A stretch of 64,000 bases of DNA from Luteithermobacter gelatinilyticus (GTDB taxonomy: Bacteria > Pseudomonadota > Alphaproteobacteria > Sphingomonadales > Emcibacteraceae). The notes below the pieces were generated by a model that saw only the letters and a program-made list of their open reading frames with translations, did no database searches and was not told the origin of the DNA. Location: contig NZ_CP040517.1 in the NCBI RefSeq assembly GCF_005849285.1, positions 1,866,501 through 1,930,500 on the forward strand, read 5' to 3'. Every line of letters starts with the position of its first letter. Within the stretch, counting starts at the first letter, position 1. The translations under genes were made by a program, and so were the position numbers. Positions 1-64,000 of the stretch are shown here, piece by piece.

Positions 1-172
1 GATAGTCCCGGTACAAAGACAGAAATTCTTCCCGCACCCGCGCAAAACCAATACGCACATTGACGGCAAAATGCCCCACATTCACCACCAGTCCATCGGT
101 GGAAAGCAATTTGTGAGCGTGTTTTCGGGGAATCTGTCCCACGGTCATGTTCAAGGGGGCAGTAATGTTCAT
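1..172 (-). CDS. HprK-related kinase A, N-terminal part (truncated by window edge)
   Basis: Only the first 57 codons are visible; the gene runs off the left edge. The ATG at 172 follows an AGAGGG ribosome binding site. The visible part reads L-L-S-T-D-G-L, then a beta-rich V-G-H-F-A-V-N-V stretch, then F-L-S-L-Y-R-D-Y. This resembles the N-terminus of the HprK-related kinase A family, whose members are distant relatives of HPr kinase and lie next to a PqqD-like protein. The adjacent upstream gene is exactly such a PqqD protein, which is the main support. The phosphorylation substrate of this family is not known to me. The P-loop and catalytic region lie outside the window, so activity cannot be judged. 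It is likely the third gene of an operon after 676-1089 and 262-576. Confidence 0.6.
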   Translation of the reverse strand, partial: MNITAPLNMTVGQIPRKHAHKLLSTDGLVVNVGHFAVNVRIGFARVREEFLSLYRDY

Positions 173-261
173 GAGCCCTCTATATACCCAAAATATGAAT
201 GATCGCCTAATAAGGGAAGTCTACGCAGCGAAAAAAAGAAACGTCAATGTAAAACAATGCC

Positions 262-576
262 TCATTCTCTGCCAGTCGGCTGCCGGACAGGCTCGATAAG
301 GCCCATTTTGTCAAATTCTTTCAGCGTGTCGAGAATCTGTTGCCCCAGGGCCGCACTCAAAGGCTGGCCCATAATATTCTCCAGCTCCCGCAGAATATCA
401 CCCAGCGAACAGGAGTGATCTTCGATTATCGCCAACACCTCCCGCGCCAACTCGTTCATGGCTTGGGTATGCCCTGAGCGCGTATCATAAATGACATAGG
501 CATCATCCCAGTGCTGCCATAAAAAGCGGGCTGTATCAGGAACCCTGAATACAGCCTTTTCATAAAATGCCATCAC
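262..576 (-). CDS. PqqD family peptide chaperone of the HPr-rel-A type
   Basis: This is a 104-residue protein with the PqqD winged-helix layout: a hydrophobic strand pair (W-D-D-A-Y-V-I-Y-D), the N-E-L-A-R-E-V-L-A helix, then D-I-L-R-E-L and a C-terminal L-D-T-L-K-E-F-D-K-M-G-L-I-E. PqqD-like proteins bind precursor peptides in RiPP pathways. The version next to HprK-related kinases is a recognised subfamily, but its client is not established. The start has two adjacent Met codons (576 and 573). It lies 99 bases after the Tat-signal protein and 89 bases before the kinase, all on one strand. No radical SAM maturase is visible here. A nucleotidyltransferase or other partner may lie beyond the left edge. 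Confidence 0.75.
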   Translation of the reverse strand: MMAFYEKAVFRVPDTARFLWQHWDDAYVIYDTRSGHTQAMNELAREVLAIIEDHSCSLGDILRELENIMGQPLSAALGQQILDTLKEFDKMGLIEPVRQPTGRE

Positions 577-675
577 AATACAATACCCCCGGTTTTACCC
601 CCTCGTGCTCCAAAAACAAAATTGTCGCAGGCCCCGGATATTTCGCCCGACAGCTTCCCTGAGCTCTCCCGTGCC

Positions 676-1089
676 TTAAGGGGTCCAGTCAATATCCCCG
701 ATTTCCGTCAATTTCTGCGTAAGAGCGGACGTTGAAATGGACGTCAGGCAGGACAGACCATCCTGATAAGACGCATGTTCTTTGAGATAGAACCAATGAG
801 ACGCCTTGGTGCGGTCAAAATCAACCCATTCATTGCGGTTTTCTTTGACCCGCAGACCAAGCTGGTCAATGTTTTCATACAGATTGGCAAAACACCGCCC
901 ATCAGATACCAGTCCCGGGTTAACGCCCGTGGCCCAGGCATTCCCTGCGCTCAAGGTGATCGCCAACGGCGCCATGGCCGCGCCTGTTTTCAATAACCGG
1001 CGACGATGCGCTCTTAACTGTTCTTCCGAAGTAAGAGAGGGCGATACTCCCGCACCAGAACCAGTTTTATGAGTGTTTAGATCTTCCAT
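676..1089 (-). CDS. Tat-signal small exported protein, possible client of the PqqD/kinase pair
   Basis: This 137-residue protein is of no family I recognise. Residues 28-34 read H-R-R-R-L-L-K, a good twin-arginine motif. A hydrophobic stretch follows, with an A-W-A signal-peptidase site near residue 53. The predicted mature part is about 84 residues, with two cysteines (G-R-C-F-A and L-S-C-L-T) and a basic and aromatic middle. It is the first gene of an apparent operon leading into the PqqD-like protein and HprK-related kinase. That makes it a candidate client of the PqqD protein (inference). The upstream region carries a 12-base direct repeat that may control the operon. It could instead be an unrelated folded exported protein. 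Confidence 0.6.
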   Translation of the reverse strand: MEDLNTHKTGSGAGVSPSLTSEEQLRAHRRRLLKTGAAMAPLAITLSAGNAWATGVNPGLVSDGRCFANLYENIDQLGLRVKENRNEWVDFDRTKASHWFYLKEHASYQDGLSCLTSISTSALTQKLTEIGDIDWTP

Positions 1090-1457
1090 TATTCCAGCCT
1101 CATGAAATTGTGCTGTTCAAAAAATGTCGCCAGTGCCAAAATGCTGAACTGTCAAAATACTGAACAAAACTATCGGTTTAATGCCATATGCTCACTTTAT
1201 ATGCAAAATAGGGGCCATATGTTATTCCCTTTAAATTACAATAAGTTACCAAATAACGCCACGAAGAAAAAACCCAATGTGTAAATTATTCCGACACCCG
1301 TTCCTATAATGGGCCAAAATGCAGGGTTTTTCAAATAAAGTTTTGTCTGACTAAAAAATAATAAAAGGCAAAAATGTTATTTTTTTGTGACAAACGTGAC
1401 TTTACCCGTAACACAGGATAGGTTTTCGCAGATTTTGTTTTTTTGCACTGGACAGAG
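1090..1457. other. Divergent intergenic region between the Tat-protein operon and phoR
   Basis: This AT-rich stretch should hold promoters for both directions. It contains a 12-base direct repeat at 1138-1165 and two GTGAC words at 1387 and 1396 just before phoR. The GTGAC spacing is 9 rather than the 11 bases of a Pho box. No additional gene is convincing; short open frames here lack ribosome binding sites. Confidence 0.5.
1138..1165. repeat. 12-base direct repeat, candidate operator
   Basis: AAAATGCTGAAC (1138-1149) and AAAATACTGAAC (1154-1165) differ at one base and repeat with a 16-base period. They lie 49-76 bases upstream of the start of the minus-strand operon, so they may be a regulator site. 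No known consensus is recognised. Confidence 0.4.
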
Positions 1458-2783
<1,326 letters not shown>

Positions 2784-2824
2784 TCTTCCTCAGTTTGGCG
2801 CCAGACTCCTGCCATATTTTCCGA

Positions 2825-2864
2825 GCGTCATAAAACTTTAACAAAAGTGTCGCATATCAGTCAC
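2825..2864 (+). promoter_or_regulatory. Tandem Pho boxes upstream of pstS
   Basis: Two 18-base Pho-box-like sites lie end to end, at 2825-2842 (GTCATAAA half-site, then CTTTAAC) and 2847-2864 (GTGTCGCATATCAGTCAC). The four 7-base repeats begin at 2827, 2838, 2849 and 2860, an exact 11-base period as expected for PhoB dimers on one helix face. They sit about 110-150 bases before the pstS start. Confidence 0.75.
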
Positions 2865-2973
2865 CGAGGTTGCTTAGTGTCCAGTCCAAGGAAAAAACAG
2901 CCCTCCTGTTCAGAGGTAGTTTTTTTCGAATGGAACCCAACACAGTCACACAAAAATCTTCGGAGATAGAAAC

Positions 2974-4011
2974 GTGCTGAAAAAATCCTTATTCACACTG
3001 GTCAGCGCCGGAACACTTGCATTGACAATGGCAACAGCAGCCGAGGCCCGGGACCAGATTCGCATTGTCGGATCCTCTACCGTCTTCCCTTTCGCTACGG
3101 CGGTTGCCGAGGAATTTGGTCGAACCACTTCCTTTAAAACACCGGTCGTAGAAAGCACCGGCTCCGGCGGCGGACTAAAGCTGTTCTGCGCCGGAATCGG
3201 GGAAGGCCACCCGGACATCACCAATGCCTCCCGTCGTATTAAAAAGTCCGAAGTCGAACTTTGCACCTCCAACGGCGTTAATGATATTGTCGAGGTTAAA
3301 ATCGGCTATGATGGCATCGTTCTGGCCAACTCTAAAGAAGCCGCCCCGATGAAACTGTCTCTGAGGGACATCTGGCTGGCCCTTGCCGCGGAGGTGCCCG
3401 TAGGTGGTTCTATGGTCGCCAATCCCTATAAATACTGGAACGAAGTCAACCCCAACCTTCCCAAGAAAAAAATCGAGGTTCTGGGCCCGCCGCCGACGTC
3501 TGGGACACGTGACGCCTTTGTGGAACTGGCCATGGAAGGCGGCTGTAAAACCTTCCCGGAAATCAAGGCGATGAAGAAAACCAACAAGAAAAAATATAAA
3601 GCCATCTGTCACACCATCCGTGAAGACGGCGCCTATGTGGAAGCCGGGGAAAACGACAACCTGATTGTGGGCAAACTTCAGGCCAACCCCGATGCTCTAG
3701 GCATTTTCGGGTACAGCTTCCTGGACCAGAACAGCGATGTGATCCAAGGCAGCATCGTCAATGGCGAACTGCCCACTTTTGAAAAAATTTCCTCCGGCGC
3801 TTATCCGGTATCCCGTTCCCTGTATTTTTATGTGAAAAAGGCCCATGTGGGCAAAATTCCGGGCATCCAGGAGTATCTGAATGAATTCACCAGCGAAAAA
3901 GCCATGGGCGACTTCGGATATCTGGCGGAAAAAGGGCTGATCCCACTGCCGAAGGAAGAAAAACAAAAATACCGCAATGCAGCCGAAAAGCTGATAGCAT
4001 TGCAGATGTAA
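2974..4011 (+). CDS. pstS: Phosphate ABC transporter substrate-binding protein PstS
   Basis: This is the periplasmic phosphate-binding protein of the Pst transporter. It is 345 residues with a Sec signal peptide (cleavage about after A-E-A-R, residue 26). The mature part starts I-R-I-V-G-S-S-T-V-F-P and has the conserved S-T-G-S-G-G-G and T-S-G-T-R-D phosphate-binding segments. The start is a GTG at 2974, preceded by GGAG. It is the first gene after the Pho boxes and probably the most strongly expressed. A hairpin separates it from pstC. Confidence 0.95.
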   Translation: MLKKSLFTLVSAGTLALTMATAAEARDQIRIVGSSTVFPFATAVAEEFGRTTSFKTPVVESTGSGGGLKLFCAGIGEGHPDITNASRRIKKSEVELCTSNGVNDIVEVKIGYDGIVLANSKEAAPMKLSLRDIWLALAAEVPVGGSMVANPYKYWNEVNPNLPKKKIEVLGPPPTSGTRDAFVELAMEGGCKTFPEIKAMKKTNKKKYKAICHTIREDGAYVEAGENDNLIVGKLQANPDALGIFGYSFLDQNSDVIQGSIVNGELPTFEKISSGAYPVSRSLYFYVKKAHVGKIPGIQEYLNEFTSEKAMGDFGYLAEKGLIPLPKEEKQKYRNAAEKLIALQM

Positions 4012-4024
4012 GAACATCCGTCCG

Positions 4025-4047
4025 GGCCGGTCTCTTGATGACCGGCC
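4025..4047 (+). other. Hairpin between pstS and pstC
   Basis: GGCCGGT (4025-4031) pairs with ACCGGCC (4041-4047) around a 9-base loop, with no T-tract after it. Such hairpins often protect the pstS message end or reduce readthrough into the permease genes. That role is inferred. Confidence 0.45.
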
Positions 4048-4112
4048 TGGCATTATTCCGGCGGAGACACCGGAGCGCTTGACTGGATATAACCGACAAC
4101 GCAGCGTTACAC

Positions 4113-5495
4113 ATGAATATATATTTACTTATATTGATCCTGGGAATAATCTCCACCGTTTCTTTCGTATACGGTCGCAGGAAGGCTCTGGTTTCCGTCC
4201 AAGGAGAAATCAGGTTTCTTCATTCTCTGCCCAATCATTACGGCTGGTATGCCGCCATGGTTGGTTTAGTTCCCGGTCTTTTTATCCTGCTGATCTGGCT
4301 GGTTTTCGGCTCGACGGTCATTGACAATCTGGTATTGTCCCATATTGCGGCCTCCACTCAAGATCTTTCCAAATTTGAACTCAATGTTCTTTTAAGTGAT
4401 ATTCACAATCTGGCCAAAGGCGACGCCATCTCACGCGCTGTCACCACCGAATTACGCAACGCTGCAGATTATTATATACATGTTTCCCAGTCGGTTTTCT
4501 GGATTGTTTCATTGTCGGCTATCGGGGTCACCGGCCTGTGTGCCTTGTTCGGCGTGTATCAGGTCGACCCGGAGCTGAGATCCCGCAACTATCTGGAAGG
4601 CATCATCCTGTTTTCCCTGGTGGCTTGTTCCGTTATCGCTATTCTGACCACCATCGGCATTGTCTCCTCCCTTGTGGTGGAAACCATGAGATTCTTTGAC
4701 AAGGTGTCGGTCACAGAGTTTCTGTTTGGTCTGCAATGGAGTCCACAAACCGCGCTGCGCGCCGATCAGGTGGGAAGTTCTGGCGCGTTCGGAGCCGTAC
4801 CTTTGTTTGTGGGCACCCTGCTGATTACGGTGATCGCTCTTGTGGTTGCCGCGCCGATCGGCCTGCTGTCCGCCATCTACATGACCGAATTTGCCAGCCG
4901 CAAAACCCGTAGTTTTTTCAAACCTCTTCTGGAGGTTCTGGCGGGCATCCCCACTGTTGTCTATGGTTTTTTTGCCGCCCTTGTGGTCGCTCCTGTCATT
5001 CGGGGCACAGGCGATATTCTGGGCCTTGAAATTGCTTCCGAAAGTGCCCTGGCGGCCGGTCTGGTCATGGGCATCATGATTATTCCCCTAATGTCTTCCC
5101 TGTCGGACGATGTTATTGCGGCAGTCCCCCAAAGCCTGCGGGACGGGTCCTATGGTCTGGGCGCGACCAAGACGGAAACCATTCTGAATGTGGTGCTGCC
5201 GGCGGCGCTGCCTGGTATTGTCAGCGCTTTTCTGCTGGCGGCCTCACGCGCCATTGGTGAAACCATGATCGTGGTGATGGCCGCCGGCATGGCCGCCAAC
5301 CTGACCTTCAACCCCCTTGAAGCCGTAACCACAGTGACGGTCCAGATCGTCGCCCTGCTGACCGGTGACCAGGAATTTGACAGTGCAAAGACCCTATCGG
5401 CCTTTGCGCTCGGGCTTGCGTTGTTCCTGATCACGCTAGCAATGAATTATCTGGCCCTCCATGTGGTGCGTAAATATAGGGAACAATATGACTGA
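4113..5495 (+). CDS. pstC: Phosphate ABC transporter permease PstC
   Basis: This is an inner-membrane permease of the Pst importer, 460 residues. The C-terminal half (from about residue 235) is the ABC permease domain with the E-A-A-like loop around residues 345-365. The N-terminal half carries extra membrane helices and a periplasmic segment, as in the long PstC of alphaproteobacteria. It overlaps the pstA start. The ribosome binding site in front of the ATG is weak, which suggests dependence on readthrough from pstS. Confidence 0.93.
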   Translation: MNIYLLILILGIISTVSFVYGRRKALVSVQGEIRFLHSLPNHYGWYAAMVGLVPGLFILLIWLVFGSTVIDNLVLSHIAASTQDLSKFELNVLLSDIHNLAKGDAISRAVTTELRNAADYYIHVSQSVFWIVSLSAIGVTGLCALFGVYQVDPELRSRNYLEGIILFSLVACSVIAILTTIGIVSSLVVETMRFFDKVSVTEFLFGLQWSPQTALRADQVGSSGAFGAVPLFVGTLLITVIALVVAAPIGLLSAIYMTEFASRKTRSFFKPLLEVLAGIPTVVYGFFAALVVAPVIRGTGDILGLEIASESALAAGLVMGIMIIPLMSSLSDDVIAAVPQSLRDGSYGLGATKTETILNVVLPAALPGIVSAFLLAASRAIGETMIVVMAAGMAANLTFNPLEAVTTVTVQIVALLTGDQEFDSAKTLSAFALGLALFLITLAMNYLALHVVRKYREQYD

Positions 5496-6825
5496 TCTTC
5501 CTAAACCCAATTCTCCCGATATTTTCAACGAGCCCACGGCCTGGAAGACGGAGGCCATGAAACAACGCGTGGCCCGGCGTTATCGCAAGGAAAAGATCTT
5601 CAAGGCGCTGGGCCTTGCCGGGCTGCTGTCGGCCTCACTAGCCCTGGCCGTACTGCTGGGCAGCGTGCTTTCATTAGGCTGGAGCGGTTTTATCGAAACC
5701 CGCATCAAGCTGGATATTTATATGGATCCGGCCATTATCGGCGACATTAACTCCTCTTCCGGCGCCGAACAGGTTCAGATGATCCAGCGAGCCGATTATG
5801 CGGCGCTGCTGCGTGAAAGCCTACGCCAGAAATTCCCCGACGTTAAACAGCGCGGCGATGTATTTGCCCTGATACGGCTGGTCAGCACCGGTGCCCGGGA
5901 CGAAATCCGCCAAAGACTGCTGGATAACCCCTCTCTTATGGGACAAACCGTGTCTATGACCCTGCTGGCATCCAGCAGCGTCGACATGTTCTTCAAAGGC
6001 AAGATCCGCCGGGATGTACCACAAAATGAACGCAAGCTGTCGGATAAGCAAATCGCCTGGATCGACCATCTCGACGCCGAAGGCCGCATCAGCCGGGGAA
6101 TCAACTGGCAATTCCTCAGCAGCGGCGATTCCCGCGAACCAGAACTTGCCGGGATCTGGGGGGCTGTGGTGGGGTCATTTTACACACTTCTGGTCTGTTT
6201 CCTGGTGGCTTTTCCTGTGGGTGTGGCCTCCGCCATCTACCTGGAAGAGTTTGCGCCGAAAAACCGCTGGACTGACCTGATCGAAGTCAACATCAATAAC
6301 CTGGCAGCCGTCCCATCCATCGTATTTGGCCTTTTGGGGCTCGCCATTTTCCTGAATGTGTTCAATCTGCCACGCTCTGCCCCCGTGGTCGGCGGGCTGA
6401 CATTGGCGCTGATGACCCTCCCAACCATTATCATTGCCGCCCGTGCGGCCATCCGGGCCGTACCGCCCTCGATCCGGGATGCGGCCATAGGTCTTGGCGC
6501 CTCACCGGTACAGGCTTCTTTCCATCACGTTTTGCCACTCAGCATGCCTGGTATTCTGACAGGCACCATCATCGGCATGGCCCAGGCCCTTGGAGAAACG
6601 GCCCCCCTGCTGATGATCGGCATGGTGGCGTTTATCGTCGATATTCCTCAGGGTATCACTGAGGCGGCAACGGCCCTTCCCGTCCAAATTTTTCTATGGG
6701 CGGACAGTCCGGAGCGAGGCTTCTTGGAAAAAACTGCCGCGGCAATTATCATATTGCTGGGTTTCCTGATTATCATGAACGGTCTCGCCATCTGGCTCAG
6801 ACAAAAATTTGAAAAACGCTGGTAA
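5488..6825 (+). CDS. pstA: Phosphate ABC transporter permease PstA
   Basis: This is the second Pst permease subunit, 445 residues from the ATG at 5488. That ATG overlaps the pstC stop and is preceded by ATAGGGA. A further in-frame ATG at 5461 lies inside pstC and is unlikely. A membrane helix near residues 35-57 is followed by a long periplasmic domain (about 60-210). The permease domain follows (about 220-440), with the conserved loop around G-L-G-A-S-P-V-Q-A. The long periplasmic insert is typical of alphaproteobacterial PstA. Confidence 0.93.
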
Positions 6826-6830
6826 ACACA

Positions 6831-7640
6831 ATGACGATCATGAATGTACCGACCGAAGAGAAAACCCCCCTGATCGACACGCACCCCTGCAAGATACGGG
6901 CGCGCAACGTCAACGTCTATTATGGGGAAAACCAGGCCATCAAGGATGTCAGCATTGACATCAATGCCGGTGAGGTTACGGCTCTGATCGGTCCTTCCGG
7001 CTGCGGCAAGTCAACCTTTCTGCGCTGTCTCAACCGGATGAATGACACCATTCCCATTTGCCGGGTCACCGGCCAGATCGAACTGGAGGGTGAGGATATT
7101 TACAGCAAGTCTGTCGATGTGGTGCAACTGCGCGCCCGGGTCGGCATGGTGTTTCAGAAACCCAACCCTTTCCCCAAATCCATTTATGACAATGTGGCCT
7201 ATGGCCCGCGAATTCACGGCCTTGCCAAACACAATACGGAACTGGATGAAATTGTTTTTACCAGCCTGCAAAAAGCCGGCCTTTGGGATGAAGTCAAGGA
7301 CCGCCTTGACACCCCCGGAACGGCCTTGTCCGGCGGGCAGCAGCAACGTTTGTGCATTGCCCGCACCATCGCCGTCAACCCGGAAGTGATCCTGATGGAT
7401 GAACCCTGTTCCGCCCTTGATCCCATCGCCACTGCCATTATTGAAGAACTCATCGACGAGCTTAAAGGGCGCTACGCCATTGCCATTGTTACCCACTCCA
7501 TGCAACAAGCGGCCCGTGTCTCCCAAAAAACGGCCTTTTTCCATCTGGGCAGTCTGGTCGAATATGGGGATACGGTCAACATCTTTACCAATCCTGAAAA
7601 AGAGAAAACCAAGGATTATATCACAGGGCGCTACGGATAG
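6831..7640 (+). CDS. pstB: Phosphate ABC transporter ATP-binding protein PstB
   Basis: This is the ATPase that powers phosphate import, 269 residues. It has Walker [10 protein letters not shown] (about residues 55-63), the Q-loop in M-V-F-Q-K-P-N-P-F, the signature L-S-G-G-Q-Q-Q-R, Walker B V-I-L-M-D-E-P, and the switch His in V-T-H-S-M. The Q-K-P-N-P-F-P segment is characteristic of PstB. It starts 5 bases after pstA and is followed by phoU. Confidence 0.96.
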
Positions 7641-7686
7641 AATTTGAGGGTAACGTTAATGACCTTGACGAGCCAGGAAAGAAAAC

Positions 7687-8412
7687 ATGAGCGAAAAACA
7701 TATCGTATCGTCATTTGACGAGGACCTGAACCAGCTTCGCCGCAAAGTCGTCGAAATGGGCAATCTGGTGGAAGAACAGTTCGTCCGGGCGGGAGAAGCC
7801 CTGTCCCAGCGTGACCAGGAACTCGCGGCAGAAATTCTTAAAACGGATAGTCTGATCGACCAGCTTGAGCTGGACATTGAAAAGTCTGCTGTGGAAGTTA
7901 TTGCCCTGCGGGCTCCAGTCGCGGATGACCTGCGGGAAGTCATTTCCACCATCAGAATCAGTTCCGCCCTTGAACGAATGGGGGATTATATCAAGAATCT
8001 TGCCAAACGGCTGTCCGTGCTCAGCAAGATCGACCATCTTCCCGGCAGCGCCGCGATCATCAACCAGATGATCAGCATCATCAAAACCATGGTTACTGAT
8101 ATTCTTGACGCCTATGTCAATCGGGACATTCAGAAAGCCATTGATGTCTGGAACCGGGACCAGGAAGTCGATAGCCTGTATGACAGCCTGTTCCGGGAAC
8201 TTCTGACCTACATGATGGAAAATCCGCGCTATATCACAGCGGCTACACACCTATTGTTTATTGCCAAAAATATCGAGCGGGCCGGGGATCATTGCACCAA
8301 TATCGCCGAGATTATTTATTACATTGCCGAAGGTGAGCTTCTCGAACTCAAGCGCCCGAAAAAGGACGCCAGCAGCTTCGTCAATATTGAGTTTCATGAA
8401 CCCGAAAACTGA
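7687..8412 (+). CDS. phoU: Phosphate signalling protein PhoU
   Basis: PhoU is a cytoplasmic protein that links PstB to PhoR and dampens the Pho response. At 241 residues it has two similar three-helix repeats. Each holds the family's metal-binding acidic signature: E-R-M-G-D-Y-I-K-N-L in the first and E-R-A-G-D-H-C-T-N-I in the second. The ATG at 7687 follows an AGGAAAG ribosome binding site and lies between pstB and phoB. Confidence 0.95.
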   Translation: MSEKHIVSSFDEDLNQLRRKVVEMGNLVEEQFVRAGEALSQRDQELAAEILKTDSLIDQLELDIEKSAVEVIALRAPVADDLREVISTIRISSALERMGDYIKNLAKRLSVLSKIDHLPGSAAIINQMISIIKTMVTDILDAYVNRDIQKAIDVWNRDQEVDSLYDSLFRELLTYMMENPRYITAATHLLFIAKNIERAGDHCTNIAEIIYYIAEGELLELKRPKKDASSFVNIEFHEPEN

Positions 8413-8420
8413 AGAGAGCC

Positions 8421-9110
8421 ATGAGCGCACATATTTTATTAATTGAAGATGACCTGAATCTTCTGGAACTGGCCAAATACAATCTGGAGCAGGAAAGATT
8501 CCGGGTTACCTGTGAAACCGACGGCGAAGAGGGCCTGATCAGTGCCAAGGAAAATCCACCTGATCTTATCCTTCTGGACTGGATGTTGCCCAATCTGTCA
8601 GGTATCGAAATCTGCCGCAGACTGCGCCGGGAAAACGCCACCAAAAACATCCCGATCATCATGCTGACGGCCCGAACCGAAGAAACCGATCGCATTCGCG
8701 GCCTGGAAACCGGGGCAGATGATTACATCACCAAACCCTTTTCCCCCCGCGAACTGATTGCCCGGATCAACGCCATCCTGCGTCGTATTCGCCCGGCCCT
8801 GACCGGCGCAACCCTGGAATATGCCGGCATTGTCATGGATACGGCTTCACACAAAGTGACCCGCAATGGCACTATGCTGCATCTGGGCCCGACTGAATAT
8901 CGCATGCTAAAACATTTTATGGAAAATCCTGGCCGGGTTTTCTCCCGCGAACAGCTTCTGGATTCAGTCTGGGGCAATGATATTTATGTGGAGTCCAGAA
9001 CAGTGGACGTTCATATCAGACGCCTGCGCAAAGCCCTGAACATAAATGACATGCCCAATATCATTCGCACGGTCCGTTCTGCCGGTTATGCTCTGGATAA
9101 AGACAGTTAG
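8421..9110 (+). CDS. phoB: Phosphate regulon response regulator PhoB
   Basis: PhoB is a DNA-binding regulator that activates Pho-box promoters when phosphorylated by PhoR. It is 229 residues. The receiver domain has the acidic pair E-D-D (9-11), phosphoacceptor Asp53 in L-L-D-W-M-L-P, and Lys in T-K-P-F. The C-terminal OmpR-type winged helix (about 130-229) includes E-Y-R-M-L and R-T-V-D-V-H-I-R-R-L-R-K. It closes the phosphate cluster, 8 bases after phoU, and probably binds the boxes at 2825-2864. Confidence 0.96.
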   Translation: MSAHILLIEDDLNLLELAKYNLEQERFRVTCETDGEEGLISAKENPPDLILLDWMLPNLSGIEICRRLRRENATKNIPIIMLTARTEETDRIRGLETGADDYITKPFSPRELIARINAILRRIRPALTGATLEYAGIVMDTASHKVTRNGTMLHLGPTEYRMLKHFMENPGRVFSREQLLDSVWGNDIYVESRTVDVHIRRLRKALNINDMPNIIRTVRSAGYALDKDS

Positions 9111-9126
9111 TGCTTTCCCGGGGGAA

Positions 9127-9173
9127 CTGTAAAACTTTTTTGCAAAACTGTCGGTAATTTTTACATTTTCCGG
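9127..9173 (+). promoter_or_regulatory. Candidate RpoN activator (PrsR-like) binding dyad, copy 1
   Basis: CTGTAAAA at 9127-9134 faces TTTTTACA at 9158-9165, with AAAACTGTCGG at 9144-9154 between them. The segment AAAACTGTCGG-nnn-TTTTTACA recurs almost unchanged at 56437-56458, also ahead of a sigma-54 promoter. It lies 75-113 bases upstream of the -24/-12 element, a normal enhancer distance. Assignment to PrsR is by analogy with other exosortase systems. Confidence 0.55.
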
Positions 9174-9239
9174 CAGTTATCTTTTTAGGGAAAGAAGAGG
9201 TTTCCCTTAAGCTTATGGAAATCAAGGCACTTCTTATAC

Positions 9240-9254
9240 TGGCATATTTTTTGT
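9240..9254 (+). promoter_or_regulatory. Sigma-54 (-24/-12) promoter
   Basis: TGGCAT, five bases, then TTGT gives the spacing of the RpoN consensus TGGCAC-N5-TTGC with two mismatches. The predicted start of transcription is near 9265, about 145 bases before the ATG at 9411. Confidence 0.55.
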
Positions 9255-9410
9255 ATATCTCTGTTTTATGGTGTCTGTATCGACAGATTTTGAAAAGCAT
9301 AATCGCAAGACAGGTCCGATAAAAATACCGCTGGTCATCATAGTTTATTAACTATAAAATATTATGGTGACGGCTATAAAGGCTAACTCATTGATTATTT
9401 GAGATCTATT

Positions 9411-9674
9411 ATGGATGATAACAGTGATAAAGATGAAGAAGACCGTCTCTCCATGCGCCAATCCGTCATGATATGGATTGTCGGCGCAATTCTGGGATGG
9501 CTTGTCGCTGTTGCATCTGTATATACAGCACTCCGCGCCCCTGACAGCGACATCGCCTCTGACCAGCCCGCATCACAAAACGATGTTTCCCCCGAAGATG
9601 CCGAACGCGTGCAGGAAATCATGCCCGCTGCGGGATCGGACGAAAAAAAGAAACCTTCAAAAGATGACCCGTAA
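9411..9674 (+). CDS. Small single-pass membrane protein downstream of a sigma-54 promoter
   Basis: This 87-residue protein is not recognised. A short acidic N-terminus (D-D-N-S-D-K-D-E-E-D) is followed by one membrane helix (about 20-42, with I-V-G-A-I-L-G-W-L-V-A-V) and a hydrophilic tail rich in Asp, Lys, Ser and Pro ending K-K-P-S-K-D-D-P. The ATG at 9411 is used; a TTG at 9399 is less likely. It stands alone on the plus strand between phoB and the convergent protease gene. Its sigma-54 promoter and upstream dyad match those of the PEP-CTERM gene at 56576, so a role tied to the exosortase regulon is plausible but unproven. The protein itself has no PEP-CTERM. Confidence 0.6.
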   Translation: MDDNSDKDEEDRLSMRQSVMIWIVGAILGWLVAVASVYTALRAPDSDIASDQPASQNDVSPEDAERVQEIMPAAGSDEKKKPSKDDP

Positions 9675-9731
9675 TACTTGGGGACGGGTGAATTGGGATC
9701 AAATTGACTGGTTGCCCTCATCCGGTTACTT

Positions 9732-10529
9732 TCAGTCCGAAAGACCGGCCTTTGCCAACATATTATGGATGTAAACCACCGGAATGGCATAGGAAATGCC
9801 GCTGGGCTGGCTCAGGGCATTTTCCTTAGTTCCTTTTACCTTCACACTGTTGATGATGCCTTCGACCCGGCCGCTATAAATGTTATAGACGGGGCTGCCG
9901 CTGTTTCCCGGATACGCTGTCGCATCCAGCTGATAGACATCAAAACGGGGCTGGGTGATAATCTGAACGTCAAGATACCGGGCGGAGGGTTGAGGGATTA
10001 CAATTGGTGTCACCGAGGAAATAATTCCCTGATGCGTGACCGGATACAACCCCAACACCGCGCCGATCGGATAGCCGGTAAAGGCGACCGCCGTTCCCGC
10101 TGGTTGCAGGGCGCCTGTGCCCAAGGCAAGCTTGGGTAATGCCCCGCCCGCAATCTTCAGCAAGGCCACATCATGCTTGTCATCCCGGTCGATAATCTCC
10201 ACATCGCGCACATCCGGATTTTGTCCTTCCCCCACCAGAACCACAATTTTTTCACCAGGTTTCAAACGGGACTTTTCAGGCAGAACATGAGCATTGGTTA
10301 CAATATGACGACCTTCGGAAACCGCAAATCCGGTGCCACGAAGCTGTATCCGGGGGGAATTAAGCGGGTGGTAGATTGCAATGCCGACAATGGATTTTTC
10401 AATCCGTTTGACCAATCCGGGAAAATTCTGGTCGACGTCATGCGCCAAAGCCACATCCGCCCTACCCGCCCAAACCAGGATCATTCCCGTCAGAAAAACA
10501 AACCCAACAACTAATTGACGCATGATCAT
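9732..10529 (-). CDS. Secreted trypsin-like serine protease next to xrtA
   Basis: This 265-residue protein has an N-terminal signal peptide (about 1-29, A-L-A-H boundary) and a trypsin-like peptidase domain. The triad is visible: His81 in T-N-A-H-V, Asp120 in H-D-V-A-L-L-K and Ser210 in G-N-S-G-S-P-V. No PDZ domain follows, unlike DegP/DegS. It is the gene immediately downstream of xrtA on the same strand, separated by 75 bases. It may act on envelope proteins, possibly in XrtA substrate maturation (inference from position only). The start is at 10529 or the second Met at 10523. Confidence 0.8.
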   Translation of the reverse strand: MIMRQLVVGFVFLTGMILVWAGRADVALAHDVDQNFPGLVKRIEKSIVGIAIYHPLNSPRIQLRGTGFAVSEGRHIVTNAHVLPEKSRLKPGEKIVVLVGEGQNPDVRDVEIIDRDDKHDVALLKIAGGALPKLALGTGALQPAGTAVAFTGYPIGAVLGLYPVTHQGIISSVTPIVIPQPSARYLDVQIITQPRFDVYQLDATAYPGNSGSPVYNIYSGRVEGIINSVKVKGTKENALSQPSGISYAIPVVYIHNMLAKAGLSD

Positions 10530-10568
10530 TCCTTGTCTGATTTTACCATTCCGGGCAACCGGCCAAGC

Positions 10569-10595
10569 GGCCTCAAATCCCGAGGCCTTTTCTTT
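10569..10595 (+). terminator. Hairpin with T-tract on the plus strand
   Basis: GGCCTC (10569-10574) pairs with GAGGCC (10582-10587), followed by TTTTCTTTTC. Read on the plus strand it is a classic terminator shape, yet both flanking genes are on the minus strand. It may stop antisense transcription into xrtA, or be a structure between xrtA and the protease. Confidence 0.4.
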
Positions 10596-10604
10596 TCTGT
10601 TCCC

Positions 10605-12137
10605 TTATCGCACCAGTATATTGCGCAATTCTGGCAGATGATGAATTGCCCGTTGCAACTCCTGGCGCGCTTTTTCCAGCCCCCCATCCTCAATCGGAAT
10701 GGAAAAGGCCATAATGGCGGAATCCAGTCTCCCATTAAACAGTTTTGCCAGAGCGTCTTGAAGTTTCGCTTCATAAGCACTGGCCGTGATTTTATCATTC
10801 ACCCAATAGGCATACCATACAAGGCGGTTCCCCTGGCGGGAATGAAGCGTCACTTCGGCAAAAGGATAATCATTATCCCCGCGCTGAACCGTCACCCTTC
10901 GTCCTGACGTGCGGTTCCACATGGTCGGGGCGGCAACACCATTGCCATAACGGATCATCTCCTTGTCCCGAAACTGATACGCATAATACGCGATATATAG
11001 ATCCAGTTCCAGCCCGCTCCCATTCACGATTTTGCGAAATACTTCCCGGTCAGCGCCTTCAAAATAGGGCCGCCACTGCGTTGGCGGCGGCATATCTGTC
11101 CACCCCGGCAATACAATGTGATCCAGATGTCGGTCCGCGCTTTGCTGAGACAGCCTGTCTTCAATGTGGGCGCTATATAACGGTCCGACCATCAGAGCGG
11201 CCACGGACAGAGAAAGAACTCCGCCGACCCGGCCCCAGGAAACCGGGAAACGCGCCTTTTCCCAGAACGGCTTGTCAAAATCCGTATAGGGATCATTCAG
11301 GGCGCGGTTGGTAAAAGTCATGGAAATGGAAATAAAAATCACCAGGACAATGGCAAAAAACAGCCAGCCATAAACCAGGTGATCGGTGCCCACCGCATGT
11401 TTCATGCCGGAATAATACCCGATCAACACAATACCCGTGGCCCTGACGCCATTGGCGATCACCGGAACCGCAACAGAAAGCAGGACAACGATAATCTGCC
11501 GCCCTAGGGTCTTATAGGCAAGATTCGCCATAAGGAAGCCAAGCGCAATCGTGGCGATCAAAAACCTCAGCCCCGCGCAGGCTTCCGCCACATGAAACTT
11601 GCCGCCGGGAATGGTCAGAAATACGCCCTCCACATAAACCGGAATATCCAGAAGGTGAAGCGCCGCCACCACAAAATCCGTTGTAATATCCTGTAATGTG
11701 GGGATCAGGAATTCTCCTGTGGGAATTAAGAACAGCAAATAGAAAAAAGGAAACAAGAACGCTGCCACCACCCGGAGCCCAAAAACGGCCAGTATGCTCC
11801 CCTGAAGGGCAAGAATCAGGCCCGTCTGGCGCACCACATTGACATCAGCCAAGTCCCCCATCAGCCACACCGCCCCGGCCCCCAGAATCCAAAGCGTCCC
11901 CCAGAAACTGGCCTGCGGCACAATTTTCTGAAACGCCTCGCGACGTTCATAAACAACATAGCCAACAATCGGCAGGATCAGCAGACAATAATTATAATAG
12001 GGATCATACCACCAAAAATTGACCAGTTGGGTCACCGTGTCCCAGAACCCCCAAATCAGCAGAAGCACCAGGCCGGCCCACATCAATATGGCCCTGATCC
12101 AGTGATCCCTGTTCTCTACTGCAAATTCACGATTCAC
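10605..12137 (-). CDS. xrtA: Exosortase A fused to an EpsI domain
   Basis: XrtA is a polytopic membrane transpeptidase-like enzyme that recognises PEP-CTERM sorting signals. In the 510-residue form the catalytic triad is Cys187 (E-A-C-A-G-L-R), Arg232 (N-G-V-R-A-T-G) and His253 (D-H-L-V-Y-G-W), with about eight membrane helices before residue 290. The C-terminal part (from about 300) is the periplasmic EpsI (DUF3485) domain often fused to XrtA. I chose the GTG at 12137. An open frame continues upstream to 12290, but it crosses a 13-base tandem repeat that is not a multiple of three and encodes a basic tail lacking any family match. It is downstream of the FemAB-like gene in the EPS operon. 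Confidence 0.93.
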   Translation of the reverse strand: MNREFAVENRDHWIRAILMWAGLVLLLIWGFWDTVTQLVNFWWYDPYYNYCLLILPIVGYVVYERREAFQKIVPQASFWGTLWILGAGAVWLMGDLADVNVVRQTGLILALQGSILAVFGLRVVAAFLFPFFYLLFLIPTGEFLIPTLQDITTDFVVAALHLLDIPVYVEGVFLTIPGGKFHVAEACAGLRFLIATIALGFLMANLAYKTLGRQIIVVLLSVAVPVIANGVRATGIVLIGYYSGMKHAVGTDHLVYGWLFFAIVLVIFISISMTFTNRALNDPYTDFDKPFWEKARFPVSWGRVGGVLSLSVAALMVGPLYSAHIEDRLSQQSADRHLDHIVLPGWTDMPPPTQWRPYFEGADREVFRKIVNGSGLELDLYIAYYAYQFRDKEMIRYGNGVAAPTMWNRTSGRRVTVQRGDNDYPFAEVTLHSRQGNRLVWYAYWVNDKITASAYEAKLQDALAKLFNGRLDSAIMAFSIPIEDGGLEKARQELQRAIHHLPELRNILVR

Positions 12138-12193
12138 CCTTTTTCCCCATCCAATAAACCATGTCCGGCGGACGCTTTCCGTCCTACTGCTCC

Positions 12194-12232
12194 ATTTTTC
12201 TGGCCTATTTTTCTGGCCTATTTTTCTGGCCC
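12194..12232. repeat. Three tandem 13-base repeats upstream of xrtA
   Basis: The unit ATTTTTCTGGCCT occurs at 12194-12206 and 12207-12219, and as ATTTTTCTGGCCC at 12220-12232. Copy-number change would alter the leader between the FemAB-like gene and xrtA by a non-multiple of three. This supports a non-coding role and a downstream xrtA start. Confidence 0.75.
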
Positions 12233-12297
12233 ATTTTGCCTTCCCGTTTTCTCTCCCCTTCTGTTTTGGAGAAGACGGAGCCGCAAACACGGTGTCC

Positions 12298-13332
12298 TTA
12301 TCCCAGAGACCGTGAAATCATGGGGCCCAGCAAATTCGCCACCGGTAAAGGCAATTTCCGCCAGGTCCGGATCATCAACTGATATTTCGGATTCAGAGGA
12401 TTGATGTCAGGAATCTGCTGCCCTTCTCTGAGATAATATTCATAATGCAGGGGACGCGGCTCAAACCCCCAGTATTTCTTGAAATTAAATGCCCCGGTCC
12501 CGTTTTTGCTGCGCCCAAAGTCAAAAATCCGGCATTGCCGTTCTGCGACTGCCCGCGCCATCACGGACCAATACATAAAGTCATTGGCGGCATAGTGACG
12601 GGCCGCAACGGTGCCTCCGCCATAATAGGGAAAGACCTCGTCGCGGAAATATATGCTCATGACACTGGATAAAGCTTGCCCATCTTCGGTGCACACCGTC
12701 AGAATTTCACAGTCCTTGCCAAACTGTTCCTTCATCTGCCAAAATAGTGATTTGGGGAAAACAGGCGTGCCTAGATTGCGTACACTCTCTGCATAAAGCG
12801 CATAGAGCCTGTCTACTGTTTCGTCTATTTCCGCCCGCAGGCGCGCCTTGATCCCCTTGCGCACCATCGCCCGCTGTTTACGGGGAATGGCCTTCATATT
12901 GTCCTCATTATCGGGGGAAAGCTCCTTCCGAAAGGTGGAATACAGGCTGTCTTTACAGGGCCAGTCCGCATGGGCCTGGTCCATATTGCGCAATTCCACA
13001 TAATCCACCTTGAGCTTCACGGACAGCCGGGCGCATTCTTCATCCAGCAGCGCCAGAACTTCATCATCATCCGCCAATGGCCCTCCATAGGTGGAAAAAG
13101 CCATGGAAAGCAGCGCGTTACCGAAAAGACGGCTTTTCACATGAACCAGTGGTAAAAGACCACGAATCCTGCCGCCCTGCTCCACATACATAAAATACAG
13201 GGGATGGCCCATGCTTTTATAAACCGCCCGGCCCCAGGCCGCCATATGCGCGGCGGTACCTTTCGGGTGAGCCAGAACATAAGCGTTCCACACACTACAG
13301 TCCTCTTCAGGCGAAAGATATTTTACCTGCAT
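12298..13332 (-). CDS. FemAB-like protein of the XrtA/PEP-CTERM system
   Basis: This 344-residue protein is related to FemAB peptidyltransferases with a GNAT fold. Characteristic segments are G-T-A-A-H-M-A-A-W near the N-terminus, P-R-K-Q-R-A-M-V-R-K-G, and the C-terminal F-D-F-G-R-S-K-N-G-T-G-A-F-N-F-K-K-Y-W-G-F. These match the exosortase-associated FemAB subfamily. Acyl or aminoacyl transfer to a glycan or lipid is assumed from the fold; the substrate is unknown. Its start overlaps the deacetylase stop by 10 bases, indicating coupled translation. Confidence 0.9.
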   Translation of the reverse strand: MQVKYLSPEEDCSVWNAYVLAHPKGTAAHMAAWGRAVYKSMGHPLYFMYVEQGGRIRGLLPLVHVKSRLFGNALLSMAFSTYGGPLADDDEVLALLDEECARLSVKLKVDYVELRNMDQAHADWPCKDSLYSTFRKELSPDNEDNMKAIPRKQRAMVRKGIKARLRAEIDETVDRLYALYAESVRNLGTPVFPKSLFWQMKEQFGKDCEILTVCTEDGQALSSVMSIYFRDEVFPYYGGGTVAARHYAANDFMYWSVMARAVAERQCRIFDFGRSKNGTGAFNFKKYWGFEPRPLHYEYYLREGQQIPDINPLNPKYQLMIRTWRKLPLPVANLLGPMISRSLG

Positions 13333-14231
13333 GACAGCTTCTCCCCCGCGGCGTGGTTCCGGAGAAATACCTCATCCATCCGTCCCCAACGAAAATCCCG
13401 AAGCACCTTACGCAGTTTTTTTTCCATCACCCCCAGATTGGTATAATGGCGCAGCCGTGATTTCAGCCCGGCCTGAGTCTGACGGGGTTGATCCGGGTCG
13501 ATTTCCCACGGGTGGAAATAAAAGATACAGGCCTGTCCATCCTTGCGGTTGACTCGCTTCATCGCCATCTTGCTGATCCCATAAGGCAGCAGCCGGAAGT
13601 ACCCTCCCCCGCCACAGGGAATTTTCCGTCCGGCCAATTCCACGGTCGTCACCGGCATCTCCCGAAAATCCCGGTCGGCCAGCGGACGAAAGGCAAAACG
13701 CGGCGCTTCGGGCATCCCATAATGGTCATGTTTGATGGGATAAATACTGGAACTGTAGGCATAACCGGCCTCGGCCAAAACCTCCAGCGCCCAAAGGTTT
13801 CGCGAGCCGATGGAAAAGCTGGCCGCCCGGTAGCCGCGAACGGGCACGCCCCCCACATCTTCAAGCAGCGCCTTGGAACGTCTGGCATCGTCCTGAAACG
13901 CCTCGCGACTCTGGTCCGTCACCCGCCAGTGCGCCATGCCATGACTGGCCAGTTCATGACCGGCATCAACAATCCGACGGATCAGGGCGGGATACCGCTC
14001 CGCCACCCAACCTAAGGTAAAAAAAGTGGCTTTAACGTCAAAATCCTCAAACAGCGCCAGCACCGCATCCGTATTGCGTTCGACACGGCACGGCAGACTG
14101 TCCCAGTCCTCCCGGCGAATATCGTTCTCAAAAGCACCGACCTGAAAATAGTCTTCCACATCCACGGACATGACATTTGTGATCTCTTTGCCGCCTGCAA
14201 CAGGCTGAGAACTTGCACTCTCCCGGGTCAT
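13323..14231 (-). CDS. XrtA-system polysaccharide deacetylase
   Basis: This 302-residue NodB-type carbohydrate esterase probably removes acetyl groups from the exopolysaccharide. The metal site is visible as S-V-D-V-E-D-Y-F-Q (Asp pair) and H-E-L-A-S-H-G-M-A-H-W. The C-terminal F-Y-F-H-P-W-E-I-D-P matches the DUF3473 extension typical of exosortase-associated deacetylases. The start could be the ATG at 14231 or the one at 14171, just before the first motif. No signal peptide is evident, so it may act in the cytoplasm. Confidence 0.92.
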   Translation of the reverse strand: MTRESASSQPVAGGKEITNVMSVDVEDYFQVGAFENDIRREDWDSLPCRVERNTDAVLALFEDFDVKATFFTLGWVAERYPALIRRIVDAGHELASHGMAHWRVTDQSREAFQDDARRSKALLEDVGGVPVRGYRAASFSIGSRNLWALEVLAEAGYAYSSSIYPIKHDHYGMPEAPRFAFRPLADRDFREMPVTTVELAGRKIPCGGGGYFRLLPYGISKMAMKRVNRKDGQACIFYFHPWEIDPDQPRQTQAGLKSRLRHYTNLGVMEKKLRKVLRDFRWGRMDEVFLRNHAAGEKLSCR

Positions 14232-14236
14232 ATCCG

Positions 14237-15292
14237 TTATTCACCTTTGTTGCCGTTTTTGGTGCCGTTCTTGCCCAGCCACACCGAAGCCATGTCCAAA
14301 ACCGCCTTAATGGTTTCGTCATGCACCTTCACATATTTTTCCAGTACATTAAGGCGTCTCTCCATTTCCGCAGCATTGAGTTCGGACAACCCGGCGGGGG
14401 AAGAGGAACCGGCAACAGGCGCGCCATCCACCTGTCGGCGGACCGAAGACGGACTTTCCAGGGGCCGGGTGGCCAAAGCGCTTTCCTGCTCCATATCCGC
14501 AATCACGTCATCCACTACCTTGTCGGTGACTTCGTGCAGTTCCTCAATGGCTCCGAAAAGCAGAATCCGGGAACACAACGTATTGAGGCGGCGCGGGACC
14601 CCTTGGGTATATTCATATATTTTTTGGAAGGCTTTTTCCGTAAAGCTCGGATCTTCCTTCCAGCCAACCAGGCGAAGCCGATGAAGAATATACTCCCGGG
14701 TTTCCTCATAGGTCATGGCCTGCAAATGATGGGTGGCAATCACCCGCTGACGCAGCTGTTCCAGCTCCGGGTCAAACGCCCATTTGTCACGAAATTCGGG
14801 TTGTCCCACCAAAAAACTTTGCAATAAAGCCCGGTCGCCTTTCTGGAAGTTGGACAACATACGCAGTTCTTCCAGCGCCTTGGTCGGCAGGTTCTGCACC
14901 TCGTCAATCAGCAGCAGCGCTCTTTTTCCCTGTTCATGATTGCGGGTTAAAAACCTGTCAATATCTTTGAGCAAAACGGACTTTTCCTTGCCTTCCACAT
15001 CCAGACCGAAGCCTGCCGCGACCATTTTGAGAATATCGTCTGCATTAAGGTTGGTGGTGACAATCTTTGCGGCGACATATTGATCCCGATCCAGCTCCTC
15101 CAGAAGATGTTCCACCAGCGTGGTTTTCCCAGCGCCAATTTCACCGGTAATAATGATAAAACCTTCCCCTTGGCTCAACCCATATGTCAAATAGGCCATC
15201 GCCTTGCGGTGTGTGCTGCTATCGAAATAGAACCGCGGGTCAGGTGTTAGCTGAAAGGGTTTTCCCTCTAGGCCATAAAATTCTGCATACAT
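14237..15292 (-). CDS. XrtA/PEP-CTERM-associated AAA ATPase (ExeA-like)
   Basis: This 351-residue ATPase opens M-Y-A-E-F-Y-G-L-E-G-K-P-F-Q-L-T-P, as is typical of the family. Walker A is G-E-I-G-A-G-K-T-T (about 50-58) and Walker B is A-L-L-L-I-D-E-V-Q-N-L (DE at 130-131). The C-terminal 70 residues are low-complexity and coiled, ending in N-G-T-K-N-G-N-K-G-E. Members resemble ExeA/GspA ATPases and always sit in exosortase EPS clusters. A role in assembling the export machinery is inferred. It starts 8 bases after the outer-membrane protein gene. Confidence 0.92.
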   Translation of the reverse strand: MYAEFYGLEGKPFQLTPDPRFYFDSSTHRKAMAYLTYGLSQGEGFIIITGEIGAGKTTLVEHLLEELDRDQYVAAKIVTTNLNADDILKMVAAGFGLDVEGKEKSVLLKDIDRFLTRNHEQGKRALLLIDEVQNLPTKALEELRMLSNFQKGDRALLQSFLVGQPEFRDKWAFDPELEQLRQRVIATHHLQAMTYEETREYILHRLRLVGWKEDPSFTEKAFQKIYEYTQGVPRRLNTLCSRILLFGAIEELHEVTDKVVDDVIADMEQESALATRPLESPSSVRRQVDGAPVAGSSSPAGLSELNAAEMERRLNVLEKYVKVHDETIKAVLDMASVWLGKNGTKNGNKGE

Positions 15293-15300
15293 CGCGTTAC

Positions 15301-16734
15301 CTAAAGGCTCGCCCTGATCGACAAGGAAATAAAATTGGACGCCCTGTTAAACAGGGGGAAGCGGCTGCCTTCCCGGTCGGAATGCGTATAACTCAATGAA
15401 GAAGTCAGGGATTCCGACAGACGGTAAGACATATTAGCCGAAGCTGTCCAGAATTTGTCATCCACGGCCGTATCCTCAAAGTTCGAAAGATTGTACGTTC
15501 CGCTGGTGCTGACGGACAGGCGCGGGCTCAGTCTTCTGGTCAAGCTCAAGGAACCCACCCATCTTTTTTCATCCAGCTCGGACACCTCGCTCTCAAAATC
15601 TCGATAAAAACCACCGACAGAGAACGTAGTTCGCCCGCGGGTGCCGGTTAAGGTGAGCCGCCAGGTTTTGGTGCGCACAAGATTGTCGCTTACAAAAAGC
15701 TGCCCTGGGATCAATTCTCCCGTAAATTCATCAATCAGCGCATCCCCCAGAACCAGAGACTGGAACGTCTGAATCCGGTCATCATAGCTCAGGGAAATCT
15801 GGGTCTGCGCCGAAATTCGGTAAAAGGCATCAACGGCAAAGGTATCGCCGTCATACTGGTTGCCATACCGGAACGATAACGAGGTTCGCGGACCGGGGAT
15901 AAGGCGGAAACCGGCGTCCCAGACAAACCCGTCAAAATCGGCAAAAATGCTGTTCGCCTCACGTTTTGTATAGCCGGCGCTGCCCAGAAGGGTGAACATT
16001 CGGCTGAAGCGATAACTCAGGCTAAGACGGGTACCGTAAGTTTTAAAGTCGGAAGTTGTTTGCCGTTCCTCAAAAGAATAATCCGCCGAATATACCCAGC
16101 CCAGGCGGCTGAAATCCGTCCCGCTTGCCAAGCTAAAATCGGCGCCGTAGCGGGTGGAGTTACTCAGAAACACCCCCCCCACTGTTGTTTCGTCGGCATC
16201 GCTGCGCACATGGGAAACCGTACCGCCCAGCCGGGCCGTGGCAAAACCACCGAAGCGGTGCTGGACATAGGGATTAATCTGGTAAGCCTGAACCGTCGAG
16301 CGGTTTTCCGTCCGGTTTGCCTCCACACTGGCAATAGCGGCACGGCGGTCCAGGAACTGCTGGCTGATCCGGGCGGCAGCATCCACAAAAAACAGATCCC
16401 GGACCAGTTCGCTGGAAAGGTTTCCTTCCAGACGATGACGGAATTCATCCTTGTCGTCTTCGGCGCCGGGAAAATAGAAATAATTAGGGGTATAGCTCAA
16501 CGTGGTGTTCAGACGCGCCCCTTCGCCTGTGAGCAGAAGCGTTGGTGAGACCTGCGTGACAAAATCCCCCTGACGTTCCGCAGTGTCGAGATTAACATTA
16601 TCTGTATAGGTTTCGGTAACGGTCAGAGACGGCGCCAATCGCCAGGTTCCCCCAAAGGCCGTCTGGGAAAGACAAAGCCCCATCACGACCGGAAACAGCG
16701 TTCTGACAGACATAGACATGGTGTATTTATACAT
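15301..16734 (-). CDS. XrtA-system outer-membrane beta-barrel protein (TIGR03016 type)
   Basis: This 477-residue protein has a signal peptide ending near T-A-F-G (residue 29). Many alternating amphipathic strands follow, rich in Tyr, Arg, Ser and Thr, ending S-L-S-I-R-A-S-L. The beta-barrel pattern and its place between the tyrosine autokinase and ATPase genes identify the exosortase-associated barrel family. It probably forms or supports the outer-membrane exit of the polysaccharide (inference). Alternative starts are at Met6 or Met8. Confidence 0.88.
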   Translation of the reverse strand: MYKYTMSMSVRTLFPVVMGLCLSQTAFGGTWRLAPSLTVTETYTDNVNLDTAERQGDFVTQVSPTLLLTGEGARLNTTLSYTPNYFYFPGAEDDKDEFRHRLEGNLSSELVRDLFFVDAAARISQQFLDRRAAIASVEANRTENRSTVQAYQINPYVQHRFGGFATARLGGTVSHVRSDADETTVGGVFLSNSTRYGADFSLASGTDFSRLGWVYSADYSFEERQTTSDFKTYGTRLSLSYRFSRMFTLLGSAGYTKREANSIFADFDGFVWDAGFRLIPGPRTSLSFRYGNQYDGDTFAVDAFYRISAQTQISLSYDDRIQTFQSLVLGDALIDEFTGELIPGQLFVSDNLVRTKTWRLTLTGTRGRTTFSVGGFYRDFESEVSELDEKRWVGSLSLTRRLSPRLSVSTSGTYNLSNFEDTAVDDKFWTASANMSYRLSESLTSSLSYTHSDREGSRFPLFNRASNFISLSIRASL

Positions 16735-16762
16735 ATTTACCCGCCCTGGATATTGTTATTAG

Positions 16763-17668
16763 TTAGTTATACCCATATCCATAATATGAGCTGAACTTCT
16801 TCTTGCCGCTTGAAAAACGTGACTTGTTCAGCAGCAAATTGATATGTTCACAGGAGCTGATCATGGAAAGAGCTTCTTTCAGTTCCTCTTCCCGGGTTCT
16901 GTCGGCTTCCACGATATACAATACCTGACCGACCCTCAGCGCCAGTACAGAGGCTGAACTGTTGGCCAGAACAGGTGGGGAATCAACGATAACCACCCTG
17001 TCGGGATAGCGTTTGGCGATTTCATCAATCAACTCTCCCATGCGCTCACTGGCCAGAAGTTCGGTGGTCAGTTTGTGTTTTTTTCCTGCCGGCAACAATG
17101 ACAGATTGGGCACGTTGGTCCGCAGCAGACAATCGGCCAGGTCCAGCGTTTCATCCTCGATCACATCAATGAGCCCTTTTTCCGCCTTCAGGCCCATCCG
17201 TTTCAGAACATCGGCCTTGGCCACATCCGCATCAACCAGAAGCACCGTCAAATCCCGCTCCATCGCCATACTCATGGCCAGACTGATGGCACAAAACGTC
17301 TTGCCCTCCTCTGGCTGGGTGCTGGTCACCATGATGATATTGCCGTTAGGAATCGCCGCCTCTCCTTTGGCAAAGGCATTCAGCAGCAGACTGCGTTTGA
17401 CAATTCGGAATTCCTCGGAAATCTGCGAATGGTCCCCGTCTACAACCAGAATATTCTGCTTTTTCAAGTGTTCCATGTCAATTTCGACTCTTCGGCTTTG
17501 CTTGCGGGAAGGTTTCTTTTCCGCAGGCGCCTGAGCTGTCTTGGAACTTTCGGAAGTCGTTGAGGAAGCCGCAGCGGGCGCTGACTCGGCGGCGGCGCTG
17601 TCTTTCTTCTCCTCCCCCTCGGCAGGTTTCGCCATTTTCTTGGCAGCCCGCTCCACCAGCGCTTTCAT
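16763..17668 (-). CDS. XrtA-associated tyrosine autokinase (N-terminus apparently frameshifted)
   Basis: This is a BY-kinase that controls chain length together with the Wzz-like protein. From the ATG at 17668 it has 301 residues. Walker A sits in T-S-T-Q-P-E-E-G-K-T (115-124), Walker A' in V-L-L-V-D-A-D-V (Asp146, Asp148) and Walker B in V-V-I-V-D-S-P-P. A tyrosine cluster ends the protein (Tyr295, 296, 298, 300). The usual family start M-S-L-I-E-K-A is present upstream at 17708 but in another frame. One base in the AAAAAG run at about 17670-17675 separates it from the kinase frame. Either translation starts at 17668, or there is a frameshift, slippage or sequence error. Alternating Ala/Lys/Glu residues (10-60) form a linker. 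Confidence 0.9.
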   Translation of the reverse strand: MKALVERAAKKMAKPAEGEEKKDSAAAESAPAAASSTTSESSKTAQAPAEKKPSRKQSRRVEIDMEHLKKQNILVVDGDHSQISEEFRIVKRSLLLNAFAKGEAAIPNGNIIMVTSTQPEEGKTFCAISLAMSMAMERDLTVLLVDADVAKADVLKRMGLKAEKGLIDVIEDETLDLADCLLRTNVPNLSLLPAGKKHKLTTELLASERMGELIDEIAKRYPDRVVIVDSPPVLANSSASVLALRVGQVLYIVEADRTREEELKEALSMISSCEHINLLLNKSRFSSGKKKFSSYYGYGYN

Positions 17669-17741
17669 TCTTTTTGAGCTTTGCAGCTGCTTTTTCGATC
17701 AGACTCATATTTTCAACTTCTTATAATTGAATTTAGACCGC

Positions 17742-19325
17742 TTAGACGTAATACCAGTCCATCACCGCATAGACACTGATACAGGAAATAAACAGGCCGA
17801 CCAGCATGATGGAAAACAGAACCAGCCGTCTTTTCCTCCCTCTCAACTCCTCAGGTGTGGGAATTGCCGAAATACTCCCCAGAACAGGAAGGGAGAGAAC
17901 ATCCCGCAATTTCTGTTCTGTGGAAAAAGTTGAATGCATCTGGCTGAGCAGAAAAGCCACACCAACCCCGGCGCCAAGGCCGACAAAAAGCACACCGACC
18001 ACAAACAGCAGACGGTTCGGGCTGCTCGGTTCACGGGCTTCCTGCGGGGGCTCAATCACCCTGAACTGCACCCGGTCAGATTTGGTTTCCAGATCCTGTG
18101 AAATCCGCGCGGATTCCCGTTTCGCCAGCAGTTTGTCGTAATTGCTTTTAATAATACCGTAGTCCCGGTTCAGTCGGGCCAGTTCGGCTTCAACCTCTGG
18201 CACGCGTTGGGCAAAAGACGCCAGCTGTTTCACCTCGGCTTCCTTCTGTTTCAGCCGAGCCTCCAATATGGCGATTTCCCCCTGCAGGTCGATCACCTTC
18301 ATATTAATTTCGTCATAGACGGGATTGGGGCGAACCCCCACGGTATTCTGGAGTTTTTCCGTATCCCCCTCTTCCAAAGCCTTGGAAATTTCTTGCTGTT
18401 CCGCCTGCATCTTCTTGCGCAGATCTTCGATCTGCCCGGTAATAATCCGGACATCCGGATGTTGGTCCTTGTACCCCCGGGCATAAAGCTCATCCAGCCG
18501 CCGCTCCAGAATGGCAATGCGTGAAGCCAGATTGCTGCTAGAGCCGGGCGCCGCCCCACCCACTTCCGGCCCCAGTCCTGAGGTAGCCGGCAGATAGGGG
18601 GGAATATTTTCCAGATAGGTGGTCAGTTGCTTGTATTTGTTGTTATATTCGCTGATCTGGTTCTTTACGGTCGCCACCGCCTCTTGGGCCGCACGCATTT
18701 TTTCAAAATAGGTCATCCCCCTATCCGATAGATAAGACATGTTTTTCTGTTTGAATTCTGCCGTGCGCTGTTCGGCGATTTCCATCTGTTCCTCATATTC
18801 ACGCAACTGTTCCTCAATGAAACGCAGGGCAGAAGACAAATCCTTGCGGCTGTCCCCCAGCTTGTCTTCAATAAAGATATTCAGAAGCGACTGCACGACT
18901 TTCTTGGCAATCGCAGGATTGGGGTGTTCGTAGGAAATCTCAAACAGATTGGCCCCCTGGACATTGATCTTGATATCCTTGGCCAGGTCATCAATCAGTT
19001 CCTCCATCTCATCTTCCGTCGTGACGGTCAGATCCAGATCCGTCATCCGCACCACTTTTTCCAGATTAGGGCGGCTGATCAGCGTCTGGCGCATCATCAT
19101 AATCTGGCCGTAGATATTGTTGGACACCGCAAGACCGCTCATCAGCGGCTTAAGCATGGTTTCCGCGTCCACGTGGATCTTGGAGCTGGATTTATACTGA
19201 TTCGGGATCTGAGCCACAAAAACCCAACCGGCAATACAAACCACCCAGGATACGATCAGCGCGAAATGCCGTTTCCGCCAAACGCCATAGAGTAATGTGA
19301 GTAGTTGCTGATAAATCTCGTTCAT
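17742..19325 (-). CDS. XrtA-system polysaccharide chain-length determinant (Wzz-like)
   Basis: This is an inner-membrane co-polymerase of 527 residues. An N-terminal helix lies near residues 22-36. A long periplasmic part with extended coiled coil (about 160-420) contains the Q-Y-K-S-S-S-K-I-H-V motif and the R-I-I-T-G-Q-I-E-D-L helix. Two C-terminal membrane helices lie around 440-465 and 502-524. It precedes the autokinase with which it would interact. The length and two C-terminal helices fit the exosortase subfamily. Confidence 0.93.
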   Translation of the reverse strand: MNEIYQQLLTLLYGVWRKRHFALIVSWVVCIAGWVFVAQIPNQYKSSSKIHVDAETMLKPLMSGLAVSNNIYGQIMMMRQTLISRPNLEKVVRMTDLDLTVTTEDEMEELIDDLAKDIKINVQGANLFEISYEHPNPAIAKKVVQSLLNIFIEDKLGDSRKDLSSALRFIEEQLREYEEQMEIAEQRTAEFKQKNMSYLSDRGMTYFEKMRAAQEAVATVKNQISEYNNKYKQLTTYLENIPPYLPATSGLGPEVGGAAPGSSSNLASRIAILERRLDELYARGYKDQHPDVRIITGQIEDLRKKMQAEQQEISKALEEGDTEKLQNTVGVRPNPVYDEINMKVIDLQGEIAILEARLKQKEAEVKQLASFAQRVPEVEAELARLNRDYGIIKSNYDKLLAKRESARISQDLETKSDRVQFRVIEPPQEAREPSSPNRLLFVVGVLFVGLGAGVGVAFLLSQMHSTFSTEQKLRDVLSLPVLGSISAIPTPEELRGRKRRLVLFSIMLVGLFISCISVYAVMDWYYV

Positions 19326-19419
19326 AGTTTAAACTTGTCCGCTTCCGGTTGAAATTCTGTAACGTTAAAAACGGAAATCCCGGGCCACAGGTCACCCCGC
19401 CGCCCGGAGACTATGCGTC

Positions 19420-20076
19420 TTAGAAGAAACTTTCCGGAATGATGATCACATCCCCCGGGTTGATTTTGACATTGGCACTTACATCGCCGTCTTTCAGTAG
19501 GTCGTCGATCCGCAGGCTGTATTCACGCTGAACCCCGTTTTCCACACGGGCCAACACAGCCCGGTTGCCGGCCGCAAATTCCGTGGTCCCCCCCACTTCG
19601 ATCATCAGATCCAGCAAGGTCATATTCGCCCGGTATGGAATGGCCCGCGGCGAGGTGGCAGACCCCACCACGCGCACTTGCTGGGCGAAGGGACCACTGA
19701 ACCCGCTGACAATAACGGTCACAATCGGGCTCTGAATATATTCTGAGAGTTTTTTCTCAATATCCCGGGCCAGTTGCGTAGGTGTACGACCGGTCGCCGG
19801 CATGTCATCAATCAGCGGTACGGAAAAGCGCCCGTCGGGACGGACTGTGACACTGGTGGACAATTCAGGATTCCGCCAGACGAAAATCTGCAAGCTGTCA
19901 AGAGGCCCCACCACATATTGCGGTCCCGGCCCTTCATCAATCGGTACAAAATTGGCTGAAGGAAGATTGTCTCCTCCCCCGCCTGTACACCCTGCCAGAA
20001 ACGCCACCCCCATAATTGCTGCAATTTTTGTAAGAGCAGCCCTCATGTTTTTCATTTCCTGAATTATGTTCTTCAC
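19420..20076 (-). CDS. XrtA-system polysaccharide export lipoprotein (Wza-like)
   Basis: This outer-membrane export protein has a lipoprotein signal with lipobox F-L-A-G-C (Cys30 from the GTG at 20076). The Poly_export domain follows (V-G-P-L-D-S-L-Q-I-F-V-W-R-N-P-E-L-S), then a SLBB-like segment ending N-P-G-D-V-I-I-I-P-E-S-F-F. At 218 residues it is shorter than Wza, as is usual for this subfamily. The GTG start has AAGGGAA at good distance; ATGs at 20055 and 20046 are alternatives. It heads the core EPS operon running left, with a 247-base gap upstream that may contain a promoter. Confidence 0.92.
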   Translation of the reverse strand: MKNIIQEMKNMRAALTKIAAIMGVAFLAGCTGGGGDNLPSANFVPIDEGPGPQYVVGPLDSLQIFVWRNPELSTSVTVRPDGRFSVPLIDDMPATGRTPTQLARDIEKKLSEYIQSPIVTVIVSGFSGPFAQQVRVVGSATSPRAIPYRANMTLLDLMIEVGGTTEFAAGNRAVLARVENGVQREYSLRIDDLLKDGDVSANVKINPGDVIIIPESFF

Positions 20077-20323
20077 AGCGTATTCCCTTCCATCTTACTT
20101 ATCTGTTTCTTATGACTTCAATGCCCCGATCAGGTCCCCAATTGCCCGACAATATCAGATATGTTTATCCGGAAAGTATTAAATTTATGCAAAAAAATTG
20201 CACAAAAATACCTAAATATTCGCCAGACGGTTTGAGCACATGCGGTGTGACATTAATTTCTGACAATATCATACATCATTTTTCCCCTATAAGTCCAATG
20301 CCGTATGACCAACCTTGAAGGTC
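20077..20323 (-). other. Intergenic region ahead of the core EPS operon
   Basis: This AT-rich gap lies between the AsnB-like gene and the export lipoprotein gene, both on the minus strand. It may hold a second promoter. No sigma-54 element, clear hairpin or additional gene was found. Confidence 0.4.
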
Positions 20324-22183
20324 TTACAGATGCCGGTTCATCCACAGTTCCAGCATACAAATATCCCAGGCCAGACTTGCCCCCGGATCCCCTGGGGTCC
20401 GGCTGGCCCGGATCACCTGGTCCAGAAACGCCTCTTCCAGGAATTTTCTTTTCTTAAAGTCGTTTAAGGCATCACATACCAGGTCATTGAGCCTGCGGTC
20501 CTTGTGAACCCAGGCAAAAAAGGGCAACCCAAAGCCGTGCTTTTTCTTTCGCAGAGTGGCGTCAGGGAGGAATCCCTTCATGGCATATTTAAAAAAGTAA
20601 CGTAATTTCTGCCCGGGCAGGAGCACGTCAACCGGAATGCCCGCGGCAAATTCCACCAGTTCATCTTCAAGGAAGGGATAATGCACCTCCACCCCCGCCA
20701 ATCGACACATCTGATTTACTTTACGCAAATCATTGTCCGCCAGAGTAATCTGCAGATCCAGATGCATCATTCGCTGCAGCATATGTCCCTGATCATGCCG
20801 ATGATAGGTGTTCCGGGTCAGCTTGAGCGGCATTTCCGGATCCAACCCTTCCCGACATTCCGGCCGGAAGATTTCCAGCGGTTCGACCCCCGCGATAAAG
20901 CTATAGGAATAGAGCCGGTCTGGCATCGGAGTGGCATAACGACGCGCCAAACGATGCGCCCGGGAAGCCACCGGCAGATGCTGCATACCGGGCAGCGACA
21001 AGATCGGTTCCAGAACATACCGTCGGACAGGTTCGGGAATCAGACCATAGGCTTCGATCTTTTTCATCATGACATAGCGTTCGTTACCGGCAAACAGCTC
21101 ATCACCCCCATCTCCGGCCAGCAACGAAGTCACCCCATTTTCCCGCGCCATTTTGGCACAATAATAGGCGGGTATGGCCGAGGTATTACCATAGGGTTCG
21201 TCATAAATATCGGCGATTTTTTCCGCCACGCCGAAAATATCCTGCGGCGTCAGAAACAGCTCATGGTGATCCGTCTGAAAATGTTCGGCCACGATACGGG
21301 CATAACCGCTTTCATCATATTTCGGTTCATGAAAGCCGATGGTGAAAGTTTTGCCTTGCCGGTTATGTTTCATCATCAGCCCGGCGACCGTGCTGCTGTC
21401 CAAGCCCCCGCTGAGAAACGCCCCCAGATATGTGCGGTCGGTTTCCGCCAGGATACGATTGAAACTTCGGTCCAGAACCTCCCAGAGCCGCGCCCGCCAC
21501 TCGTCCTGATCCCCCTTGCGCTGATCGGTATAGGGCATGTGCCAGTAAAATCCGCTGCTAACCCGACCTTTGCGATAGCGCACATATTGCGCCGGTTCCA
21601 GCTTCTTCATACTGTCATAAATGGTGGTCGGCGCCGGCACCACAAAATAATAGAGATAATTATAGACCGATTGGGGCGTGACTGTTGCGGATACGGTTGG
21701 AAACAGTTTCACTGAATCCGTCACGGTCGAAAAAACAAACTCGCCATTCGCCCCCAGTGCATAACACAGGGAATGGATGCCCATGCGATCAATAGCGATT
21801 AGCGTTTCCCCGGCCTCCTGATCCTGCAACGCCACCGACCACGGCCCCCGCATGTGGTTCAGAACATCCAGGCCATATCGCCGGTATCCTTCGATAAGAG
21901 CCGCTGCCGGCCCCTGCGCGCCGGCAATATCCTGCAACTCTTTTTCCTGCCAGCGGATGGTGCCGCTGGTGGCGGCCATCAGGGCACCGGAGCGGGCAAG
22001 GTTGCCTCCCTCCGCGGCCGGGGTCACGCCCAATGCACCGTGTTCCGTGGACACCCCGCCAATTTGTTGTAGCAAATGCCCCTCATGGGGACCACGCACC
22101 AGTTTTTCCGCCATCCTGCGGATCAACTCATCCGCAGGATTATTTTCAGGAGCCCGCCCCTGCCACCCGGAAAGTCCAGCCAT
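20324..22183 (-). CDS. AsnB-like amidotransferase of the XrtA cluster with Cys2 replaced by Ala
   Basis: This 619-residue protein of the asparagine synthetase family starts at the ATG at 22183 after a G-rich ribosome binding site; open frame upstream lies in the decarboxylase gene. The N-terminal glutaminase-type domain is kept (A-I-D-R-M-G-I-H-S-L-C-Y-A), but the protein starts M-A-G-L-S-G-W where active enzymes have M-C-G. The nucleophile is therefore missing. The synthetase domain is intact, with the PP-loop S-G-G-L-D-S at 258-263 and A-G-D-G-G-D-E-L-F. It may use ammonia or another amine, or act by adenylating a carboxylate like beta-lactam synthetase. It starts just 10 bases after the PLP decarboxylase gene ends. 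Confidence 0.88.
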   Translation of the reverse strand: MAGLSGWQGRAPENNPADELIRRMAEKLVRGPHEGHLLQQIGGVSTEHGALGVTPAAEGGNLARSGALMAATSGTIRWQEKELQDIAGAQGPAAALIEGYRRYGLDVLNHMRGPWSVALQDQEAGETLIAIDRMGIHSLCYALGANGEFVFSTVTDSVKLFPTVSATVTPQSVYNYLYYFVVPAPTTIYDSMKKLEPAQYVRYRKGRVSSGFYWHMPYTDQRKGDQDEWRARLWEVLDRSFNRILAETDRTYLGAFLSGGLDSSTVAGLMMKHNRQGKTFTIGFHEPKYDESGYARIVAEHFQTDHHELFLTPQDIFGVAEKIADIYDEPYGNTSAIPAYYCAKMARENGVTSLLAGDGGDELFAGNERYVMMKKIEAYGLIPEPVRRYVLEPILSLPGMQHLPVASRAHRLARRYATPMPDRLYSYSFIAGVEPLEIFRPECREGLDPEMPLKLTRNTYHRHDQGHMLQRMMHLDLQITLADNDLRKVNQMCRLAGVEVHYPFLEDELVEFAAGIPVDVLLPGQKLRYFFKYAMKGFLPDATLRKKKHGFGLPFFAWVHKDRRLNDLVCDALNDFKKRKFLEEAFLDQVIRASRTPGDPGASLAWDICMLELWMNRHL

Positions 22184-22193
22184 GTTTCCCCCC

Positions 22194-23426
22194 CTATACC
22201 AGAACTTCTTTTGGCGCCTCATGTCCCAGAAACGCCGTGGGACTGGCCGTAAGACCATATGCCCCGGACTGGAACAACACCACATAATCCCCAACTTCCG
22301 CCACCGGAAGAGACATTTTGTGTCCCAACAGGTCCAGCGGCGTACACAGGCAGCCGACAATGTTGGCTTCCTCCGTTTCGCGGCCTTGCATCCTGTTACC
22401 GATAACAACCGGATAATTTTTGCGAATAACTTGTCCGAAGTTGCCGGACGCCGCCAGATGATGATGCAAACCACCATCGGTCACCAGAAACACCTGCCCG
22501 CGGGAGATCTTGCAGTCCAGCACACGGCTGACATAAATGCCGGCTTCCCCCACCAGATAGCGCCCCAGCTCGATCACTACCGCGGCCCTTGGCAGCTTGT
22601 CCCGAAAGGCCGGCAGCAAATTCCCAAGCCCTTCTCCTACAGCTCCAAGATCCAGAGGCATATCGCCGGGGAAATAAGGAATGCCGAACCCGCCACCAAT
22701 ATTAACCTTACGGGGTTCCGTGGGAGCGTGTTCAGCCAACTTCATCGCCAGAGCCAGGGTCTTTTCCTGGGTTTCCAGAATACTGTCTGCCCGCAGGTTT
22801 TGAGAACCGCTGAAAATGTGGAACCCTTCAAAATCCAGATCAAGGGTTTTCAATTCCTTCAGCATATCGGGTACCTGTTCGGCATCCACGCCAAACTGTT
22901 TCGGGCCACCACCCATTTTCATGCCCGAGGCTTTCAGTTCAAAATCAGGATTGACCCGGATCGCAACCTTCGGCCTGATCCCCTGTTGCCTGGCAAGATC
23001 AGCGATCCGGCGCATCTCGCCAAAGGACTCCATATTCAACACCACGCCGGCGGCAATGGCCTGCGACAGCTCCTGATCGCTCTTGCCCGGCCCGGCAAAG
23101 CTGATCAAATCCGCCGCCATGCCCGTGTCCAGGGCCACTGCCATTTCTCCGGCCGACGCCACGTCCAGCCCATCCACCAGCGATGCCATATGGTGTACCA
23201 CGGCCGGCATGGGGTTGGCTTTCATGGCGTAATGCAATTGTATCTCTGCCGGCAAAAGCTTGCGCAGGCGACGCACCCGTTCCGTCATCAGCGCCCGGCT
23301 ATAGGCGAAAAAGGGCGTACGGCCCACCCGCGCCGCCAGCCGGGAGAGGCCAATGCCCCCTACGGTGATTTCCCCGTCAACAACGGGAAAGCCTGAAATC
23401 GGCGCATGTTCAGGTTTCTTGGTCAT
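22194..23426 (-). CDS. PLP-dependent decarboxylase, exosortase A-associated
   Basis: This 410-residue protein is of the alanine-racemase-fold decarboxylase group (ornithine/DAP type). The PLP lysine is Lys69 in H-Y-A-M-K-A-N-P. The glycine-rich phosphate site is visible in N-I-G-G-G-F-G-I-P, and the C-terminal active-site cysteine segment is C-T-P-L-D-L. It sits between the AMP-forming ligase and the AsnB-like gene, as in other exosortase A clusters. The amino acid substrate is unknown. The product may be an amine used to decorate the glycan (inference). Confidence 0.92.
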   Translation of the reverse strand: MTKKPEHAPISGFPVVDGEITVGGIGLSRLAARVGRTPFFAYSRALMTERVRRLRKLLPAEIQLHYAMKANPMPAVVHHMASLVDGLDVASAGEMAVALDTGMAADLISFAGPGKSDQELSQAIAAGVVLNMESFGEMRRIADLARQQGIRPKVAIRVNPDFELKASGMKMGGGPKQFGVDAEQVPDMLKELKTLDLDFEGFHIFSGSQNLRADSILETQEKTLALAMKLAEHAPTEPRKVNIGGGFGIPYFPGDMPLDLGAVGEGLGNLLPAFRDKLPRAAVVIELGRYLVGEAGIYVSRVLDCKISRGQVFLVTDGGLHHHLAASGNFGQVIRKNYPVVIGNRMQGRETEEANIVGCLCTPLDLLGHKMSLPVAEVGDYVVLFQSGAYGLTASPTAFLGHEAPKEVLV

Positions 23427-23474
23427 TCTTTCTGTCCCTGGGTCCTTGCATCTGTTGTTTTTATTCCTGCTGTT

Positions 23475-25067
23475 TTATTCCGGCTCGGTAAGCTCAGCCG
23501 CAATGGCTTTACGATCAATCTTGCCGTTGGGATTACGCGGCAATGTGGACCATTCTATGACCCGGTGTGGCACCATGTAAGAGGGCATTTCCGCCCGGCA
23601 AAATGCCAGAAGAGCATCCGTGTCCACTTTTTCCCCGCCCTTTTGTCCCTTCGGAGGGCTCACCACAATCCAGATGGCCTGCCCGAGCTGTTCATGGGCC
23701 ACGCCGATGGCCGCCACTTCGCCCACCAGACCGCTGGAGAAAACAATTTCCTCCACTTCCGTCGGACTGGTGCGATAGCCGGACGTCTTGATCATTTCAT
23801 CACGTCTGCCGATAAAATACAGAAATCCGTCCGCATCCCGCTTGACGGTATCCCCGGACCACACGGCAATTTCCGGATTGGGCAGCCCCGCCGGCTGTCC
23901 CGGCGCCGGCCGAAACCGCCTTGCCGTCCGTTCCGGATCATTCCAGTACCCCAAACTCACCAGCGCCCCCCTGTGCACCAGTTCCCCGGGTTCATCCACA
24001 CCGCACAATGTTCCGTCCTCGCGCACCACCAGAATCTCCGCATTGGGGATCGCCCGGCCCATGGAGTCCGGAATCCGGTCTACTTCTTCCGGCGGCAGAT
24101 AAGTGGACCGGAAGGCTTCCGTCAGGCCGTACATCAGATAGACATCCGTTTGCGGCAATTTCTGGCGCAGCGTCCGGGTCACTGGCACAGGCATACGCCC
24201 GCCGGTCGTCGCAATATAACGAAGTGAACCAACCACTTCTTCCGGCCAATCCAGATCGGCAAGCTGAATCCACAAAGGCGGTACACAGGTGATGCCGGTG
24301 ATCCGGTGTTTTTGCGCTTGGCGGATGACATCCCGCGGCAGCAGGTAATTCATCAGCACCACAGTGGCCCCCACATAAAAGGCTGTGGTCAGCTGACTGA
24401 ACCCCGCATCGAAACTGAGCGGCAGAACGCTCAGGATCCGGTCTTCGGACGTGTTTTTCAGATAGCTGGACACGCTTTGCGCCCCCACCACCAGATTACG
24501 GTGCGAAAGCACCACTCCTTTGGGCAGGCCCGTACTTCCCGAGGTATAAAGAATGGCCGCCATATCCGCGTCAATGCCGCGGTGAAAGCTGCCGTGCCAG
24601 CTTTCGCCCTGCGCCATAAATCCCTCATAAGGACGCACCTCTGCCCCGCATGAAGCAGGCGCATCGGGACAGACGCCGGTCAGGATCACATGCTCCAGGT
24701 CCGCACATTCCCGCAGATCTCCGACCAGCGCTTCAAAGCGGTCCGGGCTCGTCAGCAGGAAACGCACATTGCAGTCTTTGAGGATATACGCCACCTGGCG
24801 GGGTTTGAGCGCCGGGTTGACCGGCACAAACACACCGCCCGCTGCAGAGGCCCCGAACAGTGCGCAAACGGTTTCAAACTGTTTGGGAAGATAAACCGCC
24901 ACCCGGTCATTTTTCTGCAGGCCTGCCGCCATCAGGGCCCGCCCGAAGGTTTCGAGCTGGTGGCAAAATTCCGCATAACTCCACTGTGCCGTCTTATAGA
25001 TCAGTGCGGTTTGATCCGGTACCCTGTCGGCATGTGCTTTTATAAAATCATATAACTGGATATTCAT
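23475..25067 (-). CDS. Acyl-CoA ligase (AMP-forming), exosortase A-associated
   Basis: This 530-residue adenylate-forming enzyme has core motif Y-T-S-G-S-T-G-L-P-K-G near residue 175. It also has M-Y-G-L-T-E-A-F-R-S, the hinge region around I-G-R-R-D-E-M-I-K-T-S-G-Y-R, and the catalytic Lys in N-P-N-G-K-I-D-R-K. It belongs to the ligase family found in exosortase A clusters, usually with the ACP, decarboxylase and two hydrolases that are also present here. It probably loads an acyl or amino acid group onto CoA or the ACP at 27749 (inference). It is divergent from the aminotransferase at 25265. Confidence 0.93.
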   Translation of the reverse strand: MNIQLYDFIKAHADRVPDQTALIYKTAQWSYAEFCHQLETFGRALMAAGLQKNDRVAVYLPKQFETVCALFGASAAGGVFVPVNPALKPRQVAYILKDCNVRFLLTSPDRFEALVGDLRECADLEHVILTGVCPDAPASCGAEVRPYEGFMAQGESWHGSFHRGIDADMAAILYTSGSTGLPKGVVLSHRNLVVGAQSVSSYLKNTSEDRILSVLPLSFDAGFSQLTTAFYVGATVVLMNYLLPRDVIRQAQKHRITGITCVPPLWIQLADLDWPEEVVGSLRYIATTGGRMPVPVTRTLRQKLPQTDVYLMYGLTEAFRSTYLPPEEVDRIPDSMGRAIPNAEILVVREDGTLCGVDEPGELVHRGALVSLGYWNDPERTARRFRPAPGQPAGLPNPEIAVWSGDTVKRDADGFLYFIGRRDEMIKTSGYRTSPTEVEEIVFSSGLVGEVAAIGVAHEQLGQAIWIVVSPPKGQKGGEKVDTDALLAFCRAEMPSYMVPHRVIEWSTLPRNPNGKIDRKAIAAELTEPE

Positions 25068-25264
25068 TTTTATTTAATTATCAGTAAGATATAAGTCTGT
25101 GCGTTCCTGATGAACCTTAGCGGCCAATCGTTAGAAAAATATGAATGGATAAAACTTAACAGCATTTTACCCGTTACCAAATGTTAAACAATCTATATTC
25201 TTCTTCCAGAAGAATAATCACGCAGAAAATAATCAGGGCCAGACAATCAGGGCCGGAAGGCGTC
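25068..25264. promoter_or_regulatory. Divergent promoter region between ligase and aminotransferase
   Basis: This AT-rich 197-base gap separates two divergent transcription units of the EPS region. It must hold both promoters. No sigma-54 element or known operator was recognised. Confidence 0.4.
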
Positions 25265-26530
25265 ATGACCAGCATGAAACCAATCATAAATGAAAAAACA
25301 CGGCAGTGGCGACCCGATGGGCATTCCCAGACCACGACCATCATGAAGGGGGGGCAATCTTATTACCGCCCTATTCCCATGCCGCACGCACCGGTTTTTC
25401 CTGTGGCGGATTTTTCCGAATTCAAATTATGGGGAACACGACAGCCTTCACAGTTTGACGCGCCGCATCTGGACCATTTCATCGCCGCCCGATATGCTCT
25501 TTTCGCCGCCCTCAAAGATATGGAATGTCAGCCAGGAGACGAAATCCTGATCCCGGCCTATCATTGTAAAGCTATGATCTATCCGGTCCTGAAAGCGGGA
25601 GGCCGGCCGGTCTTCTATAAAGTCAGGGAAGACTTGAGCGCTGACCTGGATGACCTGGAAACAAAACTCTCCAGACATACAAAAGCGGCCCTGTATGTCA
25701 GTTATTTCGGGTTTTTCAGGGACATCGAAAAATTCCGCGCCTTTTGCAATAGCCACAACCTGCTGATGATCGAAGATTGCGCCCATGCCCTGTTTGGTCA
25801 CAACAACGGCATAGCGACCGGATCTTTTGGGGATTACGCCATAGGCAGCGTCAAAAAGTTTTTGCCCGTCTCCTTAGGCGGCATTCTGACCTCCCGCAAC
25901 GTCTTGAAACGGGGCCTTGCCCGGCGGCGCCCTGCATTGCAAGAGAATGTTAAATTTTTCTACAATACCCTGGAAAGATCGGCCCAATATGGTCGCCATA
26001 CAGGGGCGGGGCACCTTGTTCATCTTCTGGAGAAACTCCGCAGGCCTGCGGCACCTCCCGCCTCTGCCGACCTGCCTGTGACCCCCGAAAGCCAGGATAT
26101 GGAAAATCGTTTCATTGACGAGAAGACAAATCATTGTCCGCCACTTGTCACCTATTGGGCAGAACGGCTCTGTCATCAAAAAAGGCTCGTGCAAAAAAGA
26201 CGGGAGAATTACCAACGTCTGCTCAGCCATGTCAAAGGGATGACACAGCTCAGGCCGCTTCTGCCGCAGTTACCCGACGGGGTTGTCCCCTATATGTTCC
26301 CGCTTGCGCTAGATAATCTGGAGAGGGTCTTTCCTTTTCTGGAAGATGGCGGGCTCCCCTTGCAGCGGTTTGGACAGTTTCTGTGGCCTGATAAAACCGT
26401 CGCCGCCTGCCGCAACAGCCTGTTCTGGTCCCGTCATGTACTTCAACTCCCCTGCCACCAAGGACTGAGAAGTGAAGAAATAGACTGGATGATCGAGACC
26501 GTGCTGCGCTGTCTGGATAAAGCTGCTTAG
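25265..26530 (+). CDS. DegT/DnrJ/EryC1-type aminotransferase
   Basis: This 421-residue PLP enzyme resembles sugar aminotransferases. It has P-G-D-E-I-L-I-P-A-Y-H-C-K-A near residue 100, I-E-D-C-A-H-A-L-F-G for the PLP ring Asp, and the Schiff-base lysine in G-S-V-K-K-F-L-P-V-S-L-G-G. The ATG at 25265 follows GGAAGG; an upstream frame to 25181 is unlikely. The C-terminal half is divergent and long, so the substrate may not be a typical nucleotide sugar. It starts a plus-strand group leading through the GNAT protein, ACP and hydrolases. Confidence 0.8.
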   Translation: MTSMKPIINEKTRQWRPDGHSQTTTIMKGGQSYYRPIPMPHAPVFPVADFSEFKLWGTRQPSQFDAPHLDHFIAARYALFAALKDMECQPGDEILIPAYHCKAMIYPVLKAGGRPVFYKVREDLSADLDDLETKLSRHTKAALYVSYFGFFRDIEKFRAFCNSHNLLMIEDCAHALFGHNNGIATGSFGDYAIGSVKKFLPVSLGGILTSRNVLKRGLARRRPALQENVKFFYNTLERSAQYGRHTGAGHLVHLLEKLRRPAAPPASADLPVTPESQDMENRFIDEKTNHCPPLVTYWAERLCHQKRLVQKRRENYQRLLSHVKGMTQLRPLLPQLPDGVVPYMFPLALDNLERVFPFLEDGGLPLQRFGQFLWPDKTVAACRNSLFWSRHVLQLPCHQGLRSEEIDWMIETVLRCLDKAA

Positions 26531-26573
26531 CGAAAGAAACCGCGTTAACCCGTTTGCCAATCTGGAATAGAAT

Positions 26574-27638
26574 ATGTTTGTAGAAGAATATACCCACTAT
26601 GATCAAATTCCCCCGGCCTATGTCCAGGCCTGTATGGAACATAATCAGAATTTATTCTTTGACCCGCAATGGTTCGCGCTGCTGGAAAAACATATTGTCC
26701 AAAATGGCACTGCGGTCAAATATCTATGTTTTCTGGATGAACGAAAAAAAATCGAAGCAATTCTGCCCTTGCTCATCACAAAAACACACCCGCGGAACCT
26801 TAACAGTTTTGCCAATTTTTACAGTCTGGATTTTTCCCCCTTATTCACCAAACCCATCCATCAGTGCGGCAAAACGATCAAAAAAATCGCCGAATATTTT
26901 TGCCAGCATGCCGCACACTGGGACAGTCTGCACTTATTCCCCGTAGATGCCGACAGTCTGGCGATAATCCAGCTGGAACACGCCTTCCGGGAGAAAGGGT
27001 TCGAAACAGTCTTCGACTTTTTTCATCATAACTGGATATATATCAATCCCGGCCTGGAATTTGCACAGTTCCTTGCCCGAAAATCAAAAAAAATACGGGA
27101 TATTTCCCGCCTCGAACGCAAACTGTTCAAGGAACATAAAGGGGAAATAAAAATCATTCGGACATCGGACAAAAATCTGGAGAACTATATACGTGACTAC
27201 ACCAAAGTCTATGATAACAGCTGGAAGGACAGTGAAAACTATCCGGGGTTCATTCCCGACCTGATCCGGTTGTGTGCGGAAAAAGAGATTTTGCGGCTGG
27301 GCATCCTTTATCTGGAAGACATTCCGGTCGCCACCCAACTGAATATTCATCACAACACAACCACTCTGATTTACAAACTCTGTTATGATGAGGCGTATAA
27401 ATCAAAATCCGTAGGTGCCATTTTGTCGAAAAACATGATGCAGGTCGCCTTTGACGGGGACCGGGCGACATTTATTGATTACGGTTGCGGTAATGACGCA
27501 TACAAAAAAGACTGGATGTCCCACAGGCTAGAAAAAAAGTCTTTAAAAATTTTCAACAATAATTTTAATGGAAAAAAGGCGGCTCTGAAAAACAGGGTGA
27601 GCAAAATTCTCGATCTCCTTCGAGGACAAACCCCATAA
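26574..27638 (+). CDS. GNAT/FemAB-like acyltransferase (BioF2/CelD type)
   Basis: This 354-residue protein has the double-GNAT pattern: N-L-F-F-D-P-Q-W-F near the N-terminus, K-K-I-R-D-I-S-R-L-E-R-K-L in the middle, and I-Y-K-L-C-Y-D-E-A-Y-K-S-K-S-V-G-A-I-L followed by F-I-D-Y-G-C-G-N-D-A-Y-K. These segments are typical of the acetyltransferases that cluster with polysaccharide genes. The gene is clearly richer in A and T than its neighbours, suggesting transfer. It is distinct from the FemAB-like protein at 12298. The acyl donor may be the ACP encoded next (inference). Confidence 0.75.
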   Translation: MFVEEYTHYDQIPPAYVQACMEHNQNLFFDPQWFALLEKHIVQNGTAVKYLCFLDERKKIEAILPLLITKTHPRNLNSFANFYSLDFSPLFTKPIHQCGKTIKKIAEYFCQHAAHWDSLHLFPVDADSLAIIQLEHAFREKGFETVFDFFHHNWIYINPGLEFAQFLARKSKKIRDISRLERKLFKEHKGEIKIIRTSDKNLENYIRDYTKVYDNSWKDSENYPGFIPDLIRLCAEKEILRLGILYLEDIPVATQLNIHHNTTTLIYKLCYDEAYKSKSVGAILSKNMMQVAFDGDRATFIDYGCGNDAYKKDWMSHRLEKKSLKIFNNNFNGKKAALKNRVSKILDLLRGQTP

Positions 27639-27748
27639 AGTCCGGACAGGGGCTTTTCACCCTTTGTTAAATGTCGCTCCTATAGTATAAGAACCCGGTT
27701 TTGCATATTTTGCATGAATAAAGATCAACACAGGATAAGGCTTGAAAG

Positions 27749-28000
27749 ATGTCAGCAGTGGAAAATGTCAGGGAAATTCTGAAGGCTACACTTCAAATCG
27801 GAGAGCGGGCCGACGCCCTGACTCCCGATACGCCTTTGCTCGGCAATATTCCCGAACTGGATTCCATGGCTGTGGCCATGCTCGTGACTTCCCTGGAAGA
27901 ACATTTCGATATCTTCATCGAAGATGATGAAATCAGTGCGGAAACTTTTGAAACTTTCGGGGCCCTGTGTGATTTTGTCGAAGAAAAAACCGCGGCCTGA
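27749..28000 (+). CDS. Acyl carrier protein of the exosortase A cluster
   Basis: This is an 83-residue acidic four-helix carrier protein. The phosphopantetheine attachment serine is Ser39 in P-E-L-D-S-M-A, close to the D-S-L/M consensus. The ATG at 27749 has AAGG-type ribosome binding sequence upstream. It begins a tightly spaced run with the two exosortase-associated hydrolases (26 and 11 bases apart). It presumably carries the group activated by the ligase at 23475. Confidence 0.9.
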   Translation: MSAVENVREILKATLQIGERADALTPDTPLLGNIPELDSMAVAMLVTSLEEHFDIFIEDDEISAETFETFGALCDFVEEKTAA

Positions 28001-28025
28001 TCCAGCCCAACGGGGGTGAATCCCT

Positions 28026-28901
28026 TTGCAACCTTTCTTTTTTAACAGCACCGCCGGCCAGTTATTCGGGAATTATTTCCCCGCGACCGACGACTGCGAG
28101 GCCAAAGGCGACATTCTGTTTTTCCCCCCTTTTGCCGAAGAGCTCAACCGGTCCCGCCACATGATCAGCCGTCAGGCGCGGGCCTTCAACCGCCTGGGAT
28201 ACGGCGTTCTTCTGGTGGACCTGTTCGGTACCGGCGATAGCGCCGGCAGCTATGCCGAAAGTTCCTGGGAAATCTGGATCCAGGACATGAAAACCGCCTG
28301 CGACTGGCTTGTGAACCAAAAAAGCCGGCCCATCGCCTTCTGGGCTCTGCGCAGCGGCGCCCTGCTGGCCGCCGACCTGGTTCAGCGCTACCCTCAACTT
28401 GCATGCCATCTGTTGCTTTGGGCGCCGGTCAGCCAGGGCAAGGCCTTTATCGCCCAGTTCCTGCGGATCAAGATAGCGGCAGACCTGGCCGAAACCACAA
28501 CCGGGACTAAAGACGGCGACGAAACAGAAAATGCCCCCCTTGGCACCCGCGACATGTTGGCCCTGCTGCATCAGGGCCACACGCTTGAGATCGCCGGGTA
28601 CCATCTCCCCCCCGCATTGGCTCTGCCCCTGCTGGAGATGTCTCTTACCAGCTTTGCGTTGCCGCCAGAGACTAGAATAGACTGGTTTGATGTGTCCCCA
28701 TCGCATACTGCTGGAATCAGCCCGGCGGCCCGGCGGGCCATAGAAGGCTGGCATAAACAGGGGCTCGACGCCACCGCCCACAGCGTTAAGGATGTACAGT
28801 TCTGGGCCCTTCAGGAGCCGGAATGGGCCAAAAATCTGATTGAAGAGACCTCAAAGGTCATGATGGAGATGACGGACCTATCGGAGGTGGCCTCATGTTA
28901 A
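28026..28901 (+). CDS. Exosortase A-associated hydrolase 2 (alpha/beta fold)
   Basis: This 291-residue alpha/beta-hydrolase-fold protein has P-F-A-E-E-L-N-R-S-R-H-M (the region after the first strand) and L-V-D-L-F-G-T-G-D-S, as in the hydrolase 2 family of exosortase A clusters. The nucleophile elbow reads A-L-R-S-G, with Arg where Ser normally sits, so classic esterase activity is doubtful. The start is a TTG at 28026, preceded by a GGGGGTGA ribosome binding site; no ATG fits. It lies between the ACP and hydrolase 1. Confidence 0.88.
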   Translation: MQPFFFNSTAGQLFGNYFPATDDCEAKGDILFFPPFAEELNRSRHMISRQARAFNRLGYGVLLVDLFGTGDSAGSYAESSWEIWIQDMKTACDWLVNQKSRPIAFWALRSGALLAADLVQRYPQLACHLLLWAPVSQGKAFIAQFLRIKIAADLAETTTGTKDGDETENAPLGTRDMLALLHQGHTLEIAGYHLPPALALPLLEMSLTSFALPPETRIDWFDVSPSHTAGISPAARRAIEGWHKQGLDATAHSVKDVQFWALQEPEWAKNLIEETSKVMMEMTDLSEVASC

Positions 28902-28911
28902 GGGCAAGACC

Positions 28912-29790
28912 ATGACGGAAACCGCCTTCTGCTTTAAAATCGCCGGAGACGAGGTTGTCGGCATTATTCATACCCCGGACCGGCCGACCACGGACACCGG
29001 GCTGCTGATTATTGTCGGAGGGCCGCAATACCGGATCGGCGCCCATCGTCAATATGTGCATCTGGCCCGCCATTGCGCTGCCGCCGGCATTCCGGTGATG
29101 CGCTTTGATTATCGCGGCATCGGGGACAGCACGGGCCATTATCCCGGTTTTCAACAGGTCACGCCAGATATTCATGCGGCCATTGATGAATTTCTCAACC
29201 GGTGCCCGGCCATCAGGACGGTGGCCGTCTGGGGCCTGTGTGAAGGCGCTTCGGCCTGCCTTTTGGGCACACAGGAACATCAGGCTGTCAGCCGCCTGAT
29301 ACTGGTCAATCCATGGGTCCGCTCCGACAGTGGTGAAGCCAGGGCCTATGTCAAACATTATTATCTGGCCCGCCTGAAACAACCGCAATTCTGGAACAAG
29401 CTGTTTTCCGGAAAGCTTGACCTGGGCCAGGCCATCAGGGGCTTCCTGAGCAATCTTGTCCGCATGTTCAGGCCCGCCCCCCCCCTTTCCGGCACACCTC
29501 TCCAAAAGCCGAAAACCAGTGCCACAGAAAAAACCACCGAAGATTTTTCCGCACGCATGTGTGAGGGACTGGCGCGTTTTTCCGGCCGTGTCCTACTGAT
29601 CCAGAGTGAACGGGATCTGGTCGCCCGGGAATTTGACGATTTGATCCGCCGGTCTCCCTCCTGGCGAACATTGTTCAAAACCCGCAAGATCGACAGGGTC
29701 GATATTGCCGAAACCGACCATACATTTTCCAGCGAGAAATGGCGACAGGCCGCGGCGGAAACCACCAGCCGCTGGATCCTGTCTGAGTAA
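28912..29790 (+). CDS. Exosortase A-associated hydrolase 1 (alpha/beta fold, Cys nucleophile)
   Basis: This 292-residue alpha/beta hydrolase has oxyanion region G-G-P-Q-Y-R-I-G-A-H-R-Q, D-Y-R-G-I-G-D-S, the elbow G-L-C-E-G-A-S with Cys110 in the nucleophile place, and His in T-D-H-T-F near residue 269. A Cys nucleophile is compatible with thioesterase or acyltransferase chemistry. It starts 10 bases after hydrolase 2 and belongs to the ACP-ligase-decarboxylase set. A role in releasing or transferring the ACP-bound group is inferred. Confidence 0.9.
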   Translation: MTETAFCFKIAGDEVVGIIHTPDRPTTDTGLLIIVGGPQYRIGAHRQYVHLARHCAAAGIPVMRFDYRGIGDSTGHYPGFQQVTPDIHAAIDEFLNRCPAIRTVAVWGLCEGASACLLGTQEHQAVSRLILVNPWVRSDSGEARAYVKHYYLARLKQPQFWNKLFSGKLDLGQAIRGFLSNLVRMFRPAPPLSGTPLQKPKTSATEKTTEDFSARMCEGLARFSGRVLLIQSERDLVAREFDDLIRRSPSWRTLFKTRKIDRVDIAETDHTFSSEKWRQAAAETTSRWILSE

Positions 29791-29806
29791 GGAGCAGGGG
29801 TAAAAG

Positions 29807-31561
29807 ATGGGTGGATATCTTCTTGTTTTCGGCCAGAACGGCCCGTTATCCCCGTCCCCGACGGTCCCGGAAAAATGCCTTGACGTCATGAACCGGGCGG
29901 GGTTTGCCACCCCGAAACAGCTCACCCTGCCGGGCCTTTCGCTATATTATTATGATAAACTAACCTCTCCCGGTTCCACCCTGTTTGAAACCGATACCGG
30001 CGATTTCTGCTTTTCGGTGGGGACCCTTTTTTACAAAGGATCATATGGCCGGCGGGCCTCAGAACGGCTTTATAAAGAGTTTGACCCCGAACGCCTGCTG
30101 CCGGAAACTCTGGACGGCAGTTTCACAGCATTTGTGTATAAAGGCGGCCGGCTGTATATGTTTTCTGATCCGCTGGGCACCTATCGCCAATATCATACCG
30201 CCGATCACCGGGTCTGGAGTTCCTCCTTTCTGGTGACTGTGGCCGCCGCAAAGCGCCTCACGCCCCTGCCGCAGGCAATATATGAATATGTGTTTCAGGG
30301 AGCGACCTATGGCCGCGACACCCCGTTTCAGGAAATTCATATGACTTGTGGCGAGAAGCTGTATGAGTGGAACCTCACTGCCCCCTCTCCAAGCCCTGTG
30401 ATCCGGAACCGCCCCTTCTCCCTTCCCCGGGAGGCCGGCGCCCTGTCCCGGCAAGACGCGCTTGCGGCCTGCACCGAACGTTTACAAACGCAGTTTACCA
30501 CCCTAGTAGAACATTTCGGAGACCGGATTGATACAGCCCTGTCCGGCGGATATGATTCCCGTCTGATGCTGGCTCTGCTGTTTCAGGCCGGCGCGCGCCC
30601 CCACATTCATGTTTATGGCCGCGATCAGGATCCCGACGTGCAAGTCGCCAAAGCCATTGCCCGTGGGGAAGGTTTTCCACTTTCGCATACGGACAAGTCT
30701 CACGCCCCGCGTCCCGCCCCGGAAACCTACCGGGAACTCGTTGAGCGGAACTTTTATGTCATGGACGGCCTGCCCAATGAGGGACTGTTTGACAATGGTC
30801 AGAATATCGAAACCCGCCGGGAACGGGTCGAGCACGGCAAACTGGCGCTCAACGGCGGCGGCGGAGAAATTTTCCGGGACTTTTTCCATTTGCCGGATCG
30901 TTCCTTTGAAGATCGGGATGTGGTCCGCAGCTTTTATAGCCAATATGATACGCAGGATATCACCAACATCTTTCAGGAAGACACCTATCGCGCGACGCTT
31001 GCCGCCAAAATCCGTGCTGCTCTTGGTGTTAAACAGACCCGCCTGACCCGTACCGAGGTGGAAGCCGTCTATCCCTGTTTCCGGTTGCGTTACTGGATGG
31101 GCCGGAATACTTCGCTGAATAACCGCTTTGGCCCTGCCCTCACGCCCTTTACCGATTATCAGCTTCTGAAATACGCTTTACAGGTGCCCCTGCAAGACAA
31201 ATATCACGGCGATTTCGAAGCCGCCCTGATCCGTCGGATTAGTCCGACTCTCGCCGTCTATTCTTCAGATTACGGGTATGATTTTACCGGCCCCGCCCCC
31301 TTTAGGGCACGATTGAGAAACCGGTTGGATATTCATCGGCCGATTTTTATCCGGGAACGCAGTTTTGCGCTAAAAAACCGCTTGCGTCCGCACCCGCGGC
31401 CCTGTTACCTGGACCCGACCTATGCCGGGCAGATGGTTGATTTGTCTGCCCCCGTGATGGCGGACTATTTTAACCTGAAACGGCTTCATCACCCGGAACA
31501 ACTCAATCGGGTCTACAGCCTAGAGCTGGTGATGCGATTTGCCCGTACAAAAAACGTTTAA
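29807..31561 (+). CDS. AsnB-like synthetase with non-functional glutaminase N-terminus
   Basis: This 584-residue protein is distantly related to asparagine and beta-lactam synthetases. It begins M-G-G-Y-L-L-V-F-G, so the Cys2 nucleophile is Gly. A remnant N-terminal domain remains (L-D-G-S-F-T-A-F-V-Y and S-D-P-L-G-T-Y-R-Q-Y). The PP-loop S-G-G-Y-D-S (246-251) is intact, indicating an ATP-dependent adenylation or amidation enzyme. It is the last gene of the ACP-hydrolase run and ends two bases before the convergent deacetylase gene. Substrate unknown; peptide-like bond formation on the glycan or its carrier is one possibility. Confidence 0.82.
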   Translation: MGGYLLVFGQNGPLSPSPTVPEKCLDVMNRAGFATPKQLTLPGLSLYYYDKLTSPGSTLFETDTGDFCFSVGTLFYKGSYGRRASERLYKEFDPERLLPETLDGSFTAFVYKGGRLYMFSDPLGTYRQYHTADHRVWSSSFLVTVAAAKRLTPLPQAIYEYVFQGATYGRDTPFQEIHMTCGEKLYEWNLTAPSPSPVIRNRPFSLPREAGALSRQDALAACTERLQTQFTTLVEHFGDRIDTALSGGYDSRLMLALLFQAGARPHIHVYGRDQDPDVQVAKAIARGEGFPLSHTDKSHAPRPAPETYRELVERNFYVMDGLPNEGLFDNGQNIETRRERVEHGKLALNGGGGEIFRDFFHLPDRSFEDRDVVRSFYSQYDTQDITNIFQEDTYRATLAAKIRAALGVKQTRLTRTEVEAVYPCFRLRYWMGRNTSLNNRFGPALTPFTDYQLLKYALQVPLQDKYHGDFEAALIRRISPTLAVYSSDYGYDFTGPAPFRARLRNRLDIHRPIFIRERSFALKNRLRPHPRPCYLDPTYAGQMVDLSAPVMADYFNLKRLHHPEQLNRVYSLELVMRFARTKNV

Positions 31562-31563
31562 CC

Positions 31564-32574
31564 CTATGGCTGTAAAGGAAGAGCCAGCCTGTCCCGCATC
31601 TGCAAGGGGGTGAGGGCTTCCCCGCCCAGATCATTCAGGAAAAAATCAAAAAATTCTTCCATATTGTTCAGGAAATCCTGCAACTCCCCCTCTGTGCATA
31701 CATAGGGTGATCCGCCCACCATCAGGCTGGAACTGTGGTAGGCGTAATGAAACGCAAAATGCCCAAGCCTGGCCATACGGCGGACCATGCGAATCTGATC
31801 AGCGGCAGAGATGCCTTCTGGCGTCAGAGGAATACGTTCCAGAAGGCGCAGTTTCGAAAGCACCCCGGCCATGAGGGAACGCACCCCCGACTGCCCGGCC
31901 AACCGCGGGTACAGAACGCTGCCCCACCCAGCCAGAAGGCCGTCATACCCCCGGGCGTTGGGCAGTTCCAGAAGCGTTTTTCCTGCCGCCTGGAAAAAAT
32001 AGGGTTGTGTTGGCAGGCCGCGGAAATCCGGCCCTTGGTCGTGGGAAAAGTCCGTATCCGCCACCACGCTGGCATCAATTTCATAACCAAGTTCTGCCAG
32101 GATACGCGCCGTATTCTTTCCGGCCCCATAGCGCCCGGCCTTATAGATCACTGGCCGTTGACCGAACCGTGTGGTAATCAGGTCCGTGAGGCGTTCCAGT
32201 TTGGCTTTTTCAAGACCATAGGGCAGATTGCCCGGATAGGAATTGTGCCGGTTCACCTCTTCCTCATAAGGCGGGTTGACCCAGGGATGCAGATGCGCCC
32301 CGATCAGGCAGGTTCCCGCCTCGGCCCATTCACGCAAGATGCCCACCGCGGTTTCATCTTCCGCCACGGCATAATCGACCACATAGGTGGGCACGATTCC
32401 GTAACGATGAAAAATGTCCTGGGCTTTATGCTGATGGCGGATACAGGTAACGGAACGGCTGTTGCGGTCAAAAGGCGCGCCCCAGTCAAATTCCTCTTCC
32501 GTGTCAATCACGACAATAAGACAGGGCGCCTTTTCCGGTGCCCTGGTCCTGATTGGCTGATTTTCATGAAACAT
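31564..32574 (-). CDS. Polysaccharide deacetylase family protein
   Basis: This 336-residue NodB-like protein contains V-V-I-D-T-E-E-E-F-D-W-G near the N-terminus (catalytic Asp region), I-G-A-H-L-H-P-W-V-N-P-P (metal His pair) and F-H-Y-A-Y-H-S-S-S-L late in the protein. This variant often accompanies glycosyltransferases. I take the ATG at 32574. The start overlaps the stop of the upstream small membrane protein by 11 bases, and an in-frame extension up to 32691 would run inside that gene. It is the second deacetylase of the region. Confidence 0.85.
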   Translation of the reverse strand: MFHENQPIRTRAPEKAPCLIVVIDTEEEFDWGAPFDRNSRSVTCIRHQHKAQDIFHRYGIVPTYVVDYAVAEDETAVGILREWAEAGTCLIGAHLHPWVNPPYEEEVNRHNSYPGNLPYGLEKAKLERLTDLITTRFGQRPVIYKAGRYGAGKNTARILAELGYEIDASVVADTDFSHDQGPDFRGLPTQPYFFQAAGKTLLELPNARGYDGLLAGWGSVLYPRLAGQSGVRSLMAGVLSKLRLLERIPLTPEGISAADQIRMVRRMARLGHFAFHYAYHSSSLMVGGSPYVCTEGELQDFLNNMEEFFDFFLNDLGGEALTPLQMRDRLALPLQP

Positions 32575-32761
32575 TGCGGCCTGACTTTGGTCTTGTTTTC
32601 CCGGTTTTGTTTTTTGCGGTCTGATTATCCTGCCCCCCAGCGCGGTTCTGCCTAGGGTCGAATTTTTTACTCTGCCGCGGCGCGTAATCATCTTTTTTCA
32701 CGGCAAGATACATGACGTAAAGGATCATGAAAATAAATCCCGCCATGACGATCTGGAACAT
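32564..32761 (-). CDS. Small basic single-pass membrane protein coupled to the deacetylase
   Basis: This 65-residue protein has one N-terminal membrane helix (about 3-21, G-F-I-F-M-I-L-Y-V-M-Y-L) followed by a Lys/Arg/Gln-rich cytoplasmic tail. A strong CAGGAG ribosome binding site lies 7 bases before the ATG at 32761. The stop overlaps the start of the deacetylase gene by 11 bases, so translation is probably coupled. No family is recognised. It may anchor or regulate the deacetylase (inference). Confidence 0.7.
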   Translation of the reverse strand: MFQIVMAGFIFMILYVMYLAVKKDDYAPRQSKKFDPRQNRAGGQDNQTAKNKTGKTRPKSGRNVS

Positions 32762-32906
32762 TTTTATCTCCTGAAATATTTTTCAGTATTTTTAAGACAA
32801 AGCAATTTCAAAAATGTTAACTAATAGTCTTTAATGATCAAGATGATCGTGGTGATTAAAATGATCATGACGATGCAGACCACAAACCATAACAGAAACC
32901 TGATTC

Positions 32907-34238
32907 ATGCGTGATATTTTTCTTTTTGTGATCATCTTCGGCCTGATCCCGGTCATGCTGAAATTCCCGCAAATCGGGATTCTGACCTGGTCCTGGGTAT
33001 CCTATATGAATCCGCACCGACTGGCCTATGGTTTCGCCTATGATTTCAACTTTCTGGATTATATTGCGCTGTTTGCGCTGCTGGGCATGCTTTTTTCCAA
33101 AGAAAAAAAGATTTTTCCCCGCCATCCGATCACCTATCTGCTGGCGCTTTATTTTTTCTGGGTCAGCCTGACCACCCTGTTTGCCATCAATCATGAAGTG
33201 GCCATTCCCAAATATATAACGCTGGTCAAGATTCTTCTTTTTACCTTCGCCACGCTGCTGATCATGCAATCACGGGTAAGGATCAATGCGCTGATCTGGG
33301 TTATTGTGCTGTCCATCGGCTTCTATGCCTTCAAGGGGGGCATTTTCACCATTCTGACCGGCGGCAGCGGCCGGGTGTGGGGCGCGCCGGGAAGCTTCTT
33401 TGGCGACAACAATCATTTTGCGCTTGTTCTGCTGATGATTGTGCCCATCACCATTTACCTGATCCAGGTAACGGAAGACAAACGCCTCAAGATCGGCCTG
33501 GCGGTACTGACCATGTGTGAAATTATGGCGATTTTCGGCACCCAGTCCCGCGGGGCGCTGGTGGGCATGGTCTGCATGTTCACCTTTTTCGCCTGGAAAG
33601 CCAAAAAACTCTGGATTCTGGTCATTCTGTTTCCTTTTCTTGGCGCCATTGGCTTTATGTTCATGCCGGACAGCTGGAAAGAAAGAATGGCCTCCATAGA
33701 AAGATATGAAGAAGACGCCTCGGCCCAAGGGCGGCTCACCATGTGGCGGGTGGCGATTGATGTGGCCAATGACAATCCGGTGTTGGGCGGCGGGTTCAAT
33801 GTGTTTTATGATGACGGCGTGCGCACCCAGTATCTACGTCCCGGGGAGGAGGGCCGCGCCGTCCACAGTGTGCATTTCGAGGTGCTTGGCGAACACGGTT
33901 ATGCCGGTTATCTGATTTTCTTTATGCTGGCGCTAACCACCTATCTTACCGGCAATCGGATTATTAGGGAAGCCAAAGCCAACCCCCGCTTTAAATGGTG
34001 TGGTGAACTTGCCGCCATGATCCAGATCAGTATGGTCGGCTATGCTTCGGCCGGCGCCTTTGTCAATCTGGCAACATTTGACCTGTATTATCACCTTGTG
34101 GCCATAATGGTGATGACCAGGGTAGTAATGGCCCGTGAAATGACTGCGGAAGCGGCCACAGAATACCCCAAGAACAGAACATCGGGCCTGCAACAGACAG
34201 GCTCCGCACACTCAACAGGAAAGATTGCGACAACATGA
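32907..34238 (+). CDS. Putative O-glycosylation ligase / Wzy-like polymerase, exosortase A-associated
   Basis: This 443-residue polytopic membrane protein has about ten helices. The N-terminal half (S-W-V-S-Y-M-N-P-H-R-L-A-Y-G-F-A) matches the DUF5935-type region of the exosortase A O-ligase family. The Wzy_C-type region follows, with a periplasmic loop containing W-G-A-P-G-S-F-F-G-D-N-N-H and later G-G-G-F-N-V-F and H-S-V-H-F-E-V-L-G-E-H-G. It would polymerise repeat units or ligate glycan to a carrier. It overlaps wecB by 4 bases (ATGA). Confidence 0.9.
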   Translation: MRDIFLFVIIFGLIPVMLKFPQIGILTWSWVSYMNPHRLAYGFAYDFNFLDYIALFALLGMLFSKEKKIFPRHPITYLLALYFFWVSLTTLFAINHEVAIPKYITLVKILLFTFATLLIMQSRVRINALIWVIVLSIGFYAFKGGIFTILTGGSGRVWGAPGSFFGDNNHFALVLLMIVPITIYLIQVTEDKRLKIGLAVLTMCEIMAIFGTQSRGALVGMVCMFTFFAWKAKKLWILVILFPFLGAIGFMFMPDSWKERMASIERYEEDASAQGRLTMWRVAIDVANDNPVLGGGFNVFYDDGVRTQYLRPGEEGRAVHSVHFEVLGEHGYAGYLIFFMLALTTYLTGNRIIREAKANPRFKWCGELAAMIQISMVGYASAGAFVNLATFDLYYHLVAIMVMTRVVMAREMTAEAATEYPKNRTSGLQQTGSAHSTGKIATT

Positions 34239-35338
34239 CAAAAGTTATTCATCTTATTGCGGCCGCCCGGCCCAATTTCATGAAAATCGCCCCCTTATAT
34301 CATGCGCTCAGCAAACAGGACTGGTGCACGGCAAAAATCATCCATACCGGACAACATTATGACGCCAACATGTCCGACAGCATTTTCGAGGACCTGATGC
34401 TGCCCAAACCCCATTATCACCTGGGTGTGGGCGGGGGCACTCATGCCTATCAGGTGGGCAATGTGATGATTGCCTATGAGAAAATCTGTTTGGAACAGGA
34501 ACGCCCGGACCTTCTGGTGGTGGTTGGCGACGTGAACTCCACCGCCGCCTGCGCCCAAGTGGGGGCCAAACTGCATATCCCCGTGGCCCATCTGGAAGCA
34601 GGCTTAAGAAGCGGCGACCGCCGCATGCCGGAGGAAATCAACCGGCTGGTGACCGACGCCATCAGCGACTATTTGTGGACCCCCTCCCCGGACGCGGATG
34701 AAAATTTGCGCAAAGAAGGTCATCCCGACAGCCGTATCCAGCGGGTCGGCAACATCATGATGGACAGTTTCGAACTGCTCAGAGAGCGCATTGAACGCGA
34801 AAATGCCCCGGCCCAGTTTGGACTCACCCCCGGCAAGTATGGCGTGGTGACCATGCACCGGCCGTCCAACGTAGATGAAGAAGCGACTCTGACCTCACTT
34901 ATGGAACAGATCATGGCCGTGGCGGCCAAGGTCGAGCTGCTGTTCGCCGTGCATCCACGCACCCGCAAGAATCTGGAAAAATTCGGCCTGTGGGACCGAC
35001 TTGCGGCAACATCCGGTCTGCACCTCACGGAACCGGTGAGCTATGCGCCGTTCATGAGCCTGGTGAAGGACGCCAAACTGATCATCACTGATTCCGGCGG
35101 TATTCAGGAAGAGACCACTTATCTGGGCATTCCCTGCCTGACACTCAGAGAGAATACCGAACGCCCGGTCACGGTAACAGAGGGCACCAATCGCCTCGTG
35201 CCTACGGCAGAATTGCAGCAAAATGTGGAAAAGGTGCTCGCCGGCACCTGGATCACTGGCACCAAACCCAACTTCTGGGATGGCAAAACGGCGGACCGGA
35301 TTGTAGAGATTATCCAGCGGATGTTCTTGGAAAACTGA
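34235..35338 (+). CDS. wecB: UDP-N-acetylglucosamine 2-epimerase (non-hydrolysing)
   Basis: This 367-residue cytoplasmic enzyme makes UDP-ManNAc from UDP-GlcNAc. Family motifs are visible: R-P-N-F-M-K-I-A-P near the start, H-T-G-Q-H-Y-D, H-L-E-A-G-L-R-S, V-T-M-H-R-P-S-N and T-D-S-G-G-I-Q-E-E. The gene overlaps the Wzy-like gene by 4 bases. Its presence suggests ManNAc or a derivative in the polysaccharide, although no ManNAc dehydrogenase is visible. Confidence 0.94.
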   Translation: MTKVIHLIAAARPNFMKIAPLYHALSKQDWCTAKIIHTGQHYDANMSDSIFEDLMLPKPHYHLGVGGGTHAYQVGNVMIAYEKICLEQERPDLLVVVGDVNSTAACAQVGAKLHIPVAHLEAGLRSGDRRMPEEINRLVTDAISDYLWTPSPDADENLRKEGHPDSRIQRVGNIMMDSFELLRERIERENAPAQFGLTPGKYGVVTMHRPSNVDEEATLTSLMEQIMAVAAKVELLFAVHPRTRKNLEKFGLWDRLAATSGLHLTEPVSYAPFMSLVKDAKLIITDSGGIQEETTYLGIPCLTLRENTERPVTVTEGTNRLVPTAELQQNVEKVLAGTWITGTKPNFWDGKTADRIVEIIQRMFLEN

Positions 35339-35349
35339 TCTGTTACAGC

Positions 35350-36075
35350 TTAATTTTTCACCAGTTCAGCGCATCCTTTCATTAAAGGATGCCTGAACAG
35401 GGTTATGTTTGGATTGTCTCGCAGCCACATTTCAACGGCCTTTTGTTCCCCCTCACGCACAAAATCATCAAGAAAAATATGCGCTCCTGTTTTCAGCTTC
35501 CCAAAAAGCTGTGGACCGGCAGGATATCTTGCATTCTCCGAAACAGACCAAGGCGGACCATCAACCACCAACCCGTCAAATTCAATGTCCGGCAGTTTTT
35601 CGTCAATATCATACCAGTTATAGACCTGTCCCTGCAAAGAGACTTCTGTCAACGGGGCTGTAATGACGGTCGCCCAGTCCTCCAAGTCATATTTTTTAAG
35701 ATTTTCCCGCGAGATATCCGCATACTGTGCATCATTTTCCAGGCTATAGACATGTCCCCGGCCCTTGAGCTTCATGACTTGGGCCAGAACAATGGTGGAA
35801 ATGCCCGAACTACATTCCAGGATATGATCAACATCCTCACTGGCCGCATAGTCTGCAATCAGTCGCAAGAAGTCGGGGGATGCGGCAAAGCCCATGGTGG
35901 GTGGTAGAGAACGCGGAAATTTTAATTCACGATACAAACTGTCCAGAGATTCTATGTTTCGGATGACATTTGTTGACTGTTTCCCCATCTCCTCCTGAAG
36001 CATCCAGCAAAACAAGTGAATCTTCTTAACCTTGCGCCATATTAGTAGCAAAGCTGCCAGATTAACAACGAGCAA
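35350..36075 (-). CDS. SAM-dependent methyltransferase-like protein with N-terminal membrane helix
   Basis: This 241-residue protein has a Rossmann-like methyltransferase core: I-L-E-C-S-S-G-I-S-T-I-V-L-A (motif I, with the E-x-G-x-G pattern relaxed), V-Y-S-L-E-N-D for the ribose-binding acid, and F-D-G-L-V-V-D-G-P-P-W. It resembles class I families of the Methyltransf_24 kind found in glycan clusters. A short hydrophobic stretch starts the protein. If Met25 (at 36003) is the start, that stretch is lost. It converges with wecB. Confidence 0.65.
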   Translation of the reverse strand: MLVVNLAALLLIWRKVKKIHLFCWMLQEEMGKQSTNVIRNIESLDSLYRELKFPRSLPPTMGFAASPDFLRLIADYAASEDVDHILECSSGISTIVLAQVMKLKGRGHVYSLENDAQYADISRENLKKYDLEDWATVITAPLTEVSLQGQVYNWYDIDEKLPDIEFDGLVVDGPPWSVSENARYPAGPQLFGKLKTGAHIFLDDFVREGEQKAVEMWLRDNPNITLFRHPLMKGCAELVKN

Positions 36076-36149
36076 AAAAAAATATAAGAATTTCCATATT
36101 CCCCCCCTTTGTTGGTGATTAAAATAATTTAATGCACGGAATGAAAATA

Positions 36150-37322
36150 TCAGGCAAGCATAGCAAACATTAATTTTTCCAATTGATCTACTCTATTTTC
36201 CCAATCATTTCGACGGGCCATTTCTATTCGTGTCTCTGGGGTTCCCACGCCTTTTCCATCTAAAGCCATATCAATAGCGTCCACCCACTCCTTCAATGTA
36301 TGGCAAATTGCGACAGTATCTGAGAAATATTGCCTTATTATCGGCATAAACGACGTGATCACCGGTTTTCCCGTTGCAAGATATTCATTTAACTTAATAG
36401 GATATCCGGCTTGAACCCAATCCTGATCATTCTGGGTATAGAAAATTGCATTAATATCCATCATTCTTAAAGCACTTGGGACGAGTTCCCGTTTGACAGG
36501 TCCCAGGAAATGGATATTTTTTTCTTTCTTGCATTTAGAAAAGAATTCACCTGCCACGGCATCAGACAGGATTTGTTTTTCTAAAATATTCCCGATGAAA
36601 ATAAAGTGTATATCGTCGCGTTGTTTTGCAAGAGTATAAATCGTTTGGAAATCAATTTTAAGATTAATGGCTCCAACATAACCTATCTTAACGCCGGAAA
36701 TTGAGGTTATTTCATCCAGAAGACTGTCGGTTAACTTAGTAACCTTTCTATATTTGGAGAAATCGACGCCGTTATGAATAATCTTTGGAACAATGCTGCT
36801 GTCTGCCACAACCTCATCCCACATTACCTCTGATGCCGCAGTGATAAGATCAGATTTTTTGACCAGTTTTTCTGTAAAATCTGTTTTGGCCTGTTTCTTG
36901 CTGAACTTTTGATACACATCATATATATGGAACATCACATAGGGTGCCGCCAGTTCCTCTACATAGGGGTAAAAATCGGGGTGGAAGCAAAAGGTTATAA
37001 AGTCGTCCCCCCTTTTCAGACCTGCTTTTTTTTTCAGGTCCCGGCAATGCGCCTTGATGGCCAGCCTGTCCAGGGCCGGAAATTTATAATTCCTCGGCAG
37101 AAGTGACCCTGCTTTATAAATTTTCACATGATCTTTTTTTTCCGCAGCCCCAAAAGGCATAGAAAAATCCATGTGGTGATAATATCTGGCACCGTTGGAA
37201 TAAAGAACAGGCCAGCCCCGCCGCCCCAGACGGGAAAGAATATGTTGACGGTTCATCCAGTTTCCGTCCCAGCCTGTATAATCCAGGGCGATAATCGGGA
37301 GTTTTTTCTGTTGGCCACTCAT
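36150..37322 (-). CDS. Glycosyltransferase (GT-B, group 1-like)
   Basis: This 390-residue protein has two Rossmann halves. The N-terminal half includes R-R-G-W-P-V-L-Y-S-N-G. The C-terminal half has I-G-Y-V-G-A-I-N-L-K-I-D-F, I-F-I-G-N-I-L-E-K, F-L-G-P-V-K-R-E-L-V and the sugar-binding acidic region near G-Y-P-I-K-L-N-E-Y-L-A-T-G-K-P-V. The last motif is typical of family-4-like retaining enzymes. The gene is visibly AT-rich compared with rlmN or wecB, suggesting transfer. Its ATG directly abuts the stop of the flippase gene. Confidence 0.85.
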   Translation of the reverse strand: MSGQQKKLPIIALDYTGWDGNWMNRQHILSRLGRRGWPVLYSNGARYYHHMDFSMPFGAAEKKDHVKIYKAGSLLPRNYKFPALDRLAIKAHCRDLKKKAGLKRGDDFITFCFHPDFYPYVEELAAPYVMFHIYDVYQKFSKKQAKTDFTEKLVKKSDLITAASEVMWDEVVADSSIVPKIIHNGVDFSKYRKVTKLTDSLLDEITSISGVKIGYVGAINLKIDFQTIYTLAKQRDDIHFIFIGNILEKQILSDAVAGEFFSKCKKEKNIHFLGPVKRELVPSALRMMDINAIFYTQNDQDWVQAGYPIKLNEYLATGKPVITSFMPIIRQYFSDTVAICHTLKEWVDAIDMALDGKGVGTPETRIEMARRNDWENRVDQLEKLMFAMLA

Positions 37323-38837
37323 TTAATTTGCCTTGTCTTGATAATCTGTCTTGGTTTTGCCAAATGTCAAACGTAATTTTATCTGCTGCGTCAACCTTTT
37401 TTCGAAGGTGGCCGGCATGCCGGACAGCCACCACAAAGACAGCGCCATCAAGGGATAGAGAATGATGCCCGCCAAGATTTTCAGAAAAAGCAGCTGCCAG
37501 GACGGGATCGTGAATGCCGCGGTCATGGAGATCAGCACAAAATACATGGTCACTCCGGCGATGACCGGACGCCAAACCACATCCAGAATACGGCTCCATC
37601 GCACCTGACAAGTCATCACCACCATCATACTGACCACGAAAAACATAACCACTCCGATCAGGGCCCGCGAATAGGCGACCCCTTCTAGGCCAAAATACTG
37701 ATAGGCGGGATAAATACTCGACAAGGTGACAATCGCCTGTATCCAGAACATATAGGCCGTGTATTTTACATTTCCGCTTATGGTCAGCATGCTGCCGGAT
37801 ATGCCGTACATGGCCGTCAGCATCGCAAAAAAGACCAGCCCTTCGACCAGCGGCACCACCGGCATCCATTTGTCCCCTCCGCCCAAGAAGAGCGGAATGA
37901 ATTCTTCGGCCACCGCACCAAACCCTAAAGCCACGGGAACGGCGATAAAGGTCATGGCGTTCAACGCCTGAAGATACGCCGCTATTAGCCTTGGATGATT
38001 GTCCTTGATTTTGGCGAGCCCCGGCACCAGGGCCCGGGAAAAAGGCTGCTGGACTTCGGAAATCGTCATGAAGGATAATTCGGTTCCCCATTTATAGAAC
38101 CCCATTTTCACGGGTCCAACAAGGGACGCTAGAATAAACTTGTCCCCTTCCTGGCTGAAATACTGGGCAATGTTACGGATCAGGACCCATTGCGAAAAGC
38201 CCCAAATTTCCCGCCATTTTTCAAGGGTAAGACACGGCCTGTAGCTGATGAAGACATAACTTAGCGCCACCGACACCAGGCCTGCCCAGACCGTTCCCAG
38301 AACCAGGGCCATATAGGACCGGTAATAAAAGGCCAATCCAATGGTCACCAAGATAGAAAGCAGCTTGGTCAACACATTGAACATGAAATCCCTACCGAAA
38401 TTCATATCCTTCTGGAATTTTATGATGCCGATATTCTGCAATCCCCTGAGGGCCGTGCCGGCGGCGATAAAGTAGGTAATGACGGCCACACGGGAGTCTT
38501 CATAATAGTCGGCAATAAAGGGGGCCACCAAGACAAGCAGGGCCGCAACCGCGCAAGACTGGAACAAACGAATGGTCCAGGCCGTGTTGAAGTGGCTATC
38601 TTCCGCCTTGTTGTTCTGGATCAGCGCCATGTTGACGCCAAACTCGAATAGCAGGCTGACCAGCCCCGACACCACAAGCACAATGGCCACCAGCCCGAAA
38701 TCTTCAGGCATCAGCAGGCGCGCCAGAACGGCGGAACTGACGAAACCCAGCAGCCGAATTCCCCAGCGCATCGCGACATACCAGATTGTGCCTTTCATGA
38801 TATCTCCGGACAGGGAGGGCGGCGAGGAGTCAGACAT
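37323..38837 (-). CDS. Oligosaccharide flippase (Wzx/MATE type)
   Basis: This 504-residue polytopic protein has about 12-14 helices with the Polysacc_synt start G-T-I-W-Y-V-A-M-R-W-G-I-R-L-L-G and A-R-L-L-M-P-E-D-F-G-L-V-A. It also has the later Q-Y-F-S-Q-E-G-D-K-F-I-L-A segment. It would move lipid-linked repeat units to the periplasm for the Wzy-like polymerase. The ATG at 38837 is preferred over an in-frame TTG at 38849. The glycosyltransferase gene follows without gap. Confidence 0.92.
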   Translation of the reverse strand: MSDSSPPSLSGDIMKGTIWYVAMRWGIRLLGFVSSAVLARLLMPEDFGLVAIVLVVSGLVSLLFEFGVNMALIQNNKAEDSHFNTAWTIRLFQSCAVAALLVLVAPFIADYYEDSRVAVITYFIAAGTALRGLQNIGIIKFQKDMNFGRDFMFNVLTKLLSILVTIGLAFYYRSYMALVLGTVWAGLVSVALSYVFISYRPCLTLEKWREIWGFSQWVLIRNIAQYFSQEGDKFILASLVGPVKMGFYKWGTELSFMTISEVQQPFSRALVPGLAKIKDNHPRLIAAYLQALNAMTFIAVPVALGFGAVAEEFIPLFLGGGDKWMPVVPLVEGLVFFAMLTAMYGISGSMLTISGNVKYTAYMFWIQAIVTLSSIYPAYQYFGLEGVAYSRALIGVVMFFVVSMMVVMTCQVRWSRILDVVWRPVIAGVTMYFVLISMTAAFTIPSWQLLFLKILAGIILYPLMALSLWWLSGMPATFEKRLTQQIKLRLTFGKTKTDYQDKAN

Positions 38838-38945
38838 GTTTCGATTCAATCGCGTGTTGTGATTAACAGGTCAGGAAAATCGTCGCCAGAACAGAAGTTG
38901 TGCCCGGAACGACCCTTAAATTCGCAGCAGAATAACGTCAAACCA

Positions 38946-38968
38946 CCAACAAATCTTTAAGATGTTGG
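38946..38968 (-). terminator. Hairpin after rlmN, possible weak terminator
   Basis: The arms CCAAC / GTTGG and ATCTT / AAGAT form a bulged stem between rlmN and the flippase gene (both minus strand). The T-run after it is weak. Confidence 0.35.
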
Positions 38969-39007
38969 TTTGGCAGGAAAATTTCTTCACTTTCCCCATG
39001 TTTTACC

Positions 39008-40204
39008 TTACCCCGCCTGTTCTTGCCCAAGGCGTTCTTCCCTGAGCCGTTCGCTTTTGCGTTTTTTTTCGCTTTCGGATTTGAGCTGACCGCAAGCGGC
39101 GAGAATGTCTTCCCCGCGCGGCGTACGTACCGGCGCCGAAATGCCGGAACCGAACACAATATCGGAAAACCGTTTGATCTGCCTGTCGTCGGAACGTTCA
39201 AAATTGCTGCCCGGCCAGGGATTGAAAGGAATGAGATTAACCTTGGCGGGGATCTTGTACTGTTTTAAAAGCCGGACCAGCTTTCGCGCATCATCATCGC
39301 TGTCATTGATGCCTTTGAGCATGATATATTCAAAGGTAATGCGCCGTGCATTGCTGGCACCCGGATAATCAGCACAGGCCTGAAGAAGTTCTTCCAGCGG
39401 ATATTTGTTGTTGATCGGCATGATGCGGCTGCGGGTTTCGTTATCCACCGCATGCAGGGAAATCGCGAGATTGACCCCCAATTCCTGCCCACACCGCGCC
39501 ATTTCCGGCACCACGCCAGAGGTGGACAGCGTGATGCGCCGCTTGGACAGGCTGATGCCCTGCTCGTCCATGACAATCTGCATGGCTTTTTTGACATTTT
39601 CAAAATTATACAGGGGTTCGCCCATGCCCATCAGCACGATATTGGTCAACCGGCGTCCGTCATGGGGCGTCGGCCATTCCCCGAGGTCATCCCGCGCGAC
39701 CAGCACCTGCATGACGATCTCCGCCGGGGTCAGGTTGCGCACCAGCCGCTGCGTGCCCGTATGGCAGAAACGGCAGGTCAGCGTACAGCCCACCTGGGAA
39801 GACACACACAGTGTGCCCCGGTCATCATCAGGAATGAACACCGTCTCTGCCTCATTTCCGTCCGCATAACGCAGCAGCCATTTTCGAGTCCCATCGCGGG
39901 AGATAAGCGCTTCAATAATCTCTGGGCGGCCGATTTCATAATGCTCGGCGAGCCTGGCCCTGAGATCCTTGGAGATGTTGGTCATTACGTCAAAATCTTT
40001 GGCGCCGTAATGATACATCCAGCTCCAGATCTGCTGGGTACGCATTTTCACCTGTTTTTCCGGCACCCCGATTGTTTTAAGCCGCTCGGCGATTTCCGCC
40101 CGGTCAAGACCGACCAGGGTGCGGTTCTGAGCGAAGGCGCCATCTGCCGTCGGCATCCGCGGCGCCACCACCGGTTCTGTTCCAAGAGGTAAAGTTTGCA
40201 TCAT
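39008..40204 (-). CDS. rlmN: 23S rRNA (adenine-2503-C2)-methyltransferase RlmN
   Basis: This 398-residue radical SAM enzyme methylates A2503 of 23S rRNA and A37 of some tRNAs. The iron-sulfur motif is C-T-L-T-C-R-F-C (CxxxCxxC). Other family segments are [22 protein letters not shown], and [13 protein letters not shown] with the conserved catalytic Cys. The extra tail ([10 protein letters not shown]) is lineage-specific. The two Met codons at the start are equivalent choices. Confidence 0.96.
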
Positions 40205-40274
40205 CCCACGTTCCGAATGGATTGTCTTTCATCCCATGCCAAGATCGCCGTCCTGCCGCCCCCGCCATCAGGTC

Positions 40275-40805
40275 CTAACGGCAGGCTTTTGTAATGGCGT
40301 TATGGGCCGCCGTAAAGCCCGAAAGTGAAAAACGGTAACTGGTGGCATTCCCACGGGAACTGGTGGCATGCATCACCAGGCTTAACCCTGCCTTCATGGC
40401 CGAGGCCATAGCATTGTCCTGTTTGGCGTCATAGCCCCAGGCACCATCCCCTTGAGTAAACAGCTTGAAGGTCCGGCTTTTGTCCACCACCATACGCACC
40501 GTTGAGTTCTTCTGAAAATTATAGCCCACCACAAAATTTAACTCATTGGAAATCTTGCGGCTTGGCTTATGTGAGACAGTGATAAAGGGATTGCCATGAC
40601 GCAATGAAGCCGGCATTTTGGCCTTGGGCACAGAAATCATGTAACAGACCTTTTCCCCATTATCCTTTTTCAGAATAAAGGCATCCCAGTCCTTGTAACT
40701 GCCCAAAAGCTGGCGACTGTCTGCCTGACTGACAGAGGTGATCCCCAGTCCCAGAAATGCCACCAGACATACTGAAAAAACAATACCGAAGATTTTTTTT
40801 TGCAT
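40275..40805 (-). CDS. Invasion-associated locus B (IalB) family protein
   Basis: This 176-residue periplasmic protein has a signal peptide ending near S-Q-A-D (residue 29). The family pattern follows: Y-K-D-W-D-A-F, C-Y-M-I-S-V-P, then F-I-T-V-S-H-K-P, the M-V-V-D-K-S-R-T-F-K-L-F strand, and a C-terminal F-S-L-S-G-F-T-A-A-H-N-A-I-T-K-A-C. IalB-like proteins are widespread in alphaproteobacteria; outside Bartonella their role is unclear. Confidence 0.85.
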   Translation of the reverse strand: MQKKIFGIVFSVCLVAFLGLGITSVSQADSRQLLGSYKDWDAFILKKDNGEKVCYMISVPKAKMPASLRHGNPFITVSHKPSRKISNELNFVVGYNFQKNSTVRMVVDKSRTFKLFTQGDGAWGYDAKQDNAMASAMKAGLSLVMHATSSRGNATSYRFSLSGFTAAHNAITKACR

Positions 40806-41165
40806 CAGCTCCTCTGAAGTTTTACATCAACCCCGCCGTACAGTAGCAAACTGACGAATCACCCTCAAGACCGACTTTTCCGGTAATGCATTTTTCAGAC
40901 GACACGCCGGATGCTCTGAGAGGGGGCACTCTGCCCTGTAATGTTGCCCTGTTATGTTGCATGATCCCCCGACATGTTCATGATATAGATAAAAAAGACC
41001 AAAATGAGATGATTCACTCCGATAGGGTCTAAAGTACAATAGGCCGGCAAAGCAAAATGGATTATGTGTTGCGAGGCCCTATAATTTTTTTTAATAAAGG
41101 TCAATATGTTTCACTTGAAACCATATCGGGTTTGTAATGCGAAAAACAGCAGGAGCTGACAGACA
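40806..41165. other. Divergent intergenic region with a 13-base tandem repeat
   Basis: This 360-base gap lies between ialB-like (minus) and the CoA-transferase genes (plus). It contains GCCCTGTAATGTT directly followed by GCCCTGTTATGTT (40933-40958). Promoters for both sides must lie here. No gene with a ribosome binding site was found. Confidence 0.45.
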
Positions 41166-41882
41166 ATGAAAAAGGTTTATGAAAGCGCCGCCGAAGCCCT
41201 GGAGGGGCTTCTGTTTGACGGCATGACGGTGATGGCCGGCGGGTTCGGCCTATGCGGCATTCCGGAAAATCTGATTGCGGCGCTGCGCGACAGCGGCGTG
41301 AAGAATATTACGGCCATCTCCAACAATGCTGGGGTGGACGGATTTGGTCTTGGCATGCTGCTGAACACCCGTCAGATCAAAAAAATGATCTCCTCCTATG
41401 TGGGCGAGAACAAGGAATTCGAGCGCCAGTATCTGGCTGGCGAACTGGAACTGGAATTCAATCCCCAGGGCACACTGGCAGAACGTTGCCGAGCAGGCGG
41501 CGCCGGCATTCCGGCCTTCTATACCAAAACCGGGGTTGGCACGCTGGTGGCGGAAGGCAAGGAACACAAGGAGTTTAACGGCGAAACCTATATCATGGAA
41601 ACGGCGCTGGTGGCGGACCTGTCCATTGTCAAAGCCTGGAAAGGCGACAAGGAAGGCAACCTGATCTATCGCAAAACGGCACGCAATTTCAATCCGATGA
41701 TGGCAGCAGCCGGCAAGGTCACCGTGGCCGAGGTGGAGGAACTGGTGGAAGTCGGCGAACTGGACCCGGATCAGATCCACACCCCCGGCATCTATGTGCA
41801 GCGTATCATTCAGAGCAAAGATCTGGAAAAACGCATCGAACAGCGCACCACCCGTCCCCGCCCCGCAACCACAGGAGAATAA
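41166..41882 (+). CDS. 3-oxoacid CoA-transferase subunit A
   Basis: This 238-residue alpha subunit of a succinyl-CoA:3-ketoacid (or similar) CoA transferase has [29 protein letters not shown], and [10 protein letters not shown]. The ATG at 41166 follows AGGAG. It pairs with the B subunit 2 bases downstream. The likely role is ketone body or short-chain acid activation; the exact acid is not deduced. Confidence 0.93.
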
Positions 41883-41884
41883 AC

Positions 41885-42529
<645 letters not shown>

Positions 42530-42552
42530 AATAATTCCCAAACAAACACTTG

Positions 42553-42574
42553 CCCCCGGATTACGATCCGGGGG
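42553..42574. other. GC-rich hairpin after the CoA-transferase genes
   Basis: CCCCCGGAT pairs with ATCCGGGGG around a TACG tetraloop. There is no T-tract on the plus side, so it is a stable stem rather than a standard terminator. Confidence 0.45.
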
Positions 42575-42603
42575 GAAAAAGAGGTCGGCAACGCACCAGA
42601 CAC

Positions 42604-42630
42604 AAAAAAACCGGGCAGATTTCTGCCCGG
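42604..42630 (-). terminator. Rho-independent terminator of sodB
   Basis: CCGGGCAG and CTGCCCGG form an 8-base stem with a 4-base loop. On the minus strand it is followed by seven T. It lies 23 bases after the sodB stop. Confidence 0.85.
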
Positions 42631-42652
42631 CTTCTATAAAAAGGGAACAACT

Positions 42653-43234
42653 TTATGCAAAATTCTTTGCTACAAAATCCCAGTTAACCAGAGACCAGAA
42701 GGCCTTCAGATAATCCGGGCGGCTGTTGCGGTAATCAATGTAATAGGCATGTTCCCACACGTCACAGGTCAGCAGTGGCGTGACATTCGGGTCACTTGCC
42801 GGGGTCTGGGCGTCATCAGTATTCACAATCACCAAAGAGCCGTCGGCTTTTTTCACCAGCCAGGTCCAGCCTGACCCGAAGTTACCAAGCGCCTTGGTGG
42901 TGAACTGTTCCTTGAAAGCCTCGAAAGACCCAAACGTCGCATTGATTGCTTCGGCCAGGGCGCCGGTGGGTTCACCACCCCCATTGGGGGACAGGCCGTT
43001 CCAATAAAAAGTGTGGTTCCAAACCTGTGCAGCATTATTAAACAGCCCGCCATCGGACGTTCTGATGATTTCCTCCAGGCTTTTGTTCTCATAATCGGTG
43101 CCGGCAATTAGCTTGTTCAGATTGGTCACATAGGTGTTGTGATGTTTGCCGTAATGATATTCCAGGGTTTCCTGGGAAATATGCGGCTCCAGCGCATTTT
43201 TTTCATAAGGCAATGCCGGAAGTTCAAAAGCCAT
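42653..43234 (-). CDS. sodB: Superoxide dismutase (Fe type)
   Basis: This 193-residue enzyme converts superoxide to peroxide. It starts [10 protein letters not shown] at 43234, with GGAG upstream; a Met five codons earlier is less likely. Metal ligands are in the H-Y-G-K-H-H region, N-H-T-F-Y-W, and D-V-W-E-H-A-Y-Y. The G-S-G-W-T-W-L-V segment and length favour the iron form; cambialistic use cannot be excluded. Confidence 0.93.
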
Positions 43235-43588
43235 GTCTTTTTTCTCCATACTTGTCGGTTCAACTTAACATTTTGTATCCCGCCAGACCGCACCACACCA
43301 GACCGCACCACACCAGATCGCACCACAAAGGACAGAACGCTCCCCGGTGGAAGCCTGGATTGCGGTTTGGAATACCTTGACCAAATAGGCCGGCCCGGCC
43401 TGTCGATGACGGCGAAAAGATCCCACGGACCTATCCCCCCGTGTGACGGCATTGTGAGCGGAAAGACGTTCCGCTCGATTTCAATTATCTCTCATATAGG
43501 AAGGCCGTCCCGAGGTGCAAGACATAAAATGGAATTTTTCCAGAAAAGCTTTTAGAGCCTTAATAAGCCCTACAAAAAGATTTCGGCG
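43235..43588. other. Intergenic region upstream of sodB
   Basis: This 354-base region contains the sodB promoter side and a 15-base tandem repeat at 43285-43327. No gene is supported, because open frames crossing the repeat have no ribosome binding site. Confidence 0.45.
43285..43327. repeat. 15-base tandem repeat, almost three copies
   Basis: The unit AGACCGCACCACACC occurs at 43285-43299 and 43300-43314, then as AGATCGCACCACA. It lies about 50 bases upstream of the sodB start. Confidence 0.8.
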
Positions 43589-43996
43589 CTAAAGTCTTCC
43601 CTGATCTTCGTTGCGTTCCTTCAACATGGCGACCTGAAGGTTCTTCAGCAATAGCCGGGCTTCCTGCGCCTGTCCGGCCATCTCCCCCTTGAGCATCAGT
43701 CCGAGACTGTCAAGAGCCGCTTGGGAGGCGGCTGTAAAACGTCCCTGCGCTTCCAGGTGCCGGCGTAACATCCCGGCCAGATTTGTCACCAACGGCCAGC
43801 CCAGCATTGCCGCTTCGCTTTCCACCTTGTAGGTCAGCAAAAGCGCCTCTTCAACGTTCCCTGCACTCAGACAAACCTGCATTTCATCAAGCTGCGCGGC
43901 AAGGCGTCTGGGGTAATGTCTGGCCTCGACCTCGACAACTTTGTGGGCCCGGTCCAGCAGGGCCTTCACCCGTGGTGAAAATTTACGATCCCCCAT
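43589..43996 (-). CDS. Small helical protein coupled to a response regulator (Hpt-like?)
   Basis: This is a 135-residue all-helical protein from the ATG at 43996. It overlaps the response regulator stop by 14 bases and has AGGAGGAG upstream. The segment L-L-L-T-Y-K-V-E-S-E-A-A-M-L-G-W-P-L-V-T followed by N-L-A-G-M-L-R-R-H-L resembles alphaproteobacterial Hpt-type helical bundles, with Tyr where the phosphoacceptor His would be. I would call it a degenerate Hpt-like protein only tentatively. Confidence 0.55.
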   Translation of the reverse strand: MGDRKFSPRVKALLDRAHKVVEVEARHYPRRLAAQLDEMQVCLSAGNVEEALLLTYKVESEAAMLGWPLVTNLAGMLRRHLEAQGRFTAASQAALDSLGLMLKGEMAGQAQEARLLLKNLQVAMLKERNEDQGRL

Positions 43997-44540
43997 GCAG
44001 CATCTCCTCCTGACCGTCATCCATGAACTGGTCAATATTTTTTTGCGTCATCTTATCTTGGGTACGTCTTTCCTGACCATCCCAGCATCCGCGGCGGCGG
44101 CGGCGATCCGGCCCCACATAGGTTTCACTGCGAATAAAGTCACGCTTGTGCCACAGGGCACTGATCAATTTCAGCATGATCTGTTCCGGGGACACGGGTT
44201 TGGCCAATATTTCCGTTACCCCCTTGTCGCGCGCCTGGATAATATTTTCCTCTTCCGTAAAGGCGGTGCATAATATGATTGGCGTCTCAGAAATTTTCTC
44301 ATCAGAATGCCGGCGAATCCATTCAATCAGCTTCAGCCCGGCTCGGCTGAACTTCATGCAATCCACAAAAACACAGTCATAGCTGAACTTGCGAAGCGCC
44401 TTTTCTCCATCCTCAACGGAATGACACAGCGTCACCTTGCCCACATCAAACGCCAGAAGAATATTCATGATGATTTTGGACAGATACACATCACTGTCCA
44501 CAATCAAGATTCTGGTTTCCGAAAAATCCGGCTCGATCAT
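43983..44540 (-). CDS. Single-domain response regulator with basic tail
   Basis: This 185-residue protein has a receiver domain (about 9-125) with Asp15 and Asp17, phosphoacceptor Asp60 in C-V-F-V-D, Thr in C-T-A-F-T and Lys in A-K-P-V-S. After it comes V-G-P-D-R-R-R-R-R and a 45-residue tail without a DNA-binding domain. The G-P-D-R-R-x-R tail is common in alphaproteobacterial stand-alone receivers. It is coupled to the Hpt-like protein downstream. Its partner kinase is unknown. Confidence 0.82.
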   Translation of the reverse strand: MIEPDFSETRILIVDSDVYLSKIIMNILLAFDVGKVTLCHSVEDGEKALRKFSYDCVFVDCMKFSRAGLKLIEWIRRHSDEKISETPIILCTAFTEEENIIQARDKGVTEILAKPVSPEQIMLKLISALWHKRDFIRSETYVGPDRRRRRGCWDGQERRTQDKMTQKNIDQFMDDGQEEMLHGGS

Positions 44541-44653
44541 TGATCACACTTACGCCTTACTGCAGTTCAGTCAATGTCATACTTGGTAAAAGGTAAACCC
44601 TTCATTAACGATGAAAGAGAAAAATAAGGAACGCCGGTTCAGCTCCATCCGGA

Positions 44654-45025
44654 TTATTGCTCGGCCCGGGTTACCACGTAGACCCCGGCCCCCAGCATGG
44701 AAAGCAGGGCCAAAAGGATAGCGAAATCCGGGGCCTCAGACAAAAAGATCAGATAAATCGCGCTGAAGCTCATAAACACCACCGCAAGGACCTTGGCCCG
44801 TCGGGGGATCACGCGGCGTTCCGTCCAGGCCTTCAAGGGCGGTCCGAAGCGCGGATGTTCATAAAGCCAGTTATGGAAACGCTCCGACCCGTTGGAAAAC
44901 GCCCAAAGAGCCAAGATCATAAAAACCGTAGTGGGCAGGACCGGCAAAAAAACACCGATCACACCGATCCCAACAAAGATGCCACCCAGAAGATTAAATA
45001 TCCAGCGTCTGGAATGCTCTATCAC
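44654..45025 (-). CDS. DUF454 (YbaN-like) inner-membrane protein
   Basis: This 123-residue protein has the family pattern G[21 protein letters not shown] in the first helix pair. [14 protein letters not shown] and H-P-R-F-G-P-P-L follow, and then two C-terminal helices. Function is not established. A Fur-box-like palindrome lies 25-39 bases before its start. Confidence 0.88.
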
Positions 45026-45049
45026 AGTGACTGAATCCCACCTTAAAAT

Positions 45050-45064
45050 TAATAATGATTATTA
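45050..45064 (-). promoter_or_regulatory. Fur-box-like palindrome upstream of the DUF454 gene
   Basis: TAATAATGATTATTA is a perfect 7-1-7 palindrome matching 13 of 15 positions of the Fur 7-1-7 site (TGATAATnATTATCA). Its distance to the DUF454 start fits promoter control by iron. Confidence 0.5.
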
Positions 45065-45110
45065 TATGCATAAATAGCCCCATGTCCAGTCAGCAAATTT
45101 CCCTCTGTTC

Positions 45111-45143
45111 CGATGTTACCCCGATGTTACCCCAATGTTACAT
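45111..45143. repeat. Three 11-base tandem repeats
   Basis: CGATGTTACCC is repeated exactly at 45111-45121 and 45122-45132, then CAATGTTACAT at 45133-45143. The 11-base period places them on one face of DNA, as for cooperative protein binding. Confidence 0.6.
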
Positions 45144-45272
45144 TGTTGGATATTCTCTTTTGTAGCACACTCCAATGCTATAAACCATTTCCTCTGTATT
45201 TATGAAAATTCCCTTGCGGTTGCTCTTTCCCCTGCCTTTCCCCTTGCCTCTTTTCTCCCTCCAGGGGCTGTG

Positions 45273-45302
45273 ATATATTTCAAACAATCGTTTGAAATAT
45301 AT
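45273..45302. promoter_or_regulatory. Perfect 13-base inverted repeat before an NTF2-like gene
   Basis: ATATATTTCAAAC and GTTTGAAATATAT flank AATC. The core TTCAAAC-N4-GTTTGAA looks like a TetR-family operator. It ends 12 bases before the ATG at 45315, so it could also fold in the mRNA leader and cover the ribosome binding site. Confidence 0.55.
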
Positions 45303-45314
45303 AAGGATAAAACC

Positions 45315-45707
45315 ATGGCCATGGATCCGCGTCTTGATGACTGGCATCGGATTATAAAAGAAAAAGACCTGACTGGATTACAACAGCTTCTGCATGAGGA
45401 CGTGGAATTTAACTCCCCCTTTGTCTGGACCCCTTATCAAGGTCGGAACATCACGCTTGGCATCCTGTCCTCGGTGATCAACGTCTTTGAGAACTTCACC
45501 TATCACAGGGAATGGGTGGAAGCCAATGATATGGCGCTGGAATTTTCCGCCACTATCGGGGATAAGTCCCTCAAAGGGGTGGATCTCATTCGCTGGAATG
45601 ATGACGGCCAGATCATTCATTTCGAGGTGATGATCCGCCCAGGCAACAGTTTGATGTTGCTGGCCCAGATCATGCAAAAACGTCTGGCCGCCGCCGGCCT
45701 GCTATAA
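45315..45707 (+). CDS. NTF2/SnoaL-like small protein
   Basis: This 130-residue cone-fold protein starts M-A-M-D-P-R-L-D-D-W, with AAGGAT before the ATG. Key segments are L-L-H-E-D-V-E-F-N-S-P, F-E-N-F-T-Y-H-R-E-W, and I-H-F-E-V-M-I-R-P. SnoaL-like proteins include isomerases, hydrolases and binding proteins, so no reaction can be assigned. The upstream frame to 45135 has no family features. A large inverted repeat sits just upstream. Confidence 0.75.
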   Translation: MAMDPRLDDWHRIIKEKDLTGLQQLLHEDVEFNSPFVWTPYQGRNITLGILSSVINVFENFTYHREWVEANDMALEFSATIGDKSLKGVDLIRWNDDGQIIHFEVMIRPGNSLMLLAQIMQKRLAAAGLL

Positions 45708-45718
45708 GCCTCCCGGGA

Positions 45719-46672
45719 TCAGGCTGTCTGTTCTTCTGCATAAATCATATGATAATCCGCCCGGGCATATTCTGAATCTTTCCTGAGCGGCGCCTCCACG
45801 AATCCGTGTTTTTTATACAAGGCAATGGCCGGAGGCAGTTTTGTACTGGTCTCCAGATACAGATGCCGTCCGCCCCGCGCCCTATAGCGGTTGATGACAT
45901 GAAGCAGCAACTTTCCCCCAATACCAAGCCCCCGTGCGGCTGGCTTCACCCCCATCTTGCTAACTTCATAAACCCTCTCCCCCATATATTTCAGCGCCAC
46001 ACAACCGACGGCTTCGCCCCCCATAACCGCAAAGTAAATCTCGCCGCCCCTGGCCAGGATTTCCTCTTCCGGATGTTTCAGATTCCGGATGTCCACCTCT
46101 TCCATATAAAAATATTTTTCCAGCCATTCCCGGTTGATCTCAAACCAGGCGTCTTTGTATTTCACATGAAAAGGTACAATATCCACTGCGGGGTCGTTTT
46201 TTTGGCCCATTTCTTCCAGAACACGCTGATACAGGGAGCGGGAGTTGAGCCCTTTTTCAAATTCCCTGAGCGCCGTCAGAAGATCCGCTTCACTGGCCTG
46301 TCTGAGCTTTTCTATCGCCCGCGTCGCCGCCTGCCATAGCGGCGTGATGTCCTGCACCAGGCGCTGCCCCCTGACACTTAACCTTAAAATACGGCTGCGA
46401 GCGTCTTCACCAGTTTCCATTTCCAGAAGATCCAGAGACATCAACTGCTTGACAATCTGGCTGACTGCTGAATGGCTGAGCCCTGACAAATCCGCCATTT
46501 CTGCAATGCTCAAAGCGCCCTTACGCGACAAGGCATACACCACAGGGAAATACCGCACCCGAAAATCAAAGCCGCCTTCCGCATAGAGTTTTTCCATATC
46601 CGCCGCCATCATTTCATAGACGCGTTTCAGGCGGGTACCCAACCCTAGGTCAAAAAAAAGTTCTTCCGGCAT
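45719..46672 (-). CDS. MarR-type regulator fused to a GNAT acetyltransferase
   Basis: This 317-residue two-domain protein has an N-terminal MarR winged helix (about 1-150, S-I-A-E-M-A-D-L-S-G-L-S-H-S-A-V-S-Q-I-V-K-Q) and a C-terminal GNAT domain (about 165-310). Acetyl-CoA-binding motif A is seen in V-K-P-A-A-R-G-L-G-I-G-G-K-L-L, followed by Y-L-E-T-S-T-K and A-I-A-L-Y-K-K-H-G-F. Such fusions are known; targets are generally undefined. A palindrome at 46698-46717 fits autoregulation. Confidence 0.88.
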   Translation of the reverse strand: MPEELFFDLGLGTRLKRVYEMMAADMEKLYAEGGFDFRVRYFPVVYALSRKGALSIAEMADLSGLSHSAVSQIVKQLMSLDLLEMETGEDARSRILRLSVRGQRLVQDITPLWQAATRAIEKLRQASEADLLTALREFEKGLNSRSLYQRVLEEMGQKNDPAVDIVPFHVKYKDAWFEINREWLEKYFYMEEVDIRNLKHPEEEILARGGEIYFAVMGGEAVGCVALKYMGERVYEVSKMGVKPAARGLGIGGKLLLHVINRYRARGGRHLYLETSTKLPPAIALYKKHGFVEAPLRKDSEYARADYHMIYAEEQTA

Positions 46673-46697
46673 GGCTCTTTAAATAGAATCCTGTTTT

Positions 46698-46717
46698 TTA
46701 TATTAACATTAATATAA
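46698..46717 (-). promoter_or_regulatory. Candidate operator of the MarR-GNAT gene
   Basis: TTATATTA and TAATATAA form a perfect 8-base inverted repeat around ACAT. It lies 26-45 bases before the start codon, a usual place for MarR self-repression. Confidence 0.5.
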
Positions 46718-46875
46718 AGTCTTTTATAATTATATCTTAACTCAACAGCAACAAAAAACAGAAAGGCTTGTCCCGGGATAAATCGGCGCTACACTCACAA
46801 GGGCTTCAACTGAAACCCCCAAAACAGTATAAAAAACAACTCACAAACAGACCCGATATATCAGAAGAATCGCCC

Positions 46876-47808
46876 ATGGCATTTCCATCGCCCCCTTCCC
46901 ATCCGCAACAATTCCGAAAGCTACTGATTGTCCATAACCCCCGATCCGGACGCCGGAACCATCACAAATTCCGACAGGTGGTGGAACGCTTGCGCGGCCG
47001 GGACCTCATGATCCATATACAACAGACCCGTTTCCCCGGTCATGCCCACGACCTGATCCGCAACGCACAGGGCAAGGATTATGATCTGGTTGTTGTTGCG
47101 GGGGGTGATGGCACGCTTAATGACGTTCTAAGTGCTCTCCCTCATCTGAATCTTCCCTTTGCGCTCATCCCGCTGGGCACCGCCAATGTGTTTGCCCGGG
47201 AAATCGGCCTTGATGGGTCGGTGGATGCCATTGTCGACACCATTTTTTCCGGCCGCTTGCGGCACATGCGTCCCGGCCTGTGCGAAGGGCGTGAGAAACG
47301 GTTGTTTGCACTTATGGTTAGTTGCGGCTTGGACAGCCACGTGGTGCACCATGTCAATGGCGGCTTGAAAAAATGGATCGGAGCGGCAGCCTACGGGATA
47401 AAGTTCCTGCACTCATTACTGCGCTATCCGAACATGGCGTGCACCGTGACCCTTGACGGACACAGCCATGCCGCGGCGTCGGTCATTGTCTCCAAAGGCC
47501 GGTATTATGGGGGCAATTTCCTGCTGGCTCCCAAAGGAGATGTTTTTAGCAATAATTTCCAAGTTGTGATTTTTCTCAGAACCGGACGTCTGGCCGCATT
47601 GTCCTATGCCTTTTCCCTGCTGACGGGAAATCTGGCCAAACGCCGGGATGTACTGATCAGGTCAGCGCATGAAATCAGGCTCGACGCAGCAGACCCCCAC
47701 CCCGTTCAGCTGGACGGGGATCCCGCCGGCTTCCTGCCCGCGACCATTCGTCTTGCCGATGACAGCCTGAGCTGTCTGGTGCCCGAGGGTCTCAAGGACG
47801 ATGCATGA
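46876..47808 (+). CDS. Diacylglycerol/lipid kinase family protein
   Basis: This 310-residue protein has the DAGK catalytic domain: H-N-P-R-S-G-R-R, then V-V-V-A-G-G-D-G-T-L-N-D-V (nucleotide site), and P-L-G-T-A-N-V-F-A-R-E-I-G. The later L-A-P-K-G-D-V-F strand and D-P-H-P-V-Q-L-D-G-D segment are also typical. The start ATG at 46876 has AGAAG upstream. Members phosphorylate diacylglycerol, sphingoid bases or related lipids; the substrate cannot be chosen. It precedes the amidotransferase gene of the XrtA system. Confidence 0.87.
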   Translation: MAFPSPPSHPQQFRKLLIVHNPRSGRRNHHKFRQVVERLRGRDLMIHIQQTRFPGHAHDLIRNAQGKDYDLVVVAGGDGTLNDVLSALPHLNLPFALIPLGTANVFAREIGLDGSVDAIVDTIFSGRLRHMRPGLCEGREKRLFALMVSCGLDSHVVHHVNGGLKKWIGAAAYGIKFLHSLLRYPNMACTVTLDGHSHAAASVIVSKGRYYGGNFLLAPKGDVFSNNFQVVIFLRTGRLAALSYAFSLLTGNLAKRRDVLIRSAHEIRLDAADPHPVQLDGDPAGFLPATIRLADDSLSCLVPEGLKDDA

Positions 47809-47907
47809 CGTTCCGGCATTTAAAATCATGCATTTAACAAAGATTTAAACGTTGCACGGCATGGTTATCACGATATGATCACACTCGTGGGCAATAGTCG
47901 CATGGGT

Positions 47908-47938
47908 CTAGAGTCAATCTCATTACAATTCACTCTAG
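47908..47938. repeat. Inverted repeat with the TAGAGTGAAT word
   Basis: CTAGAGTCAAT (47908-47918) faces ATTCACTCTAG (47928-47938) across 9 bases; one base breaks the symmetry. The same ATTCACTCTAG word recurs twice at 58009-58035. Confidence 0.6.
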
Positions 47939-47996
47939 GGGAGCAAGGCTCGCTTAAAAGTGGCCGACAACAATCAATCAGGGGAAGAACAACAAG

Positions 47997-49880
47997 ATGT
48001 GTGGCATAGTGGGCATTGTAACCCGTCGGGACAGGCGTCCGGACCCGGCCCTTCTGAAAAAGATGATGGACGCGATTTATCATCGCGGCCCCGATGAAGA
48101 AGGGCAGTATGTTGACGCGGGCATCGGCCTGGGGCATCGCCGGCTGTCTATTATCGACCTGGCCAGTGGCCAACAGCCCATGACCACTGAAGACAATCAG
48201 GCCACTATCGTCTACAACGGGGAAATATATAATTTCCCGGAAATTCGCAGTGAACTGGAGAATCTCGGTTATCAGTTCCGCACCCATTGCGATACCGAAG
48301 TCATCCTCAAGGCCTATCATGCGTGGGGGCCGGAAAGCGTGAAACGCCTCAGGGGGATGTTTGCCTATGCGATCCATGATCGCCGGCAGAACCAGCTCTT
48401 TCTTGCCCGGGACCGGCTCGGCATTAAACCGTTGTTTTATGCCAATGTGGACGAAGACACTTTGATTTTCGGGTCCGAGCACAAAGCGCTTATGGTGTAT
48501 CCGGGGCTGAAACGGACATTGCGCCACCAAAGCATCGAAGAATATTTTTCACTGGGATATGTGCCGGACCCCCACAGCATCTATCGCGACATGCACCGGC
48601 TGGAACCGGGCTATACCCTGACCATTGACCTGGATACCGGCCGCAAAACCATGGAAAGATACTGGAATGTCCATTTCGAGCCGACCTATCAGGGCGGATT
48701 TGATGAGGCGGTTGCAGAACTGCAAAACCGGATCCGTGAAGCCGTGAAAATCCGCATGGTGGCCGATGTGCCGCTCGGGGCCTTCCTGTCCGGCGGTGTG
48801 GATTCCAGCGCTGTGGTGGCGAACATGGCTACCCTGGACAGCAATCCGGTCAACACCTGCTCCATCGCGTTTTCCGATCCGCGCTATAACGAAATTGACT
48901 ATGCCAATCAGGTGGCCCGGCAGTATAAAACCAATCACTGGACCCGGGAAGTGGATCCCAATGACTATTCCTTGGTGGACCGGCTGATGGATGTTTATGA
49001 CGAACCCTATGCCGACAGTTCGGCCCTGCCCACCTACCGGGTCTGCGAATTGGCCCGGGAACGGGTGACGGTGGCGTTGTCCGGAGACGGTGGGGATGAA
49101 AACCTGGCCGGCTATCGCCGTTACTGGCTGCACATGCTGGAAGAACGTCCGCGCCAGATGCTGCCCTATGGCTTTAGGAAGCGGCTGTTCGGCTTTCTGG
49201 GGGAAATCTACCCCAAGGCCGACTGGGCGCCGCGGTTTCTGCGCGCAAAAACCACATTCCAGGGGCTGGCCCGCAATTCAGTGGAGGCCTATTTTTACGG
49301 GGTGTCCATCTTTAAAAAGGACATGAAAGAAAAACTTTTCAGTTCCCGCTTCAAGAAAGACCTTCAAGGCTATGAAGCTCTTCAGATTTTTGAACGCCAC
49401 GCCAGAGAGGCCGGCACCTGTGACCCGCTGTCCCTGATCCAGTATTTGGACCTCAAGACCTATCTGGCCGGCGACATCCTAACCAAGGTGGACCGGGCCA
49501 GTATGACCCATTCCCTGGAAGTGCGGGTACCGCTTCTGGATCATCTGCTGGTGGAATGGATCGCCACTCTGCCCCCCGGGTTCAAGCTCAAGGGAAATGA
49601 AGGCAAATATATCTTCAAAAAAGCCCTGGAAGGACGGCTGTCCAATGACATTCTGTACCGGCGCAAGATGGGTTTTGCCGTGCCACTGGGCCGCTGGTTC
49701 CGGGAAGACCTGAAAGAAAAAATCAGCCAGTCCGTACTCAGCGAACGCATGATGGACAGCGGATATTTCGACCCCGCCTATCTCAGACATCTGGTGGAAC
49801 AGCACCAGTCCGGCCTGCGCGATTACAGCGCACCGCTATGGACCCTGATGATGTTTGACCAGTTCATGGCCCGCTGTTAG
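47997..49880 (+). CDS. Exosortase A-associated amidotransferase 1 (AsnB family, intact)
   Basis: This 627-residue enzyme starts M-C-G-I-V-G-I-V, with the N-terminal Cys2 glutaminase nucleophile, and has R-L-S-I-I-D-L and Y-N-G-E-I-Y-N. The synthetase domain carries the PP-loop S-G-G-V-D-S (265-270) and S-G-D-G-G-D-E-N. It belongs to the amidotransferase family that travels with XrtA. It probably amidates a sugar uronate or amino acid substituent (inference). It is physically apart from the main cluster but followed by a glycosyltransferase 24 bases later. It is the only one of the three AsnB-like proteins here with the nucleophile. Confidence 0.93.
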   Translation: MCGIVGIVTRRDRRPDPALLKKMMDAIYHRGPDEEGQYVDAGIGLGHRRLSIIDLASGQQPMTTEDNQATIVYNGEIYNFPEIRSELENLGYQFRTHCDTEVILKAYHAWGPESVKRLRGMFAYAIHDRRQNQLFLARDRLGIKPLFYANVDEDTLIFGSEHKALMVYPGLKRTLRHQSIEEYFSLGYVPDPHSIYRDMHRLEPGYTLTIDLDTGRKTMERYWNVHFEPTYQGGFDEAVAELQNRIREAVKIRMVADVPLGAFLSGGVDSSAVVANMATLDSNPVNTCSIAFSDPRYNEIDYANQVARQYKTNHWTREVDPNDYSLVDRLMDVYDEPYADSSALPTYRVCELARERVTVALSGDGGDENLAGYRRYWLHMLEERPRQMLPYGFRKRLFGFLGEIYPKADWAPRFLRAKTTFQGLARNSVEAYFYGVSIFKKDMKEKLFSSRFKKDLQGYEALQIFERHAREAGTCDPLSLIQYLDLKTYLAGDILTKVDRASMTHSLEVRVPLLDHLLVEWIATLPPGFKLKGNEGKYIFKKALEGRLSNDILYRRKMGFAVPLGRWFREDLKEKISQSVLSERMMDSGYFDPAYLRHLVEQHQSGLRDYSAPLWTLMMFDQFMARC

Positions 49881-49904
49881 GCGGCGAGCATCCGGGAAGG
49901 TCAT

Positions 49905-51077
49905 ATGAAACTGCTCACCTTCACATCCCTGTATCCCAACAGCCTACAACCCCGTCACGGCATCTTTGTCCGCACCCGCATGAGCTGGCTTGACCGGATA
50001 GGCGATGTAGAGCGCAAGGTAATTGCACCGGTGCCCTGGTTTCCTTTCATGAACCTGTTGCACGGCAGCCGGTTCAGGACCTTAAACCAAATCCCCCGGC
50101 ACGAAGATCAGGACGGCATTGACGTGTTGCATCCACGTTATCTGACCCTGCCCGGCACCAATCTGGTCAATGTAGCCGACAGTATGGCCCGTGCCGCCCG
50201 ACCGATGATTGAAGCGCTCTATACCGATGACCAGCTGTTCGACATTCTGGACGGGCAGTATCTTTATCCGGACGGGGTGGCCGCCGCCCGCCTGGCCCGG
50301 CATTTCAACAGGCCGCTTGTGCTCACCGCCCGAGGCAGTGATGTCAATTACTGGATGCAGCAGCCCCGCCCCCGCGCCGCCATTCTGGAAGCGCTTGAGG
50401 CCGCCGCCGCCGTCATCTGTGTAAGCCAGTCCTTAAAACAGACTCTTCTCAGCCATGGCCTAACGGACACCAAATTGACGGTAGTGCCCAACGGCGTGGA
50501 TCAGACCCTGTTTCATTCCCGCCAGCCCTCCCCGCCTCAACAGCCGGGATATCTGCTCTGTGTTGGCAATCTGGTGCCGCTGAAAGGACAGGATCTGATC
50601 CTTGAGGCCCTGACAATGGTGCCGGACTGGCGTCTGGTGCTGATTGGCCAGGGACCGGACCGGAAAAAACTGCGCCGCCTCGTCCGCGAATTGGGGCTAG
50701 AAAAACGGGTTGTTTTTATTGAGCATGTCCATCAGTCGGACCTGGCCCGATATTATGCCCACGCGGCCGCCACGATCCTGATGTCCGTCATGGAAGGCAT
50801 GCCCAATGTGATGCTGGAAAGCCTGGCCTGCGGTACCCCCGTCATAGCCACCGCCGTCGGCGGCATTCCCGAAGTCATTACCCCCGAAAACGGTATTCTT
50901 CTGAAAGACCGCAACAGCGCGACTCTGGCCCAAGCGATACAGGAACTGAAACTGAGGCAATGGGACCGCAAACACATCGAAATGGAGATGGCGGCTTATG
51001 ACTGGTCCCATGTGGCCCGGCGACAATATGACCTCTACCGGCAGGTGTTGGCGGCATCCCGCTCACTGGAAACGTAA
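49905..51077 (+). CDS. Glycosyltransferase family 4 protein
   Basis: This 390-residue GT-B enzyme has an N-terminal domain with Y-P-N-S-L-Q-P-R-H-G-I-F-V and L-T-A-R-G-S-D-V-N. The C-terminal domain has V-P-N-G-V-D, C-V-G-N-L-V-P-L-K-G-Q-D, L-I-G-Q-G-P-D and the E-G-M-P-N-V-M-L-E-S-L-A-C-G-T-P-V-I-A-T donor-binding motif with two conserved Glu. It forms a pair with the XrtA amidotransferase gene, suggesting a role in the same polysaccharide. Confidence 0.92.
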   Translation: MKLLTFTSLYPNSLQPRHGIFVRTRMSWLDRIGDVERKVIAPVPWFPFMNLLHGSRFRTLNQIPRHEDQDGIDVLHPRYLTLPGTNLVNVADSMARAARPMIEALYTDDQLFDILDGQYLYPDGVAAARLARHFNRPLVLTARGSDVNYWMQQPRPRAAILEALEAAAAVICVSQSLKQTLLSHGLTDTKLTVVPNGVDQTLFHSRQPSPPQQPGYLLCVGNLVPLKGQDLILEALTMVPDWRLVLIGQGPDRKKLRRLVRELGLEKRVVFIEHVHQSDLARYYAHAAATILMSVMEGMPNVMLESLACGTPVIATAVGGIPEVITPENGILLKDRNSATLAQAIQELKLRQWDRKHIEMEMAAYDWSHVARRQYDLYRQVLAASRSLET

Positions 51078-51186
51078 CCTTTTTCACATATCCCCCTAGC
51101 CAGGACCCTTCCAGCTCTCTATATAGAGCCCAGAAAACGAGAGAACGTAGAACACGCGTACCCATATTCATAACCGGAACAGAATA

Positions 51187-52140
51187 ATGGAATATATTCA
51201 AGTCATTGGCGGACTTTTTCTTTTGGTTTACGGGGGCGACTGGCTGGTCAACGGCTCTGTGTGCCTGGCCCAGAAACTCGGCGTTGGAAAAATTGTCATC
51301 GGCCTGACCGTCGTGGCGTTCGGCACCTCTGCACCGGAACTAGTGGTCGGCGTTGATGCCGCCTTGTCCGGAGCCCCTACGCTGGCGCTCGGCAATGTGG
51401 TAGGCAGCAACATCGCCAATATTCTTCTGGTGATCGGGGTTCCGGCCCTGTTTTATCCGTTCAGCTGTTACAATAAAGAAGTCCGGCACAATTACCTGAT
51501 CATGCTGGTCAGCACCGCCTTCTTCATCCTTCTGGCCCTGACGGCCCCGCTGGCCTTCTGGCAAGGTGGCTTGTTGCTGATCCTGTTGTTTGCCTATCTT
51601 TATCATTCCTATCGTCGGGCCCGCAAACAGCGCGGGCTGGCCTTGCACGCGTTGGAAGATGTGGGAGGCGGACAACCCGCTAAAGAGATGAAAACCTTCC
51701 AGGCCACGCTGTATATTCTGGGCGGCATCATCGGCCTGCTGGCCGGGGCTCATATTCTGGTGATGGGAGCCGTCACCATCGCCCAAAATTTCGGAATCTC
51801 GGAAGCGGTGATCGGCCTGACCATCATTGCGGTCGGCACCTCCCTGCCCGAGCTTATGACCTCGATCATGGCCGCCAAACATCAACATGGGGACGTGGCC
51901 GTGGGCAACGTCCTGGGCAGTAATCTTTTTAACCTGCACGCCATTATGGGGGCAACGGCTCTCACGGCGCCGATCCCCGTACCGGCGGAATTTTTCCGGG
52001 TCGATCTGTGGGTCATGGCTGCCGCGGCGCTCATTCTGCTGCCCTACACGATGAAAAAAATATCCCTGAATCGGCTTGGCGGCAGCCTGCTGAGCGTTGG
52101 CTATATCGGCTATCTCGCCTATCTCGGGCTACAGCTATAG
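51187..52140 (+). CDS. Calcium/sodium antiporter (CaCA family, YrbG-like)
   Basis: This 317-residue membrane protein has two homologous halves. The alpha repeats are V-V-A-F-G-T-S-A-P-E-L-V-V-G with G-N-V-V-G-S-N-I-A-N, and I-I-A-V-G-T-S-L-P-E-L-M-T-S with G-N-V-L-G-S-N-L-F-N. About ten helices are predicted. It exchanges Ca2+ (or K+) for Na+ across the inner membrane by family analogy. Confidence 0.93.
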   Translation: MEYIQVIGGLFLLVYGGDWLVNGSVCLAQKLGVGKIVIGLTVVAFGTSAPELVVGVDAALSGAPTLALGNVVGSNIANILLVIGVPALFYPFSCYNKEVRHNYLIMLVSTAFFILLALTAPLAFWQGGLLLILLFAYLYHSYRRARKQRGLALHALEDVGGGQPAKEMKTFQATLYILGGIIGLLAGAHILVMGAVTIAQNFGISEAVIGLTIIAVGTSLPELMTSIMAAKHQHGDVAVGNVLGSNLFNLHAIMGATALTAPIPVPAEFFRVDLWVMAAAALILLPYTMKKISLNRLGGSLLSVGYIGYLAYLGLQL

Positions 52141-52269
52141 AGTGACTCTCAGTGAAAGATCATGCGACAGAACCATTTGACCCGGAAAACAGAACACTGT
52201 AGTAAGGCTGTTTGATCCGGCCCTTATAGTGCGGATTGTCGCTTCGGATGCAGAACAGGCAGAAAATAT

Positions 52270-52698
52270 ATGAAACCAAGCAATCTGGTCAAACCCAGCA
52301 ATCTAGCCCCTTTAAAGTTTGCCGATGCAGAAAAGGCCATGCGGCATGTGTTTGTGCGGGACCTGATCATAGACGGGTATATCGGCATTTATGATCATGA
52401 AAAACAGGCCCCCCAGAAACTCTGCATCAATGTGGACCTGTCTGTGCGGGAAAACGCCCATCCACTTAACGACGACATCAACAATGTGCTGTGTTATGAA
52501 AAAATCGTCCGCAACATCCAGACTATTGTGGGCGCCGGCCATATTCATCTGGTGGAGACCCTGGCGGAACAGATTGCCGATATGAGTTTACAGGACAGCC
52601 GGGTTGTCAAGGTACGCGTCAGGGTTGAAAAACTCGAAGCTATCCCAAACACCACTAGCGTTGGCGTGGAAATAGAACGCGCCCGCCGCATGTCATAA
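52270..52698 (+). CDS. folB: Dihydroneopterin aldolase
   Basis: This 142-residue folate-pathway enzyme cleaves dihydroneopterin to hydroxymethyl-dihydropterin. The FolB core is R-D-L-I-I-D-G-Y-I-G-I-Y-D-H-E, then Q-K-L-C-I-N-V-D-L, C-Y-E-K-I-V-R-N-I, V-E-T-L-A-E-Q-I-A and a C-terminal V-R-V-E-K-L-E-A-I. The N-terminal 25 residues contain the repeat K-P-S-N-L-V-K-P-S-N-L and are not part of the fold. Confidence 0.9.
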   Translation: MKPSNLVKPSNLAPLKFADAEKAMRHVFVRDLIIDGYIGIYDHEKQAPQKLCINVDLSVRENAHPLNDDINNVLCYEKIVRNIQTIVGAGHIHLVETLAEQIADMSLQDSRVVKVRVRVEKLEAIPNTTSVGVEIERARRMS

Positions 52699-53190
52699 AA
52701 GCGTCACATTTCAAGACCTTATTTAAAATAATCTGTCGGGCGATATAGATTCGTTCCCCCAAAGTTGTGCACAGCGGAAAAAAGCGGGCTTTGAGCAGAC
52801 CCTTCGTATTATTTTTTTCTAATTTAATATTCTTCATTGTGGCCTTGACATTATTTTTTTTGTTATAAATCAATAAGTTATTCCATTTGCCTAAAAAATA
52901 GGCAATTCGATAAAACCTCAAGGTTCCTGCCGGATTATTCGAGATGTCAAAAAGTTATACACTCACTTATCCACAACTTTCGTGGATAGTTTTTCGCCCG
53001 ACTCTGGCATTGGTATGTTAGCTCTTGATTCAGAAGGGTTTTTATCATCTGATCACAATAATCATTCTGAATAAAGGTGAAACAAGGTATACAGGATCCT
53101 GTTGTCCCCATCGTCAATGCAATTATATGACAGGATAACAGCAAAAGGAACTCTGGAACCACACTGGACTCAGGTATTGGACTCAGCCTC
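52699..53190. other. 492-base AT-rich intergenic region with DnaA-box-like sites
   Basis: No gene is supported here. It holds TTATCCACA (52967-52975, exact DnaA box), TTATACACT (52955-52963, one mismatch), TTGTGCACA (52765-52773, one mismatch) and a reverse near-match at 52981-52989. A very AT-rich block of about 80 bases lies near 52800-52880. The uvrC promoter must also lie here. Confidence 0.5.
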
Positions 53191-55035
53191 ATGAATAAAG
53201 GCGTCGAGATCATTAAATCTTATCTCAGGACCCTGCCGGGCAAACCCGGCGTGTACCGGATGCTGGATGACAAGGAAAACGTCCTGTATGTGGGCAAAGC
53301 CAAGAGCTTGAAGAATCGCGTCGCCAGTTACACCAATCTCAGGGGACTGAGTTACCGCATTGCCCGCATGGTCAGTCAGACCCGTAGCATGGAATTCGTC
53401 ACCACCCACACGGAAGTGGAGGCCTTGTTGCTGGAAGCGAATATGATCAAGCGCTTCAAGCCGCCCTATAACATCCTGCTTAGGGATGATAAATCCTTTC
53501 CCTATATCCTGATTGATACCTCTCACCCTTCCCCGCGGGTGCGCAAACATCGTGGTGCCAAAACAATCGAGGGGCACTATTTCGGCCCGTTCGCCTCTAC
53601 CAGCGCCGTGAATCACAGCCTGCACATTCTCCAGAAGGCATTTCTGCTCAGAACCTGTTCCGACAGCGTGTTTAACAGCCGCACCCGGCCCTGTCTCTTG
53701 TATCAAATCAAACGCTGTGCCGGCCCCTGCGTGGACAAGGTCAGTCCCGAAGAATATGCTTCCCTGGTACAGGCGGCCCATGATTTTCTGAGTGGCAAAA
53801 GCCAGGCCATCAAGGATGACCTGACTGCGAAAATGATGGCGGCCAGCGACCGGCTGGATTATGAACAGGCCGCCATATACCGCGACCGCCTCAAGGCGCT
53901 GGCCGCGGTACAGGCCCGCCAGGATATTAATCAGGGCCAGGTGGACAACGCAGACATTATTGCCGCTTTCCAAACCGGCGGCAGCACCTGCATCCAGGTT
54001 TTTTTCTTTCGTTCCGGTCAGAACTGGGGCAACAAGGCCTATTTCCCGCGGCATGACAAGGATCAGCCCCTAAGCGAGATTGTACCGGCATTCCTGTCCC
54101 AGTTTTATGACAACAAACCCCCGCCCAAACAAATTCTGGTCAATTGTCACATGAGTCAGAAAGATCTGCTGGAAGAGGCCCTGTCGCTCAAGGCCGGACA
54201 TAAGGTCAAGCTCACCTTCCCGCAACGCGGCGACAAATTCCGGCTGGTTGCCCTGGTCGAACAGAATGCCCGTGATGCGCTGCACCGCCGGCTTGCCGAA
54301 ATGTCCAGTCAGCAAAAGCTGCTGCGCGGTGTTGCCGATCTGTTTGATCTGGACGCCCCCCCGCGGCGTATCGAGGTTTACGATAACAGCCATATTTCCG
54401 GCACCAATGCCCTTGGGGCCATGATTGTTGCTGGCCCGGAAGGATTTGACAAAAACGCCTACCGCAAATTTTCCATCAAATCCGAAAACCTAAGTCCCGG
54501 TGACGATTTCGGCATGATGCGCGAGGTGCTGACCCGCAGGTTCAGCCGTCAACTCAGGGAGAACCCGGACCGTGATCAGAAAAGCTGGCCGGACCTGTTA
54601 ATCATTGACGGGGGCAAGGGACAGCTCTCCGCCGCCCTGGCCACACTGGCCGATTTGGGACTTGAGGACATTCCGGTGGTTTCCATCGCCAAAGGGCCAG
54701 ACCGGAATGCCGGAAGGGAGGATTTTTATCTACCCGGCAAAGAACCGTTCAAACTGCCGCCCAATGATCCGGTGCTGTATTTCCTGCAACGCCTCAGGGA
54801 CGAAGCCCACCGCTTTGCCATCGGCAGCCACCGTCAGCAACGCGCTAAAAATATGAAAAAATCCCTGCTGGATGGACTGGCAGGCGTCGGCCCGCGGCGT
54901 AAAAAAGCGCTTCTGATGCATTTCGGGTCAGCCAAGGCCGTTGCCAATGCCGGCCTTCAGGACCTGGAAAAGGTGGACGGAATCAGTTCCACACTGGCCC
55001 GCAGCATTTACAATTATTTTCATGAAAATGACTGA
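53191..55035 (+). CDS. uvrC: Excinuclease ABC subunit C
   Basis: This 614-residue DNA repair nuclease makes both incisions with UvrB. It contains GIY-YIG (G-V-Y-R-M-L... L-Y-V-G-K-A-K-S-L-K-N-R-V, residues 19-50), the UvrBC region around residues 205-240, the RNase H-like domain with Y-D-N-S-H-I-S-G-T-N and I-D-G-G-K-G-Q-L, and a C-terminal helix-hairpin-helix pair. It precedes pgsA, as in many alphaproteobacteria. Confidence 0.96.
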   Translation: MNKGVEIIKSYLRTLPGKPGVYRMLDDKENVLYVGKAKSLKNRVASYTNLRGLSYRIARMVSQTRSMEFVTTHTEVEALLLEANMIKRFKPPYNILLRDDKSFPYILIDTSHPSPRVRKHRGAKTIEGHYFGPFASTSAVNHSLHILQKAFLLRTCSDSVFNSRTRPCLLYQIKRCAGPCVDKVSPEEYASLVQAAHDFLSGKSQAIKDDLTAKMMAASDRLDYEQAAIYRDRLKALAAVQARQDINQGQVDNADIIAAFQTGGSTCIQVFFFRSGQNWGNKAYFPRHDKDQPLSEIVPAFLSQFYDNKPPPKQILVNCHMSQKDLLEEALSLKAGHKVKLTFPQRGDKFRLVALVEQNARDALHRRLAEMSSQQKLLRGVADLFDLDAPPRRIEVYDNSHISGTNALGAMIVAGPEGFDKNAYRKFSIKSENLSPGDDFGMMREVLTRRFSRQLRENPDRDQKSWPDLLIIDGGKGQLSAALATLADLGLEDIPVVSIAKGPDRNAGREDFYLPGKEPFKLPPNDPVLYFLQRLRDEAHRFAIGSHRQQRAKNMKKSLLDGLAGVGPRRKKALLMHFGSAKAVANAGLQDLEKVDGISSTLARSIYNYFHEND

Positions 55036-55054
55036 ATAATCTGCCAGGGGACAA

Positions 55055-55083
55055 AGGCTTGGGGCAAATCTTTTGCAAAGCCT
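55055..55083 (+). other. Hairpin between uvrC and pgsA
   Basis: AGGCTT / AAGCCT with inner GCAAA / TTTGC forms a stem. No T-tract follows, so it may be a processing or attenuation structure. Confidence 0.4.
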
Positions 55084-55142
55084 ATTGGCAGGCCGAATGA
55101 CATGCCGTATATAGCAAAAGATACAAGGAAAATAACCCGATT

Positions 55143-55694
55143 ATGCTATTTAATCTGCCAAATATTCTCACGCTTGCCCGCATACTGCTGATCCCACTGC
55201 TGGTGGGCTCTTTCTATATCGACGGGCACACAGGCAACTGGGTCGGTTTTGCCATTTTCACCCTTGCCGGAGTGACAGACTTTTTTGACGGTTATCTGGC
55301 CCGGCGGTATCAGCAGAATTCCAAACTTGGCGCCTTTATGGACCCGGTGGCGGACAAGCTGCTGATTGCGGCCGCCCTGATGATGATGGTCGCCGTGGAA
55401 CGTATTTCGGGATATTCCGTACTCGCGGCCGTGGTCATTCTGTGCCGGGAGTTTCTGGTTTCCGGGCTCAGGGAATTTCTGGCGGAACTGAAAGTCAGCG
55501 TGCCGGTGACCAAGCTCGCCAAATGGAAAACCACCATCCAGATTTTCGCCCTTGGTTTTCTGCTGGTGGGTGACGCCGCCCCGGCAGCAATCCCTGCCAT
55601 CGTCATTGGGGATACCTGTTTGTGGCTGGCGGCGATTCTTACCCTGTATACGGGCTATGATTATCTGCGCGCCGGTCTGAAACACATGACGTAA
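55143..55694 (+). CDS. pgsA: CDP-diacylglycerol-glycerol-3-phosphate 3-phosphatidyltransferase
   Basis: This 183-residue membrane enzyme of phosphatidylglycerol synthesis starts N-L-P-N-I-L-T-L-A-R-I-L. The CDP-alcohol phosphatase-type motif D-G-x2-A-R-x8-G-x3-D-x3-D is visible as D-G-Y-L-A-R-R-Y-Q...L-G-A-F-M-D-P-V-A-D-K. It is followed by moaD with 9 bases between. Confidence 0.94.
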   Translation: MLFNLPNILTLARILLIPLLVGSFYIDGHTGNWVGFAIFTLAGVTDFFDGYLARRYQQNSKLGAFMDPVADKLLIAAALMMMVAVERISGYSVLAAVVILCREFLVSGLREFLAELKVSVPVTKLAKWKTTIQIFALGFLLVGDAAPAAIPAIVIGDTCLWLAAILTLYTGYDYLRAGLKHMT

Positions 55695-55703
55695 GGAAAC
55701 CTT

Positions 55704-55955
55704 ATGCGACTGTTGTATTTTGCCAGAATTAAAGAACAAATCGGCCAGTCGGAGGAGGACCTGCCATTGCCGGCAAATGTCAGAACCGTCGCTGATCTCC
55801 TGGATTACCTGCGCAGCCGGGGGGAGCATTACCGCCGGGCTCTGGCGGATGAAAGCCGTATTCGCCTGGCCGTCAATCAGGTTTATGTCACGCCGGATCA
55901 TGAGATAAACGAGGCGGACGAAGTGGCCATCTTTCCTCCTATGACCGGAGGCTGA
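55704..55955 (+). CDS. moaD: Molybdopterin synthase small subunit
   Basis: This 83-residue ubiquitin-like protein ends P-P-M-T-G-G, the double Gly that carries the thiocarboxylate used to build molybdopterin. The core has Y-F-A-R-I-K-E-Q-I-G and V-A-I-F-P-P. It is paired with moaE 3 bases downstream. Confidence 0.94.
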   Translation: MRLLYFARIKEQIGQSEEDLPLPANVRTVADLLDYLRSRGEHYRRALADESRIRLAVNQVYVTPDHEINEADEVAIFPPMTGG

Positions 55956-55958
55956 ATC

Positions 55959-56417
55959 ATGAAAGTCGCCGTACAAGCCGAAGACTTCCGCCTTGAAGAC
56001 GAAATCGCCCATCTGCGCGGGACACGGACGGACTTGGGGGCGCTGGTGACCTTTACCGGACTGGTACGGGACTTTCACGGGGAGCGCAAAATTCACCGCA
56101 TGACGCTGGAACATTTCCCCGGCATGGCGGAAAGGCAGTTGACAGAACTCGCCCACACGGCCATGAGACGCTGGGATCTCCAGGATGTCACCCTCATTCA
56201 CCGATACGGTTCCCTGGACGCCGGGGAACAAATTGTGTTGGTGATTACCGCCGCAGCTCACCGGCAAGCGGCGTTCGAGGCCGCCCAATTCCTGATGGAC
56301 TGGCTGAAGACCGATGCGCCCTTCTGGAAAAAGGAATATTCCGATCACGGTACAGAATGGGTAGAAAGCCGGGAAGAAGATACCAAAGCCCGCGAAAAAT
56401 GGCTGAAAAACCCGTAA
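55959..56417 (+). CDS. moaE: Molybdopterin synthase large subunit
   Basis: This 152-residue catalytic subunit transfers sulfur from MoaD to precursor Z. Family motifs are L-G-A-L-V-T-F-T-G-L-V-R-D, L-E-H-F-P-G-M-A-E, H-R-Y-G-S-L-D-A-G-E, V-V/I-T-A-A-A-H-R and W-K-K-E. The MoaD-MoaE pair implies molybdenum enzymes elsewhere in the genome. Confidence 0.95.
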   Translation: MKVAVQAEDFRLEDEIAHLRGTRTDLGALVTFTGLVRDFHGERKIHRMTLEHFPGMAERQLTELAHTAMRRWDLQDVTLIHRYGSLDAGEQIVLVITAAAHRQAAFEAAQFLMDWLKTDAPFWKKEYSDHGTEWVESREEDTKAREKWLKNP

Positions 56418-56432
56418 CCCCCAAAAAAAGCC

Positions 56433-56465
56433 CTGTAAAACTGTCGGATTTTTTTACAGTTTTGA
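56433..56465 (+). promoter_or_regulatory. Candidate RpoN activator (PrsR-like) binding dyad, copy 2
   Basis: CTGTAAAA (56433-56440) and TTTTACAG (56452-56459) form a perfect 8-base inverted repeat. The sequence AAAACTGTCGG-nnn-TTTTTACA (56437-56458) matches the copy at 9144-9165. It lies 63 bases upstream of a sigma-54 promoter. Confidence 0.6.
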
Positions 56466-56521
56466 AACAACCCGACTTCCCCAAATACCTAATCCCCTGA
56501 TTCGAAACAACTATGCCCTTA

Positions 56522-56536
56522 TGGCATATTATTTGC
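56522..56536 (+). promoter_or_regulatory. Sigma-54 (-24/-12) promoter of the PEP-CTERM gene
   Basis: TGGCAT, five bases, TTGC: GG and GC are correctly spaced and only the sixth base deviates from consensus. The predicted transcript starts near 56547, giving a leader of about 28 bases with an AGGGGA ribosome binding site. Confidence 0.75.
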
Positions 56537-56575
56537 TTGTAAATACGGGCATACACTAGAAAAGGGGACTGCAAA

Positions 56576-56728
56576 ATGAAAACATTAATGACATCTATCG
56601 CCATTGTGGCAGCGTCCAGTGTTGCCGCCGTTGCCGGAGAAATTGTCAGGGTGCCTGAACCCGGAACATTTGGCATGTTTGCCGCGGCCATCGCCGCCGC
56701 CGTCATTGGCGCACGCCTGTTGAAATAA
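56576..56728 (+). CDS. 50-residue minimal PEP-CTERM protein (XrtA substrate)
   Basis: This short gene encodes a 20-residue signal peptide (M-K-T-L-M... ending V-A-A-V-A). Five residues (G-E-I-V-R) follow, then V-P-E-P-G-T-F-G-M at 26-34, a hydrophobic helix (35-46) and the basic end R-L-L-K. That order is the tripartite PEP-CTERM sorting signal recognised by exosortases. There is practically no passenger domain: XrtA cleavage near PEP would leave fewer than ten residues after the signal peptide. The gene is monocistronic, with its own sigma-54 promoter, upstream dyad and terminator. Its function is unknown. It is the only PEP-CTERM sequence visible in the window. Confidence 0.85.
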   Translation: MKTLMTSIAIVAASSVAAVAGEIVRVPEPGTFGMFAAAIAAAVIGARLLK

Positions 56729-56753
56729 AAATCGAGTTTTGTGAGGACACCTG

Positions 56754-56788
56754 TGAGCGGGACAGAATATTCCCGCTCAGTGTTTTTT
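56754..56788 (+). terminator. Rho-independent terminator of the PEP-CTERM gene
   Basis: TGAGCGGGA and TCCCGCTCA form a 9-base stem with an 8-base loop, followed by GTG and six T. It closes the unit 26 bases after the stop. Confidence 0.85.
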
Positions 56789-56934
56789 GTCCGACGGTTA
56801 TCCAGACCTGGAACAGGATCCTGTTTCAGGGTATTCTGGTGGCATAGTGTTCAGGACAAGGAATGGTATGCCCCACATGCCACCATGTCCCATATGCCAC
56901 AAGGAAACGATCAGGCATTATGTGAAAACCGGTG

Positions 56935-57852
56935 ATGGCTGACCTCTTGCATATCGAAAATCTAGGGCATATCGAAAACCTGGAACAGTTTCTGGCCGCC
57001 AGTTTTTTTGTTCTGCTGGCCCTTGCAGCGTTTTTGGAAAGTCTGATCCCCCTGCGCAAGAATGCCCTGCCCTTGCGGCAGCGCTGGCTGGGGAATTTCT
57101 CTCTCATGTTGCTGAACACCGCCATATTCCGCGGGCTTCTGCCCATGAGCGCCTTTGTTTTCGCCTTATATGTTCAGGAACACCATTGGGGGCTTTTCTC
57201 TGCCTTTCCCCTGTCGCCCTGGCTGAGCATTCTCATAACGGTCCTGCTGCATGATTTTGTCAAATATGCGCAGCACGTGCTGTTTCATCATGTCAGGGCG
57301 TGCTGGCGGTTTCATCTGGTCCACCATACGGACCAGGATTATGATTTCACTACCGGGTTGCGGTTTCACCCCCTCGAGGCGCTGGTGACCACGGCCAGCA
57401 CTTTTCTTGTCATTCTAGTCTTGGGACCGCCGGCGCTGGCGGTGATTGTTTTTGAATTCCTGACCATGTTCATCAATTTTTTAAGCCACACCAATATCCG
57501 GCTGAATGACCGCCTGGAACGGATATTGCGATTTGTCATTGTCACACCGAACATGCACCGGATCCACCATTCCGCCTGGGAGCCCGAAACCAACAGCAAT
57601 TATGCCGTGATTTTTTCCTTCTGGGACAAGATATTCGGAACCTATACCGCGCAGGCCCGGGAGGATCAAAAAGATATGATGGTCGGTCTTTATGAATATC
57701 GGGACCTCCAGGACCAGAATTTTTTCCGTATGCTGCTTCAACCTTTTCTGAAATTAAAACCCCGGCTTGAATTAAAACCTCAGTTTGGCGATGCGACGAA
57801 AAAAGCCACCAGACCTTCCTCCCTACCGGACACCACCCCGGATCTGCCCTGA
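56935..57852 (+). CDS. Sterol desaturase / fatty acid hydroxylase family protein
   Basis: This 305-residue membrane di-iron enzyme has histidine clusters H-D-F-V-K-Y-A-Q-H-V-L-F-H-H, H-L-V-H-H-T-D, and M-H-R-I-H-H-S. They match the fatty-acid-hydroxylase superfamily pattern HD..H...H, H..HH and H..HH. Four or so helices precede and separate them. The substrate (lipid, carotenoid or sterol-like) is not determined. The ATG at 56935 is chosen over the adjoining GTG at 56932. The last 35 residues are Lys- and Pro-rich. Confidence 0.87.
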   Translation: MADLLHIENLGHIENLEQFLAASFFVLLALAAFLESLIPLRKNALPLRQRWLGNFSLMLLNTAIFRGLLPMSAFVFALYVQEHHWGLFSAFPLSPWLSILITVLLHDFVKYAQHVLFHHVRACWRFHLVHHTDQDYDFTTGLRFHPLEALVTTASTFLVILVLGPPALAVIVFEFLTMFINFLSHTNIRLNDRLERILRFVIVTPNMHRIHHSAWEPETNSNYAVIFSFWDKIFGTYTAQAREDQKDMMVGLYEYRDLQDQNFFRMLLQPFLKLKPRLELKPQFGDATKKATRPSSLPDTTPDLP

Positions 57853-58008
57853 ACCCAGGCCCTGAACCCAGGCAAAGTTTATTCGTCCCGCCCGTCAGTT
57901 TTTACAATTGTTCATTTTTTACAATTTTATAGTGGATTTCAAAAATACAACCCTTAATATTATCTTTTGGGGAAACTTTCTATTTTCACATGGTTTTGAT
58001 GAGAATGA

Positions 58009-58035
58009 ATTCACTCTAGTCATAATTCACTCTAG
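58009..58035. repeat. Direct repeat of ATTCACTCTAG
   Basis: Exact copies lie at 58009-58019 and 58025-58035, a 16-base period. The same word forms half of the inverted repeat at 47908-47938. Confidence 0.6.
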
Positions 58036-58058
58036 AAAATTTACCGCATATATTACCT

Positions 58059-58127
58059 GCCCGTAGGGCGGGGAGCCACTTCCGGATTGGCGGCAATATT
58101 CTGCTGATTGTACCGGAAGTGGTTTTT
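58059..58127 (+). ncRNA. Candidate small RNA or leader with intrinsic terminator
   Basis: A short stem GCCC/GGGC (58059-58069) is followed by CCACTTCCGG (58076-58085). That pairs perfectly with CCGGAAGTGG (58113-58122) across 27 bases and is directly followed by TTTTT. This is a terminator-like hairpin ending 67 bases before the peptidase start codon. It could end a small RNA or act as an attenuator in the peptidase leader. No known riboswitch family is recognised. Confidence 0.45.
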
Positions 58128-58193
58128 ATGCCTTTATCTCTGGAGAGGATATTGTAGACTCTGGTTTTTTCAAAACAATATACGGGGATATTC

Positions 58194-59888
58194 ATGAGCA
58201 CCTCTGTAAAACACCTTCTTGCTTCTGTTTCTCTTGCAAGCTGTCTGTTCCTTGCTGGCTGCGGGCAAAATGACACCACATCGCAAAACTCTTCTACAGA
58301 CGCCCCGCAGGAAAAACATCAGCTAGAGTGGGTTTCTGCCGAAGCCGAAAAACGGGCGGATATTTACGCGCCCTATACCCTGCAGGCTGACCTGTCCCAC
58401 CTGAGTGATAATCAGCGTAAAATGATCGGCCTGTTGATTGAGGCGTCCCAGATCATGGACAACCTGTTCTGGTTGCAGGCTTATGGCGATAAAAACAAAC
58501 TTCTTGATGGCCTGGAAGACGGCAAACTGAAACATTTCATTGAACTGAATTACGGACCGTGGGACCGCCTTGATGGCGACAAGCCGTTTATCAAGGGCGT
58601 TAAGGACAAGCCACTCGGCGCCCGGTTTTATCCCGAAGACATGACCAAGGAGGAATTCGAAGCCTTTGAGCATACGGACAAACGGGGGCTTTATTCCCTG
58701 GTCCGGCGCGAGGAAGACGGGAGTCTTAAACTTGTCCCCTACCATGATGCCTTTGCCGCCGATCTGCAAAAAGCCGCCGGACTGCTGAGGGAGGCCGCCA
58801 AATATGCGGATCACGACAGGTTCAGGGAATATCTGAAGCTCCGGGCGGACGCGCTGGAAACCGATAACTACCAACCCAGCGACATGGCCTGGATGGACAT
58901 GAAAACCAATCCCATCGAATTGGTTATCGGCGCCATTGAAACCTATGAAGACCAGCTTTATGGCTATCGCGCGGCCTATGAATCCTATGTCCTGATCAAG
59001 GATATGGCCTGGAGCGAACGGTTGAGCAAATATGCCGCTTTCCTACCCGAACTGCAAAAAGGGCTTCCCGTGCCTGCGGAATACAAAGCCGAAATGCCGG
59101 GCACAGAGTCCGATCTTAATGCCTATGATGTGGTCTATTACGCCGGGCACAGCAATGCAGGCTCCAAAACCATCGCCATCAACCTGCCCAATGATGAAGA
59201 GGTGCAGTTGAAAAAAGGCACCCGGCGGCTGCAGCTGAAAAACGCCATGAAGGCCAAATTCGACAAGATCATGTTGCCCATTGCTGATGAGCTGATTGTG
59301 CCGGAACAGCGCCAGCACGTCACGTTCCCGGCCTTTTTCGCCAACACTATGTTCCATGAAGTGGCCCATGGCCTGGGCATCAAAAACACTCTGACCGGCA
59401 AAGGCACGGTGCGGACGGCCCTGAAAGAAACCGCGTCCGCCCTGGAAGAAGGCAAGGCCGATATTCTGGGTCTGTATATGGTGACCCGCCTTCATGAAAA
59501 AGGAGAACTGGAAGACGGCGAACTGATGGATTATTATACCACCTTCCTTGCTGGCATCTTCCGGTCCGTGCGTTTCGGCGCCAGCAGCGCCCACGGCCGG
59601 GCCAATATGGTGCGGTTTAATTATTTTAAAGAAATGGGCGCCTTTGAACGCAACCAAGAAGGCCAATACAAAGTCAACTTCGAGAACTTTCAAAAAGCGA
59701 TGACCAACCTCAGCACGCTGATTTTGACCTTGCAGGGGAACGGCGATTATGAAGGAGCCAAGGCCCTGTTGGCGGAAAAAGGTGTCGTGGGGGATGACCT
59801 GGCCGAAGACCTGAACCGCCTGGCCCAGTCCAATATTCCCGTAGATGTCTATTTCATCCAGGGTAAAGATGTCCTCGGGCTACAATAA
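58194..59888 (+). CDS. Lipoprotein metallopeptidase, M49 (dipeptidyl-peptidase III)-like
   Basis: This 564-residue protein has a lipoprotein signal (F-L-A-G-C, Cys23) and is probably anchored in the outer membrane or periplasm. The zinc site is H-E-V-A-H-G (His388, Glu389, His392), with a second motif E-E-G-K-A-D about 36 residues later. Gly/Tyr-rich regions Y-Y-A-G-H-S-N-A-G and S-V-R-F-G-A-S-S-A-H-G match bacterial M49-type proteins. Classical DPP III has a six-residue HExxGH; this one has the ordinary five-residue HExxH. A structured leader precedes it and a hairpin follows. Confidence 0.8.
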   Translation: MSTSVKHLLASVSLASCLFLAGCGQNDTTSQNSSTDAPQEKHQLEWVSAEAEKRADIYAPYTLQADLSHLSDNQRKMIGLLIEASQIMDNLFWLQAYGDKNKLLDGLEDGKLKHFIELNYGPWDRLDGDKPFIKGVKDKPLGARFYPEDMTKEEFEAFEHTDKRGLYSLVRREEDGSLKLVPYHDAFAADLQKAAGLLREAAKYADHDRFREYLKLRADALETDNYQPSDMAWMDMKTNPIELVIGAIETYEDQLYGYRAAYESYVLIKDMAWSERLSKYAAFLPELQKGLPVPAEYKAEMPGTESDLNAYDVVYYAGHSNAGSKTIAINLPNDEEVQLKKGTRRLQLKNAMKAKFDKIMLPIADELIVPEQRQHVTFPAFFANTMFHEVAHGLGIKNTLTGKGTVRTALKETASALEEGKADILGLYMVTRLHEKGELEDGELMDYYTTFLAGIFRSVRFGASSAHGRANMVRFNYFKEMGAFERNQEGQYKVNFENFQKAMTNLSTLILTLQGNGDYEGAKALLAEKGVVGDDLAEDLNRLAQSNIPVDVYFIQGKDVLGLQ

Positions 59889-59905
59889 CTTCACCTGATT
59901 GCGTC

Positions 59906-59943
59906 ACCTGATGAATGGACAATTCAGCGTTCATTCATCAGGT
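59906..59943 (+). terminator. Hairpin after the M49-like peptidase gene
   Basis: ACCTGATGAATG and CATTCATCAGGT form a perfect 12-base stem with a 14-base loop, followed by ATTATTTA. It is a probable terminator with a weak T-tract. Confidence 0.6.
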
Positions 59944-60000
59944 ATTATTTAAGGTGCCGCCAAGGTCAACAAGCAAAACAAATATGAGGAATTCAGAAGC

Positions 60001-60456
60001 ATGAAAAAACTAATTCTTCTTGTCGTGTTGGTTCTGGCGACATCGTTCACCGTCCAGGCGCAAGAAAACGTTTCCCAAAGTGAAGATGCCAAAGTTGGAG
60101 ATGTGGTTCCCTATAGCGAACAAGAGTATCAGGCACTTGTGACAAGGCTGGGGAAAGAAAATGACTGTATCTTCATTCGCACCATTGAAAGCTGGACAGA
60201 TATTGACCGGCGACACCTGATCATTTACGCCCCGACCCGGAAGCGTCCTTATCTTGTCAAGGTTTCCCCGTCCACCTTTAACTTGAAATTTGGCCAGGAA
60301 TTAGGGATCTTCTCCCGTTCTGATGGCCGGCTCTGTCCCTATGGCGGCGATGCCCTGCTGTTTGAAGATGAAAAGCTGTTCATCTACGGCATTGCCAAAC
60401 TGACCGAAGAACAGGCAAAGCGCCTAATCGCTTACCGGAACCAGGATAAGAAATAG
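60001..60456 (+). CDS. Small secreted protein, DUF6491-like
   Basis: This 151-residue protein has a signal peptide (M-K-K-L-I... ending V-Q-A-Q, residue 21). The mature part has two cysteines (N-D-C-I-F-I and R-L-C-P-Y-G) and a repeated strand pattern: I-F-I-R-T-I-E-S-W-T-D-I-D, L-I-I-Y-A, Y-L-V-K-V. This layout resembles DUF6491 proteins, but the match is weak. Function unknown. The ATG at 60001 has GAGGA upstream. Its TAG stop starts a 15-base inverted repeat. Confidence 0.7.
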   Translation: MKKLILLVVLVLATSFTVQAQENVSQSEDAKVGDVVPYSEQEYQALVTRLGKENDCIFIRTIESWTDIDRRHLIIYAPTRKRPYLVKVSPSTFNLKFGQELGIFSRSDGRLCPYGGDALLFEDEKLFIYGIAKLTEEQAKRLIAYRNQDKK

Positions 60457-60498
60457 AGTGACTTGTGAGGGATGGCATGCTCATCACAAGTCACTCTA
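60454..60498. repeat. Perfect 15-base inverted repeat containing a stop codon
   Basis: TAGAGTGACTTGTGA (60454-60468) and TCACAAGTCACTCTA (60484-60498) enclose 15 bases. No T-tract follows. The TAGAGTGACT word also begins at the antiporter stop (52138). Confidence 0.65.
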
Positions 60499-60516
60499 AC
60501 CTTCTTCTGCCCACAG

Positions 60517-60539
60517 AAAAGGCGGCCATAGCCGCCTTT
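60517..60539 (-). terminator. Rho-independent terminator of ilvE (possibly bidirectional)
   Basis: GGCGGC and GCCGCC pair around CATA. On the minus strand TTTT follows, and on the plus strand TTT. Confidence 0.75.
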
Positions 60540-60564
60540 GGGGGAAAATTTAAGTCCGTCAGGG

Positions 60565-61446
60565 TCAATCCAGGCGACCATGCACCAGATCGTCATAATC
60601 CTGCATCAGGGTTTTGCACACATCTCCGACGGTGAATTTGTAAGGACCGATCTCGGACAACGGGCTGACTTCCGCCGCCGTACCGGTCAGGAATGCCTGT
60701 TCAAAGTCCTTCATTTCCTCCGGCCAGATTTCCCGGACCACGATTTTGAGACCGCGTTTTTCCGCAAGCTCCATCACCGCCCGCCGGGTAATGCCGTCCA
60801 GAACACATTCCACCGTCGGCGTATGCAGTTCACCATCTCGATAGAAAAAGATATTGGCCCCGGTGGCCTCCGCCACGCGCCCCTTGTAATCCATCATCAG
60901 GGCATCGTCATAGCCGTTGGCGGCCGCTGCATCTTTATTGAGAGAGGCAATCATGTAAAGCCCCGCTGCCTTGGCATCATTGGGTGCCGTATAAGGTGCC
61001 GGACGACGCCAATGAGCCAGTTCCAGCCTGAGCCCCTTGAGTCGGGCTTCCGGTGAAAAATAAGACGGCCATTCCCAAGCCGCAATGGCCACATGAATTT
61101 TACTGCCTTTGGTAGCCACTCCCATCATTTCAGAACCACGCCAGGCCACCGGGCGAATATAGGCATCCACCAGGTTGTTGGCTTTGAGCACTTCTTCAAC
61201 GGCATTGTCAATTTCTTCCGCTGTATAAGGATTCTCAAATCCCAGAATACGCCCCGAGCGCAAAAGCCGTTCGCTGTGTTCGCGGGCCTTGAAAACCTTG
61301 CCGCCATAAGCGCGCTGACCTTCAAATACGGAACTGGCATAATGCAGCGCATGGGTCAAAACATGGAGTTTGGCTTCACGCCAGGGAACCAGCTCCCCGT
61401 CAAACCAGATGAATCCATCCCGATCATCGAATGGCAAAACAGACAT
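60565..61446 (-). CDS. ilvE: Branched-chain amino acid aminotransferase
   Basis: This 293-residue fold-type IV PLP enzyme is the last step of Leu/Ile/Val synthesis. It starts F-D-D-R-D-G-F-I-W-F-D-G-E-L-V and has H-V-L-T-H-A-L-H-Y-A-S-S-V-F-E-G. The catalytic Lys lies in L-M-M-D-Y-K-G-R-V-A-E, followed by A-T-G-A-N-I-F. The later D-G-I-T-R-R-A-V-M-E-L-A segment binds the PLP phosphate. It is divergent from a MarR regulator, which may control it. Confidence 0.95.
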   Translation of the reverse strand: MSVLPFDDRDGFIWFDGELVPWREAKLHVLTHALHYASSVFEGQRAYGGKVFKAREHSERLLRSGRILGFENPYTAEEIDNAVEEVLKANNLVDAYIRPVAWRGSEMMGVATKGSKIHVAIAAWEWPSYFSPEARLKGLRLELAHWRRPAPYTAPNDAKAAGLYMIASLNKDAAAANGYDDALMMDYKGRVAEATGANIFFYRDGELHTPTVECVLDGITRRAVMELAEKRGLKIVVREIWPEEMKDFEQAFLTGTAAEVSPLSEIGPYKFTVGDVCKTLMQDYDDLVHGRLD

Positions 61447-61532
61447 GACGTCACCTCAAAAAAATAAATTATATCAACCTGTTAATGAGGGGGATAACGA
61501 TTTATCCAACAACAACCCCGGTAACAATGAAC

Positions 61533-61547
61533 AATTATTTCATAATT
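61533..61547. promoter_or_regulatory. Palindrome between ilvE and the MarR gene
   Basis: AATTAT and ATAATT flank TTC, a 6-3-6 inverted repeat in the divergent promoter region. GGTAACA occurs on both sides (61520 and 61559). It may be the operator for the MarR-type protein. Confidence 0.4.
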
Positions 61548-61586
61548 CACTTGATATTGGTAACATTATAATTAAAATATGTCAAC

Positions 61587-62090
61587 ATGACTGACGTATT
61601 TTTTCAGCAGGACCCTCCCATTACCCAGATGGACGATGACCAGGTCTTCCTGAAGGGCATGGAACTGCTGTATTTTGCCTATCGGGACTTCATTAGCTGG
61701 CCTGACGATGTTCTGCACCACTATGGTCTGGGTCGGGCCCATCACCGGGTTCTGCATTTTGTCCACCGCAATCCGGGTCTCAGGGTCACGGATCTGTTAA
61801 GGTTACTCAATATTACCAAACAGTCCCTGTCCCGGGTACTTAGCACCCTGATCGACAAGGGGTATATTCGCCAAAACATCGGTGAACAGGACCGACGTCA
61901 GCGGCTTCTGTATCTTACCGACAAGGGAGAGGACCTGCTGACCAAGATTGCCCGGCATCAAAAGGAACATCTCTTGAAGGCCTGTGCCGCGGCGGGACCG
62001 GAAGCGGTGGAAGGTTTCTGGAAAGTTCTCACGGCCCTGCTGAATGAGGAAAACCGTGAGGAAGTTCTCGCCCATGTGAATAAACCATGA
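61587..62090 (+). CDS. MarR family transcriptional regulator
   Basis: This 167-residue winged-helix regulator has G-L-G-R-A-H-H-R-V-L-H-F-V-H-R-N-P-G, the recognition helix L-L-N-I-T-K-Q-S-L-S-R-V-L-S-T-L-I, and the wing I-G-E-Q-D-R-R-Q-R-L-L-Y-L-T-D-K-G. It is divergent from ilvE with a 140-base gap containing a palindrome. The ribosome binding site is poor, so a Met at codon 15 or 25 could be the true start. Confidence 0.87.
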   Translation: MTDVFFQQDPPITQMDDDQVFLKGMELLYFAYRDFISWPDDVLHHYGLGRAHHRVLHFVHRNPGLRVTDLLRLLNITKQSLSRVLSTLIDKGYIRQNIGEQDRRQRLLYLTDKGEDLLTKIARHQKEHLLKACAAAGPEAVEGFWKVLTALLNEENREEVLAHVNKP

Positions 62091-62217
62091 CCGGTGGCCT
62101 CCTCCCTGCCGCGGCAGACTTCCCCTAAAGATCCTGTATTTACGGGAGATTAATCTATTTGCGCGATAAAGGCATTCTGTAATCCGTGGAACTTCTGTCA
62201 TTACAAGCCATTACGGG

Positions 62218-63525
62218 ATGCCGTTCATGCCAGACTTTTATAAAAAAATTTCCACTCTGGACACGTCTGGACGGGTGTTGTGCGGGATTGTCCTGCTATT
62301 ACCTTTAGTCAGACTTCTCCTGCATCCCAATACGGGAATAATCTCCAGCATCCCCTTGTATTATTCCCACATCAGTCTGGCGGAAGTCCTTTTTATCATT
62401 GCTTTTATCCTGACCAAAAACAGGCAAGCTCCCAACGCCCCCTTATTTCCAGTTGTATTCTGGCTGGGCTTCAGCCTTTGGCTCGCGGTTTCTGTATTCA
62501 ACTTGTCTGTCGCGCCGTCTTATGAAGCGGCGGCATTCAAAACCACTCAATTCCTCATTCATTTCGCCTTTGCGATCACATTGATAAACTACGTACAGCA
62601 TGCACCAAAAGCCACAGAGATAATTATTCCATCTGTGATTATTGCTTTACTTTTATTCCTGCCGATATTTTTAGGCACAACCTTTTTGATGGCACGTGAC
62701 AATGAGCACTTTGACTGGGTTAAGTCTCTTCCCGGTTTCAGCAATGTGCGCCATCTGGATTATATGTTAGGAGCAGGGCTCGCAGCTCTGGGCACGCTTC
62801 CTCTGACACACCCCCGAATTCTGAACAGCCTTTTACGGGTAACGGCTTTTGCTGTTCTCATGCTAGCTCTTTGGGTTCTGCTATTTTGGACAGGAGGGCG
62901 CGGCTCATCAATCGCCGCGATAGCAAGTCTGGGCATTTGCTTAATATGGCTGCGACCAGAAAGATGGCAAAAACTATTCCAGTTCAATTTATTTATCCTG
63001 ATCCTGGGCGCAGGGATTTCAGCATTTCTGCCTGTACCTGACACCCCTTCCTACGGCTTGTTGCGTTTTCTGACCAAGGTGACCGAAGTAGAAAACGTTA
63101 ATGCCTTCACTGCCGGGCGCTTGGTCATATGGCAACAAACCATTGACGTCTGGAAGGATTCCCCTTGGTTGGGCATCGGACCAGGACAAACCAGAAATGT
63201 CATTGTTGCGGCAAACAACATTTTCACGCATCCCCATAACGTATTTCTACAGGCTTTCATGGCATGGGGAATACTCGGCGGGCTGCCGTTCTTAGCCATT
63301 TTTATAGGAAGTCTGTGGTCAATATGGCAAAGTGACGAGCTCAAAAAATCCACTTCAGCCCACCAAATTTGCGGGTTTGCCATGGCACTTGCTATAGCTG
63401 TAAATGCGCTGGTGGACGGCACCCTGTATCACCCATATCCCATATTTTTATTCATTCTCGGGATCAGTGTGGCCCTGAAACCAAGCGTAAAAACTCAATC
63501 CGCCAGTTCTTTGGAGCGCTCATAA
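62218..63525 (+). CDS. O-antigen ligase / Wzy-like polymerase family protein
   Basis: This 435-residue polytopic membrane protein has about ten to twelve helices. The Wzy_C-type region includes F-W-T-G-G-R-G-S-S-I-A-A-I, a large periplasmic loop, A-G-R-L-V-I-W-Q-Q-T-I-D-V-W-K-D-S-P-W-L-G-I-G-P-G-Q, and H-P-H-N-V-F-L-Q-A-F-M-A-W-G. This last block is characteristic of O-antigen ligases. It differs from the XrtA-type ligase at 32907. The gene is AT-richer than neighbours and stands alone, suggesting acquisition. Confidence 0.87.
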   Translation: MPFMPDFYKKISTLDTSGRVLCGIVLLLPLVRLLLHPNTGIISSIPLYYSHISLAEVLFIIAFILTKNRQAPNAPLFPVVFWLGFSLWLAVSVFNLSVAPSYEAAAFKTTQFLIHFAFAITLINYVQHAPKATEIIIPSVIIALLLFLPIFLGTTFLMARDNEHFDWVKSLPGFSNVRHLDYMLGAGLAALGTLPLTHPRILNSLLRVTAFAVLMLALWVLLFWTGGRGSSIAAIASLGICLIWLRPERWQKLFQFNLFILILGAGISAFLPVPDTPSYGLLRFLTKVTEVENVNAFTAGRLVIWQQTIDVWKDSPWLGIGPGQTRNVIVAANNIFTHPHNVFLQAFMAWGILGGLPFLAIFIGSLWSIWQSDELKKSTSAHQICGFAMALAIAVNALVDGTLYHPYPIFLFILGISVALKPSVKTQSASSLERS

Positions 63526-64000
63526 GCGGCACGTACGGCTTTTTCCAGTAAAACCCCCAGCCCCTCTTTATCATCCATCAGCACATTGAGCGCCGCTTCG
63601 GTAGTGCCTTTGGGACTGGTGACATTGATGCGCAGTTGCGTGGCATCTTCCCCCGCCTGATCCAGCAGTGCCCCCGCGCCGCTTACCGTGGCTGCCGCCA
63701 GTTTTCCGGCGAGCTCAGGCGACAACCCCACATTTTTCCCGGCTGCCGCCAGCGCCTCCACCAGATGGAAGACATAGGCCGGACCACTACCGGATACGGC
63801 CGTGACAGCATCCATCAATGCCTCATCTTCGACCCAGTCCACCTGCCCCACCGCAGACAGCAAAATATGACAGGTGTCCTTTTGATCCGGCGTCACATGA
63901 GGATTGGCGCAGCCCACAGTGATGCCCCGGCCAATGGCCGCCGGCGTATTGGGCATGGCCCGGACAATCGCCTTGTCCCGGCCCAGACGGTTTTCGAAAT
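63495..64000 (-). CDS. proC: Pyrroline-5-carboxylate reductase, C-terminal part
   Basis: The gene enters from the right edge and ends at 63495; 168 codons are visible. Family features are R-A-M-P-N-T-P-A-A-I-G-R-G, D-A-V-T-A-V-S-G-S-G-P-A-Y-V-F, and T-V-S-G-A-G-A-L-L, followed by the C-terminal T-S-P-K-G-T-T-E-A-A-L. It catalyses the last step of proline synthesis. Its 3' end overlaps the convergent O-antigen ligase gene by 31 bases. Confidence 0.94.
   Translation of the reverse strand, partial: FENRLGRDKAIVRAMPNTPAAIGRGITVGCANPHVTPDQKDTCHILLSAVGQVDWVEDEALMDAVTAVSGSGPAYVFHLVEALAAAGKNVGLSPELAGKLAAATVSGAGALLDQAGEDATQLRINVTSPKGTTEAALNVLMDDKEGLGVLLEKAVRAAYERSKELAD

Follow-up and report, generated by a model that had tools for sequence, protein, structure and literature searches.

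A minimal PEP-CTERM gene and its membrane hydroxylase neighbour in Luteithermobacter gelatinilyticus and other Proteobacteria

Luteithermobacter gelatinilyticus carries a gene for a very short PEP-CTERM protein, made of almost nothing but a sorting signal, directly ahead of a gene for a membrane hydroxylase, and the same pair recurs in other Alpha- and Gammaproteobacteria. Judged from sequence, there is good support for the mini gene itself and its promoter unit, for its place in a regulon, for its conservation and for its pairing with the hydroxylase. PEP-CTERM proteins are regarded as targets of exosortase cleavage, and our leading, still tentative reading makes the mini protein a minimal substrate for one such enzyme, XrtA, within a conserved module of two genes whose other member is the hydroxylase. 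Positions are those of the window, that is, the whole stretch of 64,000 nucleotides that was analysed (contig NZ_CP040517.1, 1,866,501 to 1,930,500).

The mini gene and its regulon

The predicted protein consists of MKTLMTSIAIVAASSVAAVA, the linker GEIVRV, the PEP motif and GTFGMFAAAIAAAVIGARLLK. Its layout is exactly that given in the preliminary description, with a predicted signal peptide of 20 residues, five linker residues and then V-P-E-P-G (the valine is counted with the linker in Table 1). The signal peptide is clear in composition, its AVA/G site being read by motif, and the protein exceeds the curated cut-offs of both PF07589 (22.9 bits, cut-off 20.7) and TIGR02595 (16.4 bits, cut-off 16). 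The hydrophobic helix and basic tail described earlier are there, the basic end (GARLLK) being weak. The gene for XrtA sits in an exopolysaccharide locus that extends from 10.6 to 20.1 kb of the window.

Table 1. Features of the mini gene, its surroundings and the exosortase gene (window positions)
Feature	Position	Strand	Detail or basis
XrtA exosortase fused to EpsI domain	10605-12290	-	TIGR03109 309 bits (cut-off 208), PF09721 233 bits
moaE, upstream neighbour	55959-56417	+	shared with three relatives of this bacterial family
Activator dyad AACTGTCGGATTTTTTTACAGTT, PrsR-type motif 1	56439-56461	+	AACTGT-n11-ACAGTT
Core TGTC-N9-TACA of activator dyad	56442-56458	+	genome-wide pattern search
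Sigma-54 (-24/-12) promoter TGGCATATTATTTGCT	56522-56537	+	match to consensus TGGCAYRNNNNTTGCW
Ribosome binding site AGGGGA	56563-56568	+	sequence
Mini PEP-CTERM gene	56576-56728	+	50 aa
Predicted signal peptide	56576-56635	+	20 aa, cleavage after AVA, read from sequence motif
Linker GEIVRV	56636-56653	+	6 aa, sole non-signal part of the mini protein
PEP motif, hydrophobic helix and short basic end (PEP-CTERM)	56654-56725	+	PF07589 score
Intrinsic terminator (56754-56779) and T-run	56754-56789	+	between mini gene and hydroxylase gene
FA_hydroxylase-family (PF04116) membrane protein, partner gene	56935-57852	+	directly downstream of mini gene

For PEP-CTERM genes, Haft et al. 2006 (PMC1569441) reported motif 1 and motif 2 upstream, and they suggested PrsR as the activator. 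Accordingly, the "complete sigma-54 unit" of the preliminary description, with its dyad, promoter, ribosome binding site and terminator, is present in all its parts (the RNA fold of the terminator has -17.3 kcal/mol and a z of -4.1), but it is the standard unit of PEP-CTERM genes (PMC1569441) rather than a special one. The promoter shows 0 mismatches to TGGCAYRNNNNTTGCW, and no second site in the window is perfect; in the 3.15-Mb genome, perfect -24/-12 sites number 17, whereas the reversed pattern used as a control gives 1. The TGTC-N9-TACA core is found 6 times in the window, where 0.75 would be expected, and ahead of the mini gene it starts 80 bp before the start of the promoter. Nine PEP-CTERM genes of the genome were scored, with TGT[CT] allowed in the core and a weak family match (L010, 15.5 bits) left aside, and all nine have both the core and a -24/-12-like site upstream; the start-to-start spacing is 80 bp in five of them, the mini gene included, and 68, 93, 102 and 102 bp in the rest. 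PrsR (703.7 bits) and PrsK (673.3 bits) are encoded next to each other at 1.167-1.170 Mb. Membership of the mini gene in a PrsR/sigma-54 regulon of PEP-CTERM genes, as predicted from these elements, is well supported.

Three further sites of this kind were seen. A second PrsR-type dyad, TGTCGGTAATTTTTACA, lies together with a half copy just upstream of it at 9126-9168, next to the XrtA locus. Downstream comes a -24/-12-like site (TGGCATATTTTTTGTA, 9240-9255) whose -12 element is damaged, and behind this an 87-residue single-helix protein of no known family has its ATG at 9411. A third dyad, TGTCGGAATAATTTACA, and TGGCCCCTATTTTGCA about 79 bp further (1296-1201 for the two, minus strand) stand before a 137-residue exported-looking protein (1089-676, minus strand) that has an RRRLLK-type leader and no family match; the gene after it belongs to the HPr-rel-A system PqqD family (TIGR04353, 49.7 bits). 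This 137-residue protein is a possible regulon member without PEP-CTERM. Another possible one is a 126-residue protein at locus L074 (G000:C1, about 2393480, minus strand), whose end resembles a Sel1/TPR repeat and which is preceded by a near-motif-1 site, AAATGTTAAAAAATGTTACAGTT, and by TGGCCTGTGATTTGCT.

Conservation and pairing of the two genes

When the 50-residue query was searched against 60 relatives, short proteins 48-57% identical to it were found in three genomes of its own family, one of which carries two tandem mini genes, and weaker short matches appeared in other families of the same order. The homologous short frames reach E values of 2e-9 to 1e-6, and the mini proteins of relatives measure 50-61 residues. 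Profile searches of 385 genomes of the class and 398 of the phylum added more mini genes, including two from Gammaproteobacteria (G792 and G822, a class assignment inferred from search level and gene content). Over three pairs of sequences, 27.5 synonymous changes stand against 21.5 nonsynonymous ones, with 28% synonymous expected (binomial p 5e-5), and the dN/dS of about 0.25-0.3 in these pairs points to purifying selection. Since homologous short frames occur in relatives and synonymous change is in excess, the mini gene is more than a product of chance. The check proposed earlier, conservation of the short frame in relatives, was run and turned up homologues in the family, order, class and phylum searches; together with the two family cut-offs passed, this bears out the view of a real gene that is almost nothing but a sorting signal.

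Within the mini proteins, conservation is uneven. The linker before the PEP-type motif, as counted from AxA-type cleavage sites assigned by eye, comprises 6-9 residues in all 16 proteins compared, while its residues differ even between close relatives (GSPNSTAV versus GAPQGPTTV). The PEP sorting motif is almost invariant, and the membrane segment is conserved within the family of L. gelatinilyticus. Two kinds of match were rejected: those of G048 and G053 (VPEGSS) form a separate family without the hydroxylase, and that of G487 is broken by an in-frame stop ahead of the motif, apparently through decay.

In 13 genomes of Alpha- and Gammaproteobacteria, a PF04116 gene is immediately preceded by one to three mini genes; these genomes are that of L. 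gelatinilyticus, G007, G010, G028, G040, G046, G051, G430, G264, G348, G211, G792 and G822 (two copies in G007, G040 and G046, three in G348). The two genes are mostly separated by a few tens of bases or overlap. A hydroxylase gene lies within about 1.5 kb at 7 of 10 short PEP-CTERM loci, as opposed to 0 of 56 loci with frames longer than 120 residues, these controls being drawn from the same searches as the mini genes (p 1.5e-7, or 1e-6 without the locus of L. gelatinilyticus). From the other side, 80 ordinary hydroxylases, obtained by scanning genome contigs with the hydroxylase alignment, yielded only one true mini gene upstream, on the G040 contig that was already known, in an automated screen whose two further matches are not PEP-CTERM proteins. 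The preliminary description gave the gene its own promoter and terminator and overlooked the FA_hydroxylase partner downstream.

In the family of L. gelatinilyticus, the order is uvrC, pgsA, moaD, moaE, mini gene, hydroxylase and M49 peptidase wherever the contig extends far enough. Outside this family the surroundings vary, so that the pair itself appears to be the conserved unit. The M49-type peptidase, which is lipoprotein-like (58194-59888), adjoins the module and is kept there in this family only.

An exosortase is present in 11 of the 13 module genomes and a complete promoter pair lies upstream of the mini gene at 9 of the 13 loci. Several observations count against our leading reading. 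Searches for an exosortase found none in G051 (81% complete) and G430 (95%), both of them assemblies in hundreds of contigs; four of the 13 module loci have no recognisable complete promoter pair; in L. gelatinilyticus itself a terminator and about 200 bp separate the two genes; and short PEP-CTERM-like genes without a hydroxylase neighbour exist (the G048/G053 type, G077 and G483). A full-text literature search found no paper combining PEP-CTERM with "sterol desaturase" or "fatty acid hydroxylase".

The hydroxylase and two exceptional loci

Enzymes of the PF04116 family act on lipids. The partner protein scores 103 bits against this model (cut-off 31), its histidine boxes HxxxH, HxxHH and HxxHH are all intact, and H114, H118, H127, H130, H131, H208, H211 and H212 are invariant in an alignment of six paired enzymes. 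We therefore regard it as an enzyme of the FA_hydroxylase (sterol desaturase/OlsE-like) superfamily that probably has a lipid-type substrate. Its nearest NCBIfam model is the ornithine-lipid hydroxylase OlsE (NF052566), which adds a hydroxyl group to a lipid in its amino-acid headgroup (PMC3972451); the two share the PF04116 superfamily, but the partner, at 86 bits, falls so far below the OlsE cut-off of 475 that it is not OlsE itself. An AlphaFold model of the partner, for which six sequences were used, was of poor quality (pLDDT 68), and comparing it with the PDB brought no meaningful match.

In a phylogenetic tree, 60 of 60 sampled unpaired hydroxylases form one clade (SH-aLRT 98), which takes in those hydroxylases that occur as a second copy beside a paired enzyme in one genome. 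None of the 11 paired enzymes in the tree belongs to this clade, nor do that of G044 and the truncated one of G008; the exact placement of the paired enzymes is unsure because several of them have long branches.

The last two loci deserve separate mention. In G044 (L249, C133), three genes stand in a row on one strand: that of a 57-residue mini protein, then one for a hydroxylase and, overlapping the latter, one for an exosortase-EpsI protein. Here the mini protein combines a signal peptide with TPVSGG, a C-terminal signal of a non-PEP kind whose nearest model is PID-CTERM (19 versus 26 bits). The exosortase of the row scores 151 bits, below the XrtA cut-off of 208, and G044 has a separate true XrtA, so the row looks like a dedicated set. 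In G008 (L244, C11), a genome that possesses XrtA, moaE and the activator dyad are kept while the promoter, the mini gene and the N-terminus of the hydroxylase are gone; the locus is apparently a relic of the module left by a single deletion.

Candidate functions of the module

The fate of exosortase-processed proteins in Gram-negative bacteria has been a standing question since 2006, and we know of no acceptor established for them. With the mini protein as minimal XrtA substrate, PrsK/PrsR and sigma-54 would turn on its gene along with the other PEP-CTERM genes, and Sec would export the product, with removal of the signal peptide. XrtA would then cut at the PEP motif and hand on what is left, a short peptide; the acceptor would most likely be a membrane lipid, as with the archaeosortase, and the paired di-iron hydroxylase would modify that lipid or the peptide's own headgroup. 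XrtA cleavage, the lipid acceptor and the target of hydroxylation are what we infer here. The idea of a minimal carrier for a lipid, raised in the preliminary description, may hold and is favoured by the hydroxylase partner.

Known systems offer partial likenesses. The mini protein has its C-terminal signal and a predicted signal peptide in common with the XrtA PEP-CTERM proteins under PrsK/PrsR/sigma-54 control (Haft 2006; TIGR02595, PF07589), and its gene likewise stands singly behind motif 1 and a -24/-12 site, in a genome with XrtA and PrsR/PrsK. It differs from the usual members in having no passenger, with 6-9 residues between signal peptide and PEP, and in its constant partner gene. The RpoN-dependent PEP-CTERM gene of PepA (NF033554), which is required for floc formation in a flocculating Aquincola (PMC9850573), is comparable in its regulation; however, the PepA model has 261 positions and the neighbouring gene is prsT, not a hydroxylase gene. 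In length, the mini proteins approach the PExPT-CTERM model for targets of XrtJ (TIGR04200, 57 positions), though exosortase and motif are different ones; one module protein of G040 reaches 16.5 bits where the cut-off is 40, and the mini protein of L. gelatinilyticus gave no match to this model at E 1. Finally, archaeosortase ArtA, which depends on PssA and PssD, lipid-synthesis enzymes that were found through gene neighbourhood, attaches a lipid to the C-termini of the proteins it cuts (PMC7157517). It thus resembles the module as a sortase of the exosortase/archaeosortase family tied by neighbourhood to lipid enzymes, whereas the ArtA system is archaeal and has a PGF motif, other lipid enzymes and large substrates.

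The main rival explanation, which we consider possible if on the unlikely side, sees the mini protein as a tiny membrane partner that stabilises, places or regulates the hydroxylase, either as two helices with a short periplasmic loop or as one helix after signal cleavage. A cut by XrtA would then remove or free the mini protein, and the hydroxylase would work on ordinary envelope lipids. Such a subunit would agree with a constant size and an unconserved linker, with the membrane segment conserved in the family, with the tight operon at most loci and with the loss en bloc of the mini gene and the hydroxylase N-terminus in G008, but it would have no need of a near-invariant PEP motif or of an exosortase-substrate regulon, and the exosortase that joins the row in G044 also speaks against it. 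Another suggestion of the preliminary description, a decoy that occupies XrtA and tunes the processing of the larger PEP-CTERM proteins in the regulon, seems improbable: activator and promoter geometry do equal those of the larger substrates, and tandem copies would increase the dose, yet the constant link to one specific family of neighbouring enzyme is left unexplained. Even less probable is the earlier idea of a precursor whose released peptide is sensed as a signal. The product is predicted to be secreted, is very short and has a cut site; nevertheless, a sequence-specific signalling peptide is unsupported, because the linker keeps its length but not its sequence among close relatives, and no receptor gene is conserved alongside the mini gene. 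A chance frame, or the decayed remnant of a longer PEP-CTERM gene, might be suspected where family cut-offs are only just exceeded, but we reject this in view of conservation and selection (constant size in 13 genomes of two classes, the dN/dS value, tandem copies, intact promoter and terminator).

On the best reading, the mini protein is a minimal exosortase substrate that works with a lipid-type hydroxylase, serving either as the peptide put on a hydroxylated lipid or as a small partner of the enzyme. The pairing suggests that exosortase surface sorting also includes the production or use of a chemically modified lipid. A bolder version, which we hold to be doubtful, is a lipopeptide branch in which the exosortase would couple a genome-encoded peptide of 6-12 residues with a membrane lipid, and the coupled product would be oxidised by the dedicated hydroxylase. 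If this were true, these bacteria would have a surface lipid with a ribosomal-peptide headgroup, whose output would track exopolysaccharide control. Given the small size of the mini protein, whole-molecule mass spectrometry could read the cut site and the attached group directly. A conserved, lipid-enzyme-like neighbour of the smallest possible substrate is a concrete lead, comparable to the artA-pssA neighbourhood for the archaeosortase.
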